Below the pieces are notes generated by a model. That model was not told where the DNA came from, did not search any database, and saw nothing but the letters and a program-made list of their open reading frames with translations. The position numbers were made by a program, and so were the translations under genes. 64,000 nucleotides of DNA from Paenibacillus sp. FSL W8-0426 (GTDB lineage: Bacteria > Bacillota > Bacilli > Paenibacillales > Paenibacillaceae): positions 3,612,001 through 3,676,000 of the forward strand of contig NZ_CP150203.1 in NCBI RefSeq assembly GCF_037969725.1, read 5' to 3'. Shown here one piece after another: positions 1 to 64,000 of this stretch. Within the stretch, counting starts at the first letter, position 1. Each line of letters starts with the position of its first letter.

Positions 1-1014
1 GATTCTATTCAAGGCCACATGGAGACCGAACCATACAAATTCGGTAAATCGGGGTGAAATAAACGTCAGACCGTATATGATAATGCTCAGGAAAAGGAGG
101 GCAGGCTTGTATCTGAAAGGGGTGACCGTTTGCATGCCGATGACGGCACCGAACAAAAACCCCGCCGTTTTGATCCCGATTCCAATAAACAATATCATGG
201 TAAACAGGACGTCTGCCCGTTCAAACACCTTGGGCACCTGTATAAGCTGCGTTACCTCGAATAACGGATAGGTGCTGGATGCAGCCAACTCCGGGCCCAG
301 CACAAGGATGGAAAGCTCATTAACGACTATAAGGAAAATGGCCGTAATCCAGTATACGATAACGATCCACCGCTTCAGCTTACGTTTATCCGCAATAAGT
401 TTAAACAGAGTTAAGAAAAGTACCGTCTGCCCGAAGGGGAAGGACATAATTTCGGGTATGGCTGCCTTCACTACGGGCATGAAGCCGTTCTCCAACACGG
501 GAAACAAAAATTCAAAATGCAAAAGCCCCGTAAAAGGAATCAGCAGCATAATACTGCCATAACCCAAAACCATGAGCAGCACCCATATATGGCAAAGAAG
601 AAACCAGACTCTTGGACCGAACCGCACCACATCGGCACAGACGATTAACGCAATTAAAGTAACGATCCCGGTTGGGGTTCTGTTCAGTAATGTCAAGGTC
701 CCGAGCTCCCCCATATCCCTGATCGTTCGGGATGACTCATATGTAAAGTAACCGATGAACCCGAGTCCCGCCAGACTTCCCATCCATCTTCCCCAATAAT
801 GGCGGAACATCTCGAATAAATCCAGCTCCGGTTCAAGGCGGTGAATGGTCAGGTACATCAGCAGCAGAATGAAGCCGGCGATGGCCCCGATCATCATGGC
901 CAGCCACGCATCCTGCTTTGCATCGCCTCCCAATAGGAATAGTGTTGTACTGCCAACCTGAAACAAAGAGAAGGCCATGACCAATCCGGATACACGGGTA
1001 ACGGTTTTACTCAT
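1..1014 (-). CDS. gerKB: GerAB/GerKB-type spore germination permease, 3' end off the window
   Basis: The frame runs 338 codons from an ATG at 1014 to the left edge without a stop. Family members are about 365 residues, so only a short C-terminal piece is missing. The protein is almost entirely hydrophobic helices joined by short loops, with the opening seen in GerAB/GerKB permeases (start MSKTVTRVSG, then a GSTTLFLLGGDAKQDAWLA stretch). These are membrane subunits, in the APC superfamily, of nutrient germinant receptors in the inner membrane of the dormant spore. It starts 23 nt after gerKC, with GGAGGAG upstream, so it is the third gene of the operon. The assignment to the K paralogue rather than another GerA-type receptor rests on gene order A-C-B and is less certain than the family. 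Confidence 0.88.
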   Translation of the reverse strand, partial: MSKTVTRVSGLVMAFSLFQVGSTTLFLLGGDAKQDAWLAMMIGAIAGFILLLMYLTIHRLEPELDLFEMFRHYWGRWMGSLAGLGFIGYFTYESSRTIRDMGELGTLTLLNRTPTGIVTLIALIVCADVVRFGPRVWFLLCHIWVLLMVLGYGSIMLLIPFTGLLHFEFLFPVLENGFMPVVKAAIPEIMSFPFGQTVLFLTLFKLIADKRKLKRWIVIVYWITAIFLIVVNELSILVLGPELAASSTYPLFEVTQLIQVPKVFERADVLFTMILFIGIGIKTAGFLFGAVIGMQTVTPFRYKPALLFLSIIIYGLTFISPRFTEFVWFGLHVALNRI

Positions 1015-1037
1015 CCTTTTTCGCTCCTCCAACAGGG

Positions 1038-2261
1038 TTAGGATTTGCTCCCGATATGCTTCTGCAGAAGCCCCGGGCGCCGAATTTGCGCATCCACCCG
1101 AACATCCAATTCCATCTTTTTAAATTCCCGCCCCCACTCGCTTTTCACTGTTTTCCACTCCTTCGGGTATTTGCGGTGAATCCGGTCAGCGAATCCCGCT
1201 GCGTCCACGCCAAGCTCTTGAAGCCTGGTCCAGCCTTCTTGAATCGTCCGTTCAACTTCTTTTTCGATCTCCGCTTCCATCTCATGGATGGTCTTCATTT
1301 TGGAGATATCTTTGTCGCATGTGGTTTCGATCAGTCCCCCGGTAAGTTTGACCGCAATCTCCATCGTGTAATGGAATCCGGTTTTGCGGGGGGTTAATTT
1401 GACTTTGGCGTTGTCTGCCCTGAACGACGTGTACATCTCGGACTGGTCGCCGCAAGGGAAACTAATTTGGGTATTCTTCACCTTTTGCGCCAAATAAGAT
1501 AAGCCCAAACTTTCATCCCTGTTCAGGAATCCTTTGAGTTTTCCTTCATGAAACAACGCCAATTTGGTTAGAGTCAGCCTGAGCGGAGTTGAGGTCTTTT
1601 TGAAGACATCCATATTTTCGGCTTCCTCTTCGTTTTTGCGGGTTACCTCCCCGGTCAATTCGGCAACCGGCACTCCAATGGACTTGGAATCGGAATTCAT
1701 GCTTAAAGCGAAATCATAAATCCTTGTTTTAGGAAAGACGGACAGGGTATCGCTTTCCTTATCGATCAAATCAGCCATCCCGGCACCAGGGAGCTTTTCG
1801 GGCGGCATGAGTTTTTTCAAAGTATCTGAAGCAGACCCCTCCGTCACGACCAAAGCTACCATTTCCCTAGCCTCGGTATTGCGCAGATAAAAATCGATCA
1901 GACGGTCCATGCCTGCCTCCGCCGCTCTTTTTCCAACATACACCACGCGATTATGCGAAATGTAGATCCGCCGCGATGTCTCCAGATTGCTGTTCGACAA
2001 AGCCTGATTATAGGTTTTTCCTTTTACCGAAATGACATGTGATGCGAGTTGGGAAGCTCCTCCAGATCCTCCTCCGGTTCCGCTTGCAATGGCCGACGGG
2101 ATAATGACCTGATAGGATACCATCCACGAGCCATCCTCCATCATATCAACTCCCGTGGCTGAAGTTACCCACAGCTCGTTGAGCTCGATCCGGTTCCAAC
2201 AGCCCGTTAAACCGAACAAGGCAGCCAGGACCATAATAAACCTGCCGAATTGATGCAACAT
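1038..2261 (-). CDS. gerKC: GerKC-type spore germination lipoprotein
   Basis: This is the C subunit (Ger(x)C family) of a germinant receptor, a lipoprotein on the outer face of the spore inner membrane. I start it at the ATG at 2261, giving 407 residues, because TCCTCC at 2266-2271 is an ideal ribosome binding site. A longer reading from 2315 overlaps gerKA and lacks one. The N terminus is a signal peptide ending in the lipobox LTGC with Cys21, followed by the family hallmark WNRIELNELW. The long C-terminal Spore_GerAC domain follows. It lies 10 nt after gerKA and 23 nt before gerKB. Confidence 0.92.
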   Translation of the reverse strand: MLHQFGRFIMVLAALFGLTGCWNRIELNELWVTSATGVDMMEDGSWMVSYQVIIPSAIASGTGGGSGGASQLASHVISVKGKTYNQALSNSNLETSRRIYISHNRVVYVGKRAAEAGMDRLIDFYLRNTEAREMVALVVTEGSASDTLKKLMPPEKLPGAGMADLIDKESDTLSVFPKTRIYDFALSMNSDSKSIGVPVAELTGEVTRKNEEEAENMDVFKKTSTPLRLTLTKLALFHEGKLKGFLNRDESLGLSYLAQKVKNTQISFPCGDQSEMYTSFRADNAKVKLTPRKTGFHYTMEIAVKLTGGLIETTCDKDISKMKTIHEMEAEIEKEVERTIQEGWTRLQELGVDAAGFADRIHRKYPKEWKTVKSEWGREFKKMELDVRVDAQIRRPGLLQKHIGSKS

Positions 2262-2271
2262 CCGTTCCTCC

Positions 2272-3891
2272 TTATGCCATTGGGTCCCGACCGTGTTCCC
2301 CCGCCTGTTCCGCATAGGATTCCTGTTCCGTGGCCTGCCTTACCGGATTGACGTCGCCAATCATCACCGGCCGTTTTTTCATCTTCCACCAAGGCGCTCG
2401 TACAAACAGGTCTTTCATGTTGCTCCTATTGAACGGTGCGAGCGGCATCATGTAAGGAACGCCGAACGACTCCAACGCTACCAAACGAACGAGAATAGGT
2501 ACAAGCCCTGCCAATACGCCATATAATCCAAAAGAGCCGGCCAACAGCATCAGCACAAATCGGAGCAAGCGGATGGAGCCGGCCATGTTGATGGCAGGCA
2601 GCACAAAGTTCGAGATGGCGGTGAATGATACCACGATAACCATGGCAGCGGACACCAGCCCTGCCTGGACAGCGGCTTGTCCAAGCACCAACGCCCCAAC
2701 GATGGAGATGGCCGGCCCGATCGCCCGCGGCATTCGGACTCCGGCTTCGCGGATGACCTCGAAAGTCAGCTCCATAATGATGGCTTCGAACAGTGTCGGC
2801 AGAGGCGTGGCCTCGCGCTGCGCGGCCAAACTGATCAGCAGCGTGGTCGGCAGCATCTCCTGGTGAAACGTCGTGGTTGCAATGTAAACCGAAGGCAGCA
2901 GCAAGGCCAGGAAAAAGGCAGCCATCCGAATCACTCGAAGAAAGCTTGCGAGATCGTACCGCTGGTAATAGTCCTCGCTTGATACGATAAATCGAAAAAA
3001 GGTAATAGGGGCTATGAGCACAAATGGAGTCCCGTCAACCATTATGGCGACCTGGCCTTCAAGCAAGCCGCCCGCTACGGCATCGGGACGTTCGGTGTTA
3101 TTCAGGGTGGGAAACGGTGTCCACACCCCATCCTGGATGAACTCCTCGATATATCCGCTCTCAAGGATGCTGTCGGTATCGATGGAATCCAATCGTTTGG
3201 AAATTTCCTGAACCACATCCGGATCCGCGATTCCCTGAATATATACGACCGATACCCTTGTCTGCGTATAGGCACCCAAGCTGCGGGATTCAATACGGAG
3301 CTCGGTCGATTTGATCTTTCTTCGAAGGAGCGCGATATTGGTAGAAATATCTTCGGTAAATCCCTCTTTGGGTCCCCTCAGCACCGTCTGGGACGTCGGC
3401 TCCTCGACCGACCTTTTGGATCCTCCACTGATCGAGACGGCAAAAGCCCTGGAGCTTCCTTCGATGATGAAGGCCACCTCTCCGTTCAGAATGGCGTCAA
3501 TCAAGCCTTGATCGTTGTTGATGCAGGTTACACTCCCTATGGTGATATGATCCTTCAGCCACGTTACGTCATGCAGGTCGGAGATGGCTTCATTTCGGAT
3601 ATCATTAGCGAGATCTTCCACTATTCTCGTAAGAAGCTGCTGATCGATCAGGCCTTCGATGTAACCTACGGCCAAGGACGGGTTGCCATGGCAGTTATTC
3701 CAGCTGCGAAGAACAAAATCAGAGCTATGTCCCATTCGCTGATTCAGCATGGTCATATTGTCCTTAAGTGCACAGCTTAGCGGCTTCGATACGTCCGGCG
3801 TTTGCCGTCGATCGTTCGAACCACGCTTTCCACCACTGCTATGGGGGCGTTCCGGCTGTTTAAACAGCCATTTTTTCAACTTCTGAATCAC
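2272..3891 (-). CDS. gerKA: GerKA-type spore germination receptor subunit A
   Basis: This is the A subunit of the germinant receptor. The N-terminal half is a soluble domain with the family motifs (DFVLR, VGYIEGLIDQQLL, GEVAFIIEGSSRAF). The C-terminal half has about five membrane helices with the signature EREATPLP-like stretch (AAQREATPLPTLFEA). I choose the GTG at 3891 (539 residues) because AAGGAG at 3901-3906 sits nine bases upstream. The ATG-initiated reading from 3957 would add 22 residues without a site. It is the first gene of gerKA-gerKC-gerKB. In known receptors A and C subunits are cytoplasmic/outer-face partners of the B permease. Confidence 0.92.
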   Translation of the reverse strand: MIQKLKKWLFKQPERPHSSGGKRGSNDRRQTPDVSKPLSCALKDNMTMLNQRMGHSSDFVLRSWNNCHGNPSLAVGYIEGLIDQQLLTRIVEDLANDIRNEAISDLHDVTWLKDHITIGSVTCINNDQGLIDAILNGEVAFIIEGSSRAFAVSISGGSKRSVEEPTSQTVLRGPKEGFTEDISTNIALLRRKIKSTELRIESRSLGAYTQTRVSVVYIQGIADPDVVQEISKRLDSIDTDSILESGYIEEFIQDGVWTPFPTLNNTERPDAVAGGLLEGQVAIMVDGTPFVLIAPITFFRFIVSSEDYYQRYDLASFLRVIRMAAFFLALLLPSVYIATTTFHQEMLPTTLLISLAAQREATPLPTLFEAIIMELTFEVIREAGVRMPRAIGPAISIVGALVLGQAAVQAGLVSAAMVIVVSFTAISNFVLPAINMAGSIRLLRFVLMLLAGSFGLYGVLAGLVPILVRLVALESFGVPYMMPLAPFNRSNMKDLFVRAPWWKMKKRPVMIGDVNPVRQATEQESYAEQAGEHGRDPMA

Positions 3892-4009
3892 GGAATACGC
3901 CTCCTTCTGGCTGGCGGTTAGGATGTAGTATGCAAAAATGTACATCTTTGTATACAAAGTACATGCAGAACAATCTCTTTCAGCATTGCTGAAGATGCGC
4001 CAAAGGCAG

Positions 4010-4039
4010 CAAAAGCCAAAAAGCCACCCTGAGGGCGGC
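4010..4039 (-). terminator. Rho-independent terminator after the coat-like gene
   Basis: On the minus strand GCCGCCC-TCA-GGGTGGC (4023-4039) forms a GC-rich stem with one G-U pair and is followed by TTTTTGGCTTTTG. It lies 15 nt beyond the stop of the gene ending at 4055 and separates it from the germination operon. Confidence 0.75.
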
Positions 4040-4054
4040 TCTGATCCATGCTGC

Positions 4055-4315
4055 TTAAATAATCGGTTGCATAACGGAATCCAATGTCATCTCGACAACC
4101 TTTTGGATTGAAGGAGATTGGGGATAGAACGCAAGCAGTTCTTTCAGATTTTGCTCCAGAACTTGAATCGTGCCTTTATACAGTCTATTCAATGCCGGAT
4201 CGGTCACTTCCTTTATCGCTTTTTTCAACTTAATCAGGACGACGGAATGAAAAGCGACAAGTTCATGTAATTCCATCGTTTCATGCCAGGCCAGATGTTT
4301 TTGCTGCACGCTCAT
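4055..4315 (-). CDS. Small CotF-like spore coat protein
   Basis: An 86-residue helical protein opening [19 protein letters not shown]. The ATG at 4315 is preceded by AGGAGG at 4321-4326; the open frame extends upstream to 4432 but without a ribosome binding site. The pattern of two amphipathic helices rich in His, Glu, Lys and Leu, with a [14 protein letters not shown] core, resembles short CotF/coat-associated proteins that are common in Paenibacillus. It has no signal peptide or membrane segment. Its position next to a germination operon fits a spore role. Family assignment is by recognition of the N-terminal pattern only; a general ferritin-like coat protein is the alternative. Confidence 0.6.
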
Positions 4316-4430
4316 GGTTTCCTCCTCGAGTGACACACCAGCATACAATAATGCGTTTGCTTCGATGGTTACTCTTAGTCGTGTCGGGTAACGGATACTG
4401 CAGCAACTGCTAAAAAGTTGCCGGGAGCAC

Positions 4431-4462
4431 ATGAAAGAAGCCGGTTATTCGGCTTCTTTCAT
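4431..4462. terminator. Perfect 13-bp inverted repeat before the lipoprotein gene
   Basis: Left arm 4431-4443 (ATGAAAGAAGCCG), six-base loop, right arm 4450-4462, then ATCTTTTTATG. It has terminator shape on the plus strand, but no plus-strand gene lies upstream, so it may instead belong to the leader of the lipoprotein gene starting at 4543. Confidence 0.5.
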
Positions 4463-4542
4463 ATCTTTTTATGCAACATTTTTTCGGATATAGCGTTGTT
4501 TACTTATACATACATTTTTCATCGATGAGAAGAGGCATGGTC

Positions 4543-5064
4543 ATGAAAAAAAATAAGCTCAACATTATGATTGTTATGATAGGAATTCTTGTTGTTGTTT
4601 CTGCTTGTGGGAATGTTACTGAAGAAAAACAGCTGGAGACTGCTCAAAACGTAAAACAGGAAAATGGTAATAGGGATGGCCTACAATCAGAAACAACAAA
4701 CTCTGCATTTAATGCTAACTTTGAGAAAGGTGTATTTGTCGATTTCGGTAAAGATAATGACCCTTTATTGAATGAACAGATTAAGGAAAATTTAAAGGTA
4801 ACCCTTGAAGCACAAACGAATGGTGACAAAGAAGCTTTCCGCAATACGTTCAAGACCCCTGAGACTGGTGATGCATATTTAGGTGTCATAGGTGATTATA
4901 AATTTACAGATATCGGACTTGTTCAAAAAGACACTACAAAAAATCAGATTTTGGTAGAGGTCCAAGGTGAATTAGCAAGAGAAACAGCAATTGATTCTGC
5001 TGCACTCACCTATTATTTTGCTTCGGATCCTGATGGGAATTGGTCTTTGGTTGCAATTGATTAA
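4543..5064 (+). CDS. Secreted lipoprotein of unknown function, paralogue of the one at 20258
   Basis: A 173-residue predicted lipoprotein. The ATG at 4543 begins MKKNKLNIMIVMIG and is preceded by AGAGG seven bases upstream. The signal peptide ends in the lipobox VSAC. A low-complexity Gln/Asn/Glu linker follows, then a globular domain from about residue 60. That domain shares spacing and motifs with the product of 20258-20797: GxxxDF near its start, a central helix with the LK-L pattern, an aromatic-rich strand region, and an end of the form W-S-x-x-x-I-D. The family is not recognised. It is one of few plus-strand genes in the first 20 kb and converges on the beta-propeller gene. Confidence 0.8.
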   Translation: MKKNKLNIMIVMIGILVVVSACGNVTEEKQLETAQNVKQENGNRDGLQSETTNSAFNANFEKGVFVDFGKDNDPLLNEQIKENLKVTLEAQTNGDKEAFRNTFKTPETGDAYLGVIGDYKFTDIGLVQKDTTKNQILVEVQGELARETAIDSAALTYYFASDPDGNWSLVAID

Positions 5065-5083
5065 TCTTTTCATTCAATTCGAG

Positions 5084-8000
5084 TTAAATTTGGGACCCCA
5101 ACTGTACCAAGAGCTCAGCGTGCTCTTGAGCTAATCCCTTACCACTTTTGGCTTGCACTTGATGGATAAATCCGTTCAATGCGCCATTTTTTGCTCCCGC
5201 ATTACCCGATTCATCGGCTTGTTGCACTTTGATCCATTGTTCTTTCAGTCTCTCAGCCAGCCCTTGATCATTAGGGAGGAACTCGTCAATAAGTCCTGCC
5301 ATGCCTTGATAGGTAAGGATCACTTCATAAGAAAAAGAGGACTTTGCAGCATTCCCAGCGATATCATACACGGATGCATCGACCAGATGCGCTCCAATAC
5401 CCGTTAAATAGGCCGGGCGATCTGCAAGCACAGCATCGCAATCACTTTTGGCTATACCTGATAATGCATCCTGAGCGGAGCATTCGATCCGGATGACATC
5501 ATCGACTTCATAGACGGGTTTTCCGGAAAATTCAATGATAGGGGCCGTTTTGTCGATCTTTACCTCGGTAGTAGAGGGCACCCCGAACACGCCATAAGCT
5601 GATTCTGCCCAATACGTTACTGACGTTACGCCTTCTGCGCTTACTGTAAACTCTGTGGTACTACCTGGGGTCTCACGCTGCTCGATTCTCTCAGCCCCTG
5701 TAGTTTCGTAGAAGAGGGAAGCTGCTCCTTCCGAGTTCAACGTTATGGAAACATCTTCATGGTGCCAGCCCTGCTCATTTGCCTGCGGATTAAAGGCAAC
5801 CTCAGTCAAGGGAGCCGTATGATCCTTAACCGTTACGGCAAAATCGTCGTAGTAAGCTGTTGAGATATTATAACGGCTGGTTACTGCGATCAGTCTGCCA
5901 TACGCCGTTCCTTCCGGTGCCGTACCGCGTAGGGTTACTTTTTGCCATTGGTGAAGTCGAGATTCATCCAGATGCGTTTCAAGCGTGGACAAACTCTGCC
6001 CTTCCGCATTATAAAATCGGAACATGAACCCCGGCTGGCCTGATTCAATATAAATTTGAGTGCTTGCGGTATACTCTCTCCCAGGCACTAGTGCGATTGG
6101 ATCGCTTTGCACCGCGACGGAGGCTGTACGGACAAGATCCGTTGTTTTCAGGCTGTAATCACCCGCAAAACTCTTGTCGCCGCTTCGCTCAAAATGGGCA
6201 TCCCCGCTGGTTGCAAACATTGAAGTCCAGCCCGGCAGCTTTCCGTTCTCTTCCGGCTGCTCCAGTCCGGCATTGTTCACCGGCAAAGGTAGTCCCGGCG
6301 GTTCGGGTACAATCTCTCCATCGATTTTGATTCTATACAGAACCGTATTCGTTGCGAGATCGGTGAAATACAGGTTCCCATCCATCCCGAGATCAAATCT
6401 CGAAGCATCCGCTAATGTTCTGAAATCCAGCGTTTCCGGATCAATGACCGTCAGCTTGTTGTTAAACAGAACATACAATAGTCCGTCTTCCGACCAACGC
6501 ATCGGATGATGGTGCCACTGGGTGTAATAAAGCTTCGGATATATTTTTTTATATTTAACAAGTTTGTACGTGTCCGGATCGATCGCAAAAATATATTCAT
6601 AGGATGCTCCCCAGATGAGTCCATCCGGCCCGAGAGACAGGTCCCCAATGAAAACAGGATCGATAAGTTCGGGAATATCCAGGGTAAACTCCGTCATTTT
6701 TTGCTCTTTCTGAACATCCCATACAAAAATTTTGGCCTCCTGCTCGCTTGGCGTGGAGCCCAGTCCTCCCCTAATAGTCGTTGATCCAAAAATCTTTCCG
6801 TCTACATAGGCAGTACTAAGCACACTCTGATTCTGGACCACGTTGCGATGGACTTTGGTTTCACCTGTCGCTGTATCATGGACCGTCAGCGATCCTCCCA
6901 ACGTCCCGTATCCGGAAATGGTCGAAATAAACAGTTTGCCGTCCCCTTCAGACATATGCACAAGCCGTTCCTGATCGTTCCCGAGTACAGCGAGACGCTG
7001 CGGATTCGTGCTTCCCGGTTCTTGATTCAGATCATAAACGTACAAGCCACCTTCCGGGTAGACTCCCATATAGACTTTGTTTCCAATCGGGTATACACTG
7101 TCCGCTTGACCGATGCTGAAAGGTTTTGCCGTCATGGTCTCTAAATCAACCAACGAAGATCTCGCTTGTGAACCTGTTGTTATCAGCTGTGTCTCTGATA
7201 CGCTTTGAAGACGATTGACGACTCCCGGCAAACCCGGAATAATCGGAGGTTTTACGATGACTTTTTGGGTATCGATATTTAGCATGGCTACCCCGCCGTC
7301 ATATCGGACCGTAACGAGTGTTTTTCCCGGCAGCTCGGGATTGTTCTGAAACTCTACCCAATCTGCGCCTCTGAATCCACTCTCATAAGTCATGCCGGTT
7401 TCCGCCACCTGATGCGTCTTCAGGTCAAAGGTTTTCAGTTTTTTCTCTGACATATAATACAGCTTTCCATCGACCGAGTCGGTCGCATGAAGACCGGTTA
7501 CCTGCTGGAGCTCCGCATCAAGCCATGATCCTGTTGTTGTATCGTAGATGTAACCCTCACCCGGTATACCACTTCCATCCGTATAACGGGCGAACAAGTA
7601 ACGGTTATCGATCGTACTCAAATCGTATACTGTATCGTTTTTGACGGTAAGCGAAGATGCAATATTTGTTTTTTCACCTGTAGCCAAATCCACTCTCACG
7701 ATCTGTTCATGGGCCGTACCGGCATAAATATATCCACCCTGGTAAGCAATGGAACGGACATACTCCTGATCAAGCGCGCCAATAACGCGGCCGTAATCCC
7801 TCACTTGCTTGGTAGCAGGGTCATACTGCCAAACCTTGCCGCCCGGATAAGTCCCGACGTACACTCTCCCCTGTTCATCCGTCGTGATGCTGTTGGAGAC
7901 AGACTGTCCTTCAAATTGGGCTACTTGAACGGCCTCATGGGTGACAGGCGAATACTCCCATAACCGTGCACCCGATCCTTCGGCCGCCACATATAGCGTA

Positions 8001-8338
8001 CCGTTCGGCGCAACGGTATGCGCCCAAGAGCTTTCCGACGGCGCAAGAGAAACGGTCCGAAGCAGTTTGTACTCTTCGAGATCGATCACATTCAGGTAGC
8101 CAGGCTTTCCTTTGCTTGTGGCATACATCACGGGTTTTCCATCCTCGTAGCCTACGGTTCCGTTAAAGACAGCTACCGTGTAGTTGTTGGGAACAAGCAA
8201 TTCTTCGGGTTCGCTGAAGTTTTTTTGATTAAGTCTGGATTCCTCTGCTCGGACAGGAGCAGGCTGCACGGGAAACATCACAACAACAAGCAAACAACTC
8301 ATGAACATGGTGATCAGGTTGAAAAAAGGCTTTTTCAT
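5084..8338 (-). CDS. Large secreted beta-propeller protein with carbohydrate-binding-like and FIMAH-like domains
   Basis: 1084 residues, started at the ATG at 8338 because GGGGAG lies eight bases upstream. A Sec signal peptide (residues 1 to about 32, ending PVRA) is followed by about 630 residues of repeating WD/YVTN/SMP-30-like blades (GTYPGGKVWQYDP, GKLYYMSEKKLKTFDL, DGLIWGASYEYIFAIDP). Next comes a CBM4/9-like beta-sandwich (NAGLEQ...LPGWTS, about 690-840), an Ig/OmpL47-like domain (DKTAPIIEF, about 850-960), and a C-terminal helical tail resembling FIMAH domains (AGLIDEFLPNDQGLAERL). It is the last gene of the eight-gene operon. Propellers of this kind include polysaccharide lyases and non-enzymatic binders; I cannot assign an activity. 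An extracellular polysaccharide-binding or -cleaving role is inferred from context. Confidence 0.75.
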   Translation of the reverse strand: MKKPFFNLITMFMSCLLVVVMFPVQPAPVRAEESRLNQKNFSEPEELLVPNNYTVAVFNGTVGYEDGKPVMYATSKGKPGYLNVIDLEEYKLLRTVSLAPSESSWAHTVAPNGTLYVAAEGSGARLWEYSPVTHEAVQVAQFEGQSVSNSITTDEQGRVYVGTYPGGKVWQYDPATKQVRDYGRVIGALDQEYVRSIAYQGGYIYAGTAHEQIVRVDLATGEKTNIASSLTVKNDTVYDLSTIDNRYLFARYTDGSGIPGEGYIYDTTTGSWLDAELQQVTGLHATDSVDGKLYYMSEKKLKTFDLKTHQVAETGMTYESGFRGADWVEFQNNPELPGKTLVTVRYDGGVAMLNIDTQKVIVKPPIIPGLPGVVNRLQSVSETQLITTGSQARSSLVDLETMTAKPFSIGQADSVYPIGNKVYMGVYPEGGLYVYDLNQEPGSTNPQRLAVLGNDQERLVHMSEGDGKLFISTISGYGTLGGSLTVHDTATGETKVHRNVVQNQSVLSTAYVDGKIFGSTTIRGGLGSTPSEQEAKIFVWDVQKEQKMTEFTLDIPELIDPVFIGDLSLGPDGLIWGASYEYIFAIDPDTYKLVKYKKIYPKLYYTQWHHHPMRWSEDGLLYVLFNNKLTVIDPETLDFRTLADASRFDLGMDGNLYFTDLATNTVLYRIKIDGEIVPEPPGLPLPVNNAGLEQPEENGKLPGWTSMFATSGDAHFERSGDKSFAGDYSLKTTDLVRTASVAVQSDPIALVPGREYTASTQIYIESGQPGFMFRFYNAEGQSLSTLETHLDESRLHQWQKVTLRGTAPEGTAYGRLIAVTSRYNISTAYYDDFAVTVKDHTAPLTEVAFNPQANEQGWHHEDVSITLNSEGAASLFYETTGAERIEQRETPGSTTEFTVSAEGVTSVTYWAESAYGVFGVPSTTEVKIDKTAPIIEFSGKPVYEVDDVIRIECSAQDALSGIAKSDCDAVLADRPAYLTGIGAHLVDASVYDIAGNAAKSSFSYEVILTYQGMAGLIDEFLPNDQGLAERLKEQWIKVQQADESGNAGAKNGALNGFIHQVQAKSGKGLAQEHAELLVQLGSQI

Positions 8339-8363
8339 CACGTATCTCCCCTTCTTCATGTCA

Positions 8364-9371
8364 TCAAAAATACTTGATCAACGTGGCCAGGGCCCCTTGA
8401 GCCGAGTCGGATTGATAATTTCCATAGGCTTGAAACGCTTCGTCCAACGCAAACATATGCGTGATAGCAGGACTTACCGTAATTCGCTGATCAGCAAGCA
8501 GCCTGACGTACTCGTCCATATTTCTTCCTTCCGTCCAACGCACGAAACCGATCGGATAATCCTGATTGTCCATCTCGTACTGCATATCGTACCTTCCCGG
8601 CCCGCCCGCTCTCGAGATCAGGATCTGGGCTTCTTTGCGAAACATCAAATCTCTTGAAAACTCCATGGACAAATCACCGACGATCACGACTTTTCCCCGG
8701 TCACGAAGCCACTCAAGTGACTTGTTGATCAGCATTTCTCCAGGTCCGCCAGCACATAAGAGGATGGAATCAAATCCGTGTCCCCCCGTTTCGTTCACCA
8801 CAAAACGTTCCACTTCCTCTTCGCTTGAAAAGCTCGCTTGAATTCCCATCTGCTCCTGAAGCAGCTGAACCCGTGCTTCGCTCAGATCGTATGCAGCAGT
8901 GTGACATGCACCAGCAGCGGCAATTTGGGCCACAAGATTTCCGAGAATACCCAATCCAACGACAAGCACCTTGTCCCCGAACCTCACATCGGCTGTACGC
9001 AGTGCATGTATGGCAATGGCCCCGAGCCCTGTAAATGCGGCCTCCTCAGGTTTGACATGTTGAGGCACTTTGGTTACCAGATTGGTCGGTACCGAAATCA
9101 CTTCTGCATGTCTTACGTAAGGCACACCGTAACAAGCCACTCGATCTCCCGGCAGAATATCCCTGACTTCACTCCCCGTTTTTTCCACAATCCCGACGGC
9201 ACTATAGCCAAGATATACGGGAGATACGCCTGATTTCTTAATCGCACTCATCTCCGTACCGGGACTAATGCCCGAATATTCGGTTCTCACTTGCACATGC
9301 CGCTTGTTCAATTCGGGGATATTCGCTTGCAGTATCGTAACTTTTCCTTCCTTCGCAGCAACGATTTTCAT
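8364..9371 (-). CDS. Medium-chain dehydrogenase/reductase, zinc-alcohol-dehydrogenase superfamily
   Basis: 335 residues. The N-terminal GroES-like domain carries SGISPGTEMSA, the variant opening of the bi-domain/threonine-dehydrogenase-like branch, which lacks the usual catalytic Cys-x-x-Gly. No structural-zinc Cys cluster is visible. A Rossmann domain follows, with VVGLGILGNLVAQ near residue 140. It is therefore probably an NAD(P)-dependent polyol or sugar dehydrogenase, possibly without zinc. AAGGAGGAG precedes the ATG. It sits 26 nt downstream of the YtcP-like permease and 25 nt upstream of the propeller gene, so it is an internal member of the operon. It most likely oxidises or reduces the imported sugar or a derivative; substrate unknown. 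Confidence 0.8.
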   Translation of the reverse strand: MKIVAAKEGKVTILQANIPELNKRHVQVRTEYSGISPGTEMSAIKKSGVSPVYLGYSAVGIVEKTGSEVRDILPGDRVACYGVPYVRHAEVISVPTNLVTKVPQHVKPEEAAFTGLGAIAIHALRTADVRFGDKVLVVGLGILGNLVAQIAAAGACHTAAYDLSEARVQLLQEQMGIQASFSSEEEVERFVVNETGGHGFDSILLCAGGPGEMLINKSLEWLRDRGKVVIVGDLSMEFSRDLMFRKEAQILISRAGGPGRYDMQYEMDNQDYPIGFVRWTEGRNMDEYVRLLADQRITVSPAITHMFALDEAFQAYGNYQSDSAQGALATLIKYF

Positions 9372-9397
9372 TAGACAGAGCTCCTCCTTATGTCTGT

Positions 9398-10261
9398 TTA
9401 GCCCTTTTCCGAACCGAGCATCACACCTTTAGCGAAATACTTCTGGGCAAACGGATAGATCAGCAGAACGGGGATCATGGAAAGCACGATGGTTGCATTT
9501 TTGATCGACTGAGGGGCAAGAGCCGAACGATCCACAAGTCCTGCGTCGTTTTCCGCGCTGTAGATTAGCATATCCCGCAGCACGACCTGCAAAGGATATT
9601 TATCCGGATCGTTCAAGTAAATCAGCGGCAGGAAAAAGCTGTTCCAATGACCCATGAAATAAAAAAGACCGATGGAAGCAAGCGCAGGCTTGGATAATGG
9701 AATGACAATGTTGAACAGAATCCGGTATTCGGAAGCTCCGTCGATCAGGGCCGCTTCGCGGATCTGGGAAGACATGTTTTCGTAAAAGCTTTTTAAAATA
9801 ATCAGTTCCATGGTCCAGATGGCATTGGGAAGTACGAGTGCCCAAACCGAATCCGTTAACCCCAGCTGCTGCACGACCACATAAGTGGGAATAATGCCGG
9901 GATTCAGGAACATGGTTAGAACGATGGCCATCATAAAAAACCTGCGTCCGAAAAATCCTTTTTGGGACAAGGGATACGCGGCAACCGCCGTAAAAAGTAA
10001 ATTCACAAACGTGCCGAATGCCGTATAAAAGATAGAATTCAGATAGGCTCTGGGAATCGTATCATTTTTAAGCACCTCGACATAAGCCTCAAGGTTCAGA
10101 CCTTTCGGGAAAAGAAACACCTTGCCTTGAACGACTGCTGCTGTATCACTTAAAGAAACGGCTGTAATGTACACGAGGGGATAGAGTGTCGCTACAGCAA
10201 CAAGACAGAGTATCAGCGTGTTTATGACACCAAAAACAGAAATTTTGCGCTCTCCTACCAT
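9398..10261 (-). CDS. Carbohydrate ABC transporter permease, YtcP/LplC type
   Basis: 287 residues with six predicted membrane helices, the EAA loop (REAALIDGASEYRILFNIVIPLSKP) in the second half, and the C-terminal ending FAKGVMLGSEKG that marks this permease branch. It forms the second transmembrane subunit with the LplB-like protein encoded just upstream, whose stop overlaps this ATG (TTATGGTAG). GGGAGG is upstream. No ATPase gene is in the operon, which is usual for these importers: they share a general ATPase such as MsmX encoded elsewhere. The substrate is probably an oligosaccharide or modified sugar handled by the other enzymes of the operon. Confidence 0.92.
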   Translation of the reverse strand: MVGERKISVFGVINTLILCLVAVATLYPLVYITAVSLSDTAAVVQGKVFLFPKGLNLEAYVEVLKNDTIPRAYLNSIFYTAFGTFVNLLFTAVAAYPLSQKGFFGRRFFMMAIVLTMFLNPGIIPTYVVVQQLGLTDSVWALVLPNAIWTMELIILKSFYENMSSQIREAALIDGASEYRILFNIVIPLSKPALASIGLFYFMGHWNSFFLPLIYLNDPDKYPLQVVLRDMLIYSAENDAGLVDRSALAPQSIKNATIVLSMIPVLLIYPFAQKYFAKGVMLGSEKG

Positions 10262-11232
10262 AAGCCGTTTCCTCCCAGCCTTTTGCTGATCGCATTGGCG
10301 GACAGCAGCATCACCATGGCCACAAGCGCTTCGAATAGCCCAACTGCCGCTGCATAACTGTAATTCGATTCAAGCAGTCCTTTACGGTATACATACGTTG
10401 AAAAAACGTCGGCAACGTCATAGGTCATCGGATTGTAGAGCAGCAGTACTTTTTCATAACCGACGCGGATCATGGACCCGGTTTTCAATATAAACATGAT
10501 GAGCATCGTGGGAAATAATCCGGGAAGCGTAACATGGCGGATCATATGGAAACGACTGGCACCGTCCACTTTAGCCGCTTCATAGAGCGTAGGACTGATT
10601 CCCGCGATCGCCGCCAGATAAATGATCGATTCGTATCCTGCGTTCGCCCATATTTCCGAAATGACATAGATCGGACGGAACCAACCCGGGTCAACGAGAA
10701 AATATTTTTTCTCGAAACCGAATGCAGCCAGCATTTGATTCAAAATACCATGGTTCGGAGAGAGGAAATCGATAATCATGCTGCTGATAATGACCACGGA
10801 CAAAAATGCCGGCAAATAACTGAAGGTTTGAACGGATTTTTTAAACCATTTGGTTCTGACTTCGTTCAGCAAAAGGGCCAGCATGATCGGAAAAGGAAAG
10901 CCAAAAATGAGTGTATACAATCCAAGGAGGAGTGTGTTCCGGAACAGCAGCCAGAAGTCTTGGTTCGTAAAAAACGTGATGAAATGCTCGAATCCTACCC
11001 ATTCGCTGCCAAGCACTCCTGTAAATACGCTGTAGTCTTTGAAGGCAATAATCAGTCCATATAGCGGCCCGTAACGAAAAATGACGTAGAATAGGATGCA
11101 AGGAAGAAACAGCAGAAGCAGCTGCCTGTCGCGCTTGATATGATTCCACGTTTTTCCAAGTCGGCTTCTGAAGCTCTTCTTTGGCACTCCTTTATGGTAA
11201 ACTGCCGAATGTTCCGTGCCCATGTCTGCCAT
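10255..11232 (-). CDS. Carbohydrate ABC transporter permease, LplB type
   Basis: 325 residues, taken from the ATG at 11232 because GGAGG lies ten bases upstream; the frame is open to 11262. A basic cytoplasmic N terminus is followed by FLPCILFYVIFRYGPLYGLIIAFKDY, typical of LplB/YteP first helices. The EAA loop (LYEAAKVDGASRFHMIRHVTLPG) is intact and the protein ends in the usual ANAISKRLGGNGLW form. It pairs with the downstream YtcP-like permease and with the binding protein encoded upstream, an importer module of complex-carbohydrate uptake in Paenibacillus and Bacillus. Confidence 0.92.
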   Translation of the reverse strand: MADMGTEHSAVYHKGVPKKSFRSRLGKTWNHIKRDRQLLLLFLPCILFYVIFRYGPLYGLIIAFKDYSVFTGVLGSEWVGFEHFITFFTNQDFWLLFRNTLLLGLYTLIFGFPFPIMLALLLNEVRTKWFKKSVQTFSYLPAFLSVVIISSMIIDFLSPNHGILNQMLAAFGFEKKYFLVDPGWFRPIYVISEIWANAGYESIIYLAAIAGISPTLYEAAKVDGASRFHMIRHVTLPGLFPTMLIMFILKTGSMIRVGYEKVLLLYNPMTYDVADVFSTYVYRKGLLESNYSYAAAVGLFEALVAMVMLLSANAISKRLGGNGLW

Positions 11233-11303
11233 AAGATTTTCGCCTCCAATCCTTTTTCCCACAAGGAGGGAAACATTCCATCGATCGTCCCTCCAGTGGA
11301 ATC

Positions 11304-11319
11304 ACGGCCTTAAGGCCGT
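11304..11319. other. 16-bp perfect palindrome directly after the binding-protein stop codon
   Basis: ACGGCCTTAAGGCCGT abuts the TAA stop of the binding-protein gene (TTA at 11320-11322 on the plus strand). There is no T-run, so it is not a full terminator. In RNA it would form a stem capable of partial attenuation or 3'-end protection between the binding-protein cistron and the permease cistrons, a known way of making more binding protein than permease. Confidence 0.6.
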
Positions 11320-12909
11320 TTATTTGGACTCATCGTATCTTTTTTGAGCTTCATTATAGATCGTCATCAGTTCCTCCACGCCGCCTTTGCTGATTTGGCC
11401 TTTGAAATTCTCCCACTCGGCATCTCCGTAGCTGGCGTCAAGGATATATTTCGCATTAAATTCTTCAGCCGATTTTTGCAGCGATGTCTGCAGCTCGGCG
11501 ATCTTGGAGGTTTCTTCGTCCGTAAAATTAAGAATCGGATCAAGTGGTTCGAAACGATCCTCATTCACGATTTTATCCTGCGCCTCCTGCTCTTTCTCCG
11601 AGAAACGATAGTAGATGCTACGATGGTCCGGTCTTAGGTAAGCTCCTTCCAGCCACATGGCATAACGATCCTCCAGCACGGTGATATCGACAAGTGGAAG
11701 CTCCTTCAGTTCCGGGTATACCGGATATCCGTCCTCGCCCCATTCGAAGTTAACCCCTTCCACTCCGATGGTCATCAGTTCACTTCCGGATGGGCTGGTC
11801 AGATAGTCGAGCAGCTTGAGCGAGGTTTCTGTATTTTTGTTCTTGGCTACGGCAACGCTGAAATCCGAAACTTCGGGCAGGGTTCTGACATTGCCGGTCG
11901 GTCCCACGGGATTGGCATACCTGAGGTCATAGTCCGGATTTTGCCCTTTGATCTGGTTGTAAAAGAGATCAAGGCGTCCAATCCAGTCAAACGTAACAAA
12001 CGATTTGTCTGTCGTCATCTTGGTCGTCCAGGAATCCTGCGTGTCCGTCAAAAATTCCGGATCAAGCAGCTTTTCGTTGTACAGCTTCTTCATGAAATCG
12101 AGCATGTCCCTATGCTCTTGCTGGATTGCGGCGTACTTCCAGGTGCCATCTTTCTCATCGTAATAGGCGGGGTACTGATCCGTATTGCCTAGCCCCCAGC
12201 CGAAGGCCCAATCTCTGAAGATATTGGCCAAGCTTTTCGATGCATATGGGTAAGAATCAGGATAAGCTTCTTTTACTTTTTTCAAAGCCTCGTAAAACTC
12301 GTTCGTGTTCGTCCATTCCTTAATGCCAAGCTCATCAAAGATATCTTTCCTGTACATGAATCCGTGATTTACTTTGCGATTGAGGTTATAAATAGGCCAG
12401 GTATATACATTGCCGGCTTCATCGCCGAAGGATTTGATGACCCAGTCGTTTTCTTCCATATATAGCTTTTTGAAATTAGGGAGCTGATCGGCGTATTCAT
12501 TGATGGCAGCTACACCGTTTTGTTTGCCGATTTTTTTGAGTTCGGCCGGTTTTAGCCCTGTAAAGATGTCCGGCAGCTTTCCGGATGCCACAATGACTTT
12601 TAATTTATCCTGGTAGGTTTGTGGGGAATAGGTTTGGAAGTTCACTTTAATACCGGTCCGTTTTTCAAGCTCCTGGACAACCAGTTTGCTCGGACCGAGA
12701 TCTTTCGCGTTGCTTGGCAGCATGTACGTGATGGTGGTCGGTTCATCTACAAGAGGCAAAGTGAGGCCGCCTGTATCACCGTACTGTCCGGGCTCCTGGG
12801 GCGGCAAAGCAGCAGAACCGCCTTTGTCCGTACCGCTGCTGCAGGCGGCGAGGATTGAGGTGAACAGAGTCATCGCAAGTAACATGGAAATCCTCTTTTT
12901 CAGCTTCAT
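11320..12909 (-). CDS. Extracellular solute-binding lipoprotein, LplA-like family 1
   Basis: 529 residues from the ATG at 12909, eight bases after AAGGAGG. The signal peptide ends in the lipobox LAAC. Features of the large LplA-type branch follow: an early TTITYMLPS strand, a KLPDIFTGLKPAELKKIG segment, and a C-terminal YNEAQKRYDE helix. It binds the substrate outside the membrane for the LplB/YtcP permease pair encoded immediately downstream. The Gfo/Idh gene lies 69 nt upstream, so it is the fourth cistron of the operon rather than the first, an unusual place for a binding protein. Confidence 0.9.
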   Translation of the reverse strand: MKLKKRISMLLAMTLFTSILAACSSGTDKGGSAALPPQEPGQYGDTGGLTLPLVDEPTTITYMLPSNAKDLGPSKLVVQELEKRTGIKVNFQTYSPQTYQDKLKVIVASGKLPDIFTGLKPAELKKIGKQNGVAAINEYADQLPNFKKLYMEENDWVIKSFGDEAGNVYTWPIYNLNRKVNHGFMYRKDIFDELGIKEWTNTNEFYEALKKVKEAYPDSYPYASKSLANIFRDWAFGWGLGNTDQYPAYYDEKDGTWKYAAIQQEHRDMLDFMKKLYNEKLLDPEFLTDTQDSWTTKMTTDKSFVTFDWIGRLDLFYNQIKGQNPDYDLRYANPVGPTGNVRTLPEVSDFSVAVAKNKNTETSLKLLDYLTSPSGSELMTIGVEGVNFEWGEDGYPVYPELKELPLVDITVLEDRYAMWLEGAYLRPDHRSIYYRFSEKEQEAQDKIVNEDRFEPLDPILNFTDEETSKIAELQTSLQKSAEEFNAKYILDASYGDAEWENFKGQISKGGVEELMTIYNEAQKRYDESK

Positions 12910-12978
12910 CAAACATTCCTCCTTCAGATAGGTGGATCTGATTCACTAGAGCGAGGGGGCATTCCGTATAAGGCTTGA

Positions 12979-13851
12979 TCACATTTCCATGAGGACGGTG
13001 CGTTTTTGTAGACGGCTTTGCTCTGCGCACTCCAAAAATCGGATGACTTCCAGCGTTTCAGAGGGATGCACCGTGCACACGCCGTTTTTGAACCAATTCA
13101 TGACAGACTTTAAAAGCTCTTTGTAGCTCGTTTCAATCGGGACATGCCGGGTAGCGTTTCTGGTGTGCAGGCTTATTCCAAAAGTCTCTGGGCCACTTCG
13201 GATTCCGCGGATCGTTCCCATTCTCCCCTCTTTCCAGGTTCCAGTAATGAGATCGCCGTGATCTGTGGAAAAGGCGGTCACCTCCCTGCACCCTTGGCCC
13301 ATGATTCGAAACAACAGTTCTGCCGTATGGATGCCGTACCAAAAATAATGCCCCTGCGTCGATTCGATGTGCATCGGGCCATACACGTCCGCACCCAAGA
13401 TGTCTTCTCTTGTACATTCAGGCAGGGCTTCGGCATAACGTAAGCTTGAAGCACTCATTAAAGGGATTTGAAACTCTTCTGCGAGTCTGATGATTTCACT
13501 AGCGTCTGCTGTAGACAAAGCAAAAGGCTTATCGATAAATACGGGCTTCCGGTAAGGGCAGATCACCTTGAACTGATTCAGATGTATCCTTCCGTCGGCA
13601 CTCAAGATAAGGATGGCATCGGTGCTTTCTGCAACCTGCTGCATCGTGGGCATCAACCTCACCCCGTATTCTTTCGTCATCCGGCCGGCAAACGTGTGTA
13701 CACGGCTCACGCTGAGCGGAAAATCCGGAGATCCGCCCGCATATGCGGCAGTCACGGTCACATCTGAAAAAAGAGTCTCCCGGCTTTCGTGAAGAATACG
13801 GGTGAATGCCAGGGCATGCGAGCTGTCAAGCCCGATGATTCCAATATTCAT
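12979..13851 (-). CDS. Gfo/Idh/MocA family NAD(P)-dependent oxidoreductase
   Basis: 290 residues. The N-terminal Rossmann fold opens MNIGIIGLDSSHALAFTRIL, a variant of GxGxxG with Leu-Asp-Ser-Ser-His. The family Lys motif is present as FIDKPFA (EKP in most members), and the second domain carries GHYFWYGIHTAELLF, which supplies the usual active-site His. At 290 residues it is shorter than the normal 330-390, with the loss near the C terminus. The ATG overlaps the stop of the upstream DapA-family gene (ATGA), showing translational coupling. Such enzymes oxidise or epimerise sugars, inositols or amino-sugar derivatives; the substrate is unknown. Confidence 0.85.
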   Translation of the reverse strand: MNIGIIGLDSSHALAFTRILHESRETLFSDVTVTAAYAGGSPDFPLSVSRVHTFAGRMTKEYGVRLMPTMQQVAESTDAILILSADGRIHLNQFKVICPYRKPVFIDKPFALSTADASEIIRLAEEFQIPLMSASSLRYAEALPECTREDILGADVYGPMHIESTQGHYFWYGIHTAELLFRIMGQGCREVTAFSTDHGDLITGTWKEGRMGTIRGIRSGPETFGISLHTRNATRHVPIETSYKELLKSVMNWFKNGVCTVHPSETLEVIRFLECAEQSRLQKRTVLMEM

Positions 13852-14945
13852 GACTGGGAAAGAGAAGCAAGCCTAAGCCACTCATTCAGATGCTGCTTCA
13901 CAAAATCGTCATCATGGAGGTGAGGATACTGGCGGTATACACGATCGATTTCCTCTTTTTGCCCTTCGGATAAGGTCTCCTGCGGATTCAAGCACCAAAT
14001 CCCTTTCATGAGACCCTGCCTTCGAAGAACCTCGTGTATCCCCGGTATGCAGCCGGCAAACTGATGGGCGGGATCAAAAAAAGCGGCGTTGGCATCTGTA
14101 ATCTCCACGCTGCGCGTGAGCCAATCCGGTGACAATGGCGATCCCTCTTGCTTGCGGAGACGTTTCACTTCTTCCAGCAGCTGGACCGCTTTATGTGTCC
14201 AGACAGCAAAGTGGCCCAGCAGCCCGCCAACGATTTTTTTCTCCATGGTGCCTTCTTCCGTTTCGAACCGGAAGGTTGTGAGCAGATCGATCAGGATGTT
14301 GTCATCATTCCCTGTGTATAGTGCAATGTCATCCCGGCGGCTGGAGCAGCAAACCGCTCGCACGACATCAATGGTTTGATACCGGTTAAAAGGAGCAATT
14401 TTGATGGCGATAACCTGATCGATTTCGGCAAAAGCCTGCCAAAAACCGAAGCTCAACATACGACCTCCGACGGAAGGTTGAAGATAAAATCCGATGACCG
14501 GCATGATTTCGGCTATCTTTTCCGTATGCCGAAGCAGGTCTTTCTCGCTCCAACCGTCAAGTCCACCCATACTCAGCAGCACCGCATCATATCCGAGCGC
14601 TTTACTAATCCGGGCTTCTTCCGTCGCCTGTTCAGTATCCCCGCAAACGCCCGCCACTTTGATGAAAGGCCGCCGCAGGCTGGCTTGCTCCGTTTCCTCT
14701 GCGGCCAAGCGGAGCACCCGTTCATAGAGGTTAACCTTGGGATCCCGAATCTCGAACTGGGTGGAATGCACGCCAACCGCAATTCCGCCCGCTCCTGAAG
14801 CGATGTAGTATTTGGTCAGCACCCTCTGATAGACTTCATCCAGCTCTCTGCGTTCATTCAAGGCAAGCGGATGAGCAGGGATGACCAGGCCTTCATGGAA
14901 TGCGGCTGCCTGCTCCGGCGTAAGTGATGCTTGTTTTTGGTGCAT
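13848..14945 (-). CDS. Dihydrodipicolinate synthase (DapA/NanA) family aldolase-like protein
   Basis: 365 residues starting at the ATG at 14945, which shares a base with the upstream stop (TGATG); GGGGAGG precedes it. A TIM-barrel pattern is visible: LVIPAHPLALNERRELD at the start, GAGGIAVGVHSTQFE after the second strand, VIGFYLQPSVGG near the position of the catalytic Tyr, and AIKIAPFNRYQT near the expected Schiff-base Lys. It is longer than typical DapA (about 290) and begins without the usual GVxxAxxTPF motif, so it belongs to a divergent subgroup. An aldolase or dehydratase acting on a keto-sugar acid is the natural guess within this catabolic operon. Confidence 0.78.
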   Translation of the reverse strand: MHQKQASLTPEQAAAFHEGLVIPAHPLALNERRELDEVYQRVLTKYYIASGAGGIAVGVHSTQFEIRDPKVNLYERVLRLAAEETEQASLRRPFIKVAGVCGDTEQATEEARISKALGYDAVLLSMGGLDGWSEKDLLRHTEKIAEIMPVIGFYLQPSVGGRMLSFGFWQAFAEIDQVIAIKIAPFNRYQTIDVVRAVCCSSRRDDIALYTGNDDNILIDLLTTFRFETEEGTMEKKIVGGLLGHFAVWTHKAVQLLEEVKRLRKQEGSPLSPDWLTRSVEITDANAAFFDPAHQFAGCIPGIHEVLRRQGLMKGIWCLNPQETLSEGQKEEIDRVYRQYPHLHDDDFVKQHLNEWLRLASLSQS

Positions 14946-15961
14946 CAGAACCTCCCCTTCCTTTCCGAAAAATGGGTTGGTTTGTTCCACGTATGTCCGC
15001 CGGATGCAACCCACTCTGCAATGAGATCAATCATTTCCAGCAAGCCTACTCTCGGATAACCGAATTCGCGAAACGCCTTAGCTGCATTGCTGAGCAGAGC
15101 CGTTTCGGATTCGCTTCCCTCAAACGATGCAGCAAGACCGAACCTTTCGGCAAACTGCTGCGCTGCCCAGCGAACTGACATGGTTTCAGGTCCGGTCACA
15201 TTCAAAATTTCGGGAGGGCTTTGACACTTGAGCAAGCTCCTTAAGGCAATCTCATTGGCATCTCCCTGCCAGATCACGTTGGCATGCCCCATCGCAAGCG
15301 GCACCGATTTGCCTTCGTGGACTTTTTTGGCAATTTCAAGCAGCACCCCATAGCGCAAATCAATGGCATAGTTCAAGCGGTACAGCAGCATCGGCGTGCC
15401 ATACTTGTGAGAGAAGTATTCGAATATCCGCTCTCTGCCCAGTGTGGATTGTGCATATTCACCGAGAGGCTCAGGGGTTACCGATTCATTGACTCCTCCG
15501 AGACCCACCGGGGAAAAGGGATACACGTTACCAGAAGAAAAAACGACGATACGCGAATCTTTATACTTTGTTGCCACTCTTCCGGGCAAGTAAGCATTCA
15601 TTGCCCATGTATAATGCTCCCTGCCCGTTGTGCCAAACTTGTTGCCTGCCATGTATATGACGTTATCCGCTGAAGGCAGCTGCATGAGCTCTTGATCGTC
15701 TAAAAGATCGCAGGAAATCGTCTTTACTCCAGCGCTTTCAAGATCGTTCTTCACCTCCTGATCCTGAAATCGGGATACAGCAGTCACCTTCTTGTTCATT
15801 CCTCCCGCCTTGATGGCTTGAGCGGCTAATTTCGCAAGACTTGGACCCATCTTCCCGCCTGCGCCTAATATCAGAAGATCCCCGTCCACTTTATGTAAGT
15901 CGCTGATTAGCCGGTCTGATGCCTCCGAAAGCTTTGCTTCCAATTCAGCCACGGTCTTCAT
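14945..15961 (-). CDS. NAD-dependent epimerase/dehydratase-like extended SDR
   Basis: 338 residues. The dinucleotide site is LILGAGGKMGPSLAKLAA, a GxGGxxG variant placed unusually far in (about residue 30), behind a helical N-terminal extension. A FSSGNVYPF strand and the YRLNYAIDLRYGVL stretch match the SDR a-family; the usual Tyr-x-x-x-Lys is replaced by a YAQSTLGRE-type sequence, so the catalytic Lys may be absent. It is the first gene of the operon. A TTGACA-17-TAATTT promoter lies about 65-100 nt upstream, with AAGGAGAGGGG closer in. Confidence 0.78.
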   Translation of the reverse strand: MKTVAELEAKLSEASDRLISDLHKVDGDLLILGAGGKMGPSLAKLAAQAIKAGGMNKKVTAVSRFQDQEVKNDLESAGVKTISCDLLDDQELMQLPSADNVIYMAGNKFGTTGREHYTWAMNAYLPGRVATKYKDSRIVVFSSGNVYPFSPVGLGGVNESVTPEPLGEYAQSTLGRERIFEYFSHKYGTPMLLYRLNYAIDLRYGVLLEIAKKVHEGKSVPLAMGHANVIWQGDANEIALRSLLKCQSPPEILNVTGPETMSVRWAAQQFAERFGLAASFEGSESETALLSNAAKAFREFGYPRVGLLEMIDLIAEWVASGGHTWNKPTHFSERKGRF

Positions 15962-16030
15962 CCGAATAAGGTCCCCTCTCCTTGTTAAGCCCTTGTAATT
16001 GGATCATATGTGGTACTTATTTTCAATAAG

Positions 16031-16081
16031 AAATTAGCATATGCCATGTTGTCTGTCAACTGGTTCTTTTGTAGTTCATAT
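16031..16081 (-). promoter_or_regulatory. Sigma-A promoter of the eight-gene operon with putative operator
   Basis: On the minus strand the -35 box TTGACA occupies 16059-16054 and the -10 box TAATTT 16036-16031, spaced exactly 17 bases. The -35 box overlaps GAACCAGTTG (plus-strand CAACTGGTTC, 16057-16066), and GTTCATAT follows at 16074-16081. The same GAACCAGTTG next to ATATG is found upstream of the GntR-fusion gene (17816-17829), so this is a candidate binding site of that regulator. Confidence 0.65.
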
Positions 16082-16087
16082 AAAATC

Positions 16088-16119
16088 AAAAAAGCACTTG
16101 CTCATGGCAGTGCTTTTTT
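16088..16119 (-). terminator. Terminator of the GntR-fusion gene
   Basis: Perfect 11-bp arms AAAAAAGCACT (16088-16098) and AGTGCTTTTTT (16109-16119) around a ten-base loop, 18 nt after the regulator stop. It can act in both directions and separates the regulator from the downstream operon, which has its own promoter. Confidence 0.88.
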
Positions 16120-16136
16120 AGGCTTCTTTTCGTTTT

Positions 16137-17510
16137 TTAAAGATTGAGACTTTTTGACGGAAGCAGCACTTCAGCGAGTCCCTCTTCATCGATTAAATAA
16201 GACATGTACTGCTTCAGGCTTTCTCCGAAACGAATCTGGGTTTGCATGGAAATCGACAGATCGCGATACGTCATGTATTTCGAACTATAGTCTCGATGAA
16301 GCTCCAACCTGGACGGTTTGTTTTGAAGCTCTACTGAAACCGATTCTGTAATATATCTGCTTGCAGGTAAACTGTATGTGTACTGCCTGATATAGGTCTG
16401 TGCCTCATCTGAAGTGAGATAATTCACAAAGCAGGCTGCCGTGTCCTTTCGGCTCGATTCTGCACTGAGAGCAATGGCTGTAGAGAGAAGGAGTGTCCGA
16501 TCATTCTTAAAATGTGGTAGCGGAGCGATATCAAAGGAAAAATCCGCATTCTTCAGCTCATTCAGCATGTAATAAGTGGTTAGCATGACGGAGATCTTCT
16601 GCTCCTTAAACAATTTCTCGGCTTCGAATTCACCCTGCGCCAAGGCAAGCGGAAATATGCCTTCCTCTGTCACAAGCTCCCTGAGCCATCGTAATCCTTC
16701 TGTAGGCAAGCCAGTTCCATTCTGAGTTGGGCTGGAATCGATCGAAGATGGATCGTCCTCATTTTGCATCCAGAAAATGGGCCACCGATTCATGGAAAAT
16801 AACTGAAAAGCGATGCTGTAACGATGAGGCGCTTTGAGCTCCCTGAGCAGTGCTGCCAGTTCATCCCAGCTCCAGCTGCTGTTTGGTTCACCCAACCTTT
16901 TCTCCCTCAGATGCTCCTTGTTGTAACACAAAATAACAGGTGAGTATACGAAAGGCTGTGCTGCCAGAACACCTGATTCCTTCTCAAAATAGGGTGTAAG
17001 AAAAGGATATATCGTATCGTCTCGATCCTGGTCGACAAACAAATCAAGATAATTTTTCTCTTGGAATTGGTACATATCCTGCAAGTTGATGGTTAACGCA
17101 TCGATAATCCCTAGCTTGATCAGATTGGCGATATTGTCTGAATTCATATAAGGAAGCTCAATCGTTTCCACATGAATATGCGGATGTTTCTCGTGGAATC
17201 GCTTAATCAGTTCCTCCATCCCCGCTTCTTTATACAATGAGGGATAGACGCCAAAACGAATGGTTTCCTTGGAAGCAGGCTTTGTCACCTGCGTGCCCAC
17301 CCTGGGAATTTTAATGATCAATCCCTCTTGTACAAGCTCATCCAGAACGTATCTCACCGAGTTTTTGCTTAGTTTGTACTGTTCTGTCAGCGCCAACTCG
17401 GAAGGCAGAAATTCTCCCGGACTGTATGCTCCGGAGTTAATTTTTTGCTTCAGATCGGCAGACATATGTCTGGTTCTGGTCTGAAAAGTATGACGATCTA
17501 TTTTCGCCAT
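16137..17510 (-). CDS. GntR-family regulator fused to a solute-binding-protein-like sensor domain
   Basis: 457 residues from the ATG at 17510 (AGGTGG eight bases upstream). Residues about 5-75 form a GntR winged helix: LPSELALTEQYKLSKNSVRYVLDELVQEGLI-type helix-turn-helix and a wing IPRVGTQV. From about residue 85 to the end the protein is a complete family-1 extracellular solute-binding fold (IRFGVYPSLYKEAGMEELI, YMNSDNIANLI, WSWDELAALL, MLTTYYMLNELK, ALSAESSRKDTAACFVNYL). There is no signal peptide or lipobox, so the binding domain must act in the cytoplasm, replacing the usual UTRA/FCD/LacI-type effector domain. Its neighbour is a sugar-importer operon with a separate promoter, so it most likely senses the imported substrate. 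Confidence 0.88.
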   Translation of the reverse strand: MAKIDRHTFQTRTRHMSADLKQKINSGAYSPGEFLPSELALTEQYKLSKNSVRYVLDELVQEGLIIKIPRVGTQVTKPASKETIRFGVYPSLYKEAGMEELIKRFHEKHPHIHVETIELPYMNSDNIANLIKLGIIDALTINLQDMYQFQEKNYLDLFVDQDRDDTIYPFLTPYFEKESGVLAAQPFVYSPVILCYNKEHLREKRLGEPNSSWSWDELAALLRELKAPHRYSIAFQLFSMNRWPIFWMQNEDDPSSIDSSPTQNGTGLPTEGLRWLRELVTEEGIFPLALAQGEFEAEKLFKEQKISVMLTTYYMLNELKNADFSFDIAPLPHFKNDRTLLLSTAIALSAESSRKDTAACFVNYLTSDEAQTYIRQYTYSLPASRYITESVSVELQNKPSRLELHRDYSSKYMTYRDLSISMQTQIRFGESLKQYMSYLIDEEGLAEVLLPSKSLNL

Positions 17511-17547
17511 TGGCCGTTCCACCTATCCTCTTCATCTTTTTATGTTC

Positions 17548-17772
17548 TATATAAACCGCACTAAACAATCACACAAGGCACTGCGAGTGCAGTACCATCT
17601 TCCGATCGCTGTTATCCCCAGATTTTTTCAAATCCCTTTTTCAAAGGGAAAATCCGGTGATAAGCCTATGCTTCCGACGCAGCTTTCTTTCAGAAAGCTT
17701 TAAGACCGCTTCGCTTCTCCAGATTGGTTCTGCCTCTCCGTTAACGTGTGCATCTTTTTTGCGGTTTATATA
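17548..17772. repeat. 225-bp MITE-like element with 13-bp terminal inverted repeats and internal hairpins
   Basis: The ends are perfect inverted repeats: TATATAAACCGCA at 17548-17560 and its complement at 17760-17772. Inside are three stems: ACTGC-GAGT-GCAGT (17580-17593); a nested hairpin with outer arms 17612-17626 and 17649-17663 (13 of 15 pairs) enclosing CCCTTT-TTC-AAAGGG (17634-17648); and AGCTTTCT-TTC-AGAAAGCT (17681-17699). No open frame is seen. The segment ACCGCACT...GTGCAGTAC (17555-17595) recurs in diverged form at 43977-44019. It is best read as a non-autonomous mobile element, and it would lie in the long leader of the GntR-fusion mRNA. Confidence 0.7.
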
Positions 17773-18188
17773 CCTATATTTCATTGTACTTCCTGATTAT
17801 TATTTATTATACCAGATATGAACCAGTTGCACACGCTGTGAGTAAATTATTTCACCTGAAATAAATACTGAAATTGTTCATGCCTCTTTGGATGTAGTGG
17901 ATGTTAACACGGGGGTTCTGAACCATTTATCCCTTTTAGAATTTATCGGATTCAAAAAACCGCCACAGGATAAGTACCTTTGACGGTTTAAGAAGTGATC
18001 AAACCTGCTGAAGCAGCTTAATCTATCCGGATCGCATCATCCTTCGTGTATCCCTGCCGATCATCAGTATCAAGGCAAGACAATGATCGCGTACAGTGAT
18101 AAGGGGCGACTTAAGCGTTTATTGGTTAATATTTTGCATGAAACTGTATTAAAGATGAACAGTCCTCCCTACTTGGGCTCCCGAAGAT
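17773..18188. other. Intergenic region upstream of the GntR-fusion gene
   Basis: Contains an extended -10 promoter on the minus strand (TGGTATAAT, plus-strand 17806-17814) that would drive the GntR-fusion gene with a leader of about 290 nt including the hairpin element. It overlaps GAACCAGTTG at 17820-17829. A terminator (17957-17989) belongs to the acetyltransferase gene. Nothing else recognisable is present. Confidence 0.5.
17957..17989 (-). terminator. Terminator downstream of the acetyltransferase gene
   Basis: On the minus strand AAACCGTCAAAGG pairs with CCTGTGGCGGTTT across a seven-base loop and is followed by TTTGAA. It lies about 200 nt beyond the stop at 18189. Confidence 0.65.
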
Positions 18189-18716
18189 TCAGCCCTTTAG
18201 TCTCTCATTGAATCGAGCATCGTAGACATATAGATAGGTTAGGACATTATGATTTCTAGTATTCTTAAACTCTTTTTCCAATTTCATTCCGAGACGGATC
18301 GCCACCTTTTTCGAATCGAGATGACTAACCGGCATGTTGGCGCAAATTCTCTTCAGATCCAGCTTGTCCACTCCATACTTCAGAACCGCTGCAGCCCCTT
18401 CCACTCCGTAACCATGTCCCCAATATTTTGCTTGAATAATGTAACCTAGATCATTTTCTTTCTTACTGTCGATATCTGAAACCCGAAGACCGGCATCACC
18501 GATAAGCGAACCATCGCTCTTAAGGAACACGCCGAGTCGTCCAAATCCAACCGCATACATTTCCATACTTTGCCTCATCCATTGCTGACTTTGATCGAGC
18601 GTAAAAGGTGCTGGCCAAAACTTCATGGTTACCGGATCAGATAAAATGGCATGCAGCTGATCTAAATCCCCCCAGTCATACGCCCGTAAGAATAATCTTT
18701 CTGTTTCTAATAACAT
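18189..18716 (-). CDS. GNAT family N-acetyltransferase, RimJ/RimL-like
   Basis: 175 residues beginning MLLETERLFLRAYDWGDLDQL, the standard opening of Acetyltransf_3 proteins that acetylate N termini or small amines with acetyl-CoA. The IGDAGLRVSDIDSKKENDLGY segment precedes a QAKYWGHGYGVEGAAAVL acetyl-CoA-binding loop (Q/RxxGxG/A variant), and RICANMPVSHLDSKKVAIRLGM is the usual later motif with Asn/Asp-x-x-Ser. GGAGG lies ten bases before the ATG. It is a monocistronic gene in an accessory stretch; substrate unknown. Confidence 0.9.
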   Translation of the reverse strand: MLLETERLFLRAYDWGDLDQLHAILSDPVTMKFWPAPFTLDQSQQWMRQSMEMYAVGFGRLGVFLKSDGSLIGDAGLRVSDIDSKKENDLGYIIQAKYWGHGYGVEGAAAVLKYGVDKLDLKRICANMPVSHLDSKKVAIRLGMKLEKEFKNTRNHNVLTYLYVYDARFNERLKG

Positions 18717-19161
18717 AGGTTACGTACCTCCAGTGGAATCAATTCCATTTTATATATGTGTGTATGAATTACGACTAATTATGTTATAATTCCTGCGTTT
18801 CCATTAATTCAAATAGAAATAAAAAACGGCTAAATTAGCGACTTCCATGGGAACGTCTTCTTACCCCTCGACACCCTTCATCTAAAGGAATAATAAATCG
18901 TTTCTTTCTAATGGTCATTTCATTCTCACGGATACTCTTTTTTGGGTTTGAAGCCTTGCTTTTTCCGCCCTTAATTCAATGACAAAATCAAAAAACATCA
19001 TCTCCTCTTAAGAATTACGTCAGTATTAAGGCAAAAAAGACGAAAGGAGCCCGCTGTGTGCAGGCTCCTCCAATTTAAGTACTGATGTAAATTTAATACG
19101 TATTTGATCATCTTGGCAACAAAATTTTAGAATGCATAGAAATATGAATTCCTACCGTATA
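18717..19161. other. Intergenic region with terminators and a dispersed repeat
   Basis: 445 bases without a gene. It holds a weak GCTAAATTAGC hairpin with a minus-strand T-run (18820-18840) and, from 19002 to about 19092, one copy of a repeat whose second copy is at 23961-24080. The repeat includes the terminator of the glucose dehydrogenase gene. A plus-strand TATAAT at about 18784 has no gene behind it. Confidence 0.5.
19002..19092. repeat. Dispersed terminator-bearing repeat, copy 1
   Basis: Shares with 23961-24080 the string TATTAAGGCAAAAAA, then GAC-AAA, the stem GGAGCC...GCAGGCTCC (19046-19068) and the tail TTTAAGTACTGATGT. On the minus strand the stem followed by TTTCGTCTTTTTTGCC is a good terminator for the gene ending at 19162. 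Confidence 0.65.
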
Positions 19162-20257
<1,096 letters not shown>

Positions 20258-20797
20258 ATGCTAAAATCGTTCGCATTAACAATGCTGTTAACTTCATTTA
20301 TTGTCCTTACGGCGTGTGGTGATACAACCTCACCAACTGATAAATCAACGAATTCGACCAATACAACTCAGAATTCAGTACCTGATACATCTAAACATTC
20401 TGAGAATGAAACGGAGCCATCAACTCATTTTAAACCTGGTATTAATATTGATTTTAACAAGGCTGAATCTTCCCTGACAGAAGACGAATCCCCTCTTCTA
20501 GATGTACTTAAATTGAACTTAAAAGGACTTGTTGAGCATGACCATCATCTGTACCGATCCGGATTCGTCACCGAGAAATTGGCTGATGCTATGGAGGGGT
20601 ATTATAATGAGGATTTCCAATATAAGTTTTCAACAATTGAAAGCATTGAAAAATTTGTATCAACCTATAAACAAGTGCATGTTTTTGTTCTTGGGGAACG
20701 TTTAGATTCCAGTACAGATACGATTGAAGCAGTTAAAATGATGTACGCATTCCGGAAGAATAATGAAGGTGTGTGGTCCATCTACACCATTGATTGA
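20258..20797 (+). CDS. Secreted lipoprotein of unknown function, paralogue of the one at 4543
   Basis: 179 residues. The signal peptide MLKSFALTMLLTSFIV ends in the lipobox LTAC with Cys at about residue 20. A 40-residue Ser/Thr/Asn-rich linker follows, then a globular domain starting GINIDFNKAE. That domain has the same layout as the lipoprotein at 4543-5064: a DF motif, a LLDVLKLNLKGL helix (LLNEQIKENLKVTL in the other), and the ending GVWSIYTID versus GNWSLVAID. AAAGGTGG precedes the ATG. Family unknown; likely an envelope protein. Both copies stand alone as plus-strand genes. Confidence 0.8.
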   Translation: MLKSFALTMLLTSFIVLTACGDTTSPTDKSTNSTNTTQNSVPDTSKHSENETEPSTHFKPGINIDFNKAESSLTEDESPLLDVLKLNLKGLVEHDHHLYRSGFVTEKLADAMEGYYNEDFQYKFSTIESIEKFVSTYKQVHVFVLGERLDSSTDTIEAVKMMYAFRKNNEGVWSIYTID

Positions 20798-20889
20798 TTT
20801 GATTCATTGATTGATGAATTCCGCTAAACGAGCAGCGCTCTTCCAGGCCGCTGAGGGAACGAAATCCAGAAAAACAACGATATAGGAGC

Positions 20890-21876
20890 TCAGTCTTTTA
20901 ATAGAAATCCCATGGCTATGCGTTCTTTATCTGCAATCTCGAGCAAAAGCTCGGAAACCTGATTCAACTCCTGGTAGTTTCCCGTTCTTCCCGCAAGATC
21001 GATCATAGAAGAAACGTGAACCCACATTGGAGCGATTGCAGTAAACAACAAGTATGCCTGTTCAACTTTGGGGTCACCCGACAGCTCCACGCATTCTTTT
21101 AAAAAATCCCGATACAGATTGCGAAACAAAGCGCCGCCGGTTCCCGCTCTTTCCATTAGTAAAGCAGTCAAGCATAGATCGTGCTCCACATTTTTACTGC
21201 GGGAAGGCCAATTCAGGATTTCCTTGCTCATTTTTACAATGCCTTTATTCCCCATATTGCTAATGGGCGGGTTCAAGTAGTCATGTGCATTTTGGGCTAA
21301 AGATAATCGTATAGCGGGCATAAGCGGCGGACGGGTGTCGAGCGGTTCGATCGTAAAGGAACGATTCCTGGAGCTCATGGGCCCCTTAGCGTTTCTGGCC
21401 ATAGCCAAATGGTCCAAACTTGTCTTCACAAGTCCTCCCTGTTGTCTGGTATCCGCCATGTAGGCGTATTCTTCATCCATGCCGTATATTACAGCATAAT
21501 GGGCGGCAAAGTGTACTTTGTTCGTGAAATAATCCAAGTAATAGGAATCTAATTTAAGCCCTACCGGAATTCCGTGTTCGATGAAGCTCTGTACGTTCTG
21601 CCACGCTTTTTTTATGGACGAAGTCTCCTGCGCTTTTATGGTGAAATTGAGTCGGGATGCTATGCAAGCAGTCAATTCATCCGGCTTAACCCTTCCCCCA
21701 ATAAAAGGGAAATCCATCCCCTTTGAATCCCAATATATGAATCCCAGCCCTTGCCCAAGTCCGAATAACATCGGCTCGGATATGCGGACGCCCGCAAATT
21801 GAAGTAAATTGCCCATGGTTGTCGTCTCGCAATGTTCCCCTTCAAAAGGAATGAACTCCTCAATTATTTTAGACAT
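20890..21876 (-). CDS. BtrH N-terminal/DUF4872 domain protein
   Basis: 328 residues. The start FIPFEGEHCETTTMGNLLQFAG matches the BtrH N-terminal domain: GxHCxxxxxxN with the Cys that serves as nucleophile in BtrH, the butirosin acyltransferase, and a cysteine-protease-like fold. The FAAHYAVIYGMDEEYAYMADTRQQGG stretch supplies the expected His-Asp partners. The second half (EILNWPSR onward) fits DUF4872. Such proteins transfer acyl groups from carrier proteins or act as peptidase-like enzymes. Here there is no aminoglycoside or carrier-protein gene. The ATG overlaps the end of a 64-codon open frame by eight bases, behind GGAGGAGGCG. Confidence 0.85.
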   Translation of the reverse strand: MSKIIEEFIPFEGEHCETTTMGNLLQFAGVRISEPMLFGLGQGLGFIYWDSKGMDFPFIGGRVKPDELTACIASRLNFTIKAQETSSIKKAWQNVQSFIEHGIPVGLKLDSYYLDYFTNKVHFAAHYAVIYGMDEEYAYMADTRQQGGLVKTSLDHLAMARNAKGPMSSRNRSFTIEPLDTRPPLMPAIRLSLAQNAHDYLNPPISNMGNKGIVKMSKEILNWPSRSKNVEHDLCLTALLMERAGTGGALFRNLYRDFLKECVELSGDPKVEQAYLLFTAIAPMWVHVSSMIDLAGRTGNYQELNQVSELLLEIADKERIAMGFLLKD

Positions 21877-22063
21877 GTCCCTTCGCCTCCTCCATCAATT
21901 CACTGATTATTTTCGAAACGAATACCTGCTCACTCTCGATAAGATGGATCGGATGAAGGAAAAGCACTCTTACGTGCAGCGGCAACCGAGTGGAGCCTTG
22001 TGATTCGTACTTCTGTTTTATATTTTTTAAAGCCTCTTCGAGATAATCAAGCCGCTTCTGCAA
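21869..22063 (-). CDS. Small coiled-coil protein coupled to the BtrH-like gene
   Basis: A 64-codon frame with TTG as its only possible start. It begins with a heptad-like helix (LQKRLDYLEEALKNIKQKY) and ends with LHVRVLFLHPIHLIESEQVF and a second acidic helix. Its stop overlaps the next gene by eight bases, which suggests coupling. The helix reads on upstream of the TTG for six residues (NAAIEA) before a stop, so the start may be mis-set or the gene may be a remnant. No family recognised; moderate to low confidence that it is translated as drawn. Confidence 0.4.
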   Translation of the reverse strand: MQKRLDYLEEALKNIKQKYESQGSTRLPLHVRVLFLHPIHLIESEQVFVSKIISELMEEAKGHV

Positions 22064-22109
22064 AGCTTCGATGGCTGCATTCCTCTATATTTGGAGGACA
22101 AAACATAAA

Positions 22110-22167
22110 CAGCCGATCACAATAACCGGCTGCTTTCTTCGTTTCACAATGCTAACGTTTCCCGTTA
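22110..22167 (-). terminator. Terminator hairpin with TTTCCCGTTAG motif after the PanE-like gene
   Basis: CAGCCG (22110-22115) pairs with CGGCTG (22127-22132). It is accompanied by CTAACG-TTTCC-CGTTAG at about 22152-22167. The same pairing of a GCAGCCG stem with a TTTCCCGTTAG tail recurs at 46982-47043. Confidence 0.55.
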
Positions 22168-22169
22168 GT

Positions 22170-23090
22170 TTAGGCAAGGATTTCCGATTTGACATCATTT
22201 TGACTTAAAAATTCCATTAAATCATTACTCAGCTGCACAATCTCATTGTTAGCATGATTCGCATAATCCGGCAACATCATATCCCTAACCATTTTAGTTC
22301 GTAGCCATGTCATAAAGAATAGATCCAAGAATACGTTTGGACATTGAAGCACCATTTTAAGTATTGGTGGATCAATTGAAACGCCAGCTTTTTGTATTGC
22401 CCTTAGATACGCTTTTAAAGTGACTGTTATTTTGCGTGCCGTCTTTCTGGTTCTAACTGTTTTTTTGTTAATGATCTTATTCTCAGAATACAAAGTGCCC
22501 ATCATGGCAATGTCTGATACGGAATGTGTGATTAGATACGCTTGCATATCCTTTTTAATAACGTAGGGAAGCTTTGCTGCTTCAAAACATTTTGCGAGGT
22601 TTTTTATGCGTTCTGTCACTACACCATTCATTTCTCCAAATGCAGTTGCCACTATAATCCTTGGTAGAAATCGAGCATGCAATACTCCATCTTTAATCTG
22701 TCCGCCGAAGCCGGGAAAAGCTGGTAAAAGTCTATCCCCTACGATGTCCAGCCACGAAGAGAATCCAATTGAATTATTAGTCATCGTAACTATATTTTTG
22801 CTTTGATTATCTTTTAGCGCTAACAACGCTGATTCGGCCCGATCATAACGAACGGTAACGAAAATAAAATCGTATACATCGTCGTTTTCGAGCGTATCAA
22901 TGACATTCACTTGGATCGATTTAACCGTCTCTTTTTCCTTATATTGCAGGCCATTTTCTCTTAATGATTTAAATCTATTAGAACGTGCAAACAGGGTAAC
23001 GTCAAACCCTGCTTCAATGAGCTTAATTGCGTACATGCTCCCGATAACACCTGCACCAAAAATTAAAATTCGATCTTGTTTTGCTGACAT
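22170..23090 (-). CDS. Ketopantoate reductase (PanE/ApbA) family protein
   Basis: 306 residues from the ATG at 23090 (AGGGGTGG upstream). The cofactor loop ILIFGAGVIGSMYAIKLI opens the protein. NIVTMTNNSIG marks the ketopantoate reductase N domain, and the C-terminal helical domain contains the family-conserved Lys/Asn positions less clearly (KKDMQAYLITHSVSDIAMM). The divergence in the C domain and the single-gene context with a divergent TetR regulator suggest a 2-dehydropantoate-reductase-like enzyme of other specificity rather than housekeeping pantothenate synthesis. Confidence 0.8.
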   Translation of the reverse strand: MSAKQDRILIFGAGVIGSMYAIKLIEAGFDVTLFARSNRFKSLRENGLQYKEKETVKSIQVNVIDTLENDDVYDFIFVTVRYDRAESALLALKDNQSKNIVTMTNNSIGFSSWLDIVGDRLLPAFPGFGGQIKDGVLHARFLPRIIVATAFGEMNGVVTERIKNLAKCFEAAKLPYVIKKDMQAYLITHSVSDIAMMGTLYSENKIINKKTVRTRKTARKITVTLKAYLRAIQKAGVSIDPPILKMVLQCPNVFLDLFFMTWLRTKMVRDMMLPDYANHANNEIVQLSNDLMEFLSQNDVKSEILA

Positions 23091-23127
23091 TAAAACCACC
23101 CCTACTTATGAACATTTCCTTTTGATT

Positions 23128-23149
23128 ATCAGACAACATGTTGTATGAT
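23128..23149. promoter_or_regulatory. 22-bp palindrome between PanE-like and TetR genes
   Basis: ATCAGACAACATGTTGTATGAT is palindromic at 10 of 11 base pairs with a perfect 12-bp core ACAACATGTTGT (23133-23144). It sits 38 nt from the PanE-like start and 89 nt from the tetR start, the normal size and place of a TetR-family operator controlling both genes. Confidence 0.7.
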
Positions 23150-23238
23150 GTGATTGTAAGACGTTATGATTTCTTGATCAACCATCAGTTTTTTATGATT
23201 TGTCGGATGATATTCTTATTCGCTAGTAGGAGGGAAAC

Positions 23239-23790
23239 ATGAATAAGCAACCCCAAATAACGGAGAAAACAAGACAAAAGTTTATAGAAGTTTTTTGTGA
23301 GTTATATAGCCAAAAGCCGATTGAGAAAATTTCGGTTCAGGAAATTGCGAATAAGTCCGGATATAACCGCAGCACCTTTTATCAATACTTTACTGACATT
23401 TACGAATTGTTAGACTCTGTTGAGAATGAGTTATTGAATGACATTAAAAAAGAATTGGCGAATAAAGAGATATCGATGCATACGGTTCAAGATACGCTCT
23501 ATTGTCTGGATAAAAGAGAACATCTCCTGGTTCTTAATGCCCTCTTAGGCGATTATGGAAGTGCCCGTTTTTTAAAACGCTTAAAAAAAGAAATCACTTT
23601 GGATCAATTAGAATTAAACATTCCGCAAAACCATTCCTTAACGCCATACTTCATTGAGTTTTACCTGACAACTTCCCTTTCTTTATTTCGTCTTTGGCTC
23701 CAGCGTCAAAAGGATTTATCGTCAGAAGAATTTTTCAAGTTAGTGGAGAACCTATATTCAAAAGGGATTACGCCCTATTTTAAAGAATGA
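23239..23790 (+). CDS. TetR/AcrR family transcriptional regulator
   Basis: 183 residues starting at an ATG behind GTAGGAGGGAAAC. The N-terminal DNA-binding domain reads TRQKFIEVFCELYSQKPIEKISVQEIANKSGYNRSTFYQYFTDI, the classical TetR helix-turn-helix with the YNRSTFYQYF recognition helix. A helical ligand-binding domain follows with a TetR_C pattern. It is transcribed divergently from the PanE-like gene across a 148-bp gap holding a strong palindrome, so it probably represses itself and that gene. The ligand is unknown. Confidence 0.92.
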   Translation: MNKQPQITEKTRQKFIEVFCELYSQKPIEKISVQEIANKSGYNRSTFYQYFTDIYELLDSVENELLNDIKKELANKEISMHTVQDTLYCLDKREHLLVLNALLGDYGSARFLKRLKKEITLDQLELNIPQNHSLTPYFIEFYLTTSLSLFRLWLQRQKDLSSEEFFKLVENLYSKGITPYFKE

Positions 23791-23960
23791 GTCTGTCCTT
23801 CAAACCAAATCCATATGTGGTATAACCATAAAAAAGCGCGCATCAGCTTGTTTACACAGATACCCCATAAAGACAGTAGCACCTGGTGATTCTGCGCCGG
23901 CGCTTTCAGAAAGAGCTAGCCGCAAGCGAACGCGAGTTCCTCCTCATAAAAACACACCAC

Positions 23961-24080
23961 CTCCCTCTTGAGAATTAACTTCATTATTAAGGCAAAAAAA
24001 GACAAAAAGAGCCCGCTATGTGCAGGCTCCTCCATTTAAAACCATTTTCAGTTTATCCATTTAAGTGCTGATGTGAATTA
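23961..24080. repeat. Dispersed terminator-bearing repeat, copy 2, abutting a truncated transporter
   Basis: Matches 19002-19092: CTCC-CTCTT start, TATTAAGGCAAAAAA, the stem GAGCC...GGCTC (24009-24029), and TTTAAGTGCTGATGT at the end. It is longer by about 25 bases because the CCATTTAA segment is duplicated. Its end at 24080 coincides with the point where the MFS reading frame stops matching its family. Confidence 0.65.
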
Positions 24081-24725
24081 ATGTGGCGCCATAATGGCCC
24101 CCATTACCCCGACCAATGCGAACAGAGCGACCTCCTTCTGAGTGAAATGGAACGGCGGACTTGTCAATACCAACGGAACTGTAGTCCAAAACAAACTGAA
24201 TGCTCCGAATACACAGGCATGATAAATTGCCCTCCGGCGCAATGCCGGTGTCGCGTTCAGCAGATGCAGCATGGAGTGCAGCAGCGCCGGGTAAGTTGTA
24301 ACGGTCGAAGGCTTCCTTGAGGGTAGCGCCTTTGCCAATACAAGAGCCAGCGCGAAAATCAATGCCGCGGAGATGAAATATATGGCGCGCCAGCCCATAT
24401 ACTCCGCCACCAAGCTTGAAACGGGACGCGCGAGCATAATCCCCAGAAGCAGCCCGCTCATAACGTTGCCCACATTGCGACCACGCACGGCTTCAGGCGA
24501 GAGATGAGCCGCATACGGCACAAGGATTTGTGCTGCTACGGAACCTACTCCGATCACGAGTGAAGCGGTGAGGAACAGGATGGCGCTTTTGATTACAGCG
24601 ACTATTGCCAAAACGGCGGCTGTAAGAAGCAACGATGAAAGGATCAACTTACGATTTTTCAGGATGTCTCCGAGCGGTACGATAAATAACAAGCCGATCC
24701 CCCGGTTTCCATCTTGGGAGAATGA
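24078..24725 (-). pseudogene. MFS transporter fragment, truncated at both ends
   Basis: The frame enters MFS homology at IGLLFIVPLGDILKNRKLIL, the end of helix 2 with motif A, so about the first 60 residues are missing. It runs through helices 3-8 and stops at FALVGVMGAIMAPH, where family members continue with AGRLADR and four more helices. About 210 of roughly 390 residues remain. Upstream, the in-frame codons are unrelated and overlap the end of the fuconolactonase-like gene. The 3' break abuts a dispersed repeat and the 5' break lies beside a 16-bp inverted repeat, so this is the scar of rearrangements. The intact parent would be a sugar or drug exporter of the DHA1 type. Confidence 0.8.
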
Positions 24726-24730
24726 TATGC

Positions 24731-24787
24731 ATGAAGCTGCTGAATTTGCTTCAAAACCCGAATCCGTGCTTAATTCAGCAGCTTCAT
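24731..24787. repeat. 16-bp perfect inverted repeat at the transporter-fragment junction
   Basis: ATGAAGCTGCTGAATT at 24731-24746 is exactly complementary to 24772-24787, with a 25-base loop. The right arm covers the stop codon of the fuconolactonase-like gene. It could serve as its terminator stem, but there is no T-run. Confidence 0.65.
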
Positions 24788-25614
24788 AGCTTGTAAAACT
24801 CCTGTGCATTGGCTCCAAATAAACGCTCAATTTGAGGTTTGCCCCACTCCTCGGGAATTGAGCATTTCAGGAGATCAACAACTTCCGAATAATCCGCGGC
24901 AAGCAGGCATACCGGCCAGTCGCTGCCAAACATGACCCGTTCAGGTCCAAACAGTTCTATAGCCGTTCGGATATAGGGGGGAAAATCATCCGGGCTCCAA
25001 GCCGCATGATCGCCTTCCGTTACCAGTCCGGATAATTTGCAATACATTCCGGGATGTTGGGCAAATTCGCTCATATACGATTTCCAAGGCTCGAATGTCT
25101 TCTGTTTAATCTGAGGTTTGGCAAGATGGTCAATGACCCCCCGCAAATTCGGGATTTCCCTGAGCAGCTCAGCCACAAAAGCCATTTGTTCCGATACGAG
25201 CAGCAAGTCCACCGGTACTTCCTCATCGGCATAGCTGCGGAGCGCTTTGACAAAGGCCGGTTCCAGAATGCGGGAGGCATCCGGCATGTCCTGGATCATA
25301 ATCCGGAAGCCCTTAAATTTGGGGCTGCGCCGAAATTGATCATAATGCTGCCTGTGATCCGCATCCAAGAGATCGAGCCAGCCTACCACACCGGCAACCG
25401 ATGGCGTCTGGTCGGCAATACTGAGAAGGAAACGGGTCTCCTCGATTGTGGGAGCCGCCTGGACAAGGATGCTTGCATCCAGTTCATGTTTCACCAAATA
25501 TGGTTCCAAATCGGCCGGCATAAAATCGCGATACAGTTCAGGCAGCCCGGGGGTAATCCAGCCGTAGTCATTCCGATCGATCTTCCAGTAATGCTGATGA
25601 GCGTCAACACGCAT
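24784..25614 (-). CDS. Amidohydrolase family, L-fuconolactonase-like
   Basis: 276 residues from the ATG at 25614, seven bases after AAAGGAGGTG; longer readings into the 146-bp gap lack a site. It begins MRVDAHQHYWKIDRNDYGWI, the metal-binding DxHxHxW-type motif of COG3618 amidohydrolases, and has the late FGSDWPVC motif with the catalytic Asp. L-fuconolactonases and related sugar lactonases have this exact pattern. Encoded just after a GH95 alpha-L-fucosidase, it likely opens L-fuconolactone in the non-phosphorylated fucose route (fucose dehydrogenase, lactonase, fuconate dehydratase). The other steps are not encoded nearby. Confidence 0.85.
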   Translation of the reverse strand: MRVDAHQHYWKIDRNDYGWITPGLPELYRDFMPADLEPYLVKHELDASILVQAAPTIEETRFLLSIADQTPSVAGVVGWLDLLDADHRQHYDQFRRSPKFKGFRIMIQDMPDASRILEPAFVKALRSYADEEVPVDLLLVSEQMAFVAELLREIPNLRGVIDHLAKPQIKQKTFEPWKSYMSEFAQHPGMYCKLSGLVTEGDHAAWSPDDFPPYIRTAIELFGPERVMFGSDWPVCLLAADYSEVVDLLKCSIPEEWGKPQIERLFGANAQEFYKL

Positions 25615-25759
25615 CCAGCTGCACCTCCTTTGCATCATCGTTTCAAAATTCATCTTTCGGTTTCTTGAACATTGTATACGAAGCGATTCTGAATCGTTTA
25701 AACCGTGCAGAACGAGCTGAATAAGATCTTTACCGGTTAGTGCTTCAGGATCAATGCTG

Positions 25760-28018
25760 CTATTGCTCTTCTTGGCGAGTAAAGGTGTAGGATTGCCCTG
25801 CGGTTCCTTCAAAGGTCACGGGTCGTAAACCGGGGGCTTCCAAACGGCAAGGACCGGAAACGGTGCACTCCACCACAGCGGTTGATATTTGACCTGAATC
25901 CCACGCAAAATCAAGCGTAAAACCTCCCCGGGCTCTCAGTCCTTTAACGGTTCCATGACTCCACTCCTCAGGCAAAGCCGGCAGCAGCCGGAGGATTCCG
26001 CCGTGGCTTTGCAATAACATTTCGGTTATGCCCGCCGTTCCGCCAAAATTGCCGTCAATTTGGAAGGGCGGATGATTATCAAACAGATTAGGCAGTGTCG
26101 AATGTGCCAAGAGCGCTTTTACGTTATCGTAAGTTTGTGTCCCGTCCTGAAGTCTGGCCCAGAAATTGATAATCCAGGCCCGGCTCCATCCGGTATGTCC
26201 GCCGCCGTTCGACAATCTGCGCTCCAACGTGATCCGGGCCGCTTTAGCCAGTTCGGGCGTACGTTCCACGCTGAAGCTTTCTCCCGGGTAAAGGGCAAAC
26301 AAATGCGAGATGTGACGATGACCCGGTTCTAGCTCCTCATAATCGTTCATCCACTCCTGGATTTGGCCATAACGGCCAATTTGCGGCTGTGGAAGGCGTT
26401 CCAGAGCCGCTGCCAGTTCCTTCCGGAATGCCGCATCCATCCCGATGATTTCCGAGCTTGCGATGCAGGCCTTAAACAAAGCATCGATAATCTGAAAATC
26501 CATGGACGCCCCGGCACATAATACTCCTGTCTCACCGTTAGCGAGCATGTAGCTATTCTCAGGGGAAACAGACGGACAGGTAACAAGGCGTCCCTCTTCA
26601 TCTTCAATCAAGTAATCCAGCAGAAATAATGCCGCCTCTTTCATCGTCTCATAAGCTCGGGCAAGAAAGTGCCGGTCCTGAGTATACTCGTAATGCTCCC
26701 ACAAATGCAGGCAAAGCCAAGCCGCGCCCATCGGCCAGAAAGAAGCCGGCAGGTAGGTATCCTGGGGTGCTGTATCCCCCCAGATATCGGTATTATGATG
26801 AGCGGTGAATCCCCTGCAGCCATACATTACCTTCGCCGTTGTCCGTCCGGGCTCGCGCATGCGTTCTATTAAATCGAACAGCGGTTCATGGCATTCGGAT
26901 AGATTACCATTTTCTGCAAGCCAGTAGTTCATTTGCGCATTGATATTAATGGTGTATTTACTATCCCAAGCCGGAAGAAAACTATCGTTCCAGATCCCCT
27001 GCAGATTTGCCGGCAAGGAACCCGGCCTGCTGGAGGAGATGAGCAGGTATCGGCCATATTGGAAATAAGTTGAGATTAAACCGTGGTCGTCCTCCCCTTC
27101 ACGTATCCTGGCAAGCCGCTCGTCGGTCGGAAGCAAACTTAAATCAGCCCGCTCCGGAAGGGTCAGCTCCACCCTTGCATACAAGGCACGGTAATCGGCG
27201 GTATGCCGTTCCAGCAAATCGGAATAAGTCATTTTACTTATCGAGTCCAGCCTCCGTTTGGCCTCCAGCTCCGGATCAGGATGCCGGAAAGTCGTTCCGG
27301 CGGCAAGCATCAACGTTACCGAGTCGGCATCATTCACCAGCAAATATTCACCCACGGTCCGGCACTTGCCTTCCTCCGTGACAGCTTTTAGTACAGCATT
27401 AAACGTGCTGCCTCCTTTCCCACCGCATTCTCCGCGCATAACGAGTCCGCTCTGCTCCCATTTCTCGTTCTTTTCCAGGTAACGCCAGTTGTTTCTGTTA
27501 AACCGGGCTTTCAAGGAGATGGCATTCTTGTGATCTGCAGAGATTCGCATTATGATTGCCTGATCCGGGTAGCTAGCAAATATCTCTCTCGTATAACGGA
27601 TATCCCCGATTTTATATCGGATCCGGGATACTCCATTGTCGAGGTCAAGCTCCCTCATATAGTCCTCCGCCGGCAAATCATGATTAGCGAACGACAGGAG
27701 CAGGTCGCCAAGCGGCAGATAATGCCGCTGGGATTCGGGAAGTCCGGCCATCGCCATTCCCGCAAGCTCTTCCGCCTCACGAAGTTTTCCATCCAGAATC
27801 AACTTGCGTATCTGAGGCAAGTGGACCAGTGCATCTTCATTGTTGCGATCACGAGGTCCTCCGTACCATATAGAGTCCTCGTTCAGCGACAGTTTCTCCT
27901 CAGCTGTTCTTCCGAAGATCATGGCTCCCAATCTTCCGTTACCAACCGGGAGCGCTTCGTTCCATACGACTGCCGGCTCACGATACCATAATCGCCGGCC
28001 CGAATCTAAGCTCGCCAT
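25760..28018 (-). CDS. Glycoside hydrolase family 95, alpha-L-fucosidase-like
   Basis: 752 residues. It starts LWYREPAVVWNEALPVGNGRLGAMIFG, the invariant opening of GH95, followed by LSLNEDSIWYGGPRDR. The (alpha/alpha)6 catalytic domain carries NINAQMNYWLAENGNLSECHEPLF, FTAHHNTDIWGD (about 404-415), the EW-x-x-D-x-EELEPGHRHISHLFALYPG block (555-578) and the late FQIDGNFGGTAGITEMLLQS. These are the inverting fucosidase's substrate-binding Asn/His, acid and Asp positions. There is no signal peptide, so it acts in the cytoplasm on imported fucosylated oligosaccharides. Some GH95 enzymes are alpha-L-galactosidases. AAAGGGGGAGG precedes the ATG. Confidence 0.92.
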   Translation of the reverse strand: MASLDSGRRLWYREPAVVWNEALPVGNGRLGAMIFGRTAEEKLSLNEDSIWYGGPRDRNNEDALVHLPQIRKLILDGKLREAEELAGMAMAGLPESQRHYLPLGDLLLSFANHDLPAEDYMRELDLDNGVSRIRYKIGDIRYTREIFASYPDQAIIMRISADHKNAISLKARFNRNNWRYLEKNEKWEQSGLVMRGECGGKGGSTFNAVLKAVTEEGKCRTVGEYLLVNDADSVTLMLAAGTTFRHPDPELEAKRRLDSISKMTYSDLLERHTADYRALYARVELTLPERADLSLLPTDERLARIREGEDDHGLISTYFQYGRYLLISSSRPGSLPANLQGIWNDSFLPAWDSKYTININAQMNYWLAENGNLSECHEPLFDLIERMREPGRTTAKVMYGCRGFTAHHNTDIWGDTAPQDTYLPASFWPMGAAWLCLHLWEHYEYTQDRHFLARAYETMKEAALFLLDYLIEDEEGRLVTCPSVSPENSYMLANGETGVLCAGASMDFQIIDALFKACIASSEIIGMDAAFRKELAAALERLPQPQIGRYGQIQEWMNDYEELEPGHRHISHLFALYPGESFSVERTPELAKAARITLERRLSNGGGHTGWSRAWIINFWARLQDGTQTYDNVKALLAHSTLPNLFDNHPPFQIDGNFGGTAGITEMLLQSHGGILRLLPALPEEWSHGTVKGLRARGGFTLDFAWDSGQISTAVVECTVSGPCRLEAPGLRPVTFEGTAGQSYTFTRQEEQ

Positions 28019-28116
28019 GATTTCCCTCCCCCTTTATAAGTTCATTAATATAGAAACTGCGTTTCAACTGTACCCATGAATCTACCTTGAATTTTTTCGC
28101 AGACCACAGAGATTCT

Positions 28117-28827
28117 TTATATTTCATTATTCCGGTAGGCCCCTGGAGTAGTACCCGTGTATTTCTTGAATACCTTCGAGAAATAATGTTTGCTGTCGTA
28201 TCCGACCTGCTGGCCAATCGCGCTGACAGAAAGCTCGCTGTTGGACAGCAGCAGCTCCTGGGCCGCCTGGATTCGTAACATATTGAGGTAATTGATGAAG
28301 GTATGCCCGGTTTCTTTCTTAAACAAACTGCTGATATAGTTGGGATGAAGATTCATTCGCTCGGCAAGGTCGTCCAATGAAAGATCTTTGCGGAAATGAA
28401 TTTGGATATACGTGAGGATCCGCTTGGCACGACAGGAATAATCCGCATCGGATTCGTTTGGCAGTTCTTCTCTTATACGCCCAAGCAGACCAGCGATTTC
28501 GCCTTTGTCTATCGGCTTTAGCAGATAGTCCACCACGCCAGTTCGAAGCGCTCTGCGCACATATTCAAATTCATCATAACCTGTCAGAATAATGAAACGG
28601 TCGCACCATCCGCCGAGTTTGATTTCCTCAATCAGCTCAAAGCCGTTTTTCTCCGGCATATTCAGATCTGTAATGGTTACATCGGGCATATAGTCCTTCA
28701 TCAGGTCAAGCGCATCATAAGCATTTGTTGCCTTACGGACCTCGGTTCCCAAGGGAGCGACTTCCTGCACAATTTTAACCAGCCCGCTTAAGATTAGCGG
28801 CTCATCGTCAACTGTCAATACCTTCAT
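28117..28827 (-). CDS. YesN-type response regulator with AraC DNA-binding domain
   Basis: 236 residues. The receiver domain (1-115) has DDE at 7-9, phosphoacceptor Asp54 in ITDLNMPEKNGFELI and the late Lys (LLKPIDK). An AraC double helix-turn-helix fills residues about 130-236 (LSLDDLAERMNLHPNYISSLFKKETG and VGYDSKHYFSKVFKKYTGTTP). It lacks the long central region of typical YesN (about 370-530 residues), so it is a compact form. The cognate kinase is most likely the YesM-like protein at 30742-32493, with the binding protein gene in between. Confidence 0.9.
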   Translation of the reverse strand: MKVLTVDDEPLILSGLVKIVQEVAPLGTEVRKATNAYDALDLMKDYMPDVTITDLNMPEKNGFELIEEIKLGGWCDRFIILTGYDEFEYVRRALRTGVVDYLLKPIDKGEIAGLLGRIREELPNESDADYSCRAKRILTYIQIHFRKDLSLDDLAERMNLHPNYISSLFKKETGHTFINYLNMLRIQAAQELLLSNSELSVSAIGQQVGYDSKHYFSKVFKKYTGTTPGAYRNNEI

Positions 28828-28893
28828 CCCGGCTCCCCTCCCCTTTCGTTATGCTAAAACTACGGCTTTAACCTTTGATCCTGTATATGAATA

Positions 28894-28929
28894 AAGTTCG
28901 ATAGGGACGCTGATATCCCTATCGAACTT
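28894..28929. other. 14-bp perfect stem just after the binding-protein stop
   Basis: AAGTTCGATAGGGA (28894-28907) and its complement (28916-28929) with an eight-base loop lie six bases beyond the stop of the binding-protein gene. No T-run follows on the minus strand, so partial termination or mRNA protection between the binding protein and the regulator gene is likely. Confidence 0.65.
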
Positions 28930-28935
28930 CTTCAT

Positions 28936-30510
28936 TTATTTAACAAACAAATCCTTCTTCTTCTGATAAACCTCGTTTGCCCAATCCACAAGACGCTGCA
29001 GACCCATGTTCTCGGCATTGTTGATCATGGCTTCATAATTGGCCACGGCTTCTTCTTCCGATTGGGCCAGATATATTTTTACTTTTTCATTTTTAATCAT
29101 TTCGTCGATTTTTGTTTTCATCGTCTTCTCCTCGGAATCAGGCTGCGTTTGAATCAATCCTATTTCCGGTTTATAGACGGTTACAGCTTTTCTCTCCATC
29201 AAAGCCTGCGTCTTCTGGGTTCCCGGAACATAACCCTGCAGCCCTTCCATGACTCCGTCGTTGTACAAATACCACCACTTAATCCCGTTGTTGTTAATGA
29301 AATCGGCATCGGAAGGAGAGTATTTCAAATCCGGATATCCCTTGTCATTCCATGTCCAATGCTCGCCTTCGACGCCAAACATGGTTAGTTTTTTGCCTTC
29401 GTCGCTGGCCAGGTATTGGAGGAACTTAATCGATGCCTCCGGATCCTTGTTTTTTTTCGTAATAAACGTACCCGCAAAGCCTAGTCCGGTGCTTACGATC
29501 TTGGTATTTTCGGACAAGGCGCTCGGCAGCATTTTGAACGTGTAAGGTTTTCCGTCGCTTTTGGCTTTAATGTTATCCGTGTCTGCCACAGCGACAGTAT
29601 GACTGTGAGCAAATGCTTTACCGCTTAATGCGTACTGATCGTCAATCTGATCGTTGGTGTAAGCATAGTTTTCGCCCAGAATATATCCACTGCGATAAAG
29701 GCTATTCATAAACTTGAAGTACTCCAGCATCTCAGGCTGTCTAATGGCATAATCGATTTTTCCGTCACGTTCGTACCAGCCATCGATGAGCGCCTCTAAA
29801 CCGAACTGCTGCATAAAATACTGCTCGATCCAGTCTTTATCCATGATCAAAGGAATCATATCCGGGTATTTCTCTTTAACCCTGCCCAATACCTTGACGA
29901 AATCATCGACCGATTGAATGGGCGGATTGCCTAATTCCTTCAGGATATCCTCCCTTACGGCTATACCGGGATTTCCATCGCTGCCGATCGCGTATTTATT
30001 TTTACTCATTTCCTCCTGGGTCGCAAAAGAGTTCCGGACGGTATAGAAATTGCCGTCATCCATCGTATGGATCGCTTTTCTCGTATCGTCTATTTTAAAG
30101 TCAGGCGCATACTTCTCGATCAGCTCGTTCCAGGGATAAGACAGCTTGGAATCGGACATGCGGTCAATATTGGCATAGGTGAACACCAGATCCGGCAGGT
30201 CACCGGAAGAAATCATTAAGGGAAGCTGTTTATCGTCCGTAGCCACTGTTACTTTGAGCTTCACGCCCGTTTTTTCCGTAATCTTCTCGGCGACCGGCCC
30301 TTTCCATTCTTTAACCGGATACCAGGAGGCGTCGATGAATAAGGAGAGTTCCTTGACTTCCCCGTTATCCGCCGAGGACTGACTCTCAGTCTCCGCCCCT
30401 GCGCTCTGGCCAGGATTGTTATTGCCGCTGCCGCAGGCAGACAATAACACGGTTAGCATAACTATGCTAAGTGACAAAAGCAGTGCTTTCTTCCCCTTTT
30501 TCTTTTTCAT
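28936..30510 (-). CDS. Extracellular solute-binding lipoprotein of the fucosidase locus
   Basis: 524 residues. MKKKKGKKALLLSLSIVMLTVLLSAC is a lipoprotein signal with lipobox LSAC; the ATG follows GGAGGGG. The mature protein shows the LplA-like family-1 pattern (ISSGDLPDLVFTYANIDR, WTWNDKGYPDLKYS, QKTQALMERKAV). It should deliver oligosaccharide to the LplB/YtcP pair encoded at 32570-34453. Unlike the usual order it follows the permease and kinase genes and has its own upstream regulatory region of 231 bp, with a repeated 40-bp element and a 23-bp palindrome. Confidence 0.9.
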   Translation of the reverse strand: MKKKKGKKALLLSLSIVMLTVLLSACGSGNNNPGQSAGAETESQSSADNGEVKELSLFIDASWYPVKEWKGPVAEKITEKTGVKLKVTVATDDKQLPLMISSGDLPDLVFTYANIDRMSDSKLSYPWNELIEKYAPDFKIDDTRKAIHTMDDGNFYTVRNSFATQEEMSKNKYAIGSDGNPGIAVREDILKELGNPPIQSVDDFVKVLGRVKEKYPDMIPLIMDKDWIEQYFMQQFGLEALIDGWYERDGKIDYAIRQPEMLEYFKFMNSLYRSGYILGENYAYTNDQIDDQYALSGKAFAHSHTVAVADTDNIKAKSDGKPYTFKMLPSALSENTKIVSTGLGFAGTFITKKNKDPEASIKFLQYLASDEGKKLTMFGVEGEHWTWNDKGYPDLKYSPSDADFINNNGIKWWYLYNDGVMEGLQGYVPGTQKTQALMERKAVTVYKPEIGLIQTQPDSEEKTMKTKIDEMIKNEKVKIYLAQSEEEAVANYEAMINNAENMGLQRLVDWANEVYQKKKDLFVK

Positions 30511-30536
30511 AAAACCCCTCCAGCATCGATTTTTTG

Positions 30537-30559
30537 ATATTAAAGCAGTGCTTTAATAT
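30537..30559. promoter_or_regulatory. 23-bp perfect palindrome in the binding-protein leader
   Basis: ATATTAAAGCA-G-TGCTTTAATAT with arms 30537-30547 and 30549-30559, 27 bases upstream of the binding-protein ATG. The 13-base core AAAGCAGTGCTTT recurs at 30477-30489 inside the signal-peptide codons. It could be an operator or an mRNA structure close to the ribosome binding site. Confidence 0.55.
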
Positions 30560-30583
30560 TAGGTTGGTGATGAACAGGACCAT

Positions 30584-30599
30584 ATTAAATCGCTTACAA
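30584..30599. promoter_or_regulatory. cre-like site upstream of the binding-protein gene
   Basis: Read on the minus strand TTGTAAGCGATTTAAT fits the CcpA consensus WTGNNARCGNWWWCAW at 15 of 16 positions, missing the C. It is a weak candidate by itself. Confidence 0.35.
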
Positions 30600-30686
30600 G
30601 AACAAAGTGACGATTCCGCCATTTAGCATGTCTTTATGCGGCCGGTTCTGTTATGTCTTAAGTTTAATCTGCGGTGGAGGAGTCCG

Positions 30687-30726
30687 GTAAGCCAACATCC
30701 TTAAGAAAGCGTTGTCATTTTTTAAG
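30687..30726 (-). promoter_or_regulatory. 40-bp conserved regulatory element, copy upstream of the binding-protein gene
   Basis: About 33 of 40 bases match 34502-34541, including CTTAAGAAAGCGTT and a TTTAAG flank. The centre, on the minus strand ATGACAACGCTTTCTT, also fits a CcpA cre site at 15 of 16 positions. The two copies lie upstream of the two promoters expected in this locus. Confidence 0.65.
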
Positions 30727-30741
30727 GAGTTTCAATTGGAA

Positions 30742-32493
30742 TTACGATTCTCCCAGCTTTTTAGGTACAACAAGGGTAAGACAGGTTCCGCTGCCCTGAA
30801 CGCTATCCAGGATCAAGTCAGAGCCCTCTCCATAAAACGACTTTATCCTTTCACTGACGTTGTATAGGCCTACGCCTCCTTCCATCTCATCGATCTGATG
30901 CAAAGATTCGCTCGCACCGGATAATCTTGAACGAAGGGCCTGCAGTTTGTCTTCGGGTATTCCCATTCCGCTGTCTGAAATACGGATGCGCATTTCTTCT
31001 GCATCCTCCGTTGCCTGCAGTTTGATATGAACCGGCCTCAAGGTCGAGGAAGCCCCGTGGACGATACTGTTTTCGACCAAAGGCTGAAGGATAAAGCGCG
31101 GACAAGGAACATGCTCCGTATCCATATGAATGTCAATTTCAATGGAAAGCCTGTCCTGCAGCCGCATCTTATGAATATTGAGATAGAAGATCACGGTTTC
31201 GATTTCGCGGGCAAGAACGGTATGATCCTCTTTGGATGACAGGCTGTAACGCATCAGCTTCCCGAACCAATAAGAAATGTCGGCCACTTCTTTATCATGG
31301 TTTGATTCGGCAAGCATTCGGATTGTCTCCAGCGTGTTATAGAGAAAATGCGGTTTAATTTGTGCCTGCAGCACTTTATACGCAGCCTCTTTATTCCTCA
31401 GTTCGGCACGGTGTACGTTGTTGATCAATTCGTCCATACGCTGAATCATAGCATTATAAGTGCTGGTCAAAAAACCGATTTCATCCTGCCGGCCCAGTTT
31501 ATCATGTTTGCTGATGTACTGCTTCATGTTGTTATCATTCAAATGGCGCATATGCCGGGCCAGCCGGAGAATACGTTTTGCCAGTGTTGAGGCAAGAGCA
31601 TAGTAGGCAAAGGACATGGACAGCAAAAGGATAACGATCGTTGAAATCATAATGATTCCTTTTCGTTTAACCGAATGAAACACCTCATCCACGCTGCCGA
31701 TAACGACGATCCGTGCGCCGAGCTCCTCGACGTCCAGCTGGTTTACAATCGTGTTTCGGTTAATGAAATAGGTTTTCTCCTCTTGGTCGTCACTCAGCTG
31801 TTTCCTTGTAACTTCATCCACTTGGATACCGGTCTCTTTAATAGCCTCCCGCACTCCCAGCTTCGGCAGCAGAAGGGCATTCCAGTTATCACCGCTCCCC
31901 GTCGCCTTGTAAAATCTGCTTATAAGACCACTATTGATCCGGAGCTCAAGAAGGCCGATAATTTCGGTGAAATCCGTGTTGTAAAGATTCTGATAGAACA
32001 CGAGGGGCGGCGGAGACGCTCCATAATCGGACATAATCCACACTCCATGGCCCGGCTTCAGCCCGCTTGCCATCTTTTTTACCTCTGGCGAGAGGGTTGA
32101 AATATCCAGAAAGCGGTCGGAGATCGGCAAAGTCTGCGGTTTCGTTTTATAGATTTTAAACGACTCGATTTCATTATTGTTAAACAGGGAATGGGAGATA
32201 ATCGGACTAATGTAACGGTTGTAGGCATAAATGCTTTCCGAATCCGAAGTGTATAGCCCTCCCAAATAATCCGTTACATAAGGGTTATATTGCAGATAAC
32301 GTTGGATCGAACTGATCCGGACAAGATCCGCCTTCATGTTTGAGTAGGCTTGTTCCAGGATTTTCTGCCGACTTTCGACTAACTGCTGGGTAAGATTCCC
32401 ATAGATTTGCACGTAGTAGTAATAACCGAACGTCACGACCGGTATAAAAATTAAAATGACGTATCCCCAAATGATTTTTCTGACGATGCTCAT
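30742..32493 (-). CDS. YesM-type sensor histidine kinase of the fucosidase locus
   Basis: 583 residues from the ATG at 32493 (AGGGGG nine bases upstream). A first membrane helix (about 8-28) is followed by an extracellular sensor region to about 270, a second helix (IIMISTIVILLLSMSFAYYAL), a HAMP linker, then the His_kinase domain with LQAQIKPHFLYNTLETIRML containing the phospho-His. The ATPase has the N box (QPLVENSIVHG) and G box (DSGMGIPEDKL). It senses an extracellular sugar or envelope signal and phosphorylates an AraC-type partner, here presumably the regulator at 28117. Confidence 0.92.
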   Translation of the reverse strand: MSIVRKIIWGYVILIFIPVVTFGYYYYVQIYGNLTQQLVESRQKILEQAYSNMKADLVRISSIQRYLQYNPYVTDYLGGLYTSDSESIYAYNRYISPIISHSLFNNNEIESFKIYKTKPQTLPISDRFLDISTLSPEVKKMASGLKPGHGVWIMSDYGASPPPLVFYQNLYNTDFTEIIGLLELRINSGLISRFYKATGSGDNWNALLLPKLGVREAIKETGIQVDEVTRKQLSDDQEEKTYFINRNTIVNQLDVEELGARIVVIGSVDEVFHSVKRKGIIMISTIVILLLSMSFAYYALASTLAKRILRLARHMRHLNDNNMKQYISKHDKLGRQDEIGFLTSTYNAMIQRMDELINNVHRAELRNKEAAYKVLQAQIKPHFLYNTLETIRMLAESNHDKEVADISYWFGKLMRYSLSSKEDHTVLAREIETVIFYLNIHKMRLQDRLSIEIDIHMDTEHVPCPRFILQPLVENSIVHGASSTLRPVHIKLQATEDAEEMRIRISDSGMGIPEDKLQALRSRLSGASESLHQIDEMEGGVGLYNVSERIKSFYGEGSDLILDSVQGSGTCLTLVVPKKLGES

Positions 32494-32569
32494 GGTTCGA
32501 GACCCCCTGCGCCGCATAGTTCTCTTTAAAATACCATAAGCCAAGAGGGTTCAATACTCGTTTTCGGAA

Positions 32570-33451
32570 TCAGCCTTTAACGGAACCGAGCATGATGCCA
32601 TGCACAAAATACTTCTGCAGGAAAGGATACACGCAAATAATCGGCACAATGGAAACGACCATCGAGGTAACCTGCAGCGAAAAGCTTGTGACCCCCGAAG
32701 CGGGACGATTGGCGACAGCGAGTGAATCCATCGGCGCATTGCTCTGGTTGATGACTTCCATCATGCGAAAAGTAAGTGTGCGAAGGCTGTCTGACTGTAC
32801 GAAATAAGCGGAATCCAGCCAGGAGTTCCATTGTCCCACACCCATAAACAGGGCCATCGTAGCCAGCAGCGGCGTTGAAACCGGCAAAATGATCTTGAAA
32901 AAGATGACAAGTTCACCTGCCCCGTCCATGTGAGCGGACTCTTTGAGTTCGCCCGGTATTTCGCGGAAAAAGGAAATGGCGATCAGCAGAAAAAAGGTGT
33001 TAAGCATAGAAGGAACAATATAAACGGCAAACGAATTCAGCAAGCCGATCGAACGAAGAACGACGTAATAGGGAATCAGACCGCCGGAAAAGTACATGGC
33101 AAAAATGATGATGGTAAAATACGTTTTGCTGAACATAAGGCCCCGGTGCGAAAGCGCGTAAGCGACCAGGCTTGTCAACAGGAGACCAAGCAGGGTTCCC
33201 AATACGGTCCGTGCGACCGTTACCAGGAAAGCGCTTAGCCACTTCGTATCTCCGAGGAACATTTTATAGTTCTCCAATGTGACGCTTCTCGGCCAAAGGT
33301 AAACGCCTCCCAGCAGCGTGTCGGTGCCTTTGTTGAAAGAGGCAATCAGAACATAATAGAACGGATATAACATGGTAAGCATGATGATAAATAAGGCAGC
33401 ATAAATGAAACTGTCAAAGAGTATATCTTTTTGCTTCTGAGTCTTTAGCAT
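32570..33451 (-). CDS. Carbohydrate ABC transporter permease, YtcP type
   Basis: 293 residues, six membrane helices, EAA loop with LKESAHMDGAGELVIFFKIILPVSTP, and the C-terminal FVHGIMLGSVKG end. The ATG follows AAAGGGGG, 15 nt after the LplB-like gene. It is the second transmembrane subunit of the importer that serves the GH95 fucosidase. Confidence 0.92.
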   Translation of the reverse strand: MLKTQKQKDILFDSFIYAALFIIMLTMLYPFYYVLIASFNKGTDTLLGGVYLWPRSVTLENYKMFLGDTKWLSAFLVTVARTVLGTLLGLLLTSLVAYALSHRGLMFSKTYFTIIIFAMYFSGGLIPYYVVLRSIGLLNSFAVYIVPSMLNTFFLLIAISFFREIPGELKESAHMDGAGELVIFFKIILPVSTPLLATMALFMGVGQWNSWLDSAYFVQSDSLRTLTFRMMEVINQSNAPMDSLAVANRPASGVTSFSLQVTSMVVSIVPIICVYPFLQKYFVHGIMLGSVKG

Positions 33452-33466
33452 GCCTGCGCCCCCTTT

Positions 33467-34453
33467 CTAGAATAAACTTGAACCCGACACCCGTTTGGCG
33501 ATGTAATTGCTGCTAAATATCAGGATTACGGAGATCACGGACTGAATGAAATCAATAGCCGCCGCATAAGAGAAACGTCCGTCACTTAAGCCGACTTTAA
33601 AAGCATAGGTTTGAACGATCTCCGAGGTGGGGTTGTTGATGCTGTTCCCGAACAAATAGGCCTGCTCAAAATTGGAACCGACCAGTCCACCGCCAAGTAT
33701 GCTTCCGATCGTCAGAACGAGGACAACAACAATTGTCCCTTTCATTCCCGGTAAGGTGATGTGGCGGATCCTTGCCAGTCTCCCCGCCCCATCTATCTCG
33801 GCAGCCTCATAAAGCGACGGGTTGATCCCGGTAATGGCCGCCAGGAAAATGATGGTCCACCAGCCCATCTCCTTCCAGATGGCACTGCCCACGGCAAATC
33901 CCCAGAAGTAGTTGGGACTCGTTAAAATATTTAACGGCTTGTCGATTAGGCCGGATTCCATCAAAGCTCTGTTGACCATGCCTACATCTGCTGACAGGAA
34001 AGCGTAAGAGACACCCACCACCACAACCCATGAAATAAAATGAGGCAGGTAACTGATCGTCTGAACGAAACGTTTGAAGCCCATGTTTTTCACTTCGTTC
34101 AGCATGATTGCAAAAAGGATCGGCGCCGGAAAAGCAAAAATGACCTTCAAGAAGCTTAATACCAGCGTATTTCGAACAATATTCCCAAACTGATAATCAT
34201 GAATAAATTCATTGAAGTATTTGAATCCGACCCACTCGCTTGTGAAAATCCCTTTGATCCCGTCCGAAATTCTGTAATCCTTAAAAGCCATCAGGATACC
34301 GAACATCGGCGTATAGGAGAATATCAGCAGGAATATCATGCCGAGTCCGACAAAAAGATGCAGCACCTTTTGTTTTTTGAAACGCTTCCATAAAGACGTA
34401 CGCCTTCCTGCTTTAGAAGCGGGAAGGGTTGGGAATTGTGTATTTATCTCCAT
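33467..34453 (-). CDS. Carbohydrate ABC transporter permease, LplB type
   Basis: 328 residues from the ATG at 34453, which has GGAGGAG at the right distance. The frame is open to 34720 but that extension overlaps the divergent promoter region and lacks a ribosome binding site. First-helix region HLFVGLGMIFLLIFSYTPMFGILMAF, EAA loop SLYEAAEIDGAGRLARIRHITLPG, and C-terminal SNYIAKRVSGSSLF are typical. It heads the locus, 48 bp downstream of the 40-bp conserved element. Confidence 0.92.
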   Translation of the reverse strand: MEINTQFPTLPASKAGRRTSLWKRFKKQKVLHLFVGLGMIFLLIFSYTPMFGILMAFKDYRISDGIKGIFTSEWVGFKYFNEFIHDYQFGNIVRNTLVLSFLKVIFAFPAPILFAIMLNEVKNMGFKRFVQTISYLPHFISWVVVVGVSYAFLSADVGMVNRALMESGLIDKPLNILTSPNYFWGFAVGSAIWKEMGWWTIIFLAAITGINPSLYEAAEIDGAGRLARIRHITLPGMKGTIVVVLVLTIGSILGGGLVGSNFEQAYLFGNSINNPTSEIVQTYAFKVGLSDGRFSYAAAIDFIQSVISVILIFSSNYIAKRVSGSSLF

Positions 34454-34501
34454 ATGCGCTCCTCCTTTTAATTCTAGTCTATCCCGGAGGATGCAGCTGA
34501 A

Positions 34502-34541
34502 GTAAGTCCACATTCTTAAGAAAGCGTTATCAAAATTTAAG
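34502..34541 (-). promoter_or_regulatory. 40-bp conserved regulatory element, copy upstream of the permease operon
   Basis: Matches 30687-30726 at about 33 of 40 positions without gaps. The core on the minus strand, TTGATAACGCTTTCTT, is 15 of 16 to the cre consensus, but conservation extends on both sides (GTAAG, CTTAAG, TTTAAG), which suggests a response-regulator or promoter element beyond CcpA binding. Confidence 0.65.
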
Positions 34542-34665
34542 AAAGGCTGCTCACTCTTAGACAACATCTGTCCATGTTCAAGCAACGTCAAGCTATGGCT
34601 GAATACGCATTTATCGTTTAAGTTCATTGTAGCTATTTTGAAAACAGGATTAGAAAGGAAGCGAG

Positions 34666-35832
34666 ATGATGAGCAACCATTCGTTAACAGGATTCGCCCC
34701 TGCGCTGGGCTGGAATTCATGGAATACCTTCACATGGGATATCAATGAGCAATTAATCCGGGACGTCGCTGACGTATTTGTGTCGGAGGGTTACCTGGCA
34801 GCAGGATACGAATACATCGTCATCGACGATTGTTGGAGCTTGAAGGAGCGGGATGCTGACGGCAGCTTGGTCGCTGATCCCGAGAAATTCCCGAGTGGAA
34901 TGAAGGCGCTTGCAGATTATATCCATGATAAAGGCCTGAAGTTCGGCATGTATTCCTGTGTCGGTACACATACTTGTGCGGGTTATCCAGGCAGCTTCGA
35001 GCATGAATTTCAGGATGCAGCGCTGTTTGCCGAGTGGGGTGTGGATTACTTAAAATATGACTACTGTTTCAAGCCGCGTCATATCTCTGGCGAACTGTTG
35101 TACAAGCGTATGAGCCTTGCGCTCAAAAACTGCGGACGGGATATCCTGTTCTCTGCCTGCAACTGGGGTGAGGACAACGTATATGACTGGATTCGTGAAT
35201 CAGGGGCTCATATGTATCGCTCCACCGGCGACATTCGCGACAACTGGGAATCGGTCAAGGAGCTGGCTCTTTCTCAGCTCGGCAAACAAAGCTACACCGG
35301 CTCCTTCTGCCATAATGACATGGACATGCTCATCGTTGGCATGTACGGAGGAAGCAATAACGACTTTATCGGAACGATTGGCGGCTGTAACGATATTGAA
35401 TACAAAACCCACTTCTCTCTCTGGTCCATGATGGGTTCGCCGCTCATGATTGGATGCGATGTACGCAAAGCCAATCAGGCCACCAAGGATATATTGTTGA
35501 ATCCGGACCTGCTTGCCATCAACCAGGACGCGGAGGCACGCGGAGCTTATCGCATCAAACCCGAGCCGCAGTGGTTCCACACAGACGATGTATTCATGCT
35601 GGTGAAGGTGCTGACAGACGGAGATCTCGCCATCGGCTTCTTTAACCTGAGCGACAGTCAGCGCGAGCTGTCCCTTCAATTCTGGGATATGGGGCTGCCT
35701 TACGCCGCCGGTTATGCCCTGTCACTCTACGATTGCTGGGAGCACAAGGAGCTGGGTATATTCCGCGAGCGTTATGCACCCGTTGTCGGGGCCCATGATT
35801 GTCTCGTCGTCCGGGCCAAATTGGTGAAGTAA
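34666..35832 (+). CDS. Glycoside hydrolase family 27 alpha-galactosidase
   Basis: 388 residues. PALGWNSWNTF opens the (beta/alpha)8 barrel, with the paired VIDDCW motif, then GMYSCVGTHTCAGYPGSF. The nucleophile is Asp132 in DYLKYDYC and the acid/base Asp189 in RSTGDIRDNW. WSMMGSPLMIGCD and NQDAEARGAYRI are further GH27 signatures, and the end is the short antiparallel domain. There is no signal peptide, so it works on imported galactosides. Some family members are beta-L-arabinopyranosidases. It is divergent from the permease/kinase locus, with AAGGAAG upstream. Confidence 0.93.
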   Translation: MMSNHSLTGFAPALGWNSWNTFTWDINEQLIRDVADVFVSEGYLAAGYEYIVIDDCWSLKERDADGSLVADPEKFPSGMKALADYIHDKGLKFGMYSCVGTHTCAGYPGSFEHEFQDAALFAEWGVDYLKYDYCFKPRHISGELLYKRMSLALKNCGRDILFSACNWGEDNVYDWIRESGAHMYRSTGDIRDNWESVKELALSQLGKQSYTGSFCHNDMDMLIVGMYGGSNNDFIGTIGGCNDIEYKTHFSLWSMMGSPLMIGCDVRKANQATKDILLNPDLLAINQDAEARGAYRIKPEPQWFHTDDVFMLVKVLTDGDLAIGFFNLSDSQRELSLQFWDMGLPYAAGYALSLYDCWEHKELGIFRERYAPVVGAHDCLVVRAKLVK

Positions 35833-36036
35833 ATGGCTCAAAGCCGCCTATGCACCTCCTGTTCCGTTCCCCTCTCCTCGGACGATGTCGGCATCTATAT
35901 CAAACTGGTCTCGCGAGCAGCCCAGCAATTTCTCTGCATTGATTGTCTCGGCGTGAAGCTGAACTGTGGACGGGAACCGATCGAGAAGCTGATTCGTTAT
36001 TTCCGGGAATCGGGGAACTGCGCTCTCTTTCGTTAA
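35833..36036 (+). CDS. Small Cys-rich (putative zinc-binding) protein coupled to the GH27 gene
   Basis: 67 residues whose ATG directly follows the galactosidase stop (TAAATG), so it is probably made by translational coupling. Two Cys-x2-Cys pairs (C7/C10 and C35/C38) enclose VGIYIKLVSRAAQQFLCIDCL; two more Cys follow, and it ends NCALFR. I recognise it as one of the small conserved Firmicutes proteins of the form CxxC...K-R-FLCIxCL...CxLF, of unknown function, often beside sugar-metabolism genes. A zinc-ribbon-like fold is inferred from the Cys spacing. Confidence 0.75.
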   Translation: MAQSRLCTSCSVPLSSDDVGIYIKLVSRAAQQFLCIDCLGVKLNCGREPIEKLIRYFRESGNCALFR

Positions 36037-36114
36037 CGTAAATACGGCTAACCATTATTCTGTGCTATTGATGCACTTTGTGGTATGTGCTTCGGTATTT
36101 TGCGCCTTGTTCTA

Positions 36115-36930
36115 TTATCGACAGGTGTCTTTCTGATGCAGCATCATGTATGCTGAGGGCGTATATGATGTTGCTTTCTTGAATACTTTGGAAAAATAAA
36201 GCGGGTCATTATAACCGACCGAATAGGCCACGGATTGAACGGTTAAGCCGGATGTTTTCAACAGCTCGCAGGCGCGCCGGATGCGGCATGACATGATGTA
36301 CGCCGATACCGATTCGCCTGTAGCTTCTTTAAATCGCCGAAACAGGTAACTGCGCTCCAGATTCACGGCCTGCACAATCTCGGCAACAGTCAAGGACGGC
36401 TTCCAGTAATTTTGCTCAATATATCTTCTCGCCAGCCATACGTAATCTTTGGGTTCGTCCTGCCGCTCGCTTGGAAAGTATTCCATGTAATAGGACAGCA
36501 GCAGGTGCAAGCGTGCATCTGCCCGCAGCACTTCACTTGCCGATGCACCCGCATTCCAGGCCAGATGAAACCAAGGCTCCAGCGTCTCTGGCGCAGCTGA
36601 TGCAACAGGCTGCGATATCGAAAGTTGGGTCAATTCCAATATCTGCGAGGCGTCCTGCCCGCTGAACTCGACCCACACGTACTCCCACGGATCGTCGGGG
36701 TCTGGGTAATAATAGATTTCCTTTTGCGGAAAAATCATAAAACTCTCCCCGGCGCTCAGTCGAAAACGTCGGCCCCCTGTCTCCAGTGTTCCTTGCCCCC
36801 GAATAATATAATGCAGCGCATAGACGTCACGCACCCCCGGTCCCCATTGATGGGTGTTACACGGCTTATGTCCGCCGCTGATAAAGTAAACATGACTGGC
36901 CCTGCTTCTGTCTCTCCACAATGAGCCCAA
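36115..36930 (-). CDS. AraC family transcriptional regulator with cupin sensor domain
   Basis: 271 residues. The start is TTG at 36930 behind AGGGAGAGG; no in-frame ATG fits. An AraC_binding cupin (HQWGPGVRDVYALHYIIRGQGTLETGG, FMIFPQKEIYYYPDPDDPWEYVWVEF) occupies residues about 20-110 and the double helix-turn-helix about 170-265 (LTVAEIVQAVNLERSYLFRRFKEATG and VGYNDPLYFSKVFKKATSYTP). It is divergent from the carboxylesterase gene and probably controls it, or the converging GH27 pair, in response to a sugar. Confidence 0.92.
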   Translation of the reverse strand: MGSLWRDRSRASHVYFISGGHKPCNTHQWGPGVRDVYALHYIIRGQGTLETGGRRFRLSAGESFMIFPQKEIYYYPDPDDPWEYVWVEFSGQDASQILELTQLSISQPVASAAPETLEPWFHLAWNAGASASEVLRADARLHLLLSYYMEYFPSERQDEPKDYVWLARRYIEQNYWKPSLTVAEIVQAVNLERSYLFRRFKEATGESVSAYIMSCRIRRACELLKTSGLTVQSVAYSVGYNDPLYFSKVFKKATSYTPSAYMMLHQKDTCR

Positions 36931-37121
36931 ACGGATCCTCTCCCTTGTTCATATGTAGTCATTATTAAATATTACTGTCACCTTTATTTTCACTACTGGA
37001 AACAAAGCTTCGAGTTGCTTATCATGGATATAGAGAGCTTTTGCCCAGCATAGATGTAAGCGCACCCACGCTTCTTGAGACGACATATGTAATGGATATT
37101 CAATCCAGAGAGGAGAATGTT

Positions 37122-38660
37122 GTGTTGCTTAGAACGGTTACAGTAGAAAATGGTCAAATTCAGGGGCTGCCCGCCGCAGATCCGCGTATAACCAGCTTTA
37201 AAGGCATCCCGTTCGCAGCCCCTCCGGTAGGTGAGAATCGGTGGCGCGCTCCGCAGCCTGCGCCCGACTGGGATGGGGTGCTGCAAGCTTTTGATTTTGC
37301 GCCGATCTCCATGCAAGCCCCAACGGTCATTGACGATAACAACATATACACCCGGGAATGGGCTGTTGATCCGGATCTGCCGATGAATGAGGACTGCCTG
37401 TATCTGAACGTCTGGACACCCGCCAAACGGGCCGATGAGAAGCTGCCTGTGTTTGTCTGGTATTTTGGCGGAGGACTTCAAGTTGGTCACACCGCCGAAA
37501 TGGAGTTTGACGGTGAACGTATTGCCCGCAGAGGTATTGTTGTGGTTACCGTCAACTACAGGCTTAATGCGTTTGGCTTCCTGTGCCATCCCGAAATCAG
37601 TGCCGAATCCCCGGAAGCTCCGGCCAACTTCGGACATCTGGATCAACAGGCAGGCACGCAGTGGGTGAAACGCAACATTGCCGCCTTTGGCGGGGATCCG
37701 GATCAGATCACGATTGGCGGACAGTCTGCGGGAGGCGGCAGTGTACTCAGCCAGATGACCTCCCCGCAAAATAAAGGGTTGTTCCATCGGGCTGTCATTA
37801 TGAGCGGCATGGCGACCGAGCTGTACCCGAATGTACGTGTACCCGCAGTTCGCGGCACACTGCGTGACGCCGAGCAGGAAGGTGTTGCATTTTTCCGCTT
37901 CCTGGGAGTATCCTCGCTGGCTGAAGCAAGGCAGCTGGATGCCGAATACCTGCGTGACAAAGCATTGGAATACAAAGGCTTCTGGGGAACCGTTATCGAT
38001 GAACAGTTCTGTGCAGGCGATCCGTTCACCCGCTTCATTCAGCATCAACGCGAACCCGTTCCCGTGATGCTCGGGCACACGTCTTCCGAGTTCTGGACCC
38101 GGCCTGCGGTAAGCAGCCTGGACGAACTGAAACAGATGGCTGCCGAACGTTTTGGCGAGGATGCCCCGGCCTTTTTGCAGCGCTGCGAAGCCGACACCGG
38201 TGACTTGGAACATGCCCTGCAGATGGCTTCAGTCCGCATGATCGAACATGCCATCCAGCTGGCGATTCGATCGAACAGCGGGGACCCGTCCGAGACACCG
38301 CTCTATTATTATAACTTCGACGCGGAGATTCCAGGTTGGGATCAGCCAGGCACCTTCCATTCTGTCGATTTGTGGTTTTTCTTCGAAACACTCGCCAAAT
38401 GCTGGCGGCCTTTCACTGGTAAACATTATGATCTGGCGCGCCAGATGTGTAACTATCTATCCCATTTCATCGCGACAGGTAACCCGAATGGTCCGGATTC
38501 CACCGGCAAACCTCTGCCCTATTGGATTCCGGCCAGCGTACAACAGCCTTATCGCATGGAATTTGATGAACAGGCCCGGTTACAGCGTGCTGAGCCTGAG
38601 CCTGTGCTCGAATTGGTCATTGAGCATTATTTCAAAAAGCAAAATGAGCCTGTTTTGTAA
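37122..38660 (+). CDS. Type-B carboxylesterase
   Basis: About 512 residues. The start is GTG at 37122 or TTG at 37125, both behind AGGAG at 37111-37115; the frame is open to 37041. ITSFKGIPFAAPPVGENRW and NEDCLYLNVWTP are the family signatures. The nucleophile Ser lies in TIGGQSAGGGSVLSQM (G-x-S-x-G), with FGGG as the oxyanion loop and the catalytic His in TFHSVDLWFFF. No signal peptide, so it acts in the cytoplasm. Removal of acetyl or other acyl groups from imported hemicellulose fragments is plausible given its neighbours, but a general esterase role cannot be excluded. Confidence 0.9.
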   Translation: MLLRTVTVENGQIQGLPAADPRITSFKGIPFAAPPVGENRWRAPQPAPDWDGVLQAFDFAPISMQAPTVIDDNNIYTREWAVDPDLPMNEDCLYLNVWTPAKRADEKLPVFVWYFGGGLQVGHTAEMEFDGERIARRGIVVVTVNYRLNAFGFLCHPEISAESPEAPANFGHLDQQAGTQWVKRNIAAFGGDPDQITIGGQSAGGGSVLSQMTSPQNKGLFHRAVIMSGMATELYPNVRVPAVRGTLRDAEQEGVAFFRFLGVSSLAEARQLDAEYLRDKALEYKGFWGTVIDEQFCAGDPFTRFIQHQREPVPVMLGHTSSEFWTRPAVSSLDELKQMAAERFGEDAPAFLQRCEADTGDLEHALQMASVRMIEHAIQLAIRSNSGDPSETPLYYYNFDAEIPGWDQPGTFHSVDLWFFFETLAKCWRPFTGKHYDLARQMCNYLSHFIATGNPNGPDSTGKPLPYWIPASVQQPYRMEFDEQARLQRAEPEPVLELVIEHYFKKQNEPVL

Positions 38661-38685
38661 CGGTTTGCTGCTACTCTAATATTAC

Positions 38686-38721
38686 AATAAAGAGCCGTGC
38701 AAATGTGCATGGCTCTTTATT
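38686..38721. terminator. Bidirectional terminator between convergent genes
   Basis: AATAAAGAGCCGTGCA pairs over 16 positions (one G-U) with TGCATGGCTCTTTATT around a four-base loop. It serves the carboxylesterase (plus) and probably the response regulator ending at 38807 (minus). Confidence 0.85.
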
Positions 38722-38806
38722 GTCTTGCCTGTTTAACTTCCCTCTTGTTATCAATGCAGTTATACCTAGTCAGCTGTATGATGTTCAATGTTGCGTTAAT
38801 CGTTGT

Positions 38807-40393
38807 CTATGATTTCCCCAAAGCCTTGAATGTGCATGACTCCTCTCGAAATTCGCTCGGGGTTTTGCCGGTATGTTTTTTGAACAGCCTGCTAAAGTAT
38901 TTCACATCTTCATATCCAATGATCGCAGCCACTTCACTGACTTTTGCAGGAGAGACTGCCAACATCTCCATCGCCCGCCGGATACGCATATTCGTCACAA
39001 AATCCCCAAACGTGAGGCCTGTTTCTTTCTTAAACAATTCGCTAAGATGTCCCGGATGCAAATGGACCTGACCGGCCACCTGCTGCAGACTGATCTCCTG
39101 TGCAAATCCGGATTCAATGTAGGCAATGGCCTTTTGCACATGTGACGCCTGTCCTTGGCCCATTTCGCAATAATAGGTTTGCATCAGACCGTATAAATGC
39201 TGAAACAGCAAATCCCGGAGGTCCGCGGCATCTGCATCCGGTTCCGGCTGCCAAGGTTCATATCGCGCAGGTTCTTCTCTTCCTAATGCATGCATGGTAC
39301 GAACAAGCCAGCGCTGTCCGGCGATGACCGCAGAATGCAAACAGGCATTGAACGATTCCGGCGTCACTTCCGGATCCATGATAAGCTCGCTTACAAGCTC
39401 TCGCGTCCATGCGGTCAGCATGACAGGATCATTATCGAGCAGAAGTGTCCCCAGTGCAGTTTCTTCTTCATGCGAAAGCAAGGTTTTCCCGCCTTTGCGA
39501 TGACGTACATGTTCAATGCTCCATATTTTATCCTCCAACAACCCCAGAAACTGAAATGCCGTGGATGCGGTCATGTAACTTTCGTGGAGGCGTTCCTCAC
39601 TAGAAACCGGATGTCCTATAGATGCACGCAGTTGACATTTCAGCAATGGTTCCATGTGATTGAACACCGCTCCCAATATGTTCTGCAGTTCCTGCTGCCT
39701 GTTCGCTGACTGTATAACGCCAATAACCTGTTTCTTATGAATATGTACGATTGCGCCAGGCAGCATATCCTCCAGCATGTTATGTACTGCAAACCTCAAC
39801 AGCGCAGCCGAAGAATGACTCCATCCTTTGGCCTGAACTATGAATACCTGTTGATAGCCAAGCCCCTCATTCAGAGAATCATCGGCGAATTCGACGGCTC
39901 CCCTCTTCAGGAATGCAGGGCAAGAACCCGAATCCACGTCACCATCAATAACCCATCGTTCAAACAAGTGCTGCCTGTTCTCCCGTATTAGTCGTCCTTC
40001 TTCGGATTTTTCAGCCCAACGATCCATAATTCTTTGTTTGGCTTGAAGAACCGTTTGAATGATTTCTTCCGGTTTGCTCGTTTTGAGCAGGTAGTCCTTC
40101 ACTCCCTGGCGGATCGCTTGCTGGGCATAAGGGAAGTCATCATATCCGGACAAAATAATAACCTCCAACTCCGGCAGCAATCGCAGCCCTTCGTCGGCCA
40201 GTTCAAGCCCCGTCTTACCCGTCATCCGGATATCGGTCATCAGAATGTGCGGGCGTTCACCTGCCAACCGGGTTATTGCTTCTTCCGCTGAGGCTGCCGG
40301 TGTGAGAAGTTCTATCCCTAACTCGTGCCACGCAATTACACTGGCAAGTCCGGTCCGAATAATTACTTCATCATCGACAATTAGTAGTCTCAT
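38807..40393 (-). CDS. YesN-type response regulator with AraC DNA-binding domain
   Basis: 528 residues, full-length YesN architecture. The receiver has Asp54 in ILMTDIRMTGKTGLEL and LLKTSKPEE at the Lys position, a long central region follows, and the C-terminal AraC domain (about 425-525) has ISLQQVAGQVHLHPGHLSELFKKETG and IGYEDVKYFSRLFKKHTGKTP. Its ATG overlaps the kinase stop (ATGA), so the pair is made together. It presumably activates the upstream binding-protein operon. Confidence 0.93.
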   Translation of the reverse strand: MRLLIVDDEVIIRTGLASVIAWHELGIELLTPAASAEEAITRLAGERPHILMTDIRMTGKTGLELADEGLRLLPELEVIILSGYDDFPYAQQAIRQGVKDYLLKTSKPEEIIQTVLQAKQRIMDRWAEKSEEGRLIRENRQHLFERWVIDGDVDSGSCPAFLKRGAVEFADDSLNEGLGYQQVFIVQAKGWSHSSAALLRFAVHNMLEDMLPGAIVHIHKKQVIGVIQSANRQQELQNILGAVFNHMEPLLKCQLRASIGHPVSSEERLHESYMTASTAFQFLGLLEDKIWSIEHVRHRKGGKTLLSHEEETALGTLLLDNDPVMLTAWTRELVSELIMDPEVTPESFNACLHSAVIAGQRWLVRTMHALGREEPARYEPWQPEPDADAADLRDLLFQHLYGLMQTYYCEMGQGQASHVQKAIAYIESGFAQEISLQQVAGQVHLHPGHLSELFKKETGLTFGDFVTNMRIRRAMEMLAVSPAKVSEVAAIIGYEDVKYFSRLFKKHTGKTPSEFREESCTFKALGKS

Positions 40394-42147
40394 GGTCTTT
40401 CCTCCAAAAAGGGTATGGAAAATGAGATCCGAGTTCCCCCGCCGATCCTGCTGTCCATTTCTAATTGAGCGTCAGGCCCGTAATGAAGCAGTAGTCGCTC
40501 ATTCACATTGTGAATCCCGTATCCGCCAACGAACGGTTTCTCATCCGGCTGATTTTCCCTCAGCTGGTCCAGCTTCTCTTGATCCATGCCAACGCCATCG
40601 TCCAGCACGAGTACGTTCATTCGTTCCCTCCCTTGATCCTGCCGAATCATGACGGTAATTGTTCCCGTGCCAACCTTGGGCTGAATACCATGGATCATCG
40701 CGTTCTCGACGAGCGGCTGGAGCAGCAGCTTCAGCATCATCCTTTGCTCCAATGCGGGATCCACGATATACTGGACTGCAAATTTATCAGGAAAACGGAT
40801 GGACTGCACACGTACATAATGCTGGATGTGCGCAATTTCCTGTCCTACAGGACAGTATTCTTTACCGTTGTTCAAACTGATCCGCAGGAAATCACTCAGA
40901 CCTTCTACCATTTCTGCAATTCGAGTCTCTTTCGACATTAAGGCAATCCAGTGAATGGACGAAAGGGTATTGTACAGAAAATGAGGATTGATTTGTGCCT
41001 GAAGCGCCCTGAGATCCGCTTCCTTTTTGCGGGCTTCACCACGTATAACTTCATTCTTCAAACTCTCGATATGCGCCCCAAGCAGATTATAGCTCTCTCC
41101 TAGTCTGCCAATTTCATCATCGGTTTCGGTTCCGAACAAAGGAAGTGGACGATGCGGGTCAATACGGGACAAGTGTCTGGTGAGCACACGCAGAGGCCTC
41201 GTCACTCGGCGGACGGTAAACCAGACAAGTCCTGCGCAAATGACAGCGGAAGCAACCACAGCGAGTGCCGTAAGAATCAGAATATAACCGTTTTCCGACT
41301 TGTATTGATCGTAGGGCACCGTTCCGGTCAACGTCCATCCCGTCAACGGTTGCGGGTAATAGAGGAGCGTGCGTTTATGTTCTCCGCTGCCATACGTTGT
41401 CGTGCCGCTCCCCTGCTGCCACATCGTTGTTTGCACATCTGGTTCAACCTGCTCCAGAGATTGCCCAAGCCGGGATTTATCCATGGAAGCCAGTATTTCT
41501 CCCGAACGCCCGATCAGCTCCAAGCGGCCTTCGCCTCTGCCAAGTCCCAGCGTAGCCCAGTCTTTGGAGATAGCCTTTTCATCCAAACTGATTGCGAGCC
41601 ACCCAAGATGACGATAGTCATGAATGCTGCGGATGGGACGAACCAGCGTGATCACATTTTGTATCCCTGCATAGTTGTGAACCGGATACACGCTGGTCCA
41701 TGTTTTGACTCCGTTTCCGCTTGGTATTGGCGGATAGGCAATCCCCGGCTCATACCAGGTTGCCGTCGTCAGGGAAGCATTGAACCGATCCGGATAAATC
41801 GCAATGTTCGCGATATACTTTTTGGAAGCTGCCAGATTGGTCATTCTGCCGACAATGTCCACGCGGTCCAGCTCGTGATCTTCATTTCGACTCAAGTACT
41901 GCTGAATATCCCGCTCCCCGATCAGAAAAATCGATAGATTCTCGGCGTCCTGCAGCATATAGCGGAGGTTGGCTTCCACTTGTTTTAATGTATCCATGCC
42001 GGATAGCTTCGTTTTCTGTTCGGTAATGCGGGACGAAATCAAAAACGCGAACAGACCTAGCGCCAGCAGCGGCACAATCATGGAAGCTGTTACGACCACC
42101 GAGAGTTTTCTCTGGAGCGAAGAAGTAAGCCAGCGTCCCAATGCCAT
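40390..42147 (-). CDS. YesM-type sensor histidine kinase
   Basis: 585 residues. Membrane helices at about 17-38 and 285-308 flank a dCache-like extracellular sensor (ENLSIFLIGERDIQQYLSR, IAIYPDRFNASLTTATWYEPG). A HAMP domain follows, then the His_kinase domain with LQAQINPHFLYNTLSSIHWI, the N box QPLVENAMIHGIQPK and the G box DDGVGMDQEKL. The gene lies 24 nt after the second permease and overlaps the response regulator gene. Confidence 0.93.
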   Translation of the reverse strand: MALGRWLTSSLQRKLSVVVTASMIVPLLALGLFAFLISSRITEQKTKLSGMDTLKQVEANLRYMLQDAENLSIFLIGERDIQQYLSRNEDHELDRVDIVGRMTNLAASKKYIANIAIYPDRFNASLTTATWYEPGIAYPPIPSGNGVKTWTSVYPVHNYAGIQNVITLVRPIRSIHDYRHLGWLAISLDEKAISKDWATLGLGRGEGRLELIGRSGEILASMDKSRLGQSLEQVEPDVQTTMWQQGSGTTTYGSGEHKRTLLYYPQPLTGWTLTGTVPYDQYKSENGYILILTALAVVASAVICAGLVWFTVRRVTRPLRVLTRHLSRIDPHRPLPLFGTETDDEIGRLGESYNLLGAHIESLKNEVIRGEARKKEADLRALQAQINPHFLYNTLSSIHWIALMSKETRIAEMVEGLSDFLRISLNNGKEYCPVGQEIAHIQHYVRVQSIRFPDKFAVQYIVDPALEQRMMLKLLLQPLVENAMIHGIQPKVGTGTITVMIRQDQGRERMNVLVLDDGVGMDQEKLDQLRENQPDEKPFVGGYGIHNVNERLLLHYGPDAQLEMDSRIGGGTRISFSIPFLEERP

Positions 42148-42171
42148 TTCCTCCTCTGGATGCGATTTCGT

Positions 42172-43047
42172 TTATCCTTTGACCGCACCAGCCGTCATGC
42201 CTTTCATGACCTGTTCCTGAAAAACAAGATATAAAATAATGGTCGGAATCACCGATAAAGTCATGGCGGCCAGCGTTAATCCATAGTCCGTCTGATATCC
42301 ATCTGCGAAGTTCGCAATCGCCAGCGGCAGCGTTTTCAAACCGGTTTTGTTGATGAACACGAGTGCAAACGAAAAATCGTTCCAAGCATGCAAAAAGCTC
42401 AAAATCGTAACCGTGGACAAGGCAGGCACCGACATGGGCAGCATGATCCGGACAAACAGTCCCCACAGCCCTGTTCCATCCATAAAAGCAGCTTCTTCGA
42501 TGTCACGCGGCACACTTGTCAGGTAAGCTGTGAGCACAAAGATGGCTGTAGGCAATGCAAACGCCGTATAAGGCAGAATCAACGCCCAATATGTATTCAA
42601 CAAGGACATCTGCTTCATTAGAATAAACAAAGGAACCAGCGTACTATGAATGGGAATCAGCATACCCACAACGAAAAAAGTCATGACCAGTCCCTTCCAA
42701 CGGAACTGGAACCGCGCCAATATGAAAGAAGCAAGCGCAGCAATAAACAGCGTCAATACCAGCGATCCCAACGATACAATCAAGGAGTTGCCAAATGCCG
42801 TTCCCAGTTTCGAGCTTTCCCACGCATGGCTGAAATTGGCCGCGTTCCATTGGGCCGGCAGCCCAAAAGGTCTGCTGTAGAAATCTTCATTCGTTTTAAA
42901 CGCACTAATGACGAGCCAGTAAAACGGATACAATGTTAAAATACCATACACTGTTAGCAGCGTCCAAATGATTCCACTCCGCAGACGACGAACCGGATGG
43001 CCCGAAGCTCTTCCTGACGATGGCATCGTTACAGGTGTCGTACGCAT
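42172..43047 (-). CDS. Carbohydrate ABC transporter permease, MalG type
   Basis: 291 residues from the ATG at 43047 (GAGAGGAG eight bases upstream). It has a basic N terminus, six helices (YGILTLYPFYWLVISAFKTNEDF first), EAA loop IEEAAFMDGTGLWGLFVRIMLPMSVPA and the end QVMKGMTAGAVKG. This is the classical MalG/CUT1 branch rather than YtcP. It partners the permease at 43066. Confidence 0.92.
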   Translation of the reverse strand: MRTTPVTMPSSGRASGHPVRRLRSGIIWTLLTVYGILTLYPFYWLVISAFKTNEDFYSRPFGLPAQWNAANFSHAWESSKLGTAFGNSLIVSLGSLVLTLFIAALASFILARFQFRWKGLVMTFFVVGMLIPIHSTLVPLFILMKQMSLLNTYWALILPYTAFALPTAIFVLTAYLTSVPRDIEEAAFMDGTGLWGLFVRIMLPMSVPALSTVTILSFLHAWNDFSFALVFINKTGLKTLPLAIANFADGYQTDYGLTLAAMTLSVIPTIILYLVFQEQVMKGMTAGAVKG

Positions 43048-43065
43048 TGAATTCACTCCTCTCCC

Positions 43066-43944
43066 TCAGTTCTCTTTCCGTTTGCGACTGGTCACCCACT
43101 GACTTGTTCCGATTAGCAGCAAGGAGATCAGCACGATGGTTGTTGAGATGGCACTTCCGAAACCGTATCGGTATGTCGTAAAGGTTGAATTATACATATA
43201 GGTAGCGAGCAGCTCTGTAGCATGTGCCGGCCCCCCCTTGGTCATGATGTACACCAGATCGAAGGATTTCAGGCTGCCCGAAATGCACAAGATGATCGCG
43301 ACCTGTACGGTTCCCCAAATCATGGGCAGAGAAATGGACACCAGCTTGCGGATTCCTGATGCTCCGTCCATCTTGGCCGCGTCATGAATCTCACCGGGAA
43401 TGTTCTGCAGCGCAGAGATGAAAATAATCAGGTACAAACCAACGAAGCTCCAGAGCAGCGGCGGTACAAGAGAAAAGATAGCCATCTTATCATCAGAGAG
43501 CCATTGCAGTTTCCAGCTTTCCAGCCCCAAGGCGTCCAACAGAAAGTTCAAAATCCCAATCTGTGGATGATAGATATACTGCCAGATCATGCCGATCACG
43601 ACGGTAGATAACACCATGGGCAGAAAGACGGCGGAACGCAGGAAGCGCTGCAGCGGATTGCTTTTATGCAGCAATACCGCCAGCATCAGCGCTAACGGAA
43701 TCTGTCCAAAAACGGACGCCAGGACAAAAATCACGTTGTTTTTCAGCGCCCGCCAGAATATGGGGTCATGCCAGATCTCCACGTAGTTGTCCAGACCGAT
43801 GTAGCTGGACTCCCCGATTCCGGACCAGTTAAAGAAACCATAATAGGCTGACCAAACAACGGGGACAAATACGAACAACGCATATATGATCATTGCCGGA
43901 GCAAGCCCCAGCAGGATAAAACGCCGATTGCTTAATGCGTTCAT
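43066..43944 (-). CDS. Sugar ABC transporter permease, MalF/UgpA type
   Basis: 292 residues beginning RFILLGLAPAMIIYALFVFVPVVWSAYYGFFNWSG. The EAA loop is IHDAAKMDGASGIRKLVSISLPMIW, and PAHATELLATYMYNSTFTTYRYGFGSA is typical of the CUT1 first permease. It follows the binding-protein gene after a 208-bp gap that contains a GC-rich hairpin, and precedes the MalG-like gene by 18 nt. Confidence 0.92.
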   Translation of the reverse strand: MNALSNRRFILLGLAPAMIIYALFVFVPVVWSAYYGFFNWSGIGESSYIGLDNYVEIWHDPIFWRALKNNVIFVLASVFGQIPLALMLAVLLHKSNPLQRFLRSAVFLPMVLSTVVIGMIWQYIYHPQIGILNFLLDALGLESWKLQWLSDDKMAIFSLVPPLLWSFVGLYLIIFISALQNIPGEIHDAAKMDGASGIRKLVSISLPMIWGTVQVAIILCISGSLKSFDLVYIMTKGGPAHATELLATYMYNSTFTTYRYGFGSAISTTIVLISLLLIGTSQWVTSRKRKEN

Positions 43945-43976
43945 TTATTCACTTCCCTTCGTTAATCGCTTTCTAC

Positions 43977-44019
43977 CGACTGCAAAAACATTCACACCAG
44001 GCCACTGCGAGTGCAGTAC
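43977..44019. repeat. Left-end relic of the hairpin-rich element at 17548
   Basis: CACTGCGAGTGCAGTAC at 44003-44019 is identical to 17579-17595. Before it ACCGACT...TTCACACCAGG lines up with ACCGCACT...ATCACACAAGG of the full element. The rest of the element is absent here. Confidence 0.55.
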
Positions 44020-44053
44020 ATTTCACCTTGCAAATGAGAGGTTCAGACGTAAA

Positions 44054-44077
44054 CCCCCTCCCCTGAGGGGAAGGGGG
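44054..44077. other. GC-rich hairpin between binding-protein and permease genes
   Basis: CCCCCTCCCC-TGA-GGGGAAGGGGG gives nine G-C pairs with a small internal mismatch, about 75 nt after the binding-protein stop and 110 nt before the first permease. With no T-run it suits an attenuator or mRNA-protecting stem. Confidence 0.6.
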
Positions 44078-44152
44078 CGATGGCTGCTCAACAATCATTA
44101 TTGTGCAGTACTTGCATCGTTTTGCGTCTCACCAATACTCGGATCAGACTTC

Positions 44153-45466
44153 TTAGTTGCCAATAGCATTGGCTTGTGCAGCCTGAATTTTGGCCGCGAT
44201 CTCTTCGGCTTTGCCGCCCATCAACAGTTCCTGCAGTCCGTTATTAATGACTTCTACCGTTGCAGACCCCAGCTTGGAATCGTAGACCGGGTTAATCTTC
44301 ACTTCCTGCATTAAATCATACAGCTCCACGAACAAAGGATGTGCCTTGGATTTATCCAGATCAATGTTGTAGCTGACGAGCGTGCTGCTGTCCAGCGTAG
44401 CCTTCTGGCCGTCCGGACCAGCCAGTGCGTAGAACAGCTCCATGGCGGCTTCTTTTTGGGCTCCGCTCAGCTTCTTGCTTACACCCAGGCCGGTACCTAC
44501 CACGCCAGAGGTTGTTCTTGCCTCCCCTTGGCCACCGTCCACGGGTGGAAGAATAGTAATATGCGTATTGTCCAATACCTCTGCAGGAGCGTTGTTCACC
44601 AGATTTGCCAAAGCCCATCCACCATTCATGACCATGGCTGCTTTCCCCTGAAAGTACAGCTGCATCATCTGTGTCTCGTCAATACTGTTAAAGCCATCCT
44701 GGAAAGCTTTGTTGTTGCCAAGCTCCTGCATCTTATTTAGCGCTTCGATAAATTGCGGATCGGTAAAACTCGCTCCATCCTGGGCGACTGCCTTCAGAAA
44801 CCAATCCGTGCCTGTAATCCGGTCAGCGAGTGTACTGAAGATCGTGGATTGTGCAACCCAGTTAGCCTTGTTCCCAAGCGCCATCGGAATTACCTTGTTC
44901 TCGTTAAATGTTGCAATGGCTTGCTCCAACTCGGCCCAAGTCTCAGGAACTTTGACGTTATACTTTTTAAATAGAGCCTCGTTGTAATAAATGAATGAGC
45001 TTGGCGCCAGATTCATCGGCACGGAGTAGATCTTCCCGTCAACCGTGTAACCATCCAGTGCGTTCGGGATAAAATTGTCCCTCCACTCTGGCTTCGCGTC
45101 CAGCTCCGCATTAATCGGCTGCAGCAGATCGCCTTTTACAAATTCTTTCGTCATTGCATCAGGCCACATGACAAACAAGTCCGGCATTTCATTGGCAGCG
45201 GCCACCGTGCGGAGCCTTGTTCTGAGACCATCCGTAGGCAGGCCCTCATCGACCACTTCAATTTCTGGATGGGCCACGCGGAAATCCTCAATGATCTTGC
45301 GCATCGCTACCGCTTTTGCATCCTGTCCGGTCCAATTATGCCAGAGCGTAACCGTAACTTTATTGTTGCTGTCCGTTCCTTCCGACTGATCACTGCCACT
45401 GCAGGCGGCGAGTATCATTGAAAATAAGGCAATAGCCATACATCCCGAAAGCCATCTTTTTAACAT
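44153..45466 (-). CDS. Extracellular solute-binding lipoprotein, CUT1 family 1
   Basis: 437 residues. MLKRWLSGCMAIALFSMILAAC is a lipoprotein signal with lipobox LAAC. VTVTLWHNWTGQDAKAVAMRKIIEDF, a NEMPDLFVMWPDAM stretch, and GKAAMVMNGGWALANL are standard for SBP_bac_1 proteins of mono- and oligosaccharide importers. It is the first gene of the operon binding protein-MalF-MalG-YesM-YesN, with a perfect cre site in its promoter region. The sugar is unknown. Confidence 0.92.
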   Translation of the reverse strand: MLKRWLSGCMAIALFSMILAACSGSDQSEGTDSNNKVTVTLWHNWTGQDAKAVAMRKIIEDFRVAHPEIEVVDEGLPTDGLRTRLRTVAAANEMPDLFVMWPDAMTKEFVKGDLLQPINAELDAKPEWRDNFIPNALDGYTVDGKIYSVPMNLAPSSFIYYNEALFKKYNVKVPETWAELEQAIATFNENKVIPMALGNKANWVAQSTIFSTLADRITGTDWFLKAVAQDGASFTDPQFIEALNKMQELGNNKAFQDGFNSIDETQMMQLYFQGKAAMVMNGGWALANLVNNAPAEVLDNTHITILPPVDGGQGEARTTSGVVGTGLGVSKKLSGAQKEAAMELFYALAGPDGQKATLDSSTLVSYNIDLDKSKAHPLFVELYDLMQEVKINPVYDSKLGSATVEVINNGLQELLMGGKAEEIAAKIQAAQANAIGN

Positions 45467-45506
45467 TCCTTAATCCCCCTCGGCATTTTGAATACATTTA
45501 TTGTAA

Positions 45507-45522
45507 ATGATAACGCTATCAT
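45507..45522. promoter_or_regulatory. Catabolite-responsive element (cre) of the binding-protein operon
   Basis: ATGATAACGCTATCAT matches the CcpA consensus WTGNNARCGNWWWCAW at all 16 positions and is itself a near-palindrome. It lies 41 bases upstream of the start codon inside the likely promoter, a position for repression by CcpA when a preferred sugar is present. Confidence 0.75.
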
Positions 45523-45592
45523 ATCGTAAGGTGACGATCCACGGATGCAGGGGTGAAAAATATCGGATGCATGCTTACCAAGCGTTTCAATT

Positions 45593-45617
45593 AAAAAAGT
45601 CGCTAACTTAGCGACTT
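45593..45617 (-). terminator. Terminator of the 140-residue hypothetical gene
   Basis: AAGTCGCTAA-C-TTAGCGACTT is a perfect 10-bp-arm palindrome followed on the minus strand by TTTTTTAA. It lies about 200 nt downstream of the gene ending at 45820 and insulates the binding-protein operon. Confidence 0.8.
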
Positions 45618-45819
45618 GGTAGGGTATTATTTACGATGATATGAGCTCATTACAAGTGTAGCTGCTATCTCATAAGCCGCTGACATCTTTTCCACCTATA
45701 TCACAATGTGGTCCGCAAACCAAAGCAACATTCGTAACAGGTATGCTCAAATCAAATTCATCCAAAATTGTGAAGGTGTATATGTTATTTGCGGTTTATA
45801 TAGCTTCATCTTCCAGAAT

Positions 45820-46242
45820 TCAAACAATAGTTGCACAGTATCCTGTTTGCTTCCCTTTTTCAACGGCCTTGATATAACCATCAAAGTAATAAGGGATGTC
45901 ATCTTCTTTTCCATTCTGAATTCTGCCTCTAACTTTATCGAATGCCAATATTGAAATTGAAAATTCAGGCTCACCTGTAACTAAAACGGGCTGCTCTCTT
46001 TCTTGTACCCAATAATACTTTCCACCGTAATTCCTTCTTGCCACTTCGAAAATGTAACTTCCAACCATCGAAGAAACAGAATCCAACGTATCATGATCCA
46101 ATTCATACTCACATAATTCGTCAAGAATAACGTCTACTTCATGTAGACTGAGTACGCTAAAATCAAAGTTCCCTTTATCCGAGAAATTGTTTTTGAAGCT
46201 TTCTGCCGTTGAAATAATGTCTTGTTCTAATCTACTTTGCAT
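45820..46242 (-). CDS. Hypothetical acidic protein, 140 residues
   Basis: The ATG at 46242 follows GGAGG nine bases upstream. The protein is soluble and acidic, with two N-terminal helices (LEQDIISTAESFKNNF; VDVILDELCEYELDHDTLDSVSSMVGSYIFEVARRNYGGKYYW region), a QEREQPVLVTGEPEFSISILAFDKVRGRI strand pair and a C-terminal helix. This helix-strand layout is seen in small immunity or SMI1-like/DUF proteins, but I do not recognise the family. No toxin gene is adjacent. Confidence 0.75.
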   Translation of the reverse strand: MQSRLEQDIISTAESFKNNFSDKGNFDFSVLSLHEVDVILDELCEYELDHDTLDSVSSMVGSYIFEVARRNYGGKYYWVQEREQPVLVTGEPEFSISILAFDKVRGRIQNGKEDDIPYYFDGYIKAVEKGKQTGYCATIV

Positions 46243-46413
46243 AAATCTAACCTCCGCTCATACACCATTGCAAATTGAACTTACCTATATTGCTGGCATA
46301 TCCCAATATATTATTTTCGCTTGTTCGTCCCCTAATCTATTCTCCAGACATTTCCGTTATCCTACCCGTTAGCTTGACTGAAATTTCAAGCAGACATTGT
46401 TTATATACATATT

Positions 46414-46536
46414 CTATCGGTAATTGGTACAGATAGTTTCATCTACAGAAGTACTGCCGCTCTCTTGAGATTCCGCATACCAATCGCCTACCAGTTTATA
46501 GAGATATTCCTTGAGAACATCTTCCTTTTTCTTCAT
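46414..46536 (-). CDS. Possible 40-residue protein
   Basis: MKKKEDVLKEYLYKLVGDWY starts at the ATG at 46536 with AGGA eight bases upstream, and the frame stops at 46414. Helical, charged, with an acidic Ser/Thr-rich tail ending CTNYR. It may be a complete small protein or the stub of a decayed gene; no family recognised. Confidence 0.35.
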   Translation of the reverse strand: MKKKEDVLKEYLYKLVGDWYAESQESGSTSVDETICTNYR

Positions 46537-46677
46537 AATTCCTGTAAAAAGAAACGCGGCTTACCTGTCAATGATACATTTGTAACACCATAAAAGATAC
46601 GTCTGTTGCATGAAGATTGAAAAATGGATGCTTTATCAACTGCCTGGCACGAACAAAATGGAACGGAGATTAAGCAA

Positions 46678-46811
46678 ATGACACTTATACAAAAACGCAT
46701 CGTCATTCTGATTGTAGTGATGATCGCAGCTGCCATTTTGGGCCGGCTTGCGATGCGGGCATTTTTGATCTTATGCTCGGCGGTGCACTGTTCGGTGGTA
46801 ACTTCCTATGA
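46678..46811 (+). pseudogene. Frameshifted small membrane protein
   Basis: Begins MTLIQKRIVILIVVMIAAAILGRL, one membrane helix, with ACGGAG upstream. The original frame then continues as atypical sequence, whereas after one missing base near 46753 the next frame reads DAGIFDLMLGGALFGGNFL and ends in TGA at 46809-46811. That TGA overlaps the ATG of the next gene (ATGA), the arrangement expected of the intact pair. So one base appears to have been lost. Family not recognised. Confidence 0.5.
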
Positions 46812-46931
46812 AAAATAAAGAAAAAGGCAGGAAAAAAGTATTGTGGGGATTTATTTATGTAGGTGCTTTCATTGTTTGCGGCTATAGAAAAGATGAATGA
46901 GTATCTGGACCGATATATGGGAAGTGAATAA
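46808..46931 (+). pseudogene. Second frameshifted small protein, coupled to the first
   Basis: Starts MKNKEKGRKKVLWGFIYVG with the ATG overlapping the previous stop. In frame it would end after GYRKDE at 46900, but the adjacent frame continues in a protein-like way (SLFAAIEKMNEYLDRYMGSE) to TAA at 46929-46931. A single-base shift around 46865 explains both readings. Two shifts in 250 bp point to decay, or to local sequence errors. Confidence 0.5.
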
Positions 46932-46981
46932 AATAGACTGCATGAGCCGGAATTAATTGAACCTGCCCATTTGTTGATATA

Positions 46982-47043
46982 AAGCAGCCGACTACTTAAT
47001 CGGCTGCTTCTTGATATTATTGTGTTGTCGTTTTCCCGTTAGC
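46982..47043. terminator. Terminator hairpin with TTTTCCCGTTAG tail
   Basis: AAGCAGCCGA (46982-46991) pairs with TCGGCTGCTT (47000-47009), followed 20 bases on by TTTTCCCGTTAG. It can end transcripts from both sides, and matches the 22110 and 53335 hairpins in arm sequence. Confidence 0.7.
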
Positions 47044-47088
47044 TTGATGATTATTTTTAATTTCAAACAATTTGATACAACATGCTGA

Positions 47089-47235
47089 TCATTTTTGATG
47101 GGAATCTTCATTAAAATAATGTTTGAACTGTTTTTCCATTTTATTCGCTACTAAGTGGGTGGAGCGTAAATGTACAATTGCTGTTATGACAAAATACAGG
47201 GAGACTATTGTAATAACGGAATAAACGATAACCAT
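47089..47235 (-). CDS. Small single-pass membrane protein, 48 residues
   Basis: MVIVYSVITIVSLYFVITAI starts at the ATG at 47235, six bases after GAGAGGAG, a strong ribosome binding site. One membrane helix (residues 2-22) is followed by a basic then acidic cytoplasmic tail (HLRSTHLVANKMEKQFKHYF, ending EDSHQK). It is too short for usual gene calling. Function unknown; it stands alone between a terminator and the aminotransferase gene. Confidence 0.65.
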   Translation of the reverse strand: MVIVYSVITIVSLYFVITAIVHLRSTHLVANKMEKQFKHYFNEDSHQK

Positions 47236-47336
47236 CTAAAACTCCTCTCTAGAAGGTAGGTGATCAAAGATTGCCTGGTTCTATTTGACGCGACTCCTGG
47301 AACAATAATCGCTAGCCAATCGCGGTCTGCTATGAT

Positions 47337-48527
47337 CTACTTATTGTTACTGACGTGTGAACTGTAGGTTTGAAATACCTCCACCCCTTTTTTCAAACGT
47401 TGCAATCCATCTACAAGGCGTTCTCTAGGGCAAGCATAGTTCAATCGAATGAATTCATGTCCGTTACCGCCATAAATGGTGCCCTCAGAGACATATAATC
47501 CTGTCTCCTCCCTTATGAGTTTGCACAGATTATTTACATCATGAGTCACAGTCCGGCAATCGATCCAGGCCAAATAAGTAGCTTCCGAATGGATAACCCG
47601 CAGCTGAGGCAGCTGACTGACCACAAAATGTTCGAGATACTGCTTATTCGTCATGAGATAGTCCAATAAGGCTTGCAGCCAAGGCTCCCCTTCCGTATAG
47701 GCCGAGATTGCCGCTTCAATCGCAAAAGCGTTAGGTTCGGCAACCTCATCGGTATTGATGCTGCGATGTACGAGTTTTCGGATCTCCGGATTCGGCACAA
47801 TAATACTCGACGTTTGAATGCCTGCAAGGTTGAACGTTTTCGTTGGCGCTACACAGGTAATGCTATTTTGAGCAATTTCTTCCGATACGGAAGCGAATGG
47901 GATATATCGGTATCCTGGATGCGTTAAATCACAATGAATTTCATCGGAAAGAATAAGCACTTTATGCTTAACGCAAAGCTTACCAAGTTTCTCAAGGTCT
48001 TGTCTGTCCCACACTTTGCCGATTGGGTTATGCGGGTTGCAGAAAATCATAATCGTTGTATCAGGATCGGCCAGCTTCTTCTCCACATCGTCAAAATCGA
48101 TCGAATAGTGATGGCTATCGTAAACCAAATCACTTCCGAGAACTTCTCGTTGATTGTTCTTAATGGAGTTGTAGAAGATATTATACACAGGCGCAAGAAT
48201 AAGGACCTTGTCGCCGACTTTGGTCATTTTGCGCACGATCGAAGAGATGGCAGGCACTACGCCTGTGCAAAACATAATCCATTCTTTTTGAATTGAAAAT
48301 TGGTGTCTCTTTGCCCACCACTGAGCGACTGCATCGTAGTAAGTGTCCGGTACCGTGGCGTATCCAAAAATACGGTGGTTTAATTTCTTTTGCAGGGCAT
48401 CGACGATAGCCGGCGATGTCTCAAAGTCCATATCTGCCACCCACATCGGCAGTTCTCCCGGTCCAACCTCCCATTTATATGAGTTCTTGTCCAATCGGCT
48501 CGTCATTTTGTCAAAGTTGAATGACAC
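47337..48527 (-). CDS. PatB/MalY family PLP-dependent aminotransferase (cystathionine beta-lyase type)
   Basis: 396 residues from the GTG at 48527, with AGGTG upstream; this gives the family length and overlaps the DUF3737 gene by 17 bases. ELPMWVADMDFETSPAIVDAL is the family start. NPHNPIGKVW and LILSDEIHCDLTHPGYRYIPFAS lead to the PLP Lys in APTKTFNLAG, and FIRLNYACPRERL holds the substrate-binding Arg. MalY/PatB proteins cleave cystathionine or cysteine S-conjugates to a thiol, pyruvate and ammonia. It is the last gene of an operon with an aldo/keto reductase and a DUF3737 protein. Confidence 0.9.
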   Translation of the reverse strand: MSFNFDKMTSRLDKNSYKWEVGPGELPMWVADMDFETSPAIVDALQKKLNHRIFGYATVPDTYYDAVAQWWAKRHQFSIQKEWIMFCTGVVPAISSIVRKMTKVGDKVLILAPVYNIFYNSIKNNQREVLGSDLVYDSHHYSIDFDDVEKKLADPDTTIMIFCNPHNPIGKVWDRQDLEKLGKLCVKHKVLILSDEIHCDLTHPGYRYIPFASVSEEIAQNSITCVAPTKTFNLAGIQTSSIIVPNPEIRKLVHRSINTDEVAEPNAFAIEAAISAYTEGEPWLQALLDYLMTNKQYLEHFVVSQLPQLRVIHSEATYLAWIDCRTVTHDVNNLCKLIREETGLYVSEGTIYGGNGHEFIRLNYACPRERLVDGLQRLKKGVEVFQTYSSHVSNNK

Positions 48528-49377
48528 TTCTTTCACCTGCTTTATCCAGCTCGTATTTGGTGTTGGCGGCAAAGATTTTATCGTCATCGGTGATGATTTT
48601 GCCAATATCCTTTGCTTTGATTTTTCCGGAGATTGGATTTCTAACACTGTCAATCATGGTCTTGGCTTCCACCTCTATGGTTGAGTACTCAAATGCCAAG
48701 TCGGTATTAAGAATTGTCCCGTTCTCAATTACGAGGCGGTCCATGTAACACATTCCTTGATTGCTTTCGATGGTGCAGTTGATAAACGTGATGTTCTTTG
48801 AATTCCAGCCTAGATATTCTCCGATGATCCATGAATCATAGACAGTGACGTTCTCGCAATTCCAGAAGGCGTCTTTCGATATAAGCTTTGCATTACGGAT
48901 CGTCATATTCTTTGCTCCATCGAAAGCATAGTTCCCTACCAGTGTGAAATCGTCGATGGTGATATTTTCGCTATTCATTCCAAAGTAGTCGCCTTTTGCG
49001 GTCACATGATTCAAGTGAATATCCGTGCAGTTCCATAAGGTCTCTTGTGCATTAGGCAGATCCACATTCTTCAGGAGGATTTTGCTCGAACGCCGAAATG
49101 TCTTCGGTGCCTCGATGATGCTATCGTTCATGGAAATTTGATCCGTATACCATATTCCCGATCGGGCCATTTCTAGAAAAGTGCTGTTATTGACGCGAAT
49201 ATTGCTGCAGTACCATAACGGATACTTCCATTTGAAAATGCTATTATGAATAGCAATGTCGTTGCTCTCCTTTAATGGCGACTCGCCATCCGCAAATATC
49301 GAATTCTTAATGATAAGATCTTTACTCTTAAAAAGAGCTCGTTCTCCGGTTAGCATTTGTTGATCGATCGTTTGCAT
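48511..49377 (-). CDS. DUF3737 family right-handed beta-helix protein
   Basis: 288 residues opening MLTGERALFKSKDLIIKNSIFADGESPLKESNDI, the standard DUF3737 start. The rest is a ladder of about 20-residue turns (xxxNSxF, xxxWNCxxIxxxN, LxGxYxxxNSxNIxxxNC) that fold as a parallel beta-helix like pectin-lyase-type proteins. There are no obvious lyase catalytic residues. It lies two bases after the aldo/keto reductase stop and overlaps the aminotransferase start. Function unknown. Confidence 0.9.
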   Translation of the reverse strand: MQTIDQQMLTGERALFKSKDLIIKNSIFADGESPLKESNDIAIHNSIFKWKYPLWYCSNIRVNNSTFLEMARSGIWYTDQISMNDSIIEAPKTFRRSSKILLKNVDLPNAQETLWNCTDIHLNHVTAKGDYFGMNSENITIDDFTLVGNYAFDGAKNMTIRNAKLISKDAFWNCENVTVYDSWIIGEYLGWNSKNITFINCTIESNQGMCYMDRLVIENGTILNTDLAFEYSTIEVEAKTMIDSVRNPISGKIKAKDIGKIITDDDKIFAANTKYELDKAGERSVIQL

Positions 49378-49378
49378 T

Positions 49379-50242
49379 TTACTTTAATTTCCCTCCAAAT
49401 ACCGGGAAGAAGCTATGCTCACCATAATCCTGGATGTGCTCTACATTCTTCAAGGTCTCCATATCTGCATTGCTGATCACAAAATCAAGCTCTGCATTGT
49501 TTCTCATGTGATCTGGATTTGCCGTTTTGGGAATGACGACCAGTCCAAGCTGGATACCATAACGGAGGCATAGCTGAGCAACAGATATTCCATACTTTTC
49601 AGCTATTACCTTAATATCTGCATGATCAAGGACTGCACCATGTGCAATTGGTGAATATGCTTCTACCAAGATGTCATTCTTCTGACAGAATTCAATGAGC
49701 TCTAAGGGCGTATTGCTCACATGTGCCAAGATCTGATTGACCATCGGCTTGATCTCACAGCTCTCAAATATATTCTCTATATCATCCTGAAGGAAGTTAG
49801 AAAGACCGATTGCCTTTACTCTGCCTGTTCTATAAGCATCCTCCATCGCTTTCCATACTTCTTTGTTTTCCTCGAAGTAACGGTTCTCCTCACGGAACTC
49901 CTTCCAAGGCTGCGGGCTGTGGATAATCAGAAGGTCAATGTAATCCAGCATCATTTTTGATAAAGACTCATCAATGGACTGCGTAACTGCATCATAGTTC
50001 TTTGCTTCTGCAGCAACCTTTGTCGTAATGAAAAGTTCTTCTCTTGCGACACCGCTGGAACGGATTCCTTCCCCTACACCAACTTCATTCATATAAGCCT
50101 GTGCAGTATCAATATGGCGATATCCGATAGATACCGCATCACGTACTGCCTGTGCCGCCTGTTTATCATCAAGAAGCCAGGTACCAAGGCCCAATTTTGG
50201 AATTTCTACACCATTTGATAATTTGTAAGTTTCGTTAAACAT
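49379..50242 (-). CDS. Aldo/keto reductase
   Basis: 287 residues; AAAGGAGACG precedes the ATG. IPKLGLGTWLLDD is the family start. The catalytic tetrad is visible: Asp in YRHIDTAQAYMNE with the Tyr of the same motif, Lys in LFITTKV, and His in DLLIIHSPQPW. The C-terminal VVIPKTANPDHMRNN binds NADPH. It reduces aldehydes or ketones. As first gene of the operon with DUF3737 and PatB-like proteins it may act in detoxification. Confidence 0.93.
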   Translation of the reverse strand: MFNETYKLSNGVEIPKLGLGTWLLDDKQAAQAVRDAVSIGYRHIDTAQAYMNEVGVGEGIRSSGVAREELFITTKVAAEAKNYDAVTQSIDESLSKMMLDYIDLLIIHSPQPWKEFREENRYFEENKEVWKAMEDAYRTGRVKAIGLSNFLQDDIENIFESCEIKPMVNQILAHVSNTPLELIEFCQKNDILVEAYSPIAHGAVLDHADIKVIAEKYGISVAQLCLRYGIQLGLVVIPKTANPDHMRNNAELDFVISNADMETLKNVEHIQDYGEHSFFPVFGGKLK

Positions 50243-50297
50243 GTTTTCGTCTCCTTTGCATGGTTATTTTTTACATCCTTATCAGTAAGTTCATTAG

Positions 50298-50507
50298 TCA
50301 GTGGGTGATGGCAGTGATCAAGGGTTCCTTGTCATTGCCAACATTTTCATTACCCTGACATGCACGCACATAGAGTGAGTCATCAACCACAACAGACCAA
50401 ATCCAAGTCGGGGTGCCGTAGGTTATTCCGTCTTCGCGGAACGGCGAGATGTGCAGGTCGTCAGCTTCAGTTATTTTGCGCAGTTCTTCTTTCGACCATG
50501 TGTCCAT
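50298..50507 (-). pseudogene. DUF2255 protein, C-terminally truncated
   Basis: 69 codons from the ATG at 50507 (AAGGAGG nine bases upstream). WSKEELRKITEADDLHISPFREDG and TYGTPTWIWSVVVDDSLYVRAC match the N-terminal half of DUF2255 proteins, which usually run to about 120-130 residues with a continued YNGxxSxWYQAA region. Here the match stops after VRACQG and the frame ends with an unrelated NENVGNDKEPL tail. It is probably a truncated gene. Confidence 0.6.
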
Positions 50508-50558
50508 GAGAGGCATCCTCCTTATTAGGCAACTATTATAGAATGTTGAATTAAATTC

Positions 50559-51728
50559 CTATCTAGAAAATTGATTTATGGAACTATACTTGTAATTTCT
50601 CATTAAAATAAATACTAAACTCAATATTAAGAATAGGAATCCGCCTAATACGACGTACTGCGTACCCAATCCTGATATAACCAGTCCACCTAACGATGTA
50701 CCGGTTGTTACCCCCAAGTTACCGGACACCAGAAACAGTCCATTCGAGAATTCAGGGGCTTCCGGAGCTGCAGACGACATCCAGTACTGACTGATATTAT
50801 TTCCTATAGCCACTACGATTCCAAAAATCAAAACAATGAATGCCATAGGTACAGTGAACTGTCCCATTAAGAACAACAAGATGTAAACGCCCCCTAATAC
50901 GAATGGAAAAGAGGCGACAGATTTTATGGCATTTTTAGTAAGCAGCTTCCCGGCGACGATGTTTCCTATTATACTTGCCCCACCGAATAGGAATAACATG
51001 AAACTAATCGTTTCCCCGGGTACATTGGTAATGGTTTCAAGATACTCGGCAAGGTAACTACTGACTCCATACATCGCTGCATTTATAAAAATGACCGCAG
51101 CAATGGACAGCCAAGTCATTGGTTTTGTTAATACAGTTAATTGAGATCCATAAGAGAGTCTTTCCTGAACAGGCATAGATGGTACGAATAGCAATATAGC
51201 CATGAATGCTATAGCATTCACAATAGTGAAGAATAACATTGCCATATCAAGCGAAGTTGTATTAGCAATCAAACTAGAGACAGGTGCACCAAGTACCATC
51301 CCTCCCGTTACTCCCATAAATACTTTAGAAGTGGCTTTTGGAGCCTCTTCCTTGCTAACAGAGGCTGCTGCCGCTGTCAAAGCGATTGAGACATAAACGG
51401 GATGTAAAAAGGCTGGGATCACACGAGCAATTAATAAAATGGTAAAGTTTGATGCAAATATGGAGACCATGTTGCCCAGAACGAAAACGCCTAATACAAG
51501 TAACATTACCTTCTTGCGATTGATGCCCGAAAACAATAACGGCATGATGGGCCCAGATATGGCAACAGCAAGTGCAAAGAGACTCACTAGCAACCCTGCT
51601 TTGGAGATACTGATATGAAAATGGTCCGCAATTAAAGGTAATATCCCTACGATCCCCATTTCCGTATTTAAGATGCCGAAAACACCTATGGTCAATATTA
51701 GAATCAACCATTTATTTCTGTTAGCCAA
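50559..51728 (-). CDS. MFS transporter, DHA1-type efflux family
   Basis: 389 residues and 12 predicted helices. The start is TTG at 51728, ten bases after AGGAG; no ATG fits. GVFGILNTEMGIVGILPLIADHFHISISKAGLLVSLFALAVAISGP is the usual N-terminal region of the AraJ/YdhL/chloramphenicol-efflux branch; motif A is modified (SGINRKKVML). It is divergent from a TetR regulator with a palindrome between, the standard arrangement for an inducible drug or metabolite exporter. Confidence 0.9.
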   Translation of the reverse strand: MANRNKWLILILTIGVFGILNTEMGIVGILPLIADHFHISISKAGLLVSLFALAVAISGPIMPLLFSGINRKKVMLLVLGVFVLGNMVSIFASNFTILLIARVIPAFLHPVYVSIALTAAAASVSKEEAPKATSKVFMGVTGGMVLGAPVSSLIANTTSLDMAMLFFTIVNAIAFMAILLFVPSMPVQERLSYGSQLTVLTKPMTWLSIAAVIFINAAMYGVSSYLAEYLETITNVPGETISFMLFLFGGASIIGNIVAGKLLTKNAIKSVASFPFVLGGVYILLFLMGQFTVPMAFIVLIFGIVVAIGNNISQYWMSSAAPEAPEFSNGLFLVSGNLGVTTGTSLGGLVISGLGTQYVVLGGFLFLILSLVFILMRNYKYSSINQFSR

Positions 51729-51857
51729 TAATAAGCAACTCCTATCTTCAGCAGTTTTTGCGCAGCAGATGATTTAACAAAGAAGGTTGTTTAATCAACT
51801 CATGTCTATTATTATATGGGTAAGAAAGATACATTCAATGGTTAAAATAACGAAGTC

Positions 51858-51873
51858 TGTTGATATCTCAACA
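51858..51873. promoter_or_regulatory. Palindrome between the MFS and TetR genes
   Basis: TGTTGA-TATC-TCAACA, 6-bp arms with a four-base centre, lies in the 193-bp gap between the divergent MFS pump and TetR genes. It is a candidate operator for the TetR protein. Confidence 0.5.
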
Positions 51874-51921
51874 CAGCAATCAAAAATGTTAATTATCTAA
51901 GAAAGTTTGGTGAAATATAGG

Positions 51922-52467
51922 ATGGTAAAGATGGATCGGAGAATTGCTAAAACGCAGGAAGCCTTGAAAAAAGCTGTTATTGAATTAATGAGGGAAAAAA
52001 ACTTCGATGATATTACTATTCAGGATATTGCAGATCAGGCTGACCTTAACCGCGGAACTATTTACCTTCATTATCAGGACAAATATGATTTGTTGGATAA
52101 ACTGATCGAGTCACATATGAATGAACTAAGCGAGATGGATGATTGGGCATGTAAGCTGGATTGGAGCAATGGGCTTGTACCTTTTTTTGAGTACTTTGAG
52201 AAAAACTATTTATTTTTTTCGACCATGTTAGCGAGTAAAGGAGCCCCTTCTTTTAGAACTCGGCTTCAAAATTATGTTATGGAAGGATTCAAAGGAGAGA
52301 TTGATCGAGAAAGCGGAAAAAATGTGGATTTAATTGAAGATGTTATGTTGCAATATGCGGGTACCGCTTATGTAGGAATCATTGAATGGTGGATTCGAAA
52401 TGAAATGCCGTATCCCCCGCAAATCATGGCCAAACAAGTTGGAACCTTATTGGAGAGAAGCCTATAG
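51922..52467 (+). CDS. TetR/AcrR family transcriptional regulator
   Basis: About 181 residues. The exact start is unsure: ATG at 51922 or 51931, or an upstream GTG at 51907. The DNA-binding region is RIAKTQEALKKAVIELMREKNFDDITIQDIADQADLNRGTIYLHYQDKYDLLD, a canonical TetR helix-turn-helix of the YsiA/TetR_C_33-like group. It likely represses the divergent MFS exporter gene and itself; the inducer would be a pump substrate. Confidence 0.92.
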   Translation: MVKMDRRIAKTQEALKKAVIELMREKNFDDITIQDIADQADLNRGTIYLHYQDKYDLLDKLIESHMNELSEMDDWACKLDWSNGLVPFFEYFEKNYLFFSTMLASKGAPSFRTRLQNYVMEGFKGEIDRESGKNVDLIEDVMLQYAGTAYVGIIEWWIRNEMPYPPQIMAKQVGTLLERSL

Positions 52468-52558
52468 AACATTGCTGGTCCATTTGTCATACAGCTATTA
52501 AGAAATTAAACCTCCAGATTAGTGATGTTGCCAGGTCGGATTCGCAAGACGAAAGAAG

Positions 52559-52581
52559 AGCAGGCCACTTTAGGGCCTGCT
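52559..52581. terminator. Bidirectional terminator between tetR and DUF6609-like genes
   Basis: AGCAGGCC and GGCCTGCT arms around a seven-base loop. The whole is bracketed by GATGTTGC (52524-52531) and GCAACATC (52616-52623), with TTTTCCCATTAG inside. Confidence 0.65.
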
Positions 52582-52662
52582 CCTGATGTACGTTATCAAC
52601 TGTCTTTTCCCATTAGCAACATCATTCTTCATTTACGCATTCACTTTATAGTTAGGCTTTAA

Positions 52663-53235
52663 TTATGCTCCCAGGGATTTGTGCTCCACACTAACCGAAG
52701 GCTTGGAATAAAACAATAGATATAGTCCAACTCCTAGTTTGGTAGCTCCATCAAGAATTCCGAAATAAAGGAAGGGTACGGGCTGAAACAGCATCCCAAC
52801 TATAGCAACTATTGTACAAACCGTTCCAAGGATAATCATGGACTTTCCGTGAACGTAATAAAATATAAAGAAATGAATTCCCGTTGCAAGAAGTGCCCCG
52901 AGCCAGATCATCCGCCAATCCAGGCTTGGAAAAAACGGACCTGCGATCAAAAATATGAGAACAAAAAGAGCGATGACCCCAATATTCCCCACCCGATCCT
53001 GAAAAGATGCGCTTGGCCCCTGAGATAATCTTCGATGGACACTCGAATTTAAAAATGAAATATAGAAACCAATAAAGAATCCGGTCATAAAAATGAAAGG
53101 ATTTAAATAGTATTCTCCTCCAAATAACGTTGATACAATGATGACGGTTCCGATGATGGTCAGCCACAAACCACAGACTCGTTTCTGGTTAAATTGCAAT
53201 GGAACTTCACGATCATATCCTAGTTTTTGAAGCAT
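52663..53235 (-). CDS. Integral membrane protein, DUF6609-like
   Basis: 190 residues from the ATG at 53235, five bases after AGGAGG. Six hydrophobic helices are visible (VCGLWLTIIGTVIIVSTLFGG; YLNPFIFMTGFFIGFYISFL; IGVIALFVLIFLIAGPF; then three more). The KRVCGLWL opening and the FGGxxYxNPF loop fit a family of small Bacillales membrane proteins I recall as DUF6609. No catalytic motif is evident. It stands alone between terminators. Function unknown. Confidence 0.7.
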   Translation of the reverse strand: MLQKLGYDREVPLQFNQKRVCGLWLTIIGTVIIVSTLFGGEYYLNPFIFMTGFFIGFYISFLNSSVHRRLSQGPSASFQDRVGNIGVIALFVLIFLIAGPFFPSLDWRMIWLGALLATGIHFFIFYYVHGKSMIILGTVCTIVAIVGMLFQPVPFLYFGILDGATKLGVGLYLLFYSKPSVSVEHKSLGA

Positions 53236-53334
53236 CCCCGCCTCCTGGAAAAGATATAGTGGAGCTGTTTGGAGCATAGGCTCAATTCAAGTTATTCTGC
53301 GTGGGTGCTCAACGTTCCTGCCAGTTCCTTGAAC

Positions 53335-53367
53335 AAAAGCAGCCGACCACATCGATCGGCTGCTTTT
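53335..53367. terminator. Terminator at the end of the transketolase/SDR operon
   Basis: AAAAGCAGCCGA and TCGGCTGCTTTT, perfect 12-bp arms with a nine-base loop and flanking T-runs on both strands, 82 nt after the SDR stop. A TTTCCCC tail follows at about 53390. Confidence 0.85.
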
Positions 53368-53448
53368 TTGCTTTTACTGTGCTATTGTTTCCCCTACTTT
53401 AAACTTCCTTAAGCCATCTTAAAACCTTGTATATCATAAGCCAGTCTT

Positions 53449-54207
53449 TCAATCCATATGCGAGCCACCGTTAATATCGATTTCCTCTCCTGTAATATAG
53501 GACGCCTGACTTGAGGCCAGGAAAGCGATGGCCGACGCAATTTCTTCGGTTTCTCCCGGACGTCCCATTGGAATGCTTGCGATGACTTCTTTCGCCGTAT
53601 CCTCATCAAGCGATTTCCAAATGTCGGTATTCACAAGCCCTGGTGCGATGCAGTTCACCGTAATGCCGTTCGCAGCCACCTCGCGGGCGAGGTTTTTAGA
53701 GAATCCAAGCACCGCTGCCTTCGAAGCCGAGTAATGGGCCCCACCGAAGACGCCGCCGCCACGTTTCGCGGATACGGACGACAAGCTGATGATCCGGCCA
53801 TATCCCTGTTTTTTCATCTGCCCCAGCACCGCCTGGGTGCACAGGAACAAGCCGAACATGTTTACGTTGAATACGCGAGTGATGTCTTCCAGCGTCATTT
53901 CTTCAACGGTTGTTTTTTGGGAAATTCCCGCATTGTTCACTAGAATGTCAATTCTACCGAAATGCCGGATTACTTGCTCCACCATGGCCCGGTTCGATTC
54001 CTCGCTGGTTACATTCAGTTCGATGCCGATGGCTTCCCCGCCTTGGGCACGGATTGCGTCCACCGTCTCCTGAATTCCTTCTTGATTGATATCCGCGATG
54101 ACCAGCTTCGCGCCTTGCTTGGCCAATGTCAAAGCGATCGTGCGACCGATTCCCCGTTTTGAACCGCTTCCTGTGACGATTGCTACTCTGTTATTCAATT
54201 CAAACAT
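53449..54207 (-). CDS. Short-chain dehydrogenase/reductase, FabG-like
   Basis: 252 residues from the ATG at 54207 (AAGGAG ten bases upstream). The cofactor motif TGSGSKRGIGRTIA, DINQEG (Asp after strand 2, favouring NAD), NNAG, and the catalytic Ser-Tyr-Lys in SLSSVSAKRGGGVFGGAHYSASKAA are all present. It ends in the usual EEIDINGGSHMD. As the third gene behind the split transketolase it should oxidise or reduce a hydroxyl of the ketose, polyol or sugar acid that feeds or leaves the transketolase. Confidence 0.9.
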   Translation of the reverse strand: MFELNNRVAIVTGSGSKRGIGRTIALTLAKQGAKLVIADINQEGIQETVDAIRAQGGEAIGIELNVTSEESNRAMVEQVIRHFGRIDILVNNAGISQKTTVEEMTLEDITRVFNVNMFGLFLCTQAVLGQMKKQGYGRIISLSSVSAKRGGGVFGGAHYSASKAAVLGFSKNLAREVAANGITVNCIAPGLVNTDIWKSLDEDTAKEVIASIPMGRPGETEEIASAIAFLASSQASYITGEEIDINGGSHMD

Positions 54208-54274
54208 GAAACTAACACTCCTTTTAATTTTATGATTCAAACCCGCTGGGTTCGATGGATCCGGCATGGGTCGC

Positions 54275-55240
54275 TTAACGGTTGTTTTTCACCAGGGATT
54301 GCGCCGTGTGCACAATGTTCTCCACCGTAATCCCGTTCATTTCAAGAAGCTTCTCATAAGGAGCAGACTCCCCAAACTTATCCTGTACACCGATTCTGCG
54401 GACGATGGCGCCTCCTTCCTCGGCGACCACTTCGCTCACGGCGCTGCCTAGCCCGTTTAGAATGTTGTGGTCTTCCACCGTAATAATCCGTCCGGTACGC
54501 AAGCAGTCCACCACGGCTTCGCGATCAAGCGGTTTAATTGTATGCATGTCAAGCAATTTTACGGACACGCCGGATTGTTCGAGAATTTCCGATGCTTCCA
54601 AAGCCAAATGGACCGTATCGCCGTTTGCAATGATGGCGACATCATTTCCGTCTTTCAGTCTTTTTGCTTTTCCGATCTCGAATTCATCGTCCTCGCCGTA
54701 GATGACCGGAATGGTATCACGCGTAAAACGGAGGTAAACCGGTCCATAGTGTTCCGCGGCCTTAGCAACCAACTTGCGGGTGGAAGCATAGTCCGCGCCC
54801 ATAATAACCGTCATGTTCGGTATGGTGCGAAGGACGCCCATGTCCTCAATCGCTTGATGGCTTCCTCCGTCGTTGGCTGGGGTCAAACCGCCATGGGAGC
54901 AGGCGATTTTTACATTCAAGTGTGGATAGCATACCTCTTGTCGAATCTGTTCCGCCATGCGCAGCGAACCAAACACCGCATACGTACTAATAAAAGGAAT
55001 TTTGCCGGTGGTCGCCAGCCCGGCTGCAAGGCCTGCCGCATTTTGCTCGGCAATCCCAACGTTAATATGCTGATTCGGAAGTTGGTTGGCAAACTCCGTC
55101 GTTTTGCACGATTTGCCGATGTCGATGTCCACAACGTAAATATTTTTGTTCTGTTTGCCAAGTTCCAAAATTTCATGTCCAAATGCGTCACGAGTCGCAA
55201 TTTTCTTAACGGTTGCTTCACTTTTTGGTGTACTCATCAT
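54275..55240 (-). CDS. Transketolase, C-terminal subunit
   Basis: 321 residues, the pyrimidine-binding plus C-terminal domains of a two-subunit transketolase. The catalytic Glu that activates thiamine diphosphate is in HINVGIAEQNAAGLAAGLA. YAVFGSLRMAEQIRQEVCY and ACSHGGLTPANDGGSHQAIED carry the substrate and phosphate-site His/Asp. The first ATG overlaps the stop of the N-terminal subunit (ATGA), so the two chains are made in equal amounts. GGGAGG precedes it. Confidence 0.93.
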   Translation of the reverse strand: MMSTPKSEATVKKIATRDAFGHEILELGKQNKNIYVVDIDIGKSCKTTEFANQLPNQHINVGIAEQNAAGLAAGLATTGKIPFISTYAVFGSLRMAEQIRQEVCYPHLNVKIACSHGGLTPANDGGSHQAIEDMGVLRTIPNMTVIMGADYASTRKLVAKAAEHYGPVYLRFTRDTIPVIYGEDDEFEIGKAKRLKDGNDVAIIANGDTVHLALEASEILEQSGVSVKLLDMHTIKPLDREAVVDCLRTGRIITVEDHNILNGLGSAVSEVVAEEGGAIVRRIGVQDKFGESAPYEKLLEMNGITVENIVHTAQSLVKNNR

Positions 55241-56070
55241 TTTAGCCCTCCCGCAAGTTCTTCCATGGCTTGCTTATACTCGGCTTCCTTCGGGGCGGCG
55301 CCATGCCAGCCGCATACGTCCTCCATGAACGAAACGCCTCTTCCTTTGACCGTGTTGCAGACGATGCAAATCGGTTTCCCATGCTTGAGATCCCTTATTT
55401 CGTCCAACGTATCTACGATCAGTCCCATGTCATGTCCGTCGATTCTTCTCGTATCGAAACCAAATGCTTTAAATTTTTGCTCCAGATCCAAGTTCGGCAT
55501 AATCTCGTCGCAAGTTCCGTCGATTTGAAGATTGTTGTCGTCCACAAAAACGATCAGGTTATCCAACTGATATTTGTTCGCCGTTTGCGCCGCTTCCCAG
55601 ATCTGCCCTTCCTGACACTCCCCGTCGCCGAGCATCGCGAACACCCGGTATGATTTGCCGTCCCTTTTGCCCGCGATCGCCATGCCTACCGCGCAGGAGA
55701 GGCCTTGACCTAAAGAACCTGTCGAAATATCAATTCCTGGACATTTTTTCATATCGGGATGTCCCTGGAACGGCGATCCATACTTACGAAGCGTATGCAC
55801 GTTTTCGAAGGGAACGAACCCTCGATGAAGCAAGGCAGCATACTGGATTGGACACACATGCCCTTTCGATAATACAAAACGATCACGGTCCTCCCATTTC
55901 GGATTCAGTGGGTCAATATTCATTTCGTTGAAATACAGCGCGGTTACGATATCCGCAGCAGACAACGATCCGCCCGGATGCCCGGATTGAGCCTCGTAAA
56001 TCATCGTAAGTGCAGTTTGTCTCAGTTCGATTGCTTTTTGTTTAAGCTCGTCGACCTTAAATTTTGTCAT
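55237..56070 (-). CDS. Transketolase, N-terminal subunit
   Basis: 277 residues from the ATG at 56070 (GAGGTG upstream). It is the diphosphate-binding half: MIYEAQSGHPGGSLSAADIVTALYF, KGHVCPIQYAALLHRGF, GSLGQGLSCAVGMA, and the thiamine motif GDGECQEGQIWEAAQTANKY...DNN. Split transketolases are usually specialised catabolic enzymes rather than the housekeeping pentose-phosphate one. Operon order here is N subunit, C subunit, SDR, with a 34-bp element shared with the transporter promoter upstream. Confidence 0.93.
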   Translation of the reverse strand: MTKFKVDELKQKAIELRQTALTMIYEAQSGHPGGSLSAADIVTALYFNEMNIDPLNPKWEDRDRFVLSKGHVCPIQYAALLHRGFVPFENVHTLRKYGSPFQGHPDMKKCPGIDISTGSLGQGLSCAVGMAIAGKRDGKSYRVFAMLGDGECQEGQIWEAAQTANKYQLDNLIVFVDDNNLQIDGTCDEIMPNLDLEQKFKAFGFDTRRIDGHDMGLIVDTLDEIRDLKHGKPICIVCNTVKGRGVSFMEDVCGWHGAAPKEAEYKQAMEELAGGLK

Positions 56071-56100
56071 TGTGCTCACCTCATTTTATGATTATATACC

Positions 56101-56134
56101 GATTTGTCATGTTGTATACTTGTATCCTAAGTTA
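56101..56134 (-). promoter_or_regulatory. 34-bp conserved operator-like element, copy upstream of the transketolase operon
   Basis: Identical to 57660-57693 at 31 of 34 positions; both contain ACTTGTATCCTAAGTTA and three spaced TTGT half-sites. It ends 31 bases upstream of the N-subunit start codon. Confidence 0.75.
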
Positions 56135-56187
56135 TTGTAAAAAAAACGAGTATTTAGATCCTTTCTTATACTCATTTTTTAAAAACA

Positions 56188-57534
56188 TTAGCCGACCTTA
56201 CTCGAGCTTGCACGATCCAACGATGTTCCTGAATGGATTTTATGGCTTTTGCCCGTTTGCTTCACCAAGAAGATGATAATTGCAGCGCTTACAATCATGC
56301 TGATCCCCAGCACAGTCAAACCGAGATTATGACTGCCTGTCATGTCATTCACAAATCCAACGAAGTATGGGCCGAAAAACCCGCCAAGGTTTCCGATACT
56401 GTTGATCAAAGCGATCGCTCCGCCAGCGGCTGCTCCCGTTAGGAAAGATGGCGGGATTGCCCAGAACGGAGAGTATGCGCCGAATGCTCCGCAAAGGCTA
56501 ACCGTTAGAAGTGCAAACGAACCGACTAGGCTGAATTCCGACACGTACAAGCTGGCTATCATTGCAATGGCACTTATCGTCAGGCAGCCGGCAACGTGAA
56601 ACTTTCGCTCATTCTTTTTGTCCGAGCTTTTTCCCACCAAATACATGACAACCATGGCACAAAGATACATGCAGCCTAGCAACCAGCCGATGCTTTGCAG
56701 ACTCCATCCGGTCGTTTCGGTTAGTCCTCTTGAAATGGTTGGCAGGAACATATTAATGCCGTAATATCCGAACATCCAGAAGAAGTAGCCGATCGCCAAA
56801 ACAAGAACATCTTTGTCCCGCAACACTTCAAGAAACGTCGGTTTTTTCACTTTTTGCTTCTCCAGCGCCTCTTTGCGGGTCACATCCAGCAGCCAAGTTT
56901 TCTCATCACCGGTCAGCCACTTGGCGTCTTCAATGCGATCCGTCAGGTAGTAATAGCAAATGATGCCCAGAATCACTGCCGGAACCGCTTCCAAAATAAA
57001 TAGCCACTGCCAACCGGAAAGTCCAAACCATTCAATCTGCAAAAGAAACGTCGATAACGGGGAACCGATTGCGTTTGCGGCCGGAATGGCGATCATGAAA
57101 CCGGCAATGGCTTTCGCGTGATGTTTGGATTGATAGAATCCACTAAGATAATGAACCATACACGGATAAAAGCTGGCTTCAGCAACGCCGAGCAAGAAGC
57201 GAACGATATAAAACTGGATCGGGGTCTGAATGAACGCCATGACGACCGCCATGATTCCCCATGTAATCATGATCCGGCTGATCCAGCGCCTTGCACCAAT
57301 CTTGGACATCATCGCGCTGCCTGGAACCTCCAACAAGAAGTACCCCAGAAAGAAAATTCCTGCACCGAAACCGTACACCGCCTCGGAAAAACCGAGTTCT
57401 TCATTCATTCGCAAGGCAGCAAAGCCGATGTTTACCCGGTCCAGAATCGAAATTGCGAAACATAAAAACAAAAAAGGGATCAATCGCATCGTTACTTTAC
57501 GAACTGTAGATTTCTCAAGCTGAAGTAGATCCAT
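56188..57534 (-). CDS. MFS transporter, anion:cation symporter (phthalate/hexuronate permease-like) family
   Basis: 448 residues, 12 helices, from the ATG at 57534 (GGGAGG seven bases upstream). RLIPFLFLCFAISILDRVNIGFAALRMNEELGFSEAVYGFGAGIFFLGYFLLEVPGS is the diagnostic start of the ACS family, which imports organic anions such as hexuronates, aldarates, tartrate or phthalate with protons or sodium. WLTGDEKTWLLD between helices 6 and 7 is also typical. The gene lies between the transketolase operon and the FCD regulator, so the transported compound is likely a sugar acid handled by the SDR and transketolase. Confidence 0.92.
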   Translation of the reverse strand: MDLLQLEKSTVRKVTMRLIPFLFLCFAISILDRVNIGFAALRMNEELGFSEAVYGFGAGIFFLGYFLLEVPGSAMMSKIGARRWISRIMITWGIMAVVMAFIQTPIQFYIVRFLLGVAEASFYPCMVHYLSGFYQSKHHAKAIAGFMIAIPAANAIGSPLSTFLLQIEWFGLSGWQWLFILEAVPAVILGIICYYYLTDRIEDAKWLTGDEKTWLLDVTRKEALEKQKVKKPTFLEVLRDKDVLVLAIGYFFWMFGYYGINMFLPTISRGLTETTGWSLQSIGWLLGCMYLCAMVVMYLVGKSSDKKNERKFHVAGCLTISAIAMIASLYVSEFSLVGSFALLTVSLCGAFGAYSPFWAIPPSFLTGAAAGGAIALINSIGNLGGFFGPYFVGFVNDMTGSHNLGLTVLGISMIVSAAIIIFLVKQTGKSHKIHSGTSLDRASSSKVG

Positions 57535-57572
57535 AGAAAATCCTCCCATTAATTAATACGAATCCATTTTTG

Positions 57573-57588
57573 ATTTAAACGCTTACAA
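57573..57588. promoter_or_regulatory. cre-like site in the transporter leader
   Basis: On the minus strand TTGTAAGCGTTTAAAT fits WTGNNARCGNWWWCAW at 15 of 16 positions. It lies about 110 bases downstream of the predicted transcription start and 39 upstream of the ATG, where CcpA could act as a roadblock. Confidence 0.45.
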
Positions 57589-57659
57589 TTTGGTTCGAAA
57601 ATGGATACCATATCTTCCATTGCAGAGTTTCCAATAGTTAATTTGCTTCACCTCCAATT

Positions 57660-57732
57660 GATTTGTAATCTTGTAAACTTGTATCCTAAGTTAACTTGTC
57701 TAGAATATAACAAGTTCATTTTTAATTGTCAA
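57660..57732 (-). promoter_or_regulatory. Promoter and operator region of the MFS transporter gene
   Basis: A near-consensus sigma-A promoter on the minus strand: TTGACA (57732-57727), 17 bases, TATATT (57709-57704). An inverted repeat AACTTGT...ACAAGTT (57693-57699 and 57710-57716) covers the -10 box, and the 34-bp element shared with 56101-56134 occupies 57660-57693, just downstream of the start point. The layout fits repression by the neighbouring FCD regulator. Confidence 0.75.
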
Positions 57733-57768
57733 TAACTGATTATAAAATTTTTAAAGAATAAGCATAAC

Positions 57769-57807
57769 AAAAATCCCTATGCCTTTACCTTATGCATAGG
57801 GATTTTT
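57769..57807 (-). terminator. Terminator of the FCD regulator gene
   Basis: AAAAATCCCTATGC and GCATAGGGATTTTT, perfect 14-bp arms with an 11-base loop, begin directly at the stop codon of the regulator gene and end in a T-run. Confidence 0.9.
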
Positions 57808-57808
57808 G

Positions 57809-58519
57809 TTAATCTTTCCAATAACGATCATAAAGATTTTGCATATGCTCCGTCATCAGCCTGACAGCGGTATCCTCTTCTTTTTGCTCAATAGCATTAA
57901 TGATTTCCTGGTGCTCTTTAAAATTAGTGTCTCTATAGTCCGGACGGGTTACTGTCCGATCCCGAATAAATCTCCACATTTCCTGCTGTTTCATTGCTTG
58001 GGTAATCACAGTCATAAACTGAATATATAGATCATTGTGCGAAGCTCGAGCAATTTCCATATGCAATCGTTCATCGGTTTCAGGCACATAGTGTCCTTTC
58101 GAAGTTTCGGACTCCATCTGTTTGATCGTTTCTCGAAGAAGAAGGATTTCTTCTTTGGTAGCCCTTTGAGCCGCCATTCTGGCAATGAGCGGTTCAATGC
58201 TCATTCTCGCTTCGACAATGTCCTCTGGAGACACCGAGTTTATTAACGATTCGTCGGTAAGCGACTCATCCTGTGCGACAATGCTTTTGACGTAGACACC
58301 TTCACCTTGTCTGGAATAAATGTACCCTTTCATCTCCAATGCACTCAGTGCTTGTCTTATAGGAGCACGGCTTACTCCAAATTGCGCACACAATTCACGT
58401 TCCGTTGGAAGCTTGTCTCCGATTTGAAACGTACCGGATTGTATCTCGGAAAGAATCTGATCATAAATCTGAATGTACAGTTTGTTGCTGGATACGCGAT
58501 TGAATTGTATTGTAATCAT
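57809..58519 (-). CDS. GntR family regulator, FadR/FCD subfamily
   Basis: 236 residues. The GntR winged helix (about 10-75) reads LYIQIYDQILSEIQSGTFQIGDKLPTERELCAQFGVSRAPIRQALSALEMKGYIYSRQGEGVYV, with the recognition helix SRAPIRQALSAL. The C-terminal FCD helical bundle (EDIVEARMSIEPLIARMAAQRA, MEIARASHNDLYIQFM, FKEHQEIINAIEQKEEDTAVRLMTEHM) has the His/Asp residues that usually bind a metal and a sugar-acid ligand. GAGGGAG precedes the ATG. It most likely controls the adjacent transporter and transketolase operon in response to the transported organic acid. Confidence 0.92.
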   Translation of the reverse strand: MITIQFNRVSSNKLYIQIYDQILSEIQSGTFQIGDKLPTERELCAQFGVSRAPIRQALSALEMKGYIYSRQGEGVYVKSIVAQDESLTDESLINSVSPEDIVEARMSIEPLIARMAAQRATKEEILLLRETIKQMESETSKGHYVPETDERLHMEIARASHNDLYIQFMTVITQAMKQQEMWRFIRDRTVTRPDYRDTNFKEHQEIINAIEQKEEDTAVRLMTEHMQNLYDRYWKD

Positions 58520-58570
58520 CTCCCTCTTTCAGCTCTACTTGCTCAATCTACTTGCACTATATCCATAAAT

Positions 58571-58613
58571 ATTATATAAATTAGAGTCTTGTTAGACAAC
58601 ATAATGTAAGACA
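58571..58613 (-). promoter_or_regulatory. Promoter of the FCD regulator with TTGT-n3-ACAA operator
   Basis: Minus-strand -35 TTGTCT (58599-58594), 17 bases, -10 TATAAT (58576-58571). The -35 box lies within TTGTTAGACAA (58589-58599), an inverted repeat of the kind bound by FCD regulators (TTGT-n3-ACAA), and a second TGTAAGACA follows at 58605-58613. Autoregulation is inferred. Confidence 0.7.
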
Positions 58614-58675
58614 AATGTGCAGAATAACATATCGTATCGTGAAGCCCTGAGTACTCCGCTATACCATAAAAGCCA

Positions 58676-58701
58676 AACAAGCTGCCTGTAGGCAGCTTGT
58701 T
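58676..58701 (-). terminator. Terminator of the xylanase operon
   Basis: AACAAGCTGCC and GGCAGCTTGTT, perfect 11-bp arms with a TGTA loop, then TTGGCTTTTATGG on the minus strand, 25 nt after the xylanase stop. Confidence 0.8.
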
Positions 58702-58726
58702 CAAGTGCATTCACTCCATATGATTA

Positions 58727-60400
58727 TTAAGGCTGAATGACAAATGTCGTTACGCTCTGGGCTGGAAGGTTTGCCGTAAATCCATTGCCGGATATCTGGA
58801 GTGAGGAGCCTGCCGCCAGATTGCGCGTGCTATCCGTGATCCAGGAGGATACGGCGGATCCCTTTACATTTTTCACCTTGAATCGCTGATTCACGTCCGA
58901 TGTATTTTTGTTAATAGCGACAATGACGATCTTGTTGTTGTCTCCCTTGTACGCCGAGACATACACGCCGTTCGCCGGATTTTTGGTTGCATCTACCCTG
59001 ACGTCTCCAGGACGGATGAATTTGGAGTAATGAGCCATACTGTAGCCGCGTTTGCTAATGGTTCCGTCTTCCTTGATCGGACCATAATGTCTGCGAATGT
59101 ACCACCATACATAAGCCTGGAAGTTCCCTTCAACCATGGCGTTATACATGTGCTCCGCAACACCCAACGCCTCCGGCCAGCGATCTGCCGAGTCGGTTTC
59201 GCTGTTTGGATAGTAGACTTCGGTCATCCATAGCTCCTTGCCTGCACCCTTTTGCTCGTACAATGGATATGGAAAATCACTGTATTGTGTGCCATACGTA
59301 TGTGCTCCGAGAATATCGAGATTGGCGAGCGCTTGTGGATCATTTAAAATCGGATCCGACATTTGTTTCACATAGGAGAAGGACTCCGGCGCAATGACCC
59401 TGTTGTTGATCGAGCCTGCATTTTCTTTCATGAATCGCAGCATCTCCTCCGGAGACCACCAGGTCCAGTCATGGGCGTAATCCGGCTCGTTCTGGACGGA
59501 AATGGCATACAGGTTCACGCCGTTATTTTTCATAAACGTATCGAACTCATTCAAATACTGTGAGTAGGCATCATACTTGTCGTATTTGAGCCGTTTGGCC
59601 TGTGTGTCCTGAACATAAGCCGTCACATTGATATTGTCGATGTTCGGTCCACCTGTTCCCGTGGACACCAGCTTTAAGGTACTCGTTCCATTGACCATCG
59701 GAACCTGAATCGATTTTTCCTTCCACGTATCCCCACTGCCCGTGGCTTCAAAAGGAACATTGCTAAGTTCTAATGTACCGTTCACATATACATCCAGATT
59801 ACTCGTCCCTGACGGAAGCGAATAACGAATCTTTACGTTTTTGGTGCCTGTGCTGCCAATCAGGATTGTATTCCACAGAACAGCCGAGCCGCTCGCATTT
59901 TGAAAATGAACATAACCCGTTCCCGTATAGCCTGAAAATGAATTCGCTACCGCTGCTCCGGTCAACGTTGTCGTTGATTCGGCTTCATACGTCGAACCGT
60001 TGCCCGAAGTCATGCCAAGCGTGAAGGTTTCCGTCATGTCACTCGGCGGATTCCATGGAGAGGCGAATACAATCGCCCCGTGTTCAATCGCTTTTTTGGC
60101 CGTTTCCACTTCCCGCTGCCAATTGTTTTTGTTTTCGTCGATCGGGATACGCAGCACAGAGAAGCCCAGCTGATTCGCACCATTGCCAAAAGCCGTTTCT
60201 CTTTCTGCTGCGGTCAGATCACCAATCCAGCCCGAATGTGTCATTCCGCCAAAACCACGAATAACCTGTTTTTGCGAAGAGACATTAATGACGACATCGT
60301 TAGCTGCCATCACTCTGGAAGCCGCGGGCACAAAAAACAAGGGCAAAGCTGTCGCCACAGCCAGTACGGTACAGAACGATTTTTTCATGAAAGTATTCAC
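58727..60400 (-). CDS. xynC: GH30 subfamily 8 glucuronoxylanase with an inserted carbohydrate-binding module
   Basis: 557 residues, GTG start behind CGGGAG. A signal peptide (about 1-32) ends at VMAA. The GH30_8 domain starts IRGFGGMTHSGWIGDL and is very close to XynC enzymes, which cut glucuronoxylan at a fixed distance from methylglucuronic acid. The acid/base is Glu305 (SVQNEPDYAHDW), the nucleophile Glu394 (LWMTEVYYPNS), and the glucuronate-binding Arg loop is YIRRHYGPIKEDG (about 434-446). Between FASPWNPPSDMTETF (to 126) and RLKYDKYDAYSQYLNEF (from 270), adjacent in ordinary XynC, lie about 140 extra residues with CBM35/6 character (STYEAESTTTLTG, YTGTGYVHFQNA, IDNINVTAY). It ends with the usual beta-sandwich (SVTTFVIQP). 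It is the last gene behind an importer. Confidence 0.93.
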   Translation of the reverse strand: MNTFMKKSFCTVLAVATALPLFFVPAASRVMAANDVVINVSSQKQVIRGFGGMTHSGWIGDLTAAERETAFGNGANQLGFSVLRIPIDENKNNWQREVETAKKAIEHGAIVFASPWNPPSDMTETFTLGMTSGNGSTYEAESTTTLTGAAVANSFSGYTGTGYVHFQNASGSAVLWNTILIGSTGTKNVKIRYSLPSGTSNLDVYVNGTLELSNVPFEATGSGDTWKEKSIQVPMVNGTSTLKLVSTGTGGPNIDNINVTAYVQDTQAKRLKYDKYDAYSQYLNEFDTFMKNNGVNLYAISVQNEPDYAHDWTWWSPEEMLRFMKENAGSINNRVIAPESFSYVKQMSDPILNDPQALANLDILGAHTYGTQYSDFPYPLYEQKGAGKELWMTEVYYPNSETDSADRWPEALGVAEHMYNAMVEGNFQAYVWWYIRRHYGPIKEDGTISKRGYSMAHYSKFIRPGDVRVDATKNPANGVYVSAYKGDNNKIVIVAINKNTSDVNQRFKVKNVKGSAVSSWITDSTRNLAAGSSLQISGNGFTANLPAQSVTTFVIQP

Positions 60401-60444
60401 GCATTCTCATCTCCCGACGTTCATGATTTGTACGAATTCAATGC

Positions 60445-61365
60445 TTACCCCTTCACACCTCCAATCGTCATCCCCTGTACGAAGTATTTCTGGAGGAACG
60501 GGTACACCATCAGAATCGGAACGCTGGCTATGATGGTCATGGTGGCCCGAATGGAAGTCGGCGTAACAGCAACCCCGCTGTTCTCGGCCGACTGGTATGC
60601 ATCACTTGCCGATGAGGTTGCCGCAGTCGTCGATGTCTGCAAAATCTTCATTAATTCATATTGCAGGGTGCTGAGTTCCTTGTTGGATGAATTGTACAGA
60701 AATACGTCGAACCAGGAATTCCACTGACCTACAGCCACAAAGAGTGATACCGTTGCCATTGCCGGAATGGTTAAGGGAAGGACAACACGGATGAATGTCG
60801 TAAACTCCCCTGCCCCGTCAATGCGGGCTGACTCGAGAATGCCCTCAGGCAACCCTTCGATAAACGAGCGGATCACGATCATGTTGAACACTCCAATCAC
60901 TCCGGGAATGATATAGACCCAGAAGGAGCCAATCAGCCCGAGATCACGAATCAACAGATACCCTGGAATCAGCCCTCCGCTGAAGTACATCGTAAATACA
61001 AAGAACATGGTCACAAACTTGCGAAGCACAAATTCCTGCCGACTGAGCGTATAGGCAAGCATGGCGGTACAGAAAACGGACACGATCGTCCCGATGATCG
61101 TACGAAGCGCCGAGATCAGCGTGGCATGGTAGATGTCGGATTCCCCAAAGATATATTTGTAATTATCCAGTGTCCACACACGGGGCCACAGATAGATCCC
61201 CCCGCGAATGGCGTCGTTGGCGTCATTGAGGGAAACGGCTATCATATTGAGAAAAGGGTAGATCGTGACAATCATCAAACAGACCATAAATATGATATTA
61301 AATGCATCAAACGCCCGGTCCCCGGCGCTGCTGTTCCGCAAGCGGGATGATTTTGCTTTTGGCAT
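60445..61365 (-). CDS. Carbohydrate ABC transporter permease, YtcP type
   Basis: 306 residues, six helices, GGAGG before the ATG. The EAA loop is ILESARIDGAGEFTTFIRVVLPLTIP and the end is YFVQGMTIGGVKG. It has a 25-residue Ser/Thr/Ala-rich insertion before the last helices (TSTTAATSSASDAYQSAENSG) seen in xylo-oligosaccharide-type members of this branch. It lies 44 nt before the GH30 xylanase, so the importer probably takes up glucuronoxylan fragments. Confidence 0.92.
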   Translation of the reverse strand: MPKAKSSRLRNSSAGDRAFDAFNIIFMVCLMIVTIYPFLNMIAVSLNDANDAIRGGIYLWPRVWTLDNYKYIFGESDIYHATLISALRTIIGTIVSVFCTAMLAYTLSRQEFVLRKFVTMFFVFTMYFSGGLIPGYLLIRDLGLIGSFWVYIIPGVIGVFNMIVIRSFIEGLPEGILESARIDGAGEFTTFIRVVLPLTIPAMATVSLFVAVGQWNSWFDVFLYNSSNKELSTLQYELMKILQTSTTAATSSASDAYQSAENSGVAVTPTSIRATMTIIASVPILMVYPFLQKYFVQGMTIGGVKG

Positions 61366-61380
61366 GGTCTAGGCCTCCTC

Positions 61381-62352
61381 TTAGAATAATCTGCTTTCTC
61401 CCATTTTTTTCGCAATGTAGTTGGCGGTGAAGAGGAAGATGAAGCTGACCACGGTCTTGAAAATACCTGCCGCTGTACCCAAGGAGAAGTTCCCCATTCC
61501 GAGACCATACTTCAGTACAAAGATATCCAGGTTTTCTGAATAATCCATATTCATTCCGTTGCCCAGCAAGTATTGAGGTTCAAATCCGGATTCCAGGATG
61601 CTGCCCATATTCATAATGAGCAAAATAACGATAACCGGCTTCAAGCCTGGCAGCGTAATATACAGCATGCGTTTGAACCGGCTGGCTCCGTCAATCTCCG
61701 CAGCCTCATACTGGGCAGGATCAATCGCCGTGATTGCCGCCAGATAGATGATGGTGTTCCAGCCAACGTCTTTCCACACCTCGGTAGCGCCCAGTATGCC
61801 CCAGAAATACTCCCCTTTCCCCATCCACAACACCGGACTGTCGATCAGGTGAAGCTTCATGAGCAGCAGATTGATAATGCCGTCTGGTGACAATACGGTC
61901 AGGACGATGCTCGAAGCGACAACCCAGGAAATAAAGTGAGGCAGATAGCTGACCGTTTGCACAAAACGTTTAAAAATGATATTCTTCAGCTCATTTAACA
62001 AAAGCGCCAGCGTAATTGCGGTAACAAACCCAAGCACCAGTTTGATCGAACTCATGACAAGCGTATTTCGCAGCACCCGATAGAAGGTATGATCCTCAAA
62101 GAGGGTCTGAAAATGTTTCCATCCCACCCACTGCTGATCCGTAAATGCTCTGGCCGGCTTGAAGTTCTGGAAAGCCATCGTCCAGCCCCATAATGGCAAA
62201 TACTTGAAGACAAACGCCCAGACGACAAAAGGAATACACATCCAGGCCAGCGTTCGTTGCTGCACAAGTCGTTTCCAAAAAGAGGTTGCTATGGTTCCCT
62301 TCGGGCCGGAAGCCGGCGGCATAGCTTGAAGAGATGCATTCGGTTTCTCCAC
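61381..62352 (-). CDS. Carbohydrate ABC transporter permease, LplB type
   Basis: 323 residues from a GTG at 62352, nine bases after AAAGGAGC. First helix CIPFVVWAFVFKYLPLWGWTMAFQNFKP, EAA loop QYEAAEIDGASRFKRMLYITLPG, and C-terminal ANYIAKKMGESRLF are as expected. It is 15 nt upstream of the YtcP-like partner and follows the binding-protein gene by 107 nt. Confidence 0.92.
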   Translation of the reverse strand: MEKPNASLQAMPPASGPKGTIATSFWKRLVQQRTLAWMCIPFVVWAFVFKYLPLWGWTMAFQNFKPARAFTDQQWVGWKHFQTLFEDHTFYRVLRNTLVMSSIKLVLGFVTAITLALLLNELKNIIFKRFVQTVSYLPHFISWVVASSIVLTVLSPDGIINLLLMKLHLIDSPVLWMGKGEYFWGILGATEVWKDVGWNTIIYLAAITAIDPAQYEAAEIDGASRFKRMLYITLPGLKPVIVILLIMNMGSILESGFEPQYLLGNGMNMDYSENLDIFVLKYGLGMGNFSLGTAAGIFKTVVSFIFLFTANYIAKKMGESRLF

Positions 62353-62459
62353 GATGCAGATGCTCCTTTCCCATGCTGTTATTCATGCGCGGAAAAGCCT
62401 GGTTAACAGGTAGTCAACGTCTTCTCCAGCGCACGTAACAGTTTGTTTTGACCATCAAT

Positions 62460-64000
62460 TTACCATTTGCCTGCAATCCGGTTTTGGACAATCTCGGTGA
62501 TGGTTTTCTCGTAGCCTGCTTTGTCCAGCTTGTTCAATTCGGTCATGTAGGCATTCCACAGATTGTCGAAGTTCGCTGGTGTACCCAGGATCATCTCGGG
62601 CAAATATTTACGCTGCAAATCATCCGATTTCGTTGTAAAAATCTGTTCCGGTGAGCCCTGCTCCAGTGCAATGGACCATGCTGGGAACCACGGACGCTCT
62701 TCCGGCTTGTTGAATAGTTCACTAAAGCTCTGGATGCCGTAGGCTTCTAGGAATTTCTTATCTCCTTCGGTGTATGTTGCCGCGACTACTTCAGGCTGAT
62801 TCCCCGGACTGTATGCGTTTCCATCAGAGAGGGTGGATTCTCCTCCATAGCGCGGCCAGTCTGTACCGAAATACGTAAAGCCGAATTTGCGGCTCAACTC
62901 CAGATCATCATGCATTTTCCGTTGATCATCGTTCGCATAATAGTAGCGGCCTTTTTCATCCACGCTGTAGGTTTCATCCTTGATGCCCCACTGTACCAAA
63001 ATCTGATTCTCTTCTTTCAGCAAATTGTCAAAATACTTGATGATACGTACCGGGTCTTTGGCATTAACCGAAATTCCGGTTGCATAGTTGTTTACAAAGC
63101 CGGGAGGATCAATGTACTGATCCTTGATGCTCTTGTCAAAGACAATCGGAAGAGGTGCATAACGCTTCTCATCAATGCCTGCTGCAAGCAGGTTTTTGGA
63201 GGCATCCCCGATCTGCCAGCCATAGTTAAAATATCCGAGAACACGACCCGAAGTCAGTTTGGCCAGATATTGGTCCTTGTTCATCGTGAAGGACTCCGGA
63301 TCAAGCATGCCTTTGGCGTTAATTTCGTTCAGCTTCTTGATCCACCGTTTCTGCTCATCGGTTCCGGCAACCACCTTGGCTTCATGGGTCTTCATATCGA
63401 CCATAACGCTGCCGTCATTCGGATATCCAGCGAGGTGCATGGCCGGATTTTGCAGGGTGAAAAAGTTGTTGGCTACGCCCGCAAGGGATACAAAACCGAT
63501 CGTTTCCGCTCCGTCAACCGTAGGATGTTTCTCCTTGTAGTCCTCGATCAGGTCGAAGTATTCGTCCAGCGTAGTTATCTTCGGATAGTCAAACTCCTTA
63601 AGCACAGAACGCTGAATCCAGAAAGCTCCCCCGCCTATATTGGGGCTGCCCGAGTATTCTCCCTGATTGGCTGTATACGGCAGCGCGTAGATTTTTCCGT
63701 CTTCCGCGTTTCTCATTTTGTCAAAGTACGGTCCATACACCTTCTTGATATTCGGTCCGTACTCCTCAATCAGATCATCCAGCGGAATGTAAGCTCCGGC
63801 ATCCAGCAGCTTCGACATCTCTCCGCTGGAGCTGATGACATCCGGGTAGTCTCCGCTCGCAATCATGACGCCGGCCTTGGTCGCGCTGTCCCCAACCAGG
63901 TATTCCATTTTCCAGTCCACGCCCGTCTGTTCCTGCAAGGCCTTGCCAATCGTTGTTTCACTTGCCAAGGTGTCCTTCTTGCCCGAAGAGAACAGGTAAT
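62460..64000 (-). CDS. Extracellular solute-binding protein, LplA-like, 5' end off the window
   Basis: The frame stays open to the right edge (513 codons seen). The first residues visible (LFSSGKKDTLASETTIGKALQEQTGVDWKMEYL region) are already the mature N-terminal lobe, so the signal peptide and lipobox are outside. MIASGDYPDVISSSGEMSKLLDAGAYIPLDDLIEEYGPNIK, FDYPKITTLDEYFDLIEDYKEKHP and the C-terminal LDKAGYEKTITEIVQNRIAGKW place it in the large LplA-like branch. It should be the specificity component of the xylanase-linked importer encoded next. Confidence 0.9.
   Translation of the reverse strand, partial: YLFSSGKKDTLASETTIGKALQEQTGVDWKMEYLVGDSATKAGVMIASGDYPDVISSSGEMSKLLDAGAYIPLDDLIEEYGPNIKKVYGPYFDKMRNAEDGKIYALPYTANQGEYSGSPNIGGGAFWIQRSVLKEFDYPKITTLDEYFDLIEDYKEKHPTVDGAETIGFVSLAGVANNFFTLQNPAMHLAGYPNDGSVMVDMKTHEAKVVAGTDEQKRWIKKLNEINAKGMLDPESFTMNKDQYLAKLTSGRVLGYFNYGWQIGDASKNLLAAGIDEKRYAPLPIVFDKSIKDQYIDPPGFVNNYATGISVNAKDPVRIIKYFDNLLKEENQILVQWGIKDETYSVDEKGRYYYANDDQRKMHDDLELSRKFGFTYFGTDWPRYGGESTLSDGNAYSPGNQPEVVAATYTEGDKKFLEAYGIQSFSELFNKPEERPWFPAWSIALEQGSPEQIFTTKSDDLQRKYLPEMILGTPANFDNLWNAYMTELNKLDKAGYEKTITEIVQNRIAGKW

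Follow-up and report, generated by a model that had tools for sequence, protein, structure and literature searches.

Results

A GH30_8 xylanase gene beside ABC transporter genes

We analyzed a 64,000-nucleotide stretch (the window, numbered from its first letter) of the genome of Paenibacillus sp. FSL W8-0426, a soil bacterium. The xylanase gene, its parts and the ABC-transporter genes located below lie on its reverse strand. The gene at 58727..60400 codes for a GH30_8 glucuronoxylanase of 557 residues, read from a GTG start, with an alternative ATG at 60388. The protein scores 724.7 bits against the XynC equivalog NF052681 (NCBIfam; curated cut-off 650), even though its match is split in two, and it has the TIM barrel and side beta domain of the GH30_8 (XynC-type) enzymes. 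A probable Sec signal peptide, recognized from its sequence (residues 1-32, 60305..60400), precedes the first part of the catalytic domain (residues 33-126, 60023..60304). The second part includes the side beta domain (residues 265-557, 58730..59608) and forms the C-terminal end of the protein, with no further module. Between these parts the GH30 match breaks off after residue 127 and restarts at residue 265. The flanks correspond to residues 2-96 and 100-389 of XynC (3gtn) and also match Xyn30D of Paenibacillus barcinonensis, and the stretch between them matches the C-terminal CBM35 of Xyn30D.

The active site was located by alignment with BpXyn30_8A, whose reference residues (Glu138, Glu227 and Arg270) are given in PMC12921914. 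E305 (59486..59488) corresponds to the catalytic acid/base Glu138, E394 (59219..59221) to the nucleophile Glu227, and R437 (59090..59092) to Arg270, which binds the MeGlcA carboxylate at subsite -2b. Each of these is present in all 22 distinct nested sequences compared below, as are the other subsite -2b residues Y396, Y439, S400 and W433. Judged by its sequence, the enzyme is a GH30_8 glucuronoxylanase of the XynC type with predicted activity on MeGlcA-xylan. An earlier reading made from the sequence only had assigned the protein to GH30_8 with both catalytic glutamates and the uronate-binding arginine intact, and these assignments hold.

Directly upstream of the xylanase gene lies a gene for an ABC-transporter permease (BPD_transp_1, 60445..61365), followed by a second permease gene (61381..62352) and a gene for a solute-binding protein (SBP_bac_8/SBP_bac_1, 62460..64000, read from locus L128), whose start lies beyond the window end. 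Farther upstream, past that end, are genes for a second solute-binding protein, a sensor kinase and a response regulator. The permease, solute-binding protein and xylanase genes run in the same direction, and their order is kept in all six named records of the window's clade (L049-L053, L058). The nested records L054, L055 and L057 did not show this arrangement, and in L056 the permeases are farther away. Paenibacillus JDR-2 has a cluster with regulators and ABC transporters for aldouronate use, as described in PMC4765114; by analogy with this precedent, xylan cutting and uptake are likely to be coupled at the window's locus. The region L128:6460-9838 (window 62460 and beyond) holds two tandem solute-binding protein genes before a single permease pair, perhaps for different ligands. 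Also beside the xylanase gene, window positions 54275-58519 hold genes for two transketolase half-subunits, an MFS transporter and a GntR/FCD regulator, probably a sugar or sugar-acid cluster.

A CBM35-type domain in the beta3-alpha3 loop

The ordinary loop in 27 aligned insert-free GH30 cores reads ETF-NRNG-DT-AKRL or a near variant. Where these cores have about four residues, mostly N-R-N-G, the window enzyme has 138 (residues 127-264, 59609..60022), which take the place of the tip of the loop-3 hairpin. The CBM35 domain proper spans residues 138-261 (59618..59989), as delimited by profile and structure matches and by an isolated prediction. Over approximately residues 137-259, the Pfam family CBM_6 (E 1.6e-14, score 54.7 against a cut-off of 28.9) outscores CBM_35 (E 6.8e-12, score 46.2 against a cut-off of 28). 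Predicted alone, the insert adopts a CBM35 beta-sandwich with a pLDDT of 92.1. The prediction for the full protein (pLDDT 88.4, pTM 0.78) puts beta3 at residues 110-115 (60056-60073) and alpha3 at residues 273-292 (59525-59584), so the insert falls in the beta3-alpha3 loop. The sequence-only reading had described an independently folding domain of CBM35/6 type in an early barrel loop. The Pfam scores, both above cut-off, bear out the family, the isolated prediction bears out the fold, and the predicted structure bears out the position.

In the predicted model, the strands of the loop-3 hairpin run into the end strands of the module (model residues 91-107 and 221-239). The resulting two-stranded arm that carries the module is predicted with block pLDDT values of 84-94. 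The two arm segments are 16 and 13 residues long in all 22 nested rows, and the linkers of 36 C-terminal CBM35s that we measured vary from 9 to 23 residues. We infer that the arm is stiff. A beta motif that follows loop 3 in XynC-type enzymes has been described (PMC12921914, a crystal paper of 2026); it is held by Arg96 of loop 3, which stacks on Trp147 of loop 4, and by a Lys102 contact. In our alignment, the insert supplants the loop-3 tip that carries the Arg96 equivalent. The Trp147 equivalent, W314, is present in all 22 nested enzymes, and the Lys102 equivalent, K269, is Lys in 21 and Arg in one.

A recurring subtype of Paenibacillales

The sequence-only reading had called the insertion rare and proposed a search for the same insertion point in other GH30_8 proteins. 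This search found it: an uninterrupted nested gene is present in 11 of 75 genomes of a genus sample and in 22 of 392 genomes of an order sample, where it occupies 23 places in six genus-level groups and two families. Ten named Paenibacillus records also carry it, among them P. barcinonensis, P. amylolyticus, P. xylanexedens, P. polysaccharolyticus and P. farraposensis. Its recurrence in the order genomes and named records excludes an assembly artefact or chance, and a one-off occurrence is rejected on the same counts together with those of the genus. P. barcinonensis CECT 7022 has a nested GH30_8 enzyme (L051) besides one with a C-terminal CBM35 (L071). An ordinary GH30_8 gene accompanies the nested one in at least 10 of the 11 genus members; in the window's own genome the ordinary gene lies at G000:C1:5821722-5823383. 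Elsewhere in this genome there is a short interrupted CBM35-like piece (G000:C1:3381951-3382205). Broken pieces of the nested gene are present in two more genus genomes (G007:C1:5107844-5108320 and G061:C1:4566999-4567716), which suggests that the gene is dispensable in some lineages. A P. brasilensis piece (L059) is probably the broken copy in G007, as the coordinates are the same.

A phylum sample of 398 genomes gave 13 with any match, and the nested form was found only in the window's own genome. Among 79 loci (the best 80 of 90 matches), no nested form was seen outside Paenibacillales, a result that describes these samples and is not proof of absence. The Lachnotalea glycerini locus L086, where about 5.5 kb hold three GH30-type CBM35 domains, including one at the C-terminus of a GH30_8 enzyme, was considered and rejected as a nested case; its CBM35s are C-terminal or separate. 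In the open-access literature that we searched, with subscription papers outside its scope, we found no report of a CBM nested in the catalytic domain of a GH30 enzyme. The description of the insertion as rare is half right: the nested form is a recurring subtype of Paenibacillales, and CBM insertion between beta3 and alpha3 is known in GH10 (PMC7848910).

For sequence comparisons, 32 nested loci were reduced to 22 distinct inserts by leaving out identical ones (L007, L049-L054, L056-L058). L104 (stop codon within the slice), L098 (match in two frames), L059 (broken) and the second copy in G265 (for which there is no locus) were also left out.

Evolutionary origin and selection

In a tree of catalytic cores the 22 nested rows group together (support 92/68). 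Beside them stands the P. turicensis enzyme L096 (96/96 for the two combined), which lacks the insert and carries a C-terminal CBM35. All 27 insert-free rows lie outside the nested group. The 22 inserts also group together in trees of the modules (100/99). A module tree with 25 of the 49 C-terminal CBM35s was rooted on 15 outgroup rows, which represent 12 distinct sequences, some of them flagged for long branches. It places the nested inserts among the GH30-type CBM35s, with support of 91/79 at the deciding fork, which leaves the C-terminal L091 outside. Taken together, the trees make one insertion from the GH30-type CBM35 lineage the simplest account, at moderate support for monophyly of the cores. 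Three nested enzymes (L014, L015 and L044) retain a C-terminal CBM35 that groups with that of L096. We considered the insert as a copy of this sister lineage's own C-terminal CBM35 and found no support; the modules of L096, L014, L015 and L044 form another branch.

Across 21 pairs from the window's clade, the module has a dN/dS of 0.046-0.105 and the core one of 0.020-0.052, with synonymous change near saturation in many pairs. These ratios indicate that the module evolves faster than the core, yet is under purifying selection and not free to decay.

Degradation of the uronate-binding site

Binding features of CBM35/6 modules include a Trp in region A, an Asn in region C, an Asn in region E and a basic Arg (PMC9843283). 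By alignment we assigned these to residues 223, 253, 165 and 200, respectively; the places of region E and the Arg are our own assignment. In the window, His replaces the region-E Asn (H165, 59906..59908), Ser the basic-patch Arg (S200, 59801..59803) and Gly the region-A stacking Trp (G223, 59732..59734), and the region-C Asn is kept (N253, 59642..59644). The C-terminal CBM35s have Asn165 in 47 of 49 cases, versus 5 of 22 for the nested inserts. The corresponding counts are 49/49 versus 2/22 for Arg200, 49/49 versus 6/22 for Trp223 and 49/49 versus 17/22 for Asn253. All four residues occur together in 47 of 49 C-terminal CBM35s and in none of the 22 nested inserts. The 16 inserts that lack the Trp have Gly, Leu, Pro or Ser instead. 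Three of the four residues are found in L016 and L055 (Arg200, Trp223 and Asn253) and in L045 (all but Arg200).

The solved CBM35s 4qb1, 2vzp, 2w47, 2w3j and 2w87 have the Trp, Asn253 and the Arg at the assigned places; the Arg of 2vzp is one column off in one alignment, where there is a gap, and lined up in two others. At the region-E place they have Asn, except for Asp in 2w3j. The PDB titles of 4qb2, 2vzr, 2w47 and 2w87 name uronate ligands. Region D2 (residue 155), where a uronate-binding CBM35 would have His, carries little information: this position varies in nested and C-terminal modules alike and is mostly Tyr or Asn in the latter too. The structural-calcium residues, identified from the CBM35 calcium ligands in PMC9843283, are kept in the nested inserts (E139 in 21/22, E141 and D255 in 22/22). 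As a control, we took the 41 columns that are at least 95% invariant in the C-terminal set. Of these, 29 persist in 18 or more of the 22 nested inserts, and the columns with the greatest change are 230 (Thr to Ser), 200, 165, 223, 250 and 240. The nested set has near-invariant residues of its own: Q167 (22/22, versus 2/49 in the C-terminal set), I181 (21/22 versus 0/49), G182 (22/22 versus 0/49) and S230 (22/22 versus 1/49). A new ligand site or a domain interface would explain these four residues equally well.

Because the 22 nested rows form one clade, the losses represent a few evolutionary events and not 22; the minimum number of changes between kept and lost on the unrooted tree is four for Trp223, three each for Asn165 and Asn253, and one for Arg200. 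By the alignment, the uronate-binding site is largely lost in the nested modules compared, and the fold and calcium residues are kept. Some sugar binding may survive, given the three residues retained in L016, L045 and L055 and N253 in the window. The earlier proposal of a CBM that reshapes the enzyme's choice of substrate is unsupported as put, since the canonical uronate-binding site is mostly gone. Any influence on substrate is more likely to be structural or to act through a changed ligand.

Discussion

We favor, with a probability of roughly 0.5, a rigidly held structural or cleft-shaping module over ordinary glucuronate targeting. Having lost part of its site for sugar acids, the nested domain probably serves the enzyme in another way. 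The alignment and trees suggest that a secreted GH30_8 enzyme acquired a CBM35 once, from the lineage of GH30_8 C-terminal CBM35s, and that this domain came to sit at the tip of its beta3-alpha3 (loop-3) hairpin. As the structure prediction indicates, the hairpin strands would be continuous with the module's first and last strands, forming a two-stranded ribbon whose length is fixed and which holds the module close to the cleft; this ribbon may well be stiff. After insertion, as the sequences show, the fold and structural-calcium residues were kept and most of the uronate-binding site was lost. The module would then no longer be mainly glucuronate-targeting, but a built-in element that stabilizes or extends the loop-3/loop-4 side of the cleft. 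The barrel would cut glucuronoxylan by the normal XynC mechanism, and the co-encoded ABC transporter would import the products. In a stronger form, which we hold only tentatively and consider rather unlikely, the CBM35 became part of the barrel by this single transfer, gave up uronate binding and acts as a stiff lid or wall that sets the cleavage pattern or processivity.

Dextran dextrinase offers a precedent for such a structural conversion. As described in PMC12446779, it has a CBM35-like domain without sugar-binding residues that touches the catalytic loops and is required for activity. This domain, N1 (9ju0), is unlike the window's module in being N-terminal, in a GH15-like enzyme, and in forming intra- and inter-subunit interfaces. 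Points against the favored reading are that the orientation of the module is a prediction (pTM 0.78) and that some nested inserts keep three of the four site residues. The nested-only near-invariant residues, the small number of independent losses and the faster evolution of the module also weigh against it. The intact C-terminal CBM35 of Xyn30D makes no contribution to catalysis, as cited in PMC9996879, and the GH10 xylanase Pm25 is almost unchanged on xylan without its nested CBMs, according to PMC7848910; both also count against it. Sequence alone does not decide between the dextran dextrinase precedent and the Pm25 counter-precedent.

The main rival is that the nested module is a working CBM with an altered site or ligand, for example the xylan chain or another decoration, and feeds the neighboring cleft. 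The new near-invariant residues and the strong purifying selection on the module are consistent with this, the CBM4s of Pm25 act on complex biomass from the same loop and are removable without loss of catalytic function (PMC7848910), and the CBM35/6 families vary in ligand (PMC9843283). The region-A stacking Trp is nevertheless missing in most nested inserts, and we regard this explanation as possible. We consider it improbable that the module is a functionless passenger, retained since the hairpin tip accepts an insert: its faster evolution, the broken genes in G007 and G061 and the almost identical xylan-degrading profile of Pm25 without CBMs (PMC7848910) would fit, but the low dN/dS, the fixed linker lengths, the new near-invariant residues and the lack of any insert-free row within the nested group argue against it. 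That it is an ordinary uronate-targeting CBM35 in an unusual place, as the earlier reading implied, is very improbable despite its near kinship to the glucuronate-binding CBM35 of Xyn30D, its calcium residues, N253 and the three-residue sites of L016, L045 and L055, because the complete site that marks nearly all C-terminal modules is found in no nested insert.

GH10 and GH30 both belong to clan GH-A. In Bacteroidetes, the Xyn10C-like GH10 xylanases such as Pm25 have CBMs between beta3 and alpha3 of the TIM barrel, as in the window; they carry one to three CBMs of family 4, family 22 or an unclassified family and are encoded in polysaccharide utilization loci (PMC7848910). The window enzyme falls outside this class, its catalytic domain being GH30 and not GH10, and the likeness is confined to the insertion site. 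The same source cites SusG, in which CBM58 likewise lies within the catalytic domain (in domain B), but this is a GH13 amylase with another CBM at another place. Xyn30D (4qaw, 4qb1, 4qb2) is of the same GH30_8 subfamily and its CBM35 of the same lineage as those of the window enzyme. The CBM35 of Xyn30D comes after the catalytic domain, and its structure was determined with glucuronic acid (4qb2 title), whereas the window's module sits within the barrel and has a degraded uronate site. In the GH66 cycloisomaltooligosaccharide glucanotransferase, a CBM35 is nested in the barrel. This internal CBM35 takes up about residues 400-528 of about 720 (3wnk, 5x7g), in an enzyme of another catalytic family with another substrate.

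Nesting of a CBM between beta3 and alpha3 of a barrel-type xylanase is known from GH10; what is new is the combination of GH30_8 and CBM35 and the lost binding site. GH30_8 enzymes are of interest for defined acidic xylo-oligosaccharides, and PMC12921914 (2026) puts forward the loop-3/loop-4 region as the setter of their cleavage pattern as a hypothesis. A natural family with a whole domain at loop 3, insert-free sisters and paralogues in the same cell makes this hypothesis directly testable. A CBM that lost its canonical site after nesting bears on how binding modules turn structural. If the stronger form of our reading is correct, the beta3-alpha3 loop of clan GH-A xylanases would be, with GH10 Xyn10C, a repeatedly used slot for domain insertion. 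It would also provide a before-and-after series, from the insert-free L096 to nested enzymes with and without the old C-terminal CBM35, that tests how a binding module becomes an enzyme scaffold.

Other nested enzymes that we scanned carry cohesin, dockerin and FIVAR (below cut-off) domains; SLH with fn3; FIMAH; or GH43 with CBM4_9 and fn3. In L131:4369-11347 (G213), GH43 and nested GH30 genes adjoin, and their products have one C-terminal tail in common, made up of cohesin, FIVAR (below cut-off) and dockerin domains; a gene for an SLH-domain protein comes next. To judge from their domains, these genes appear to encode a small complex at the cell surface in Paenibacillales. L057 has the same gene order and sequence ends as L131. 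In L055:4689-10571, the nested GH30_8 enzyme is in one frame with GH43, CBM4_9 and fn3 domains, giving a protein of at least 1961 residues that is cut off by the end of the locus.
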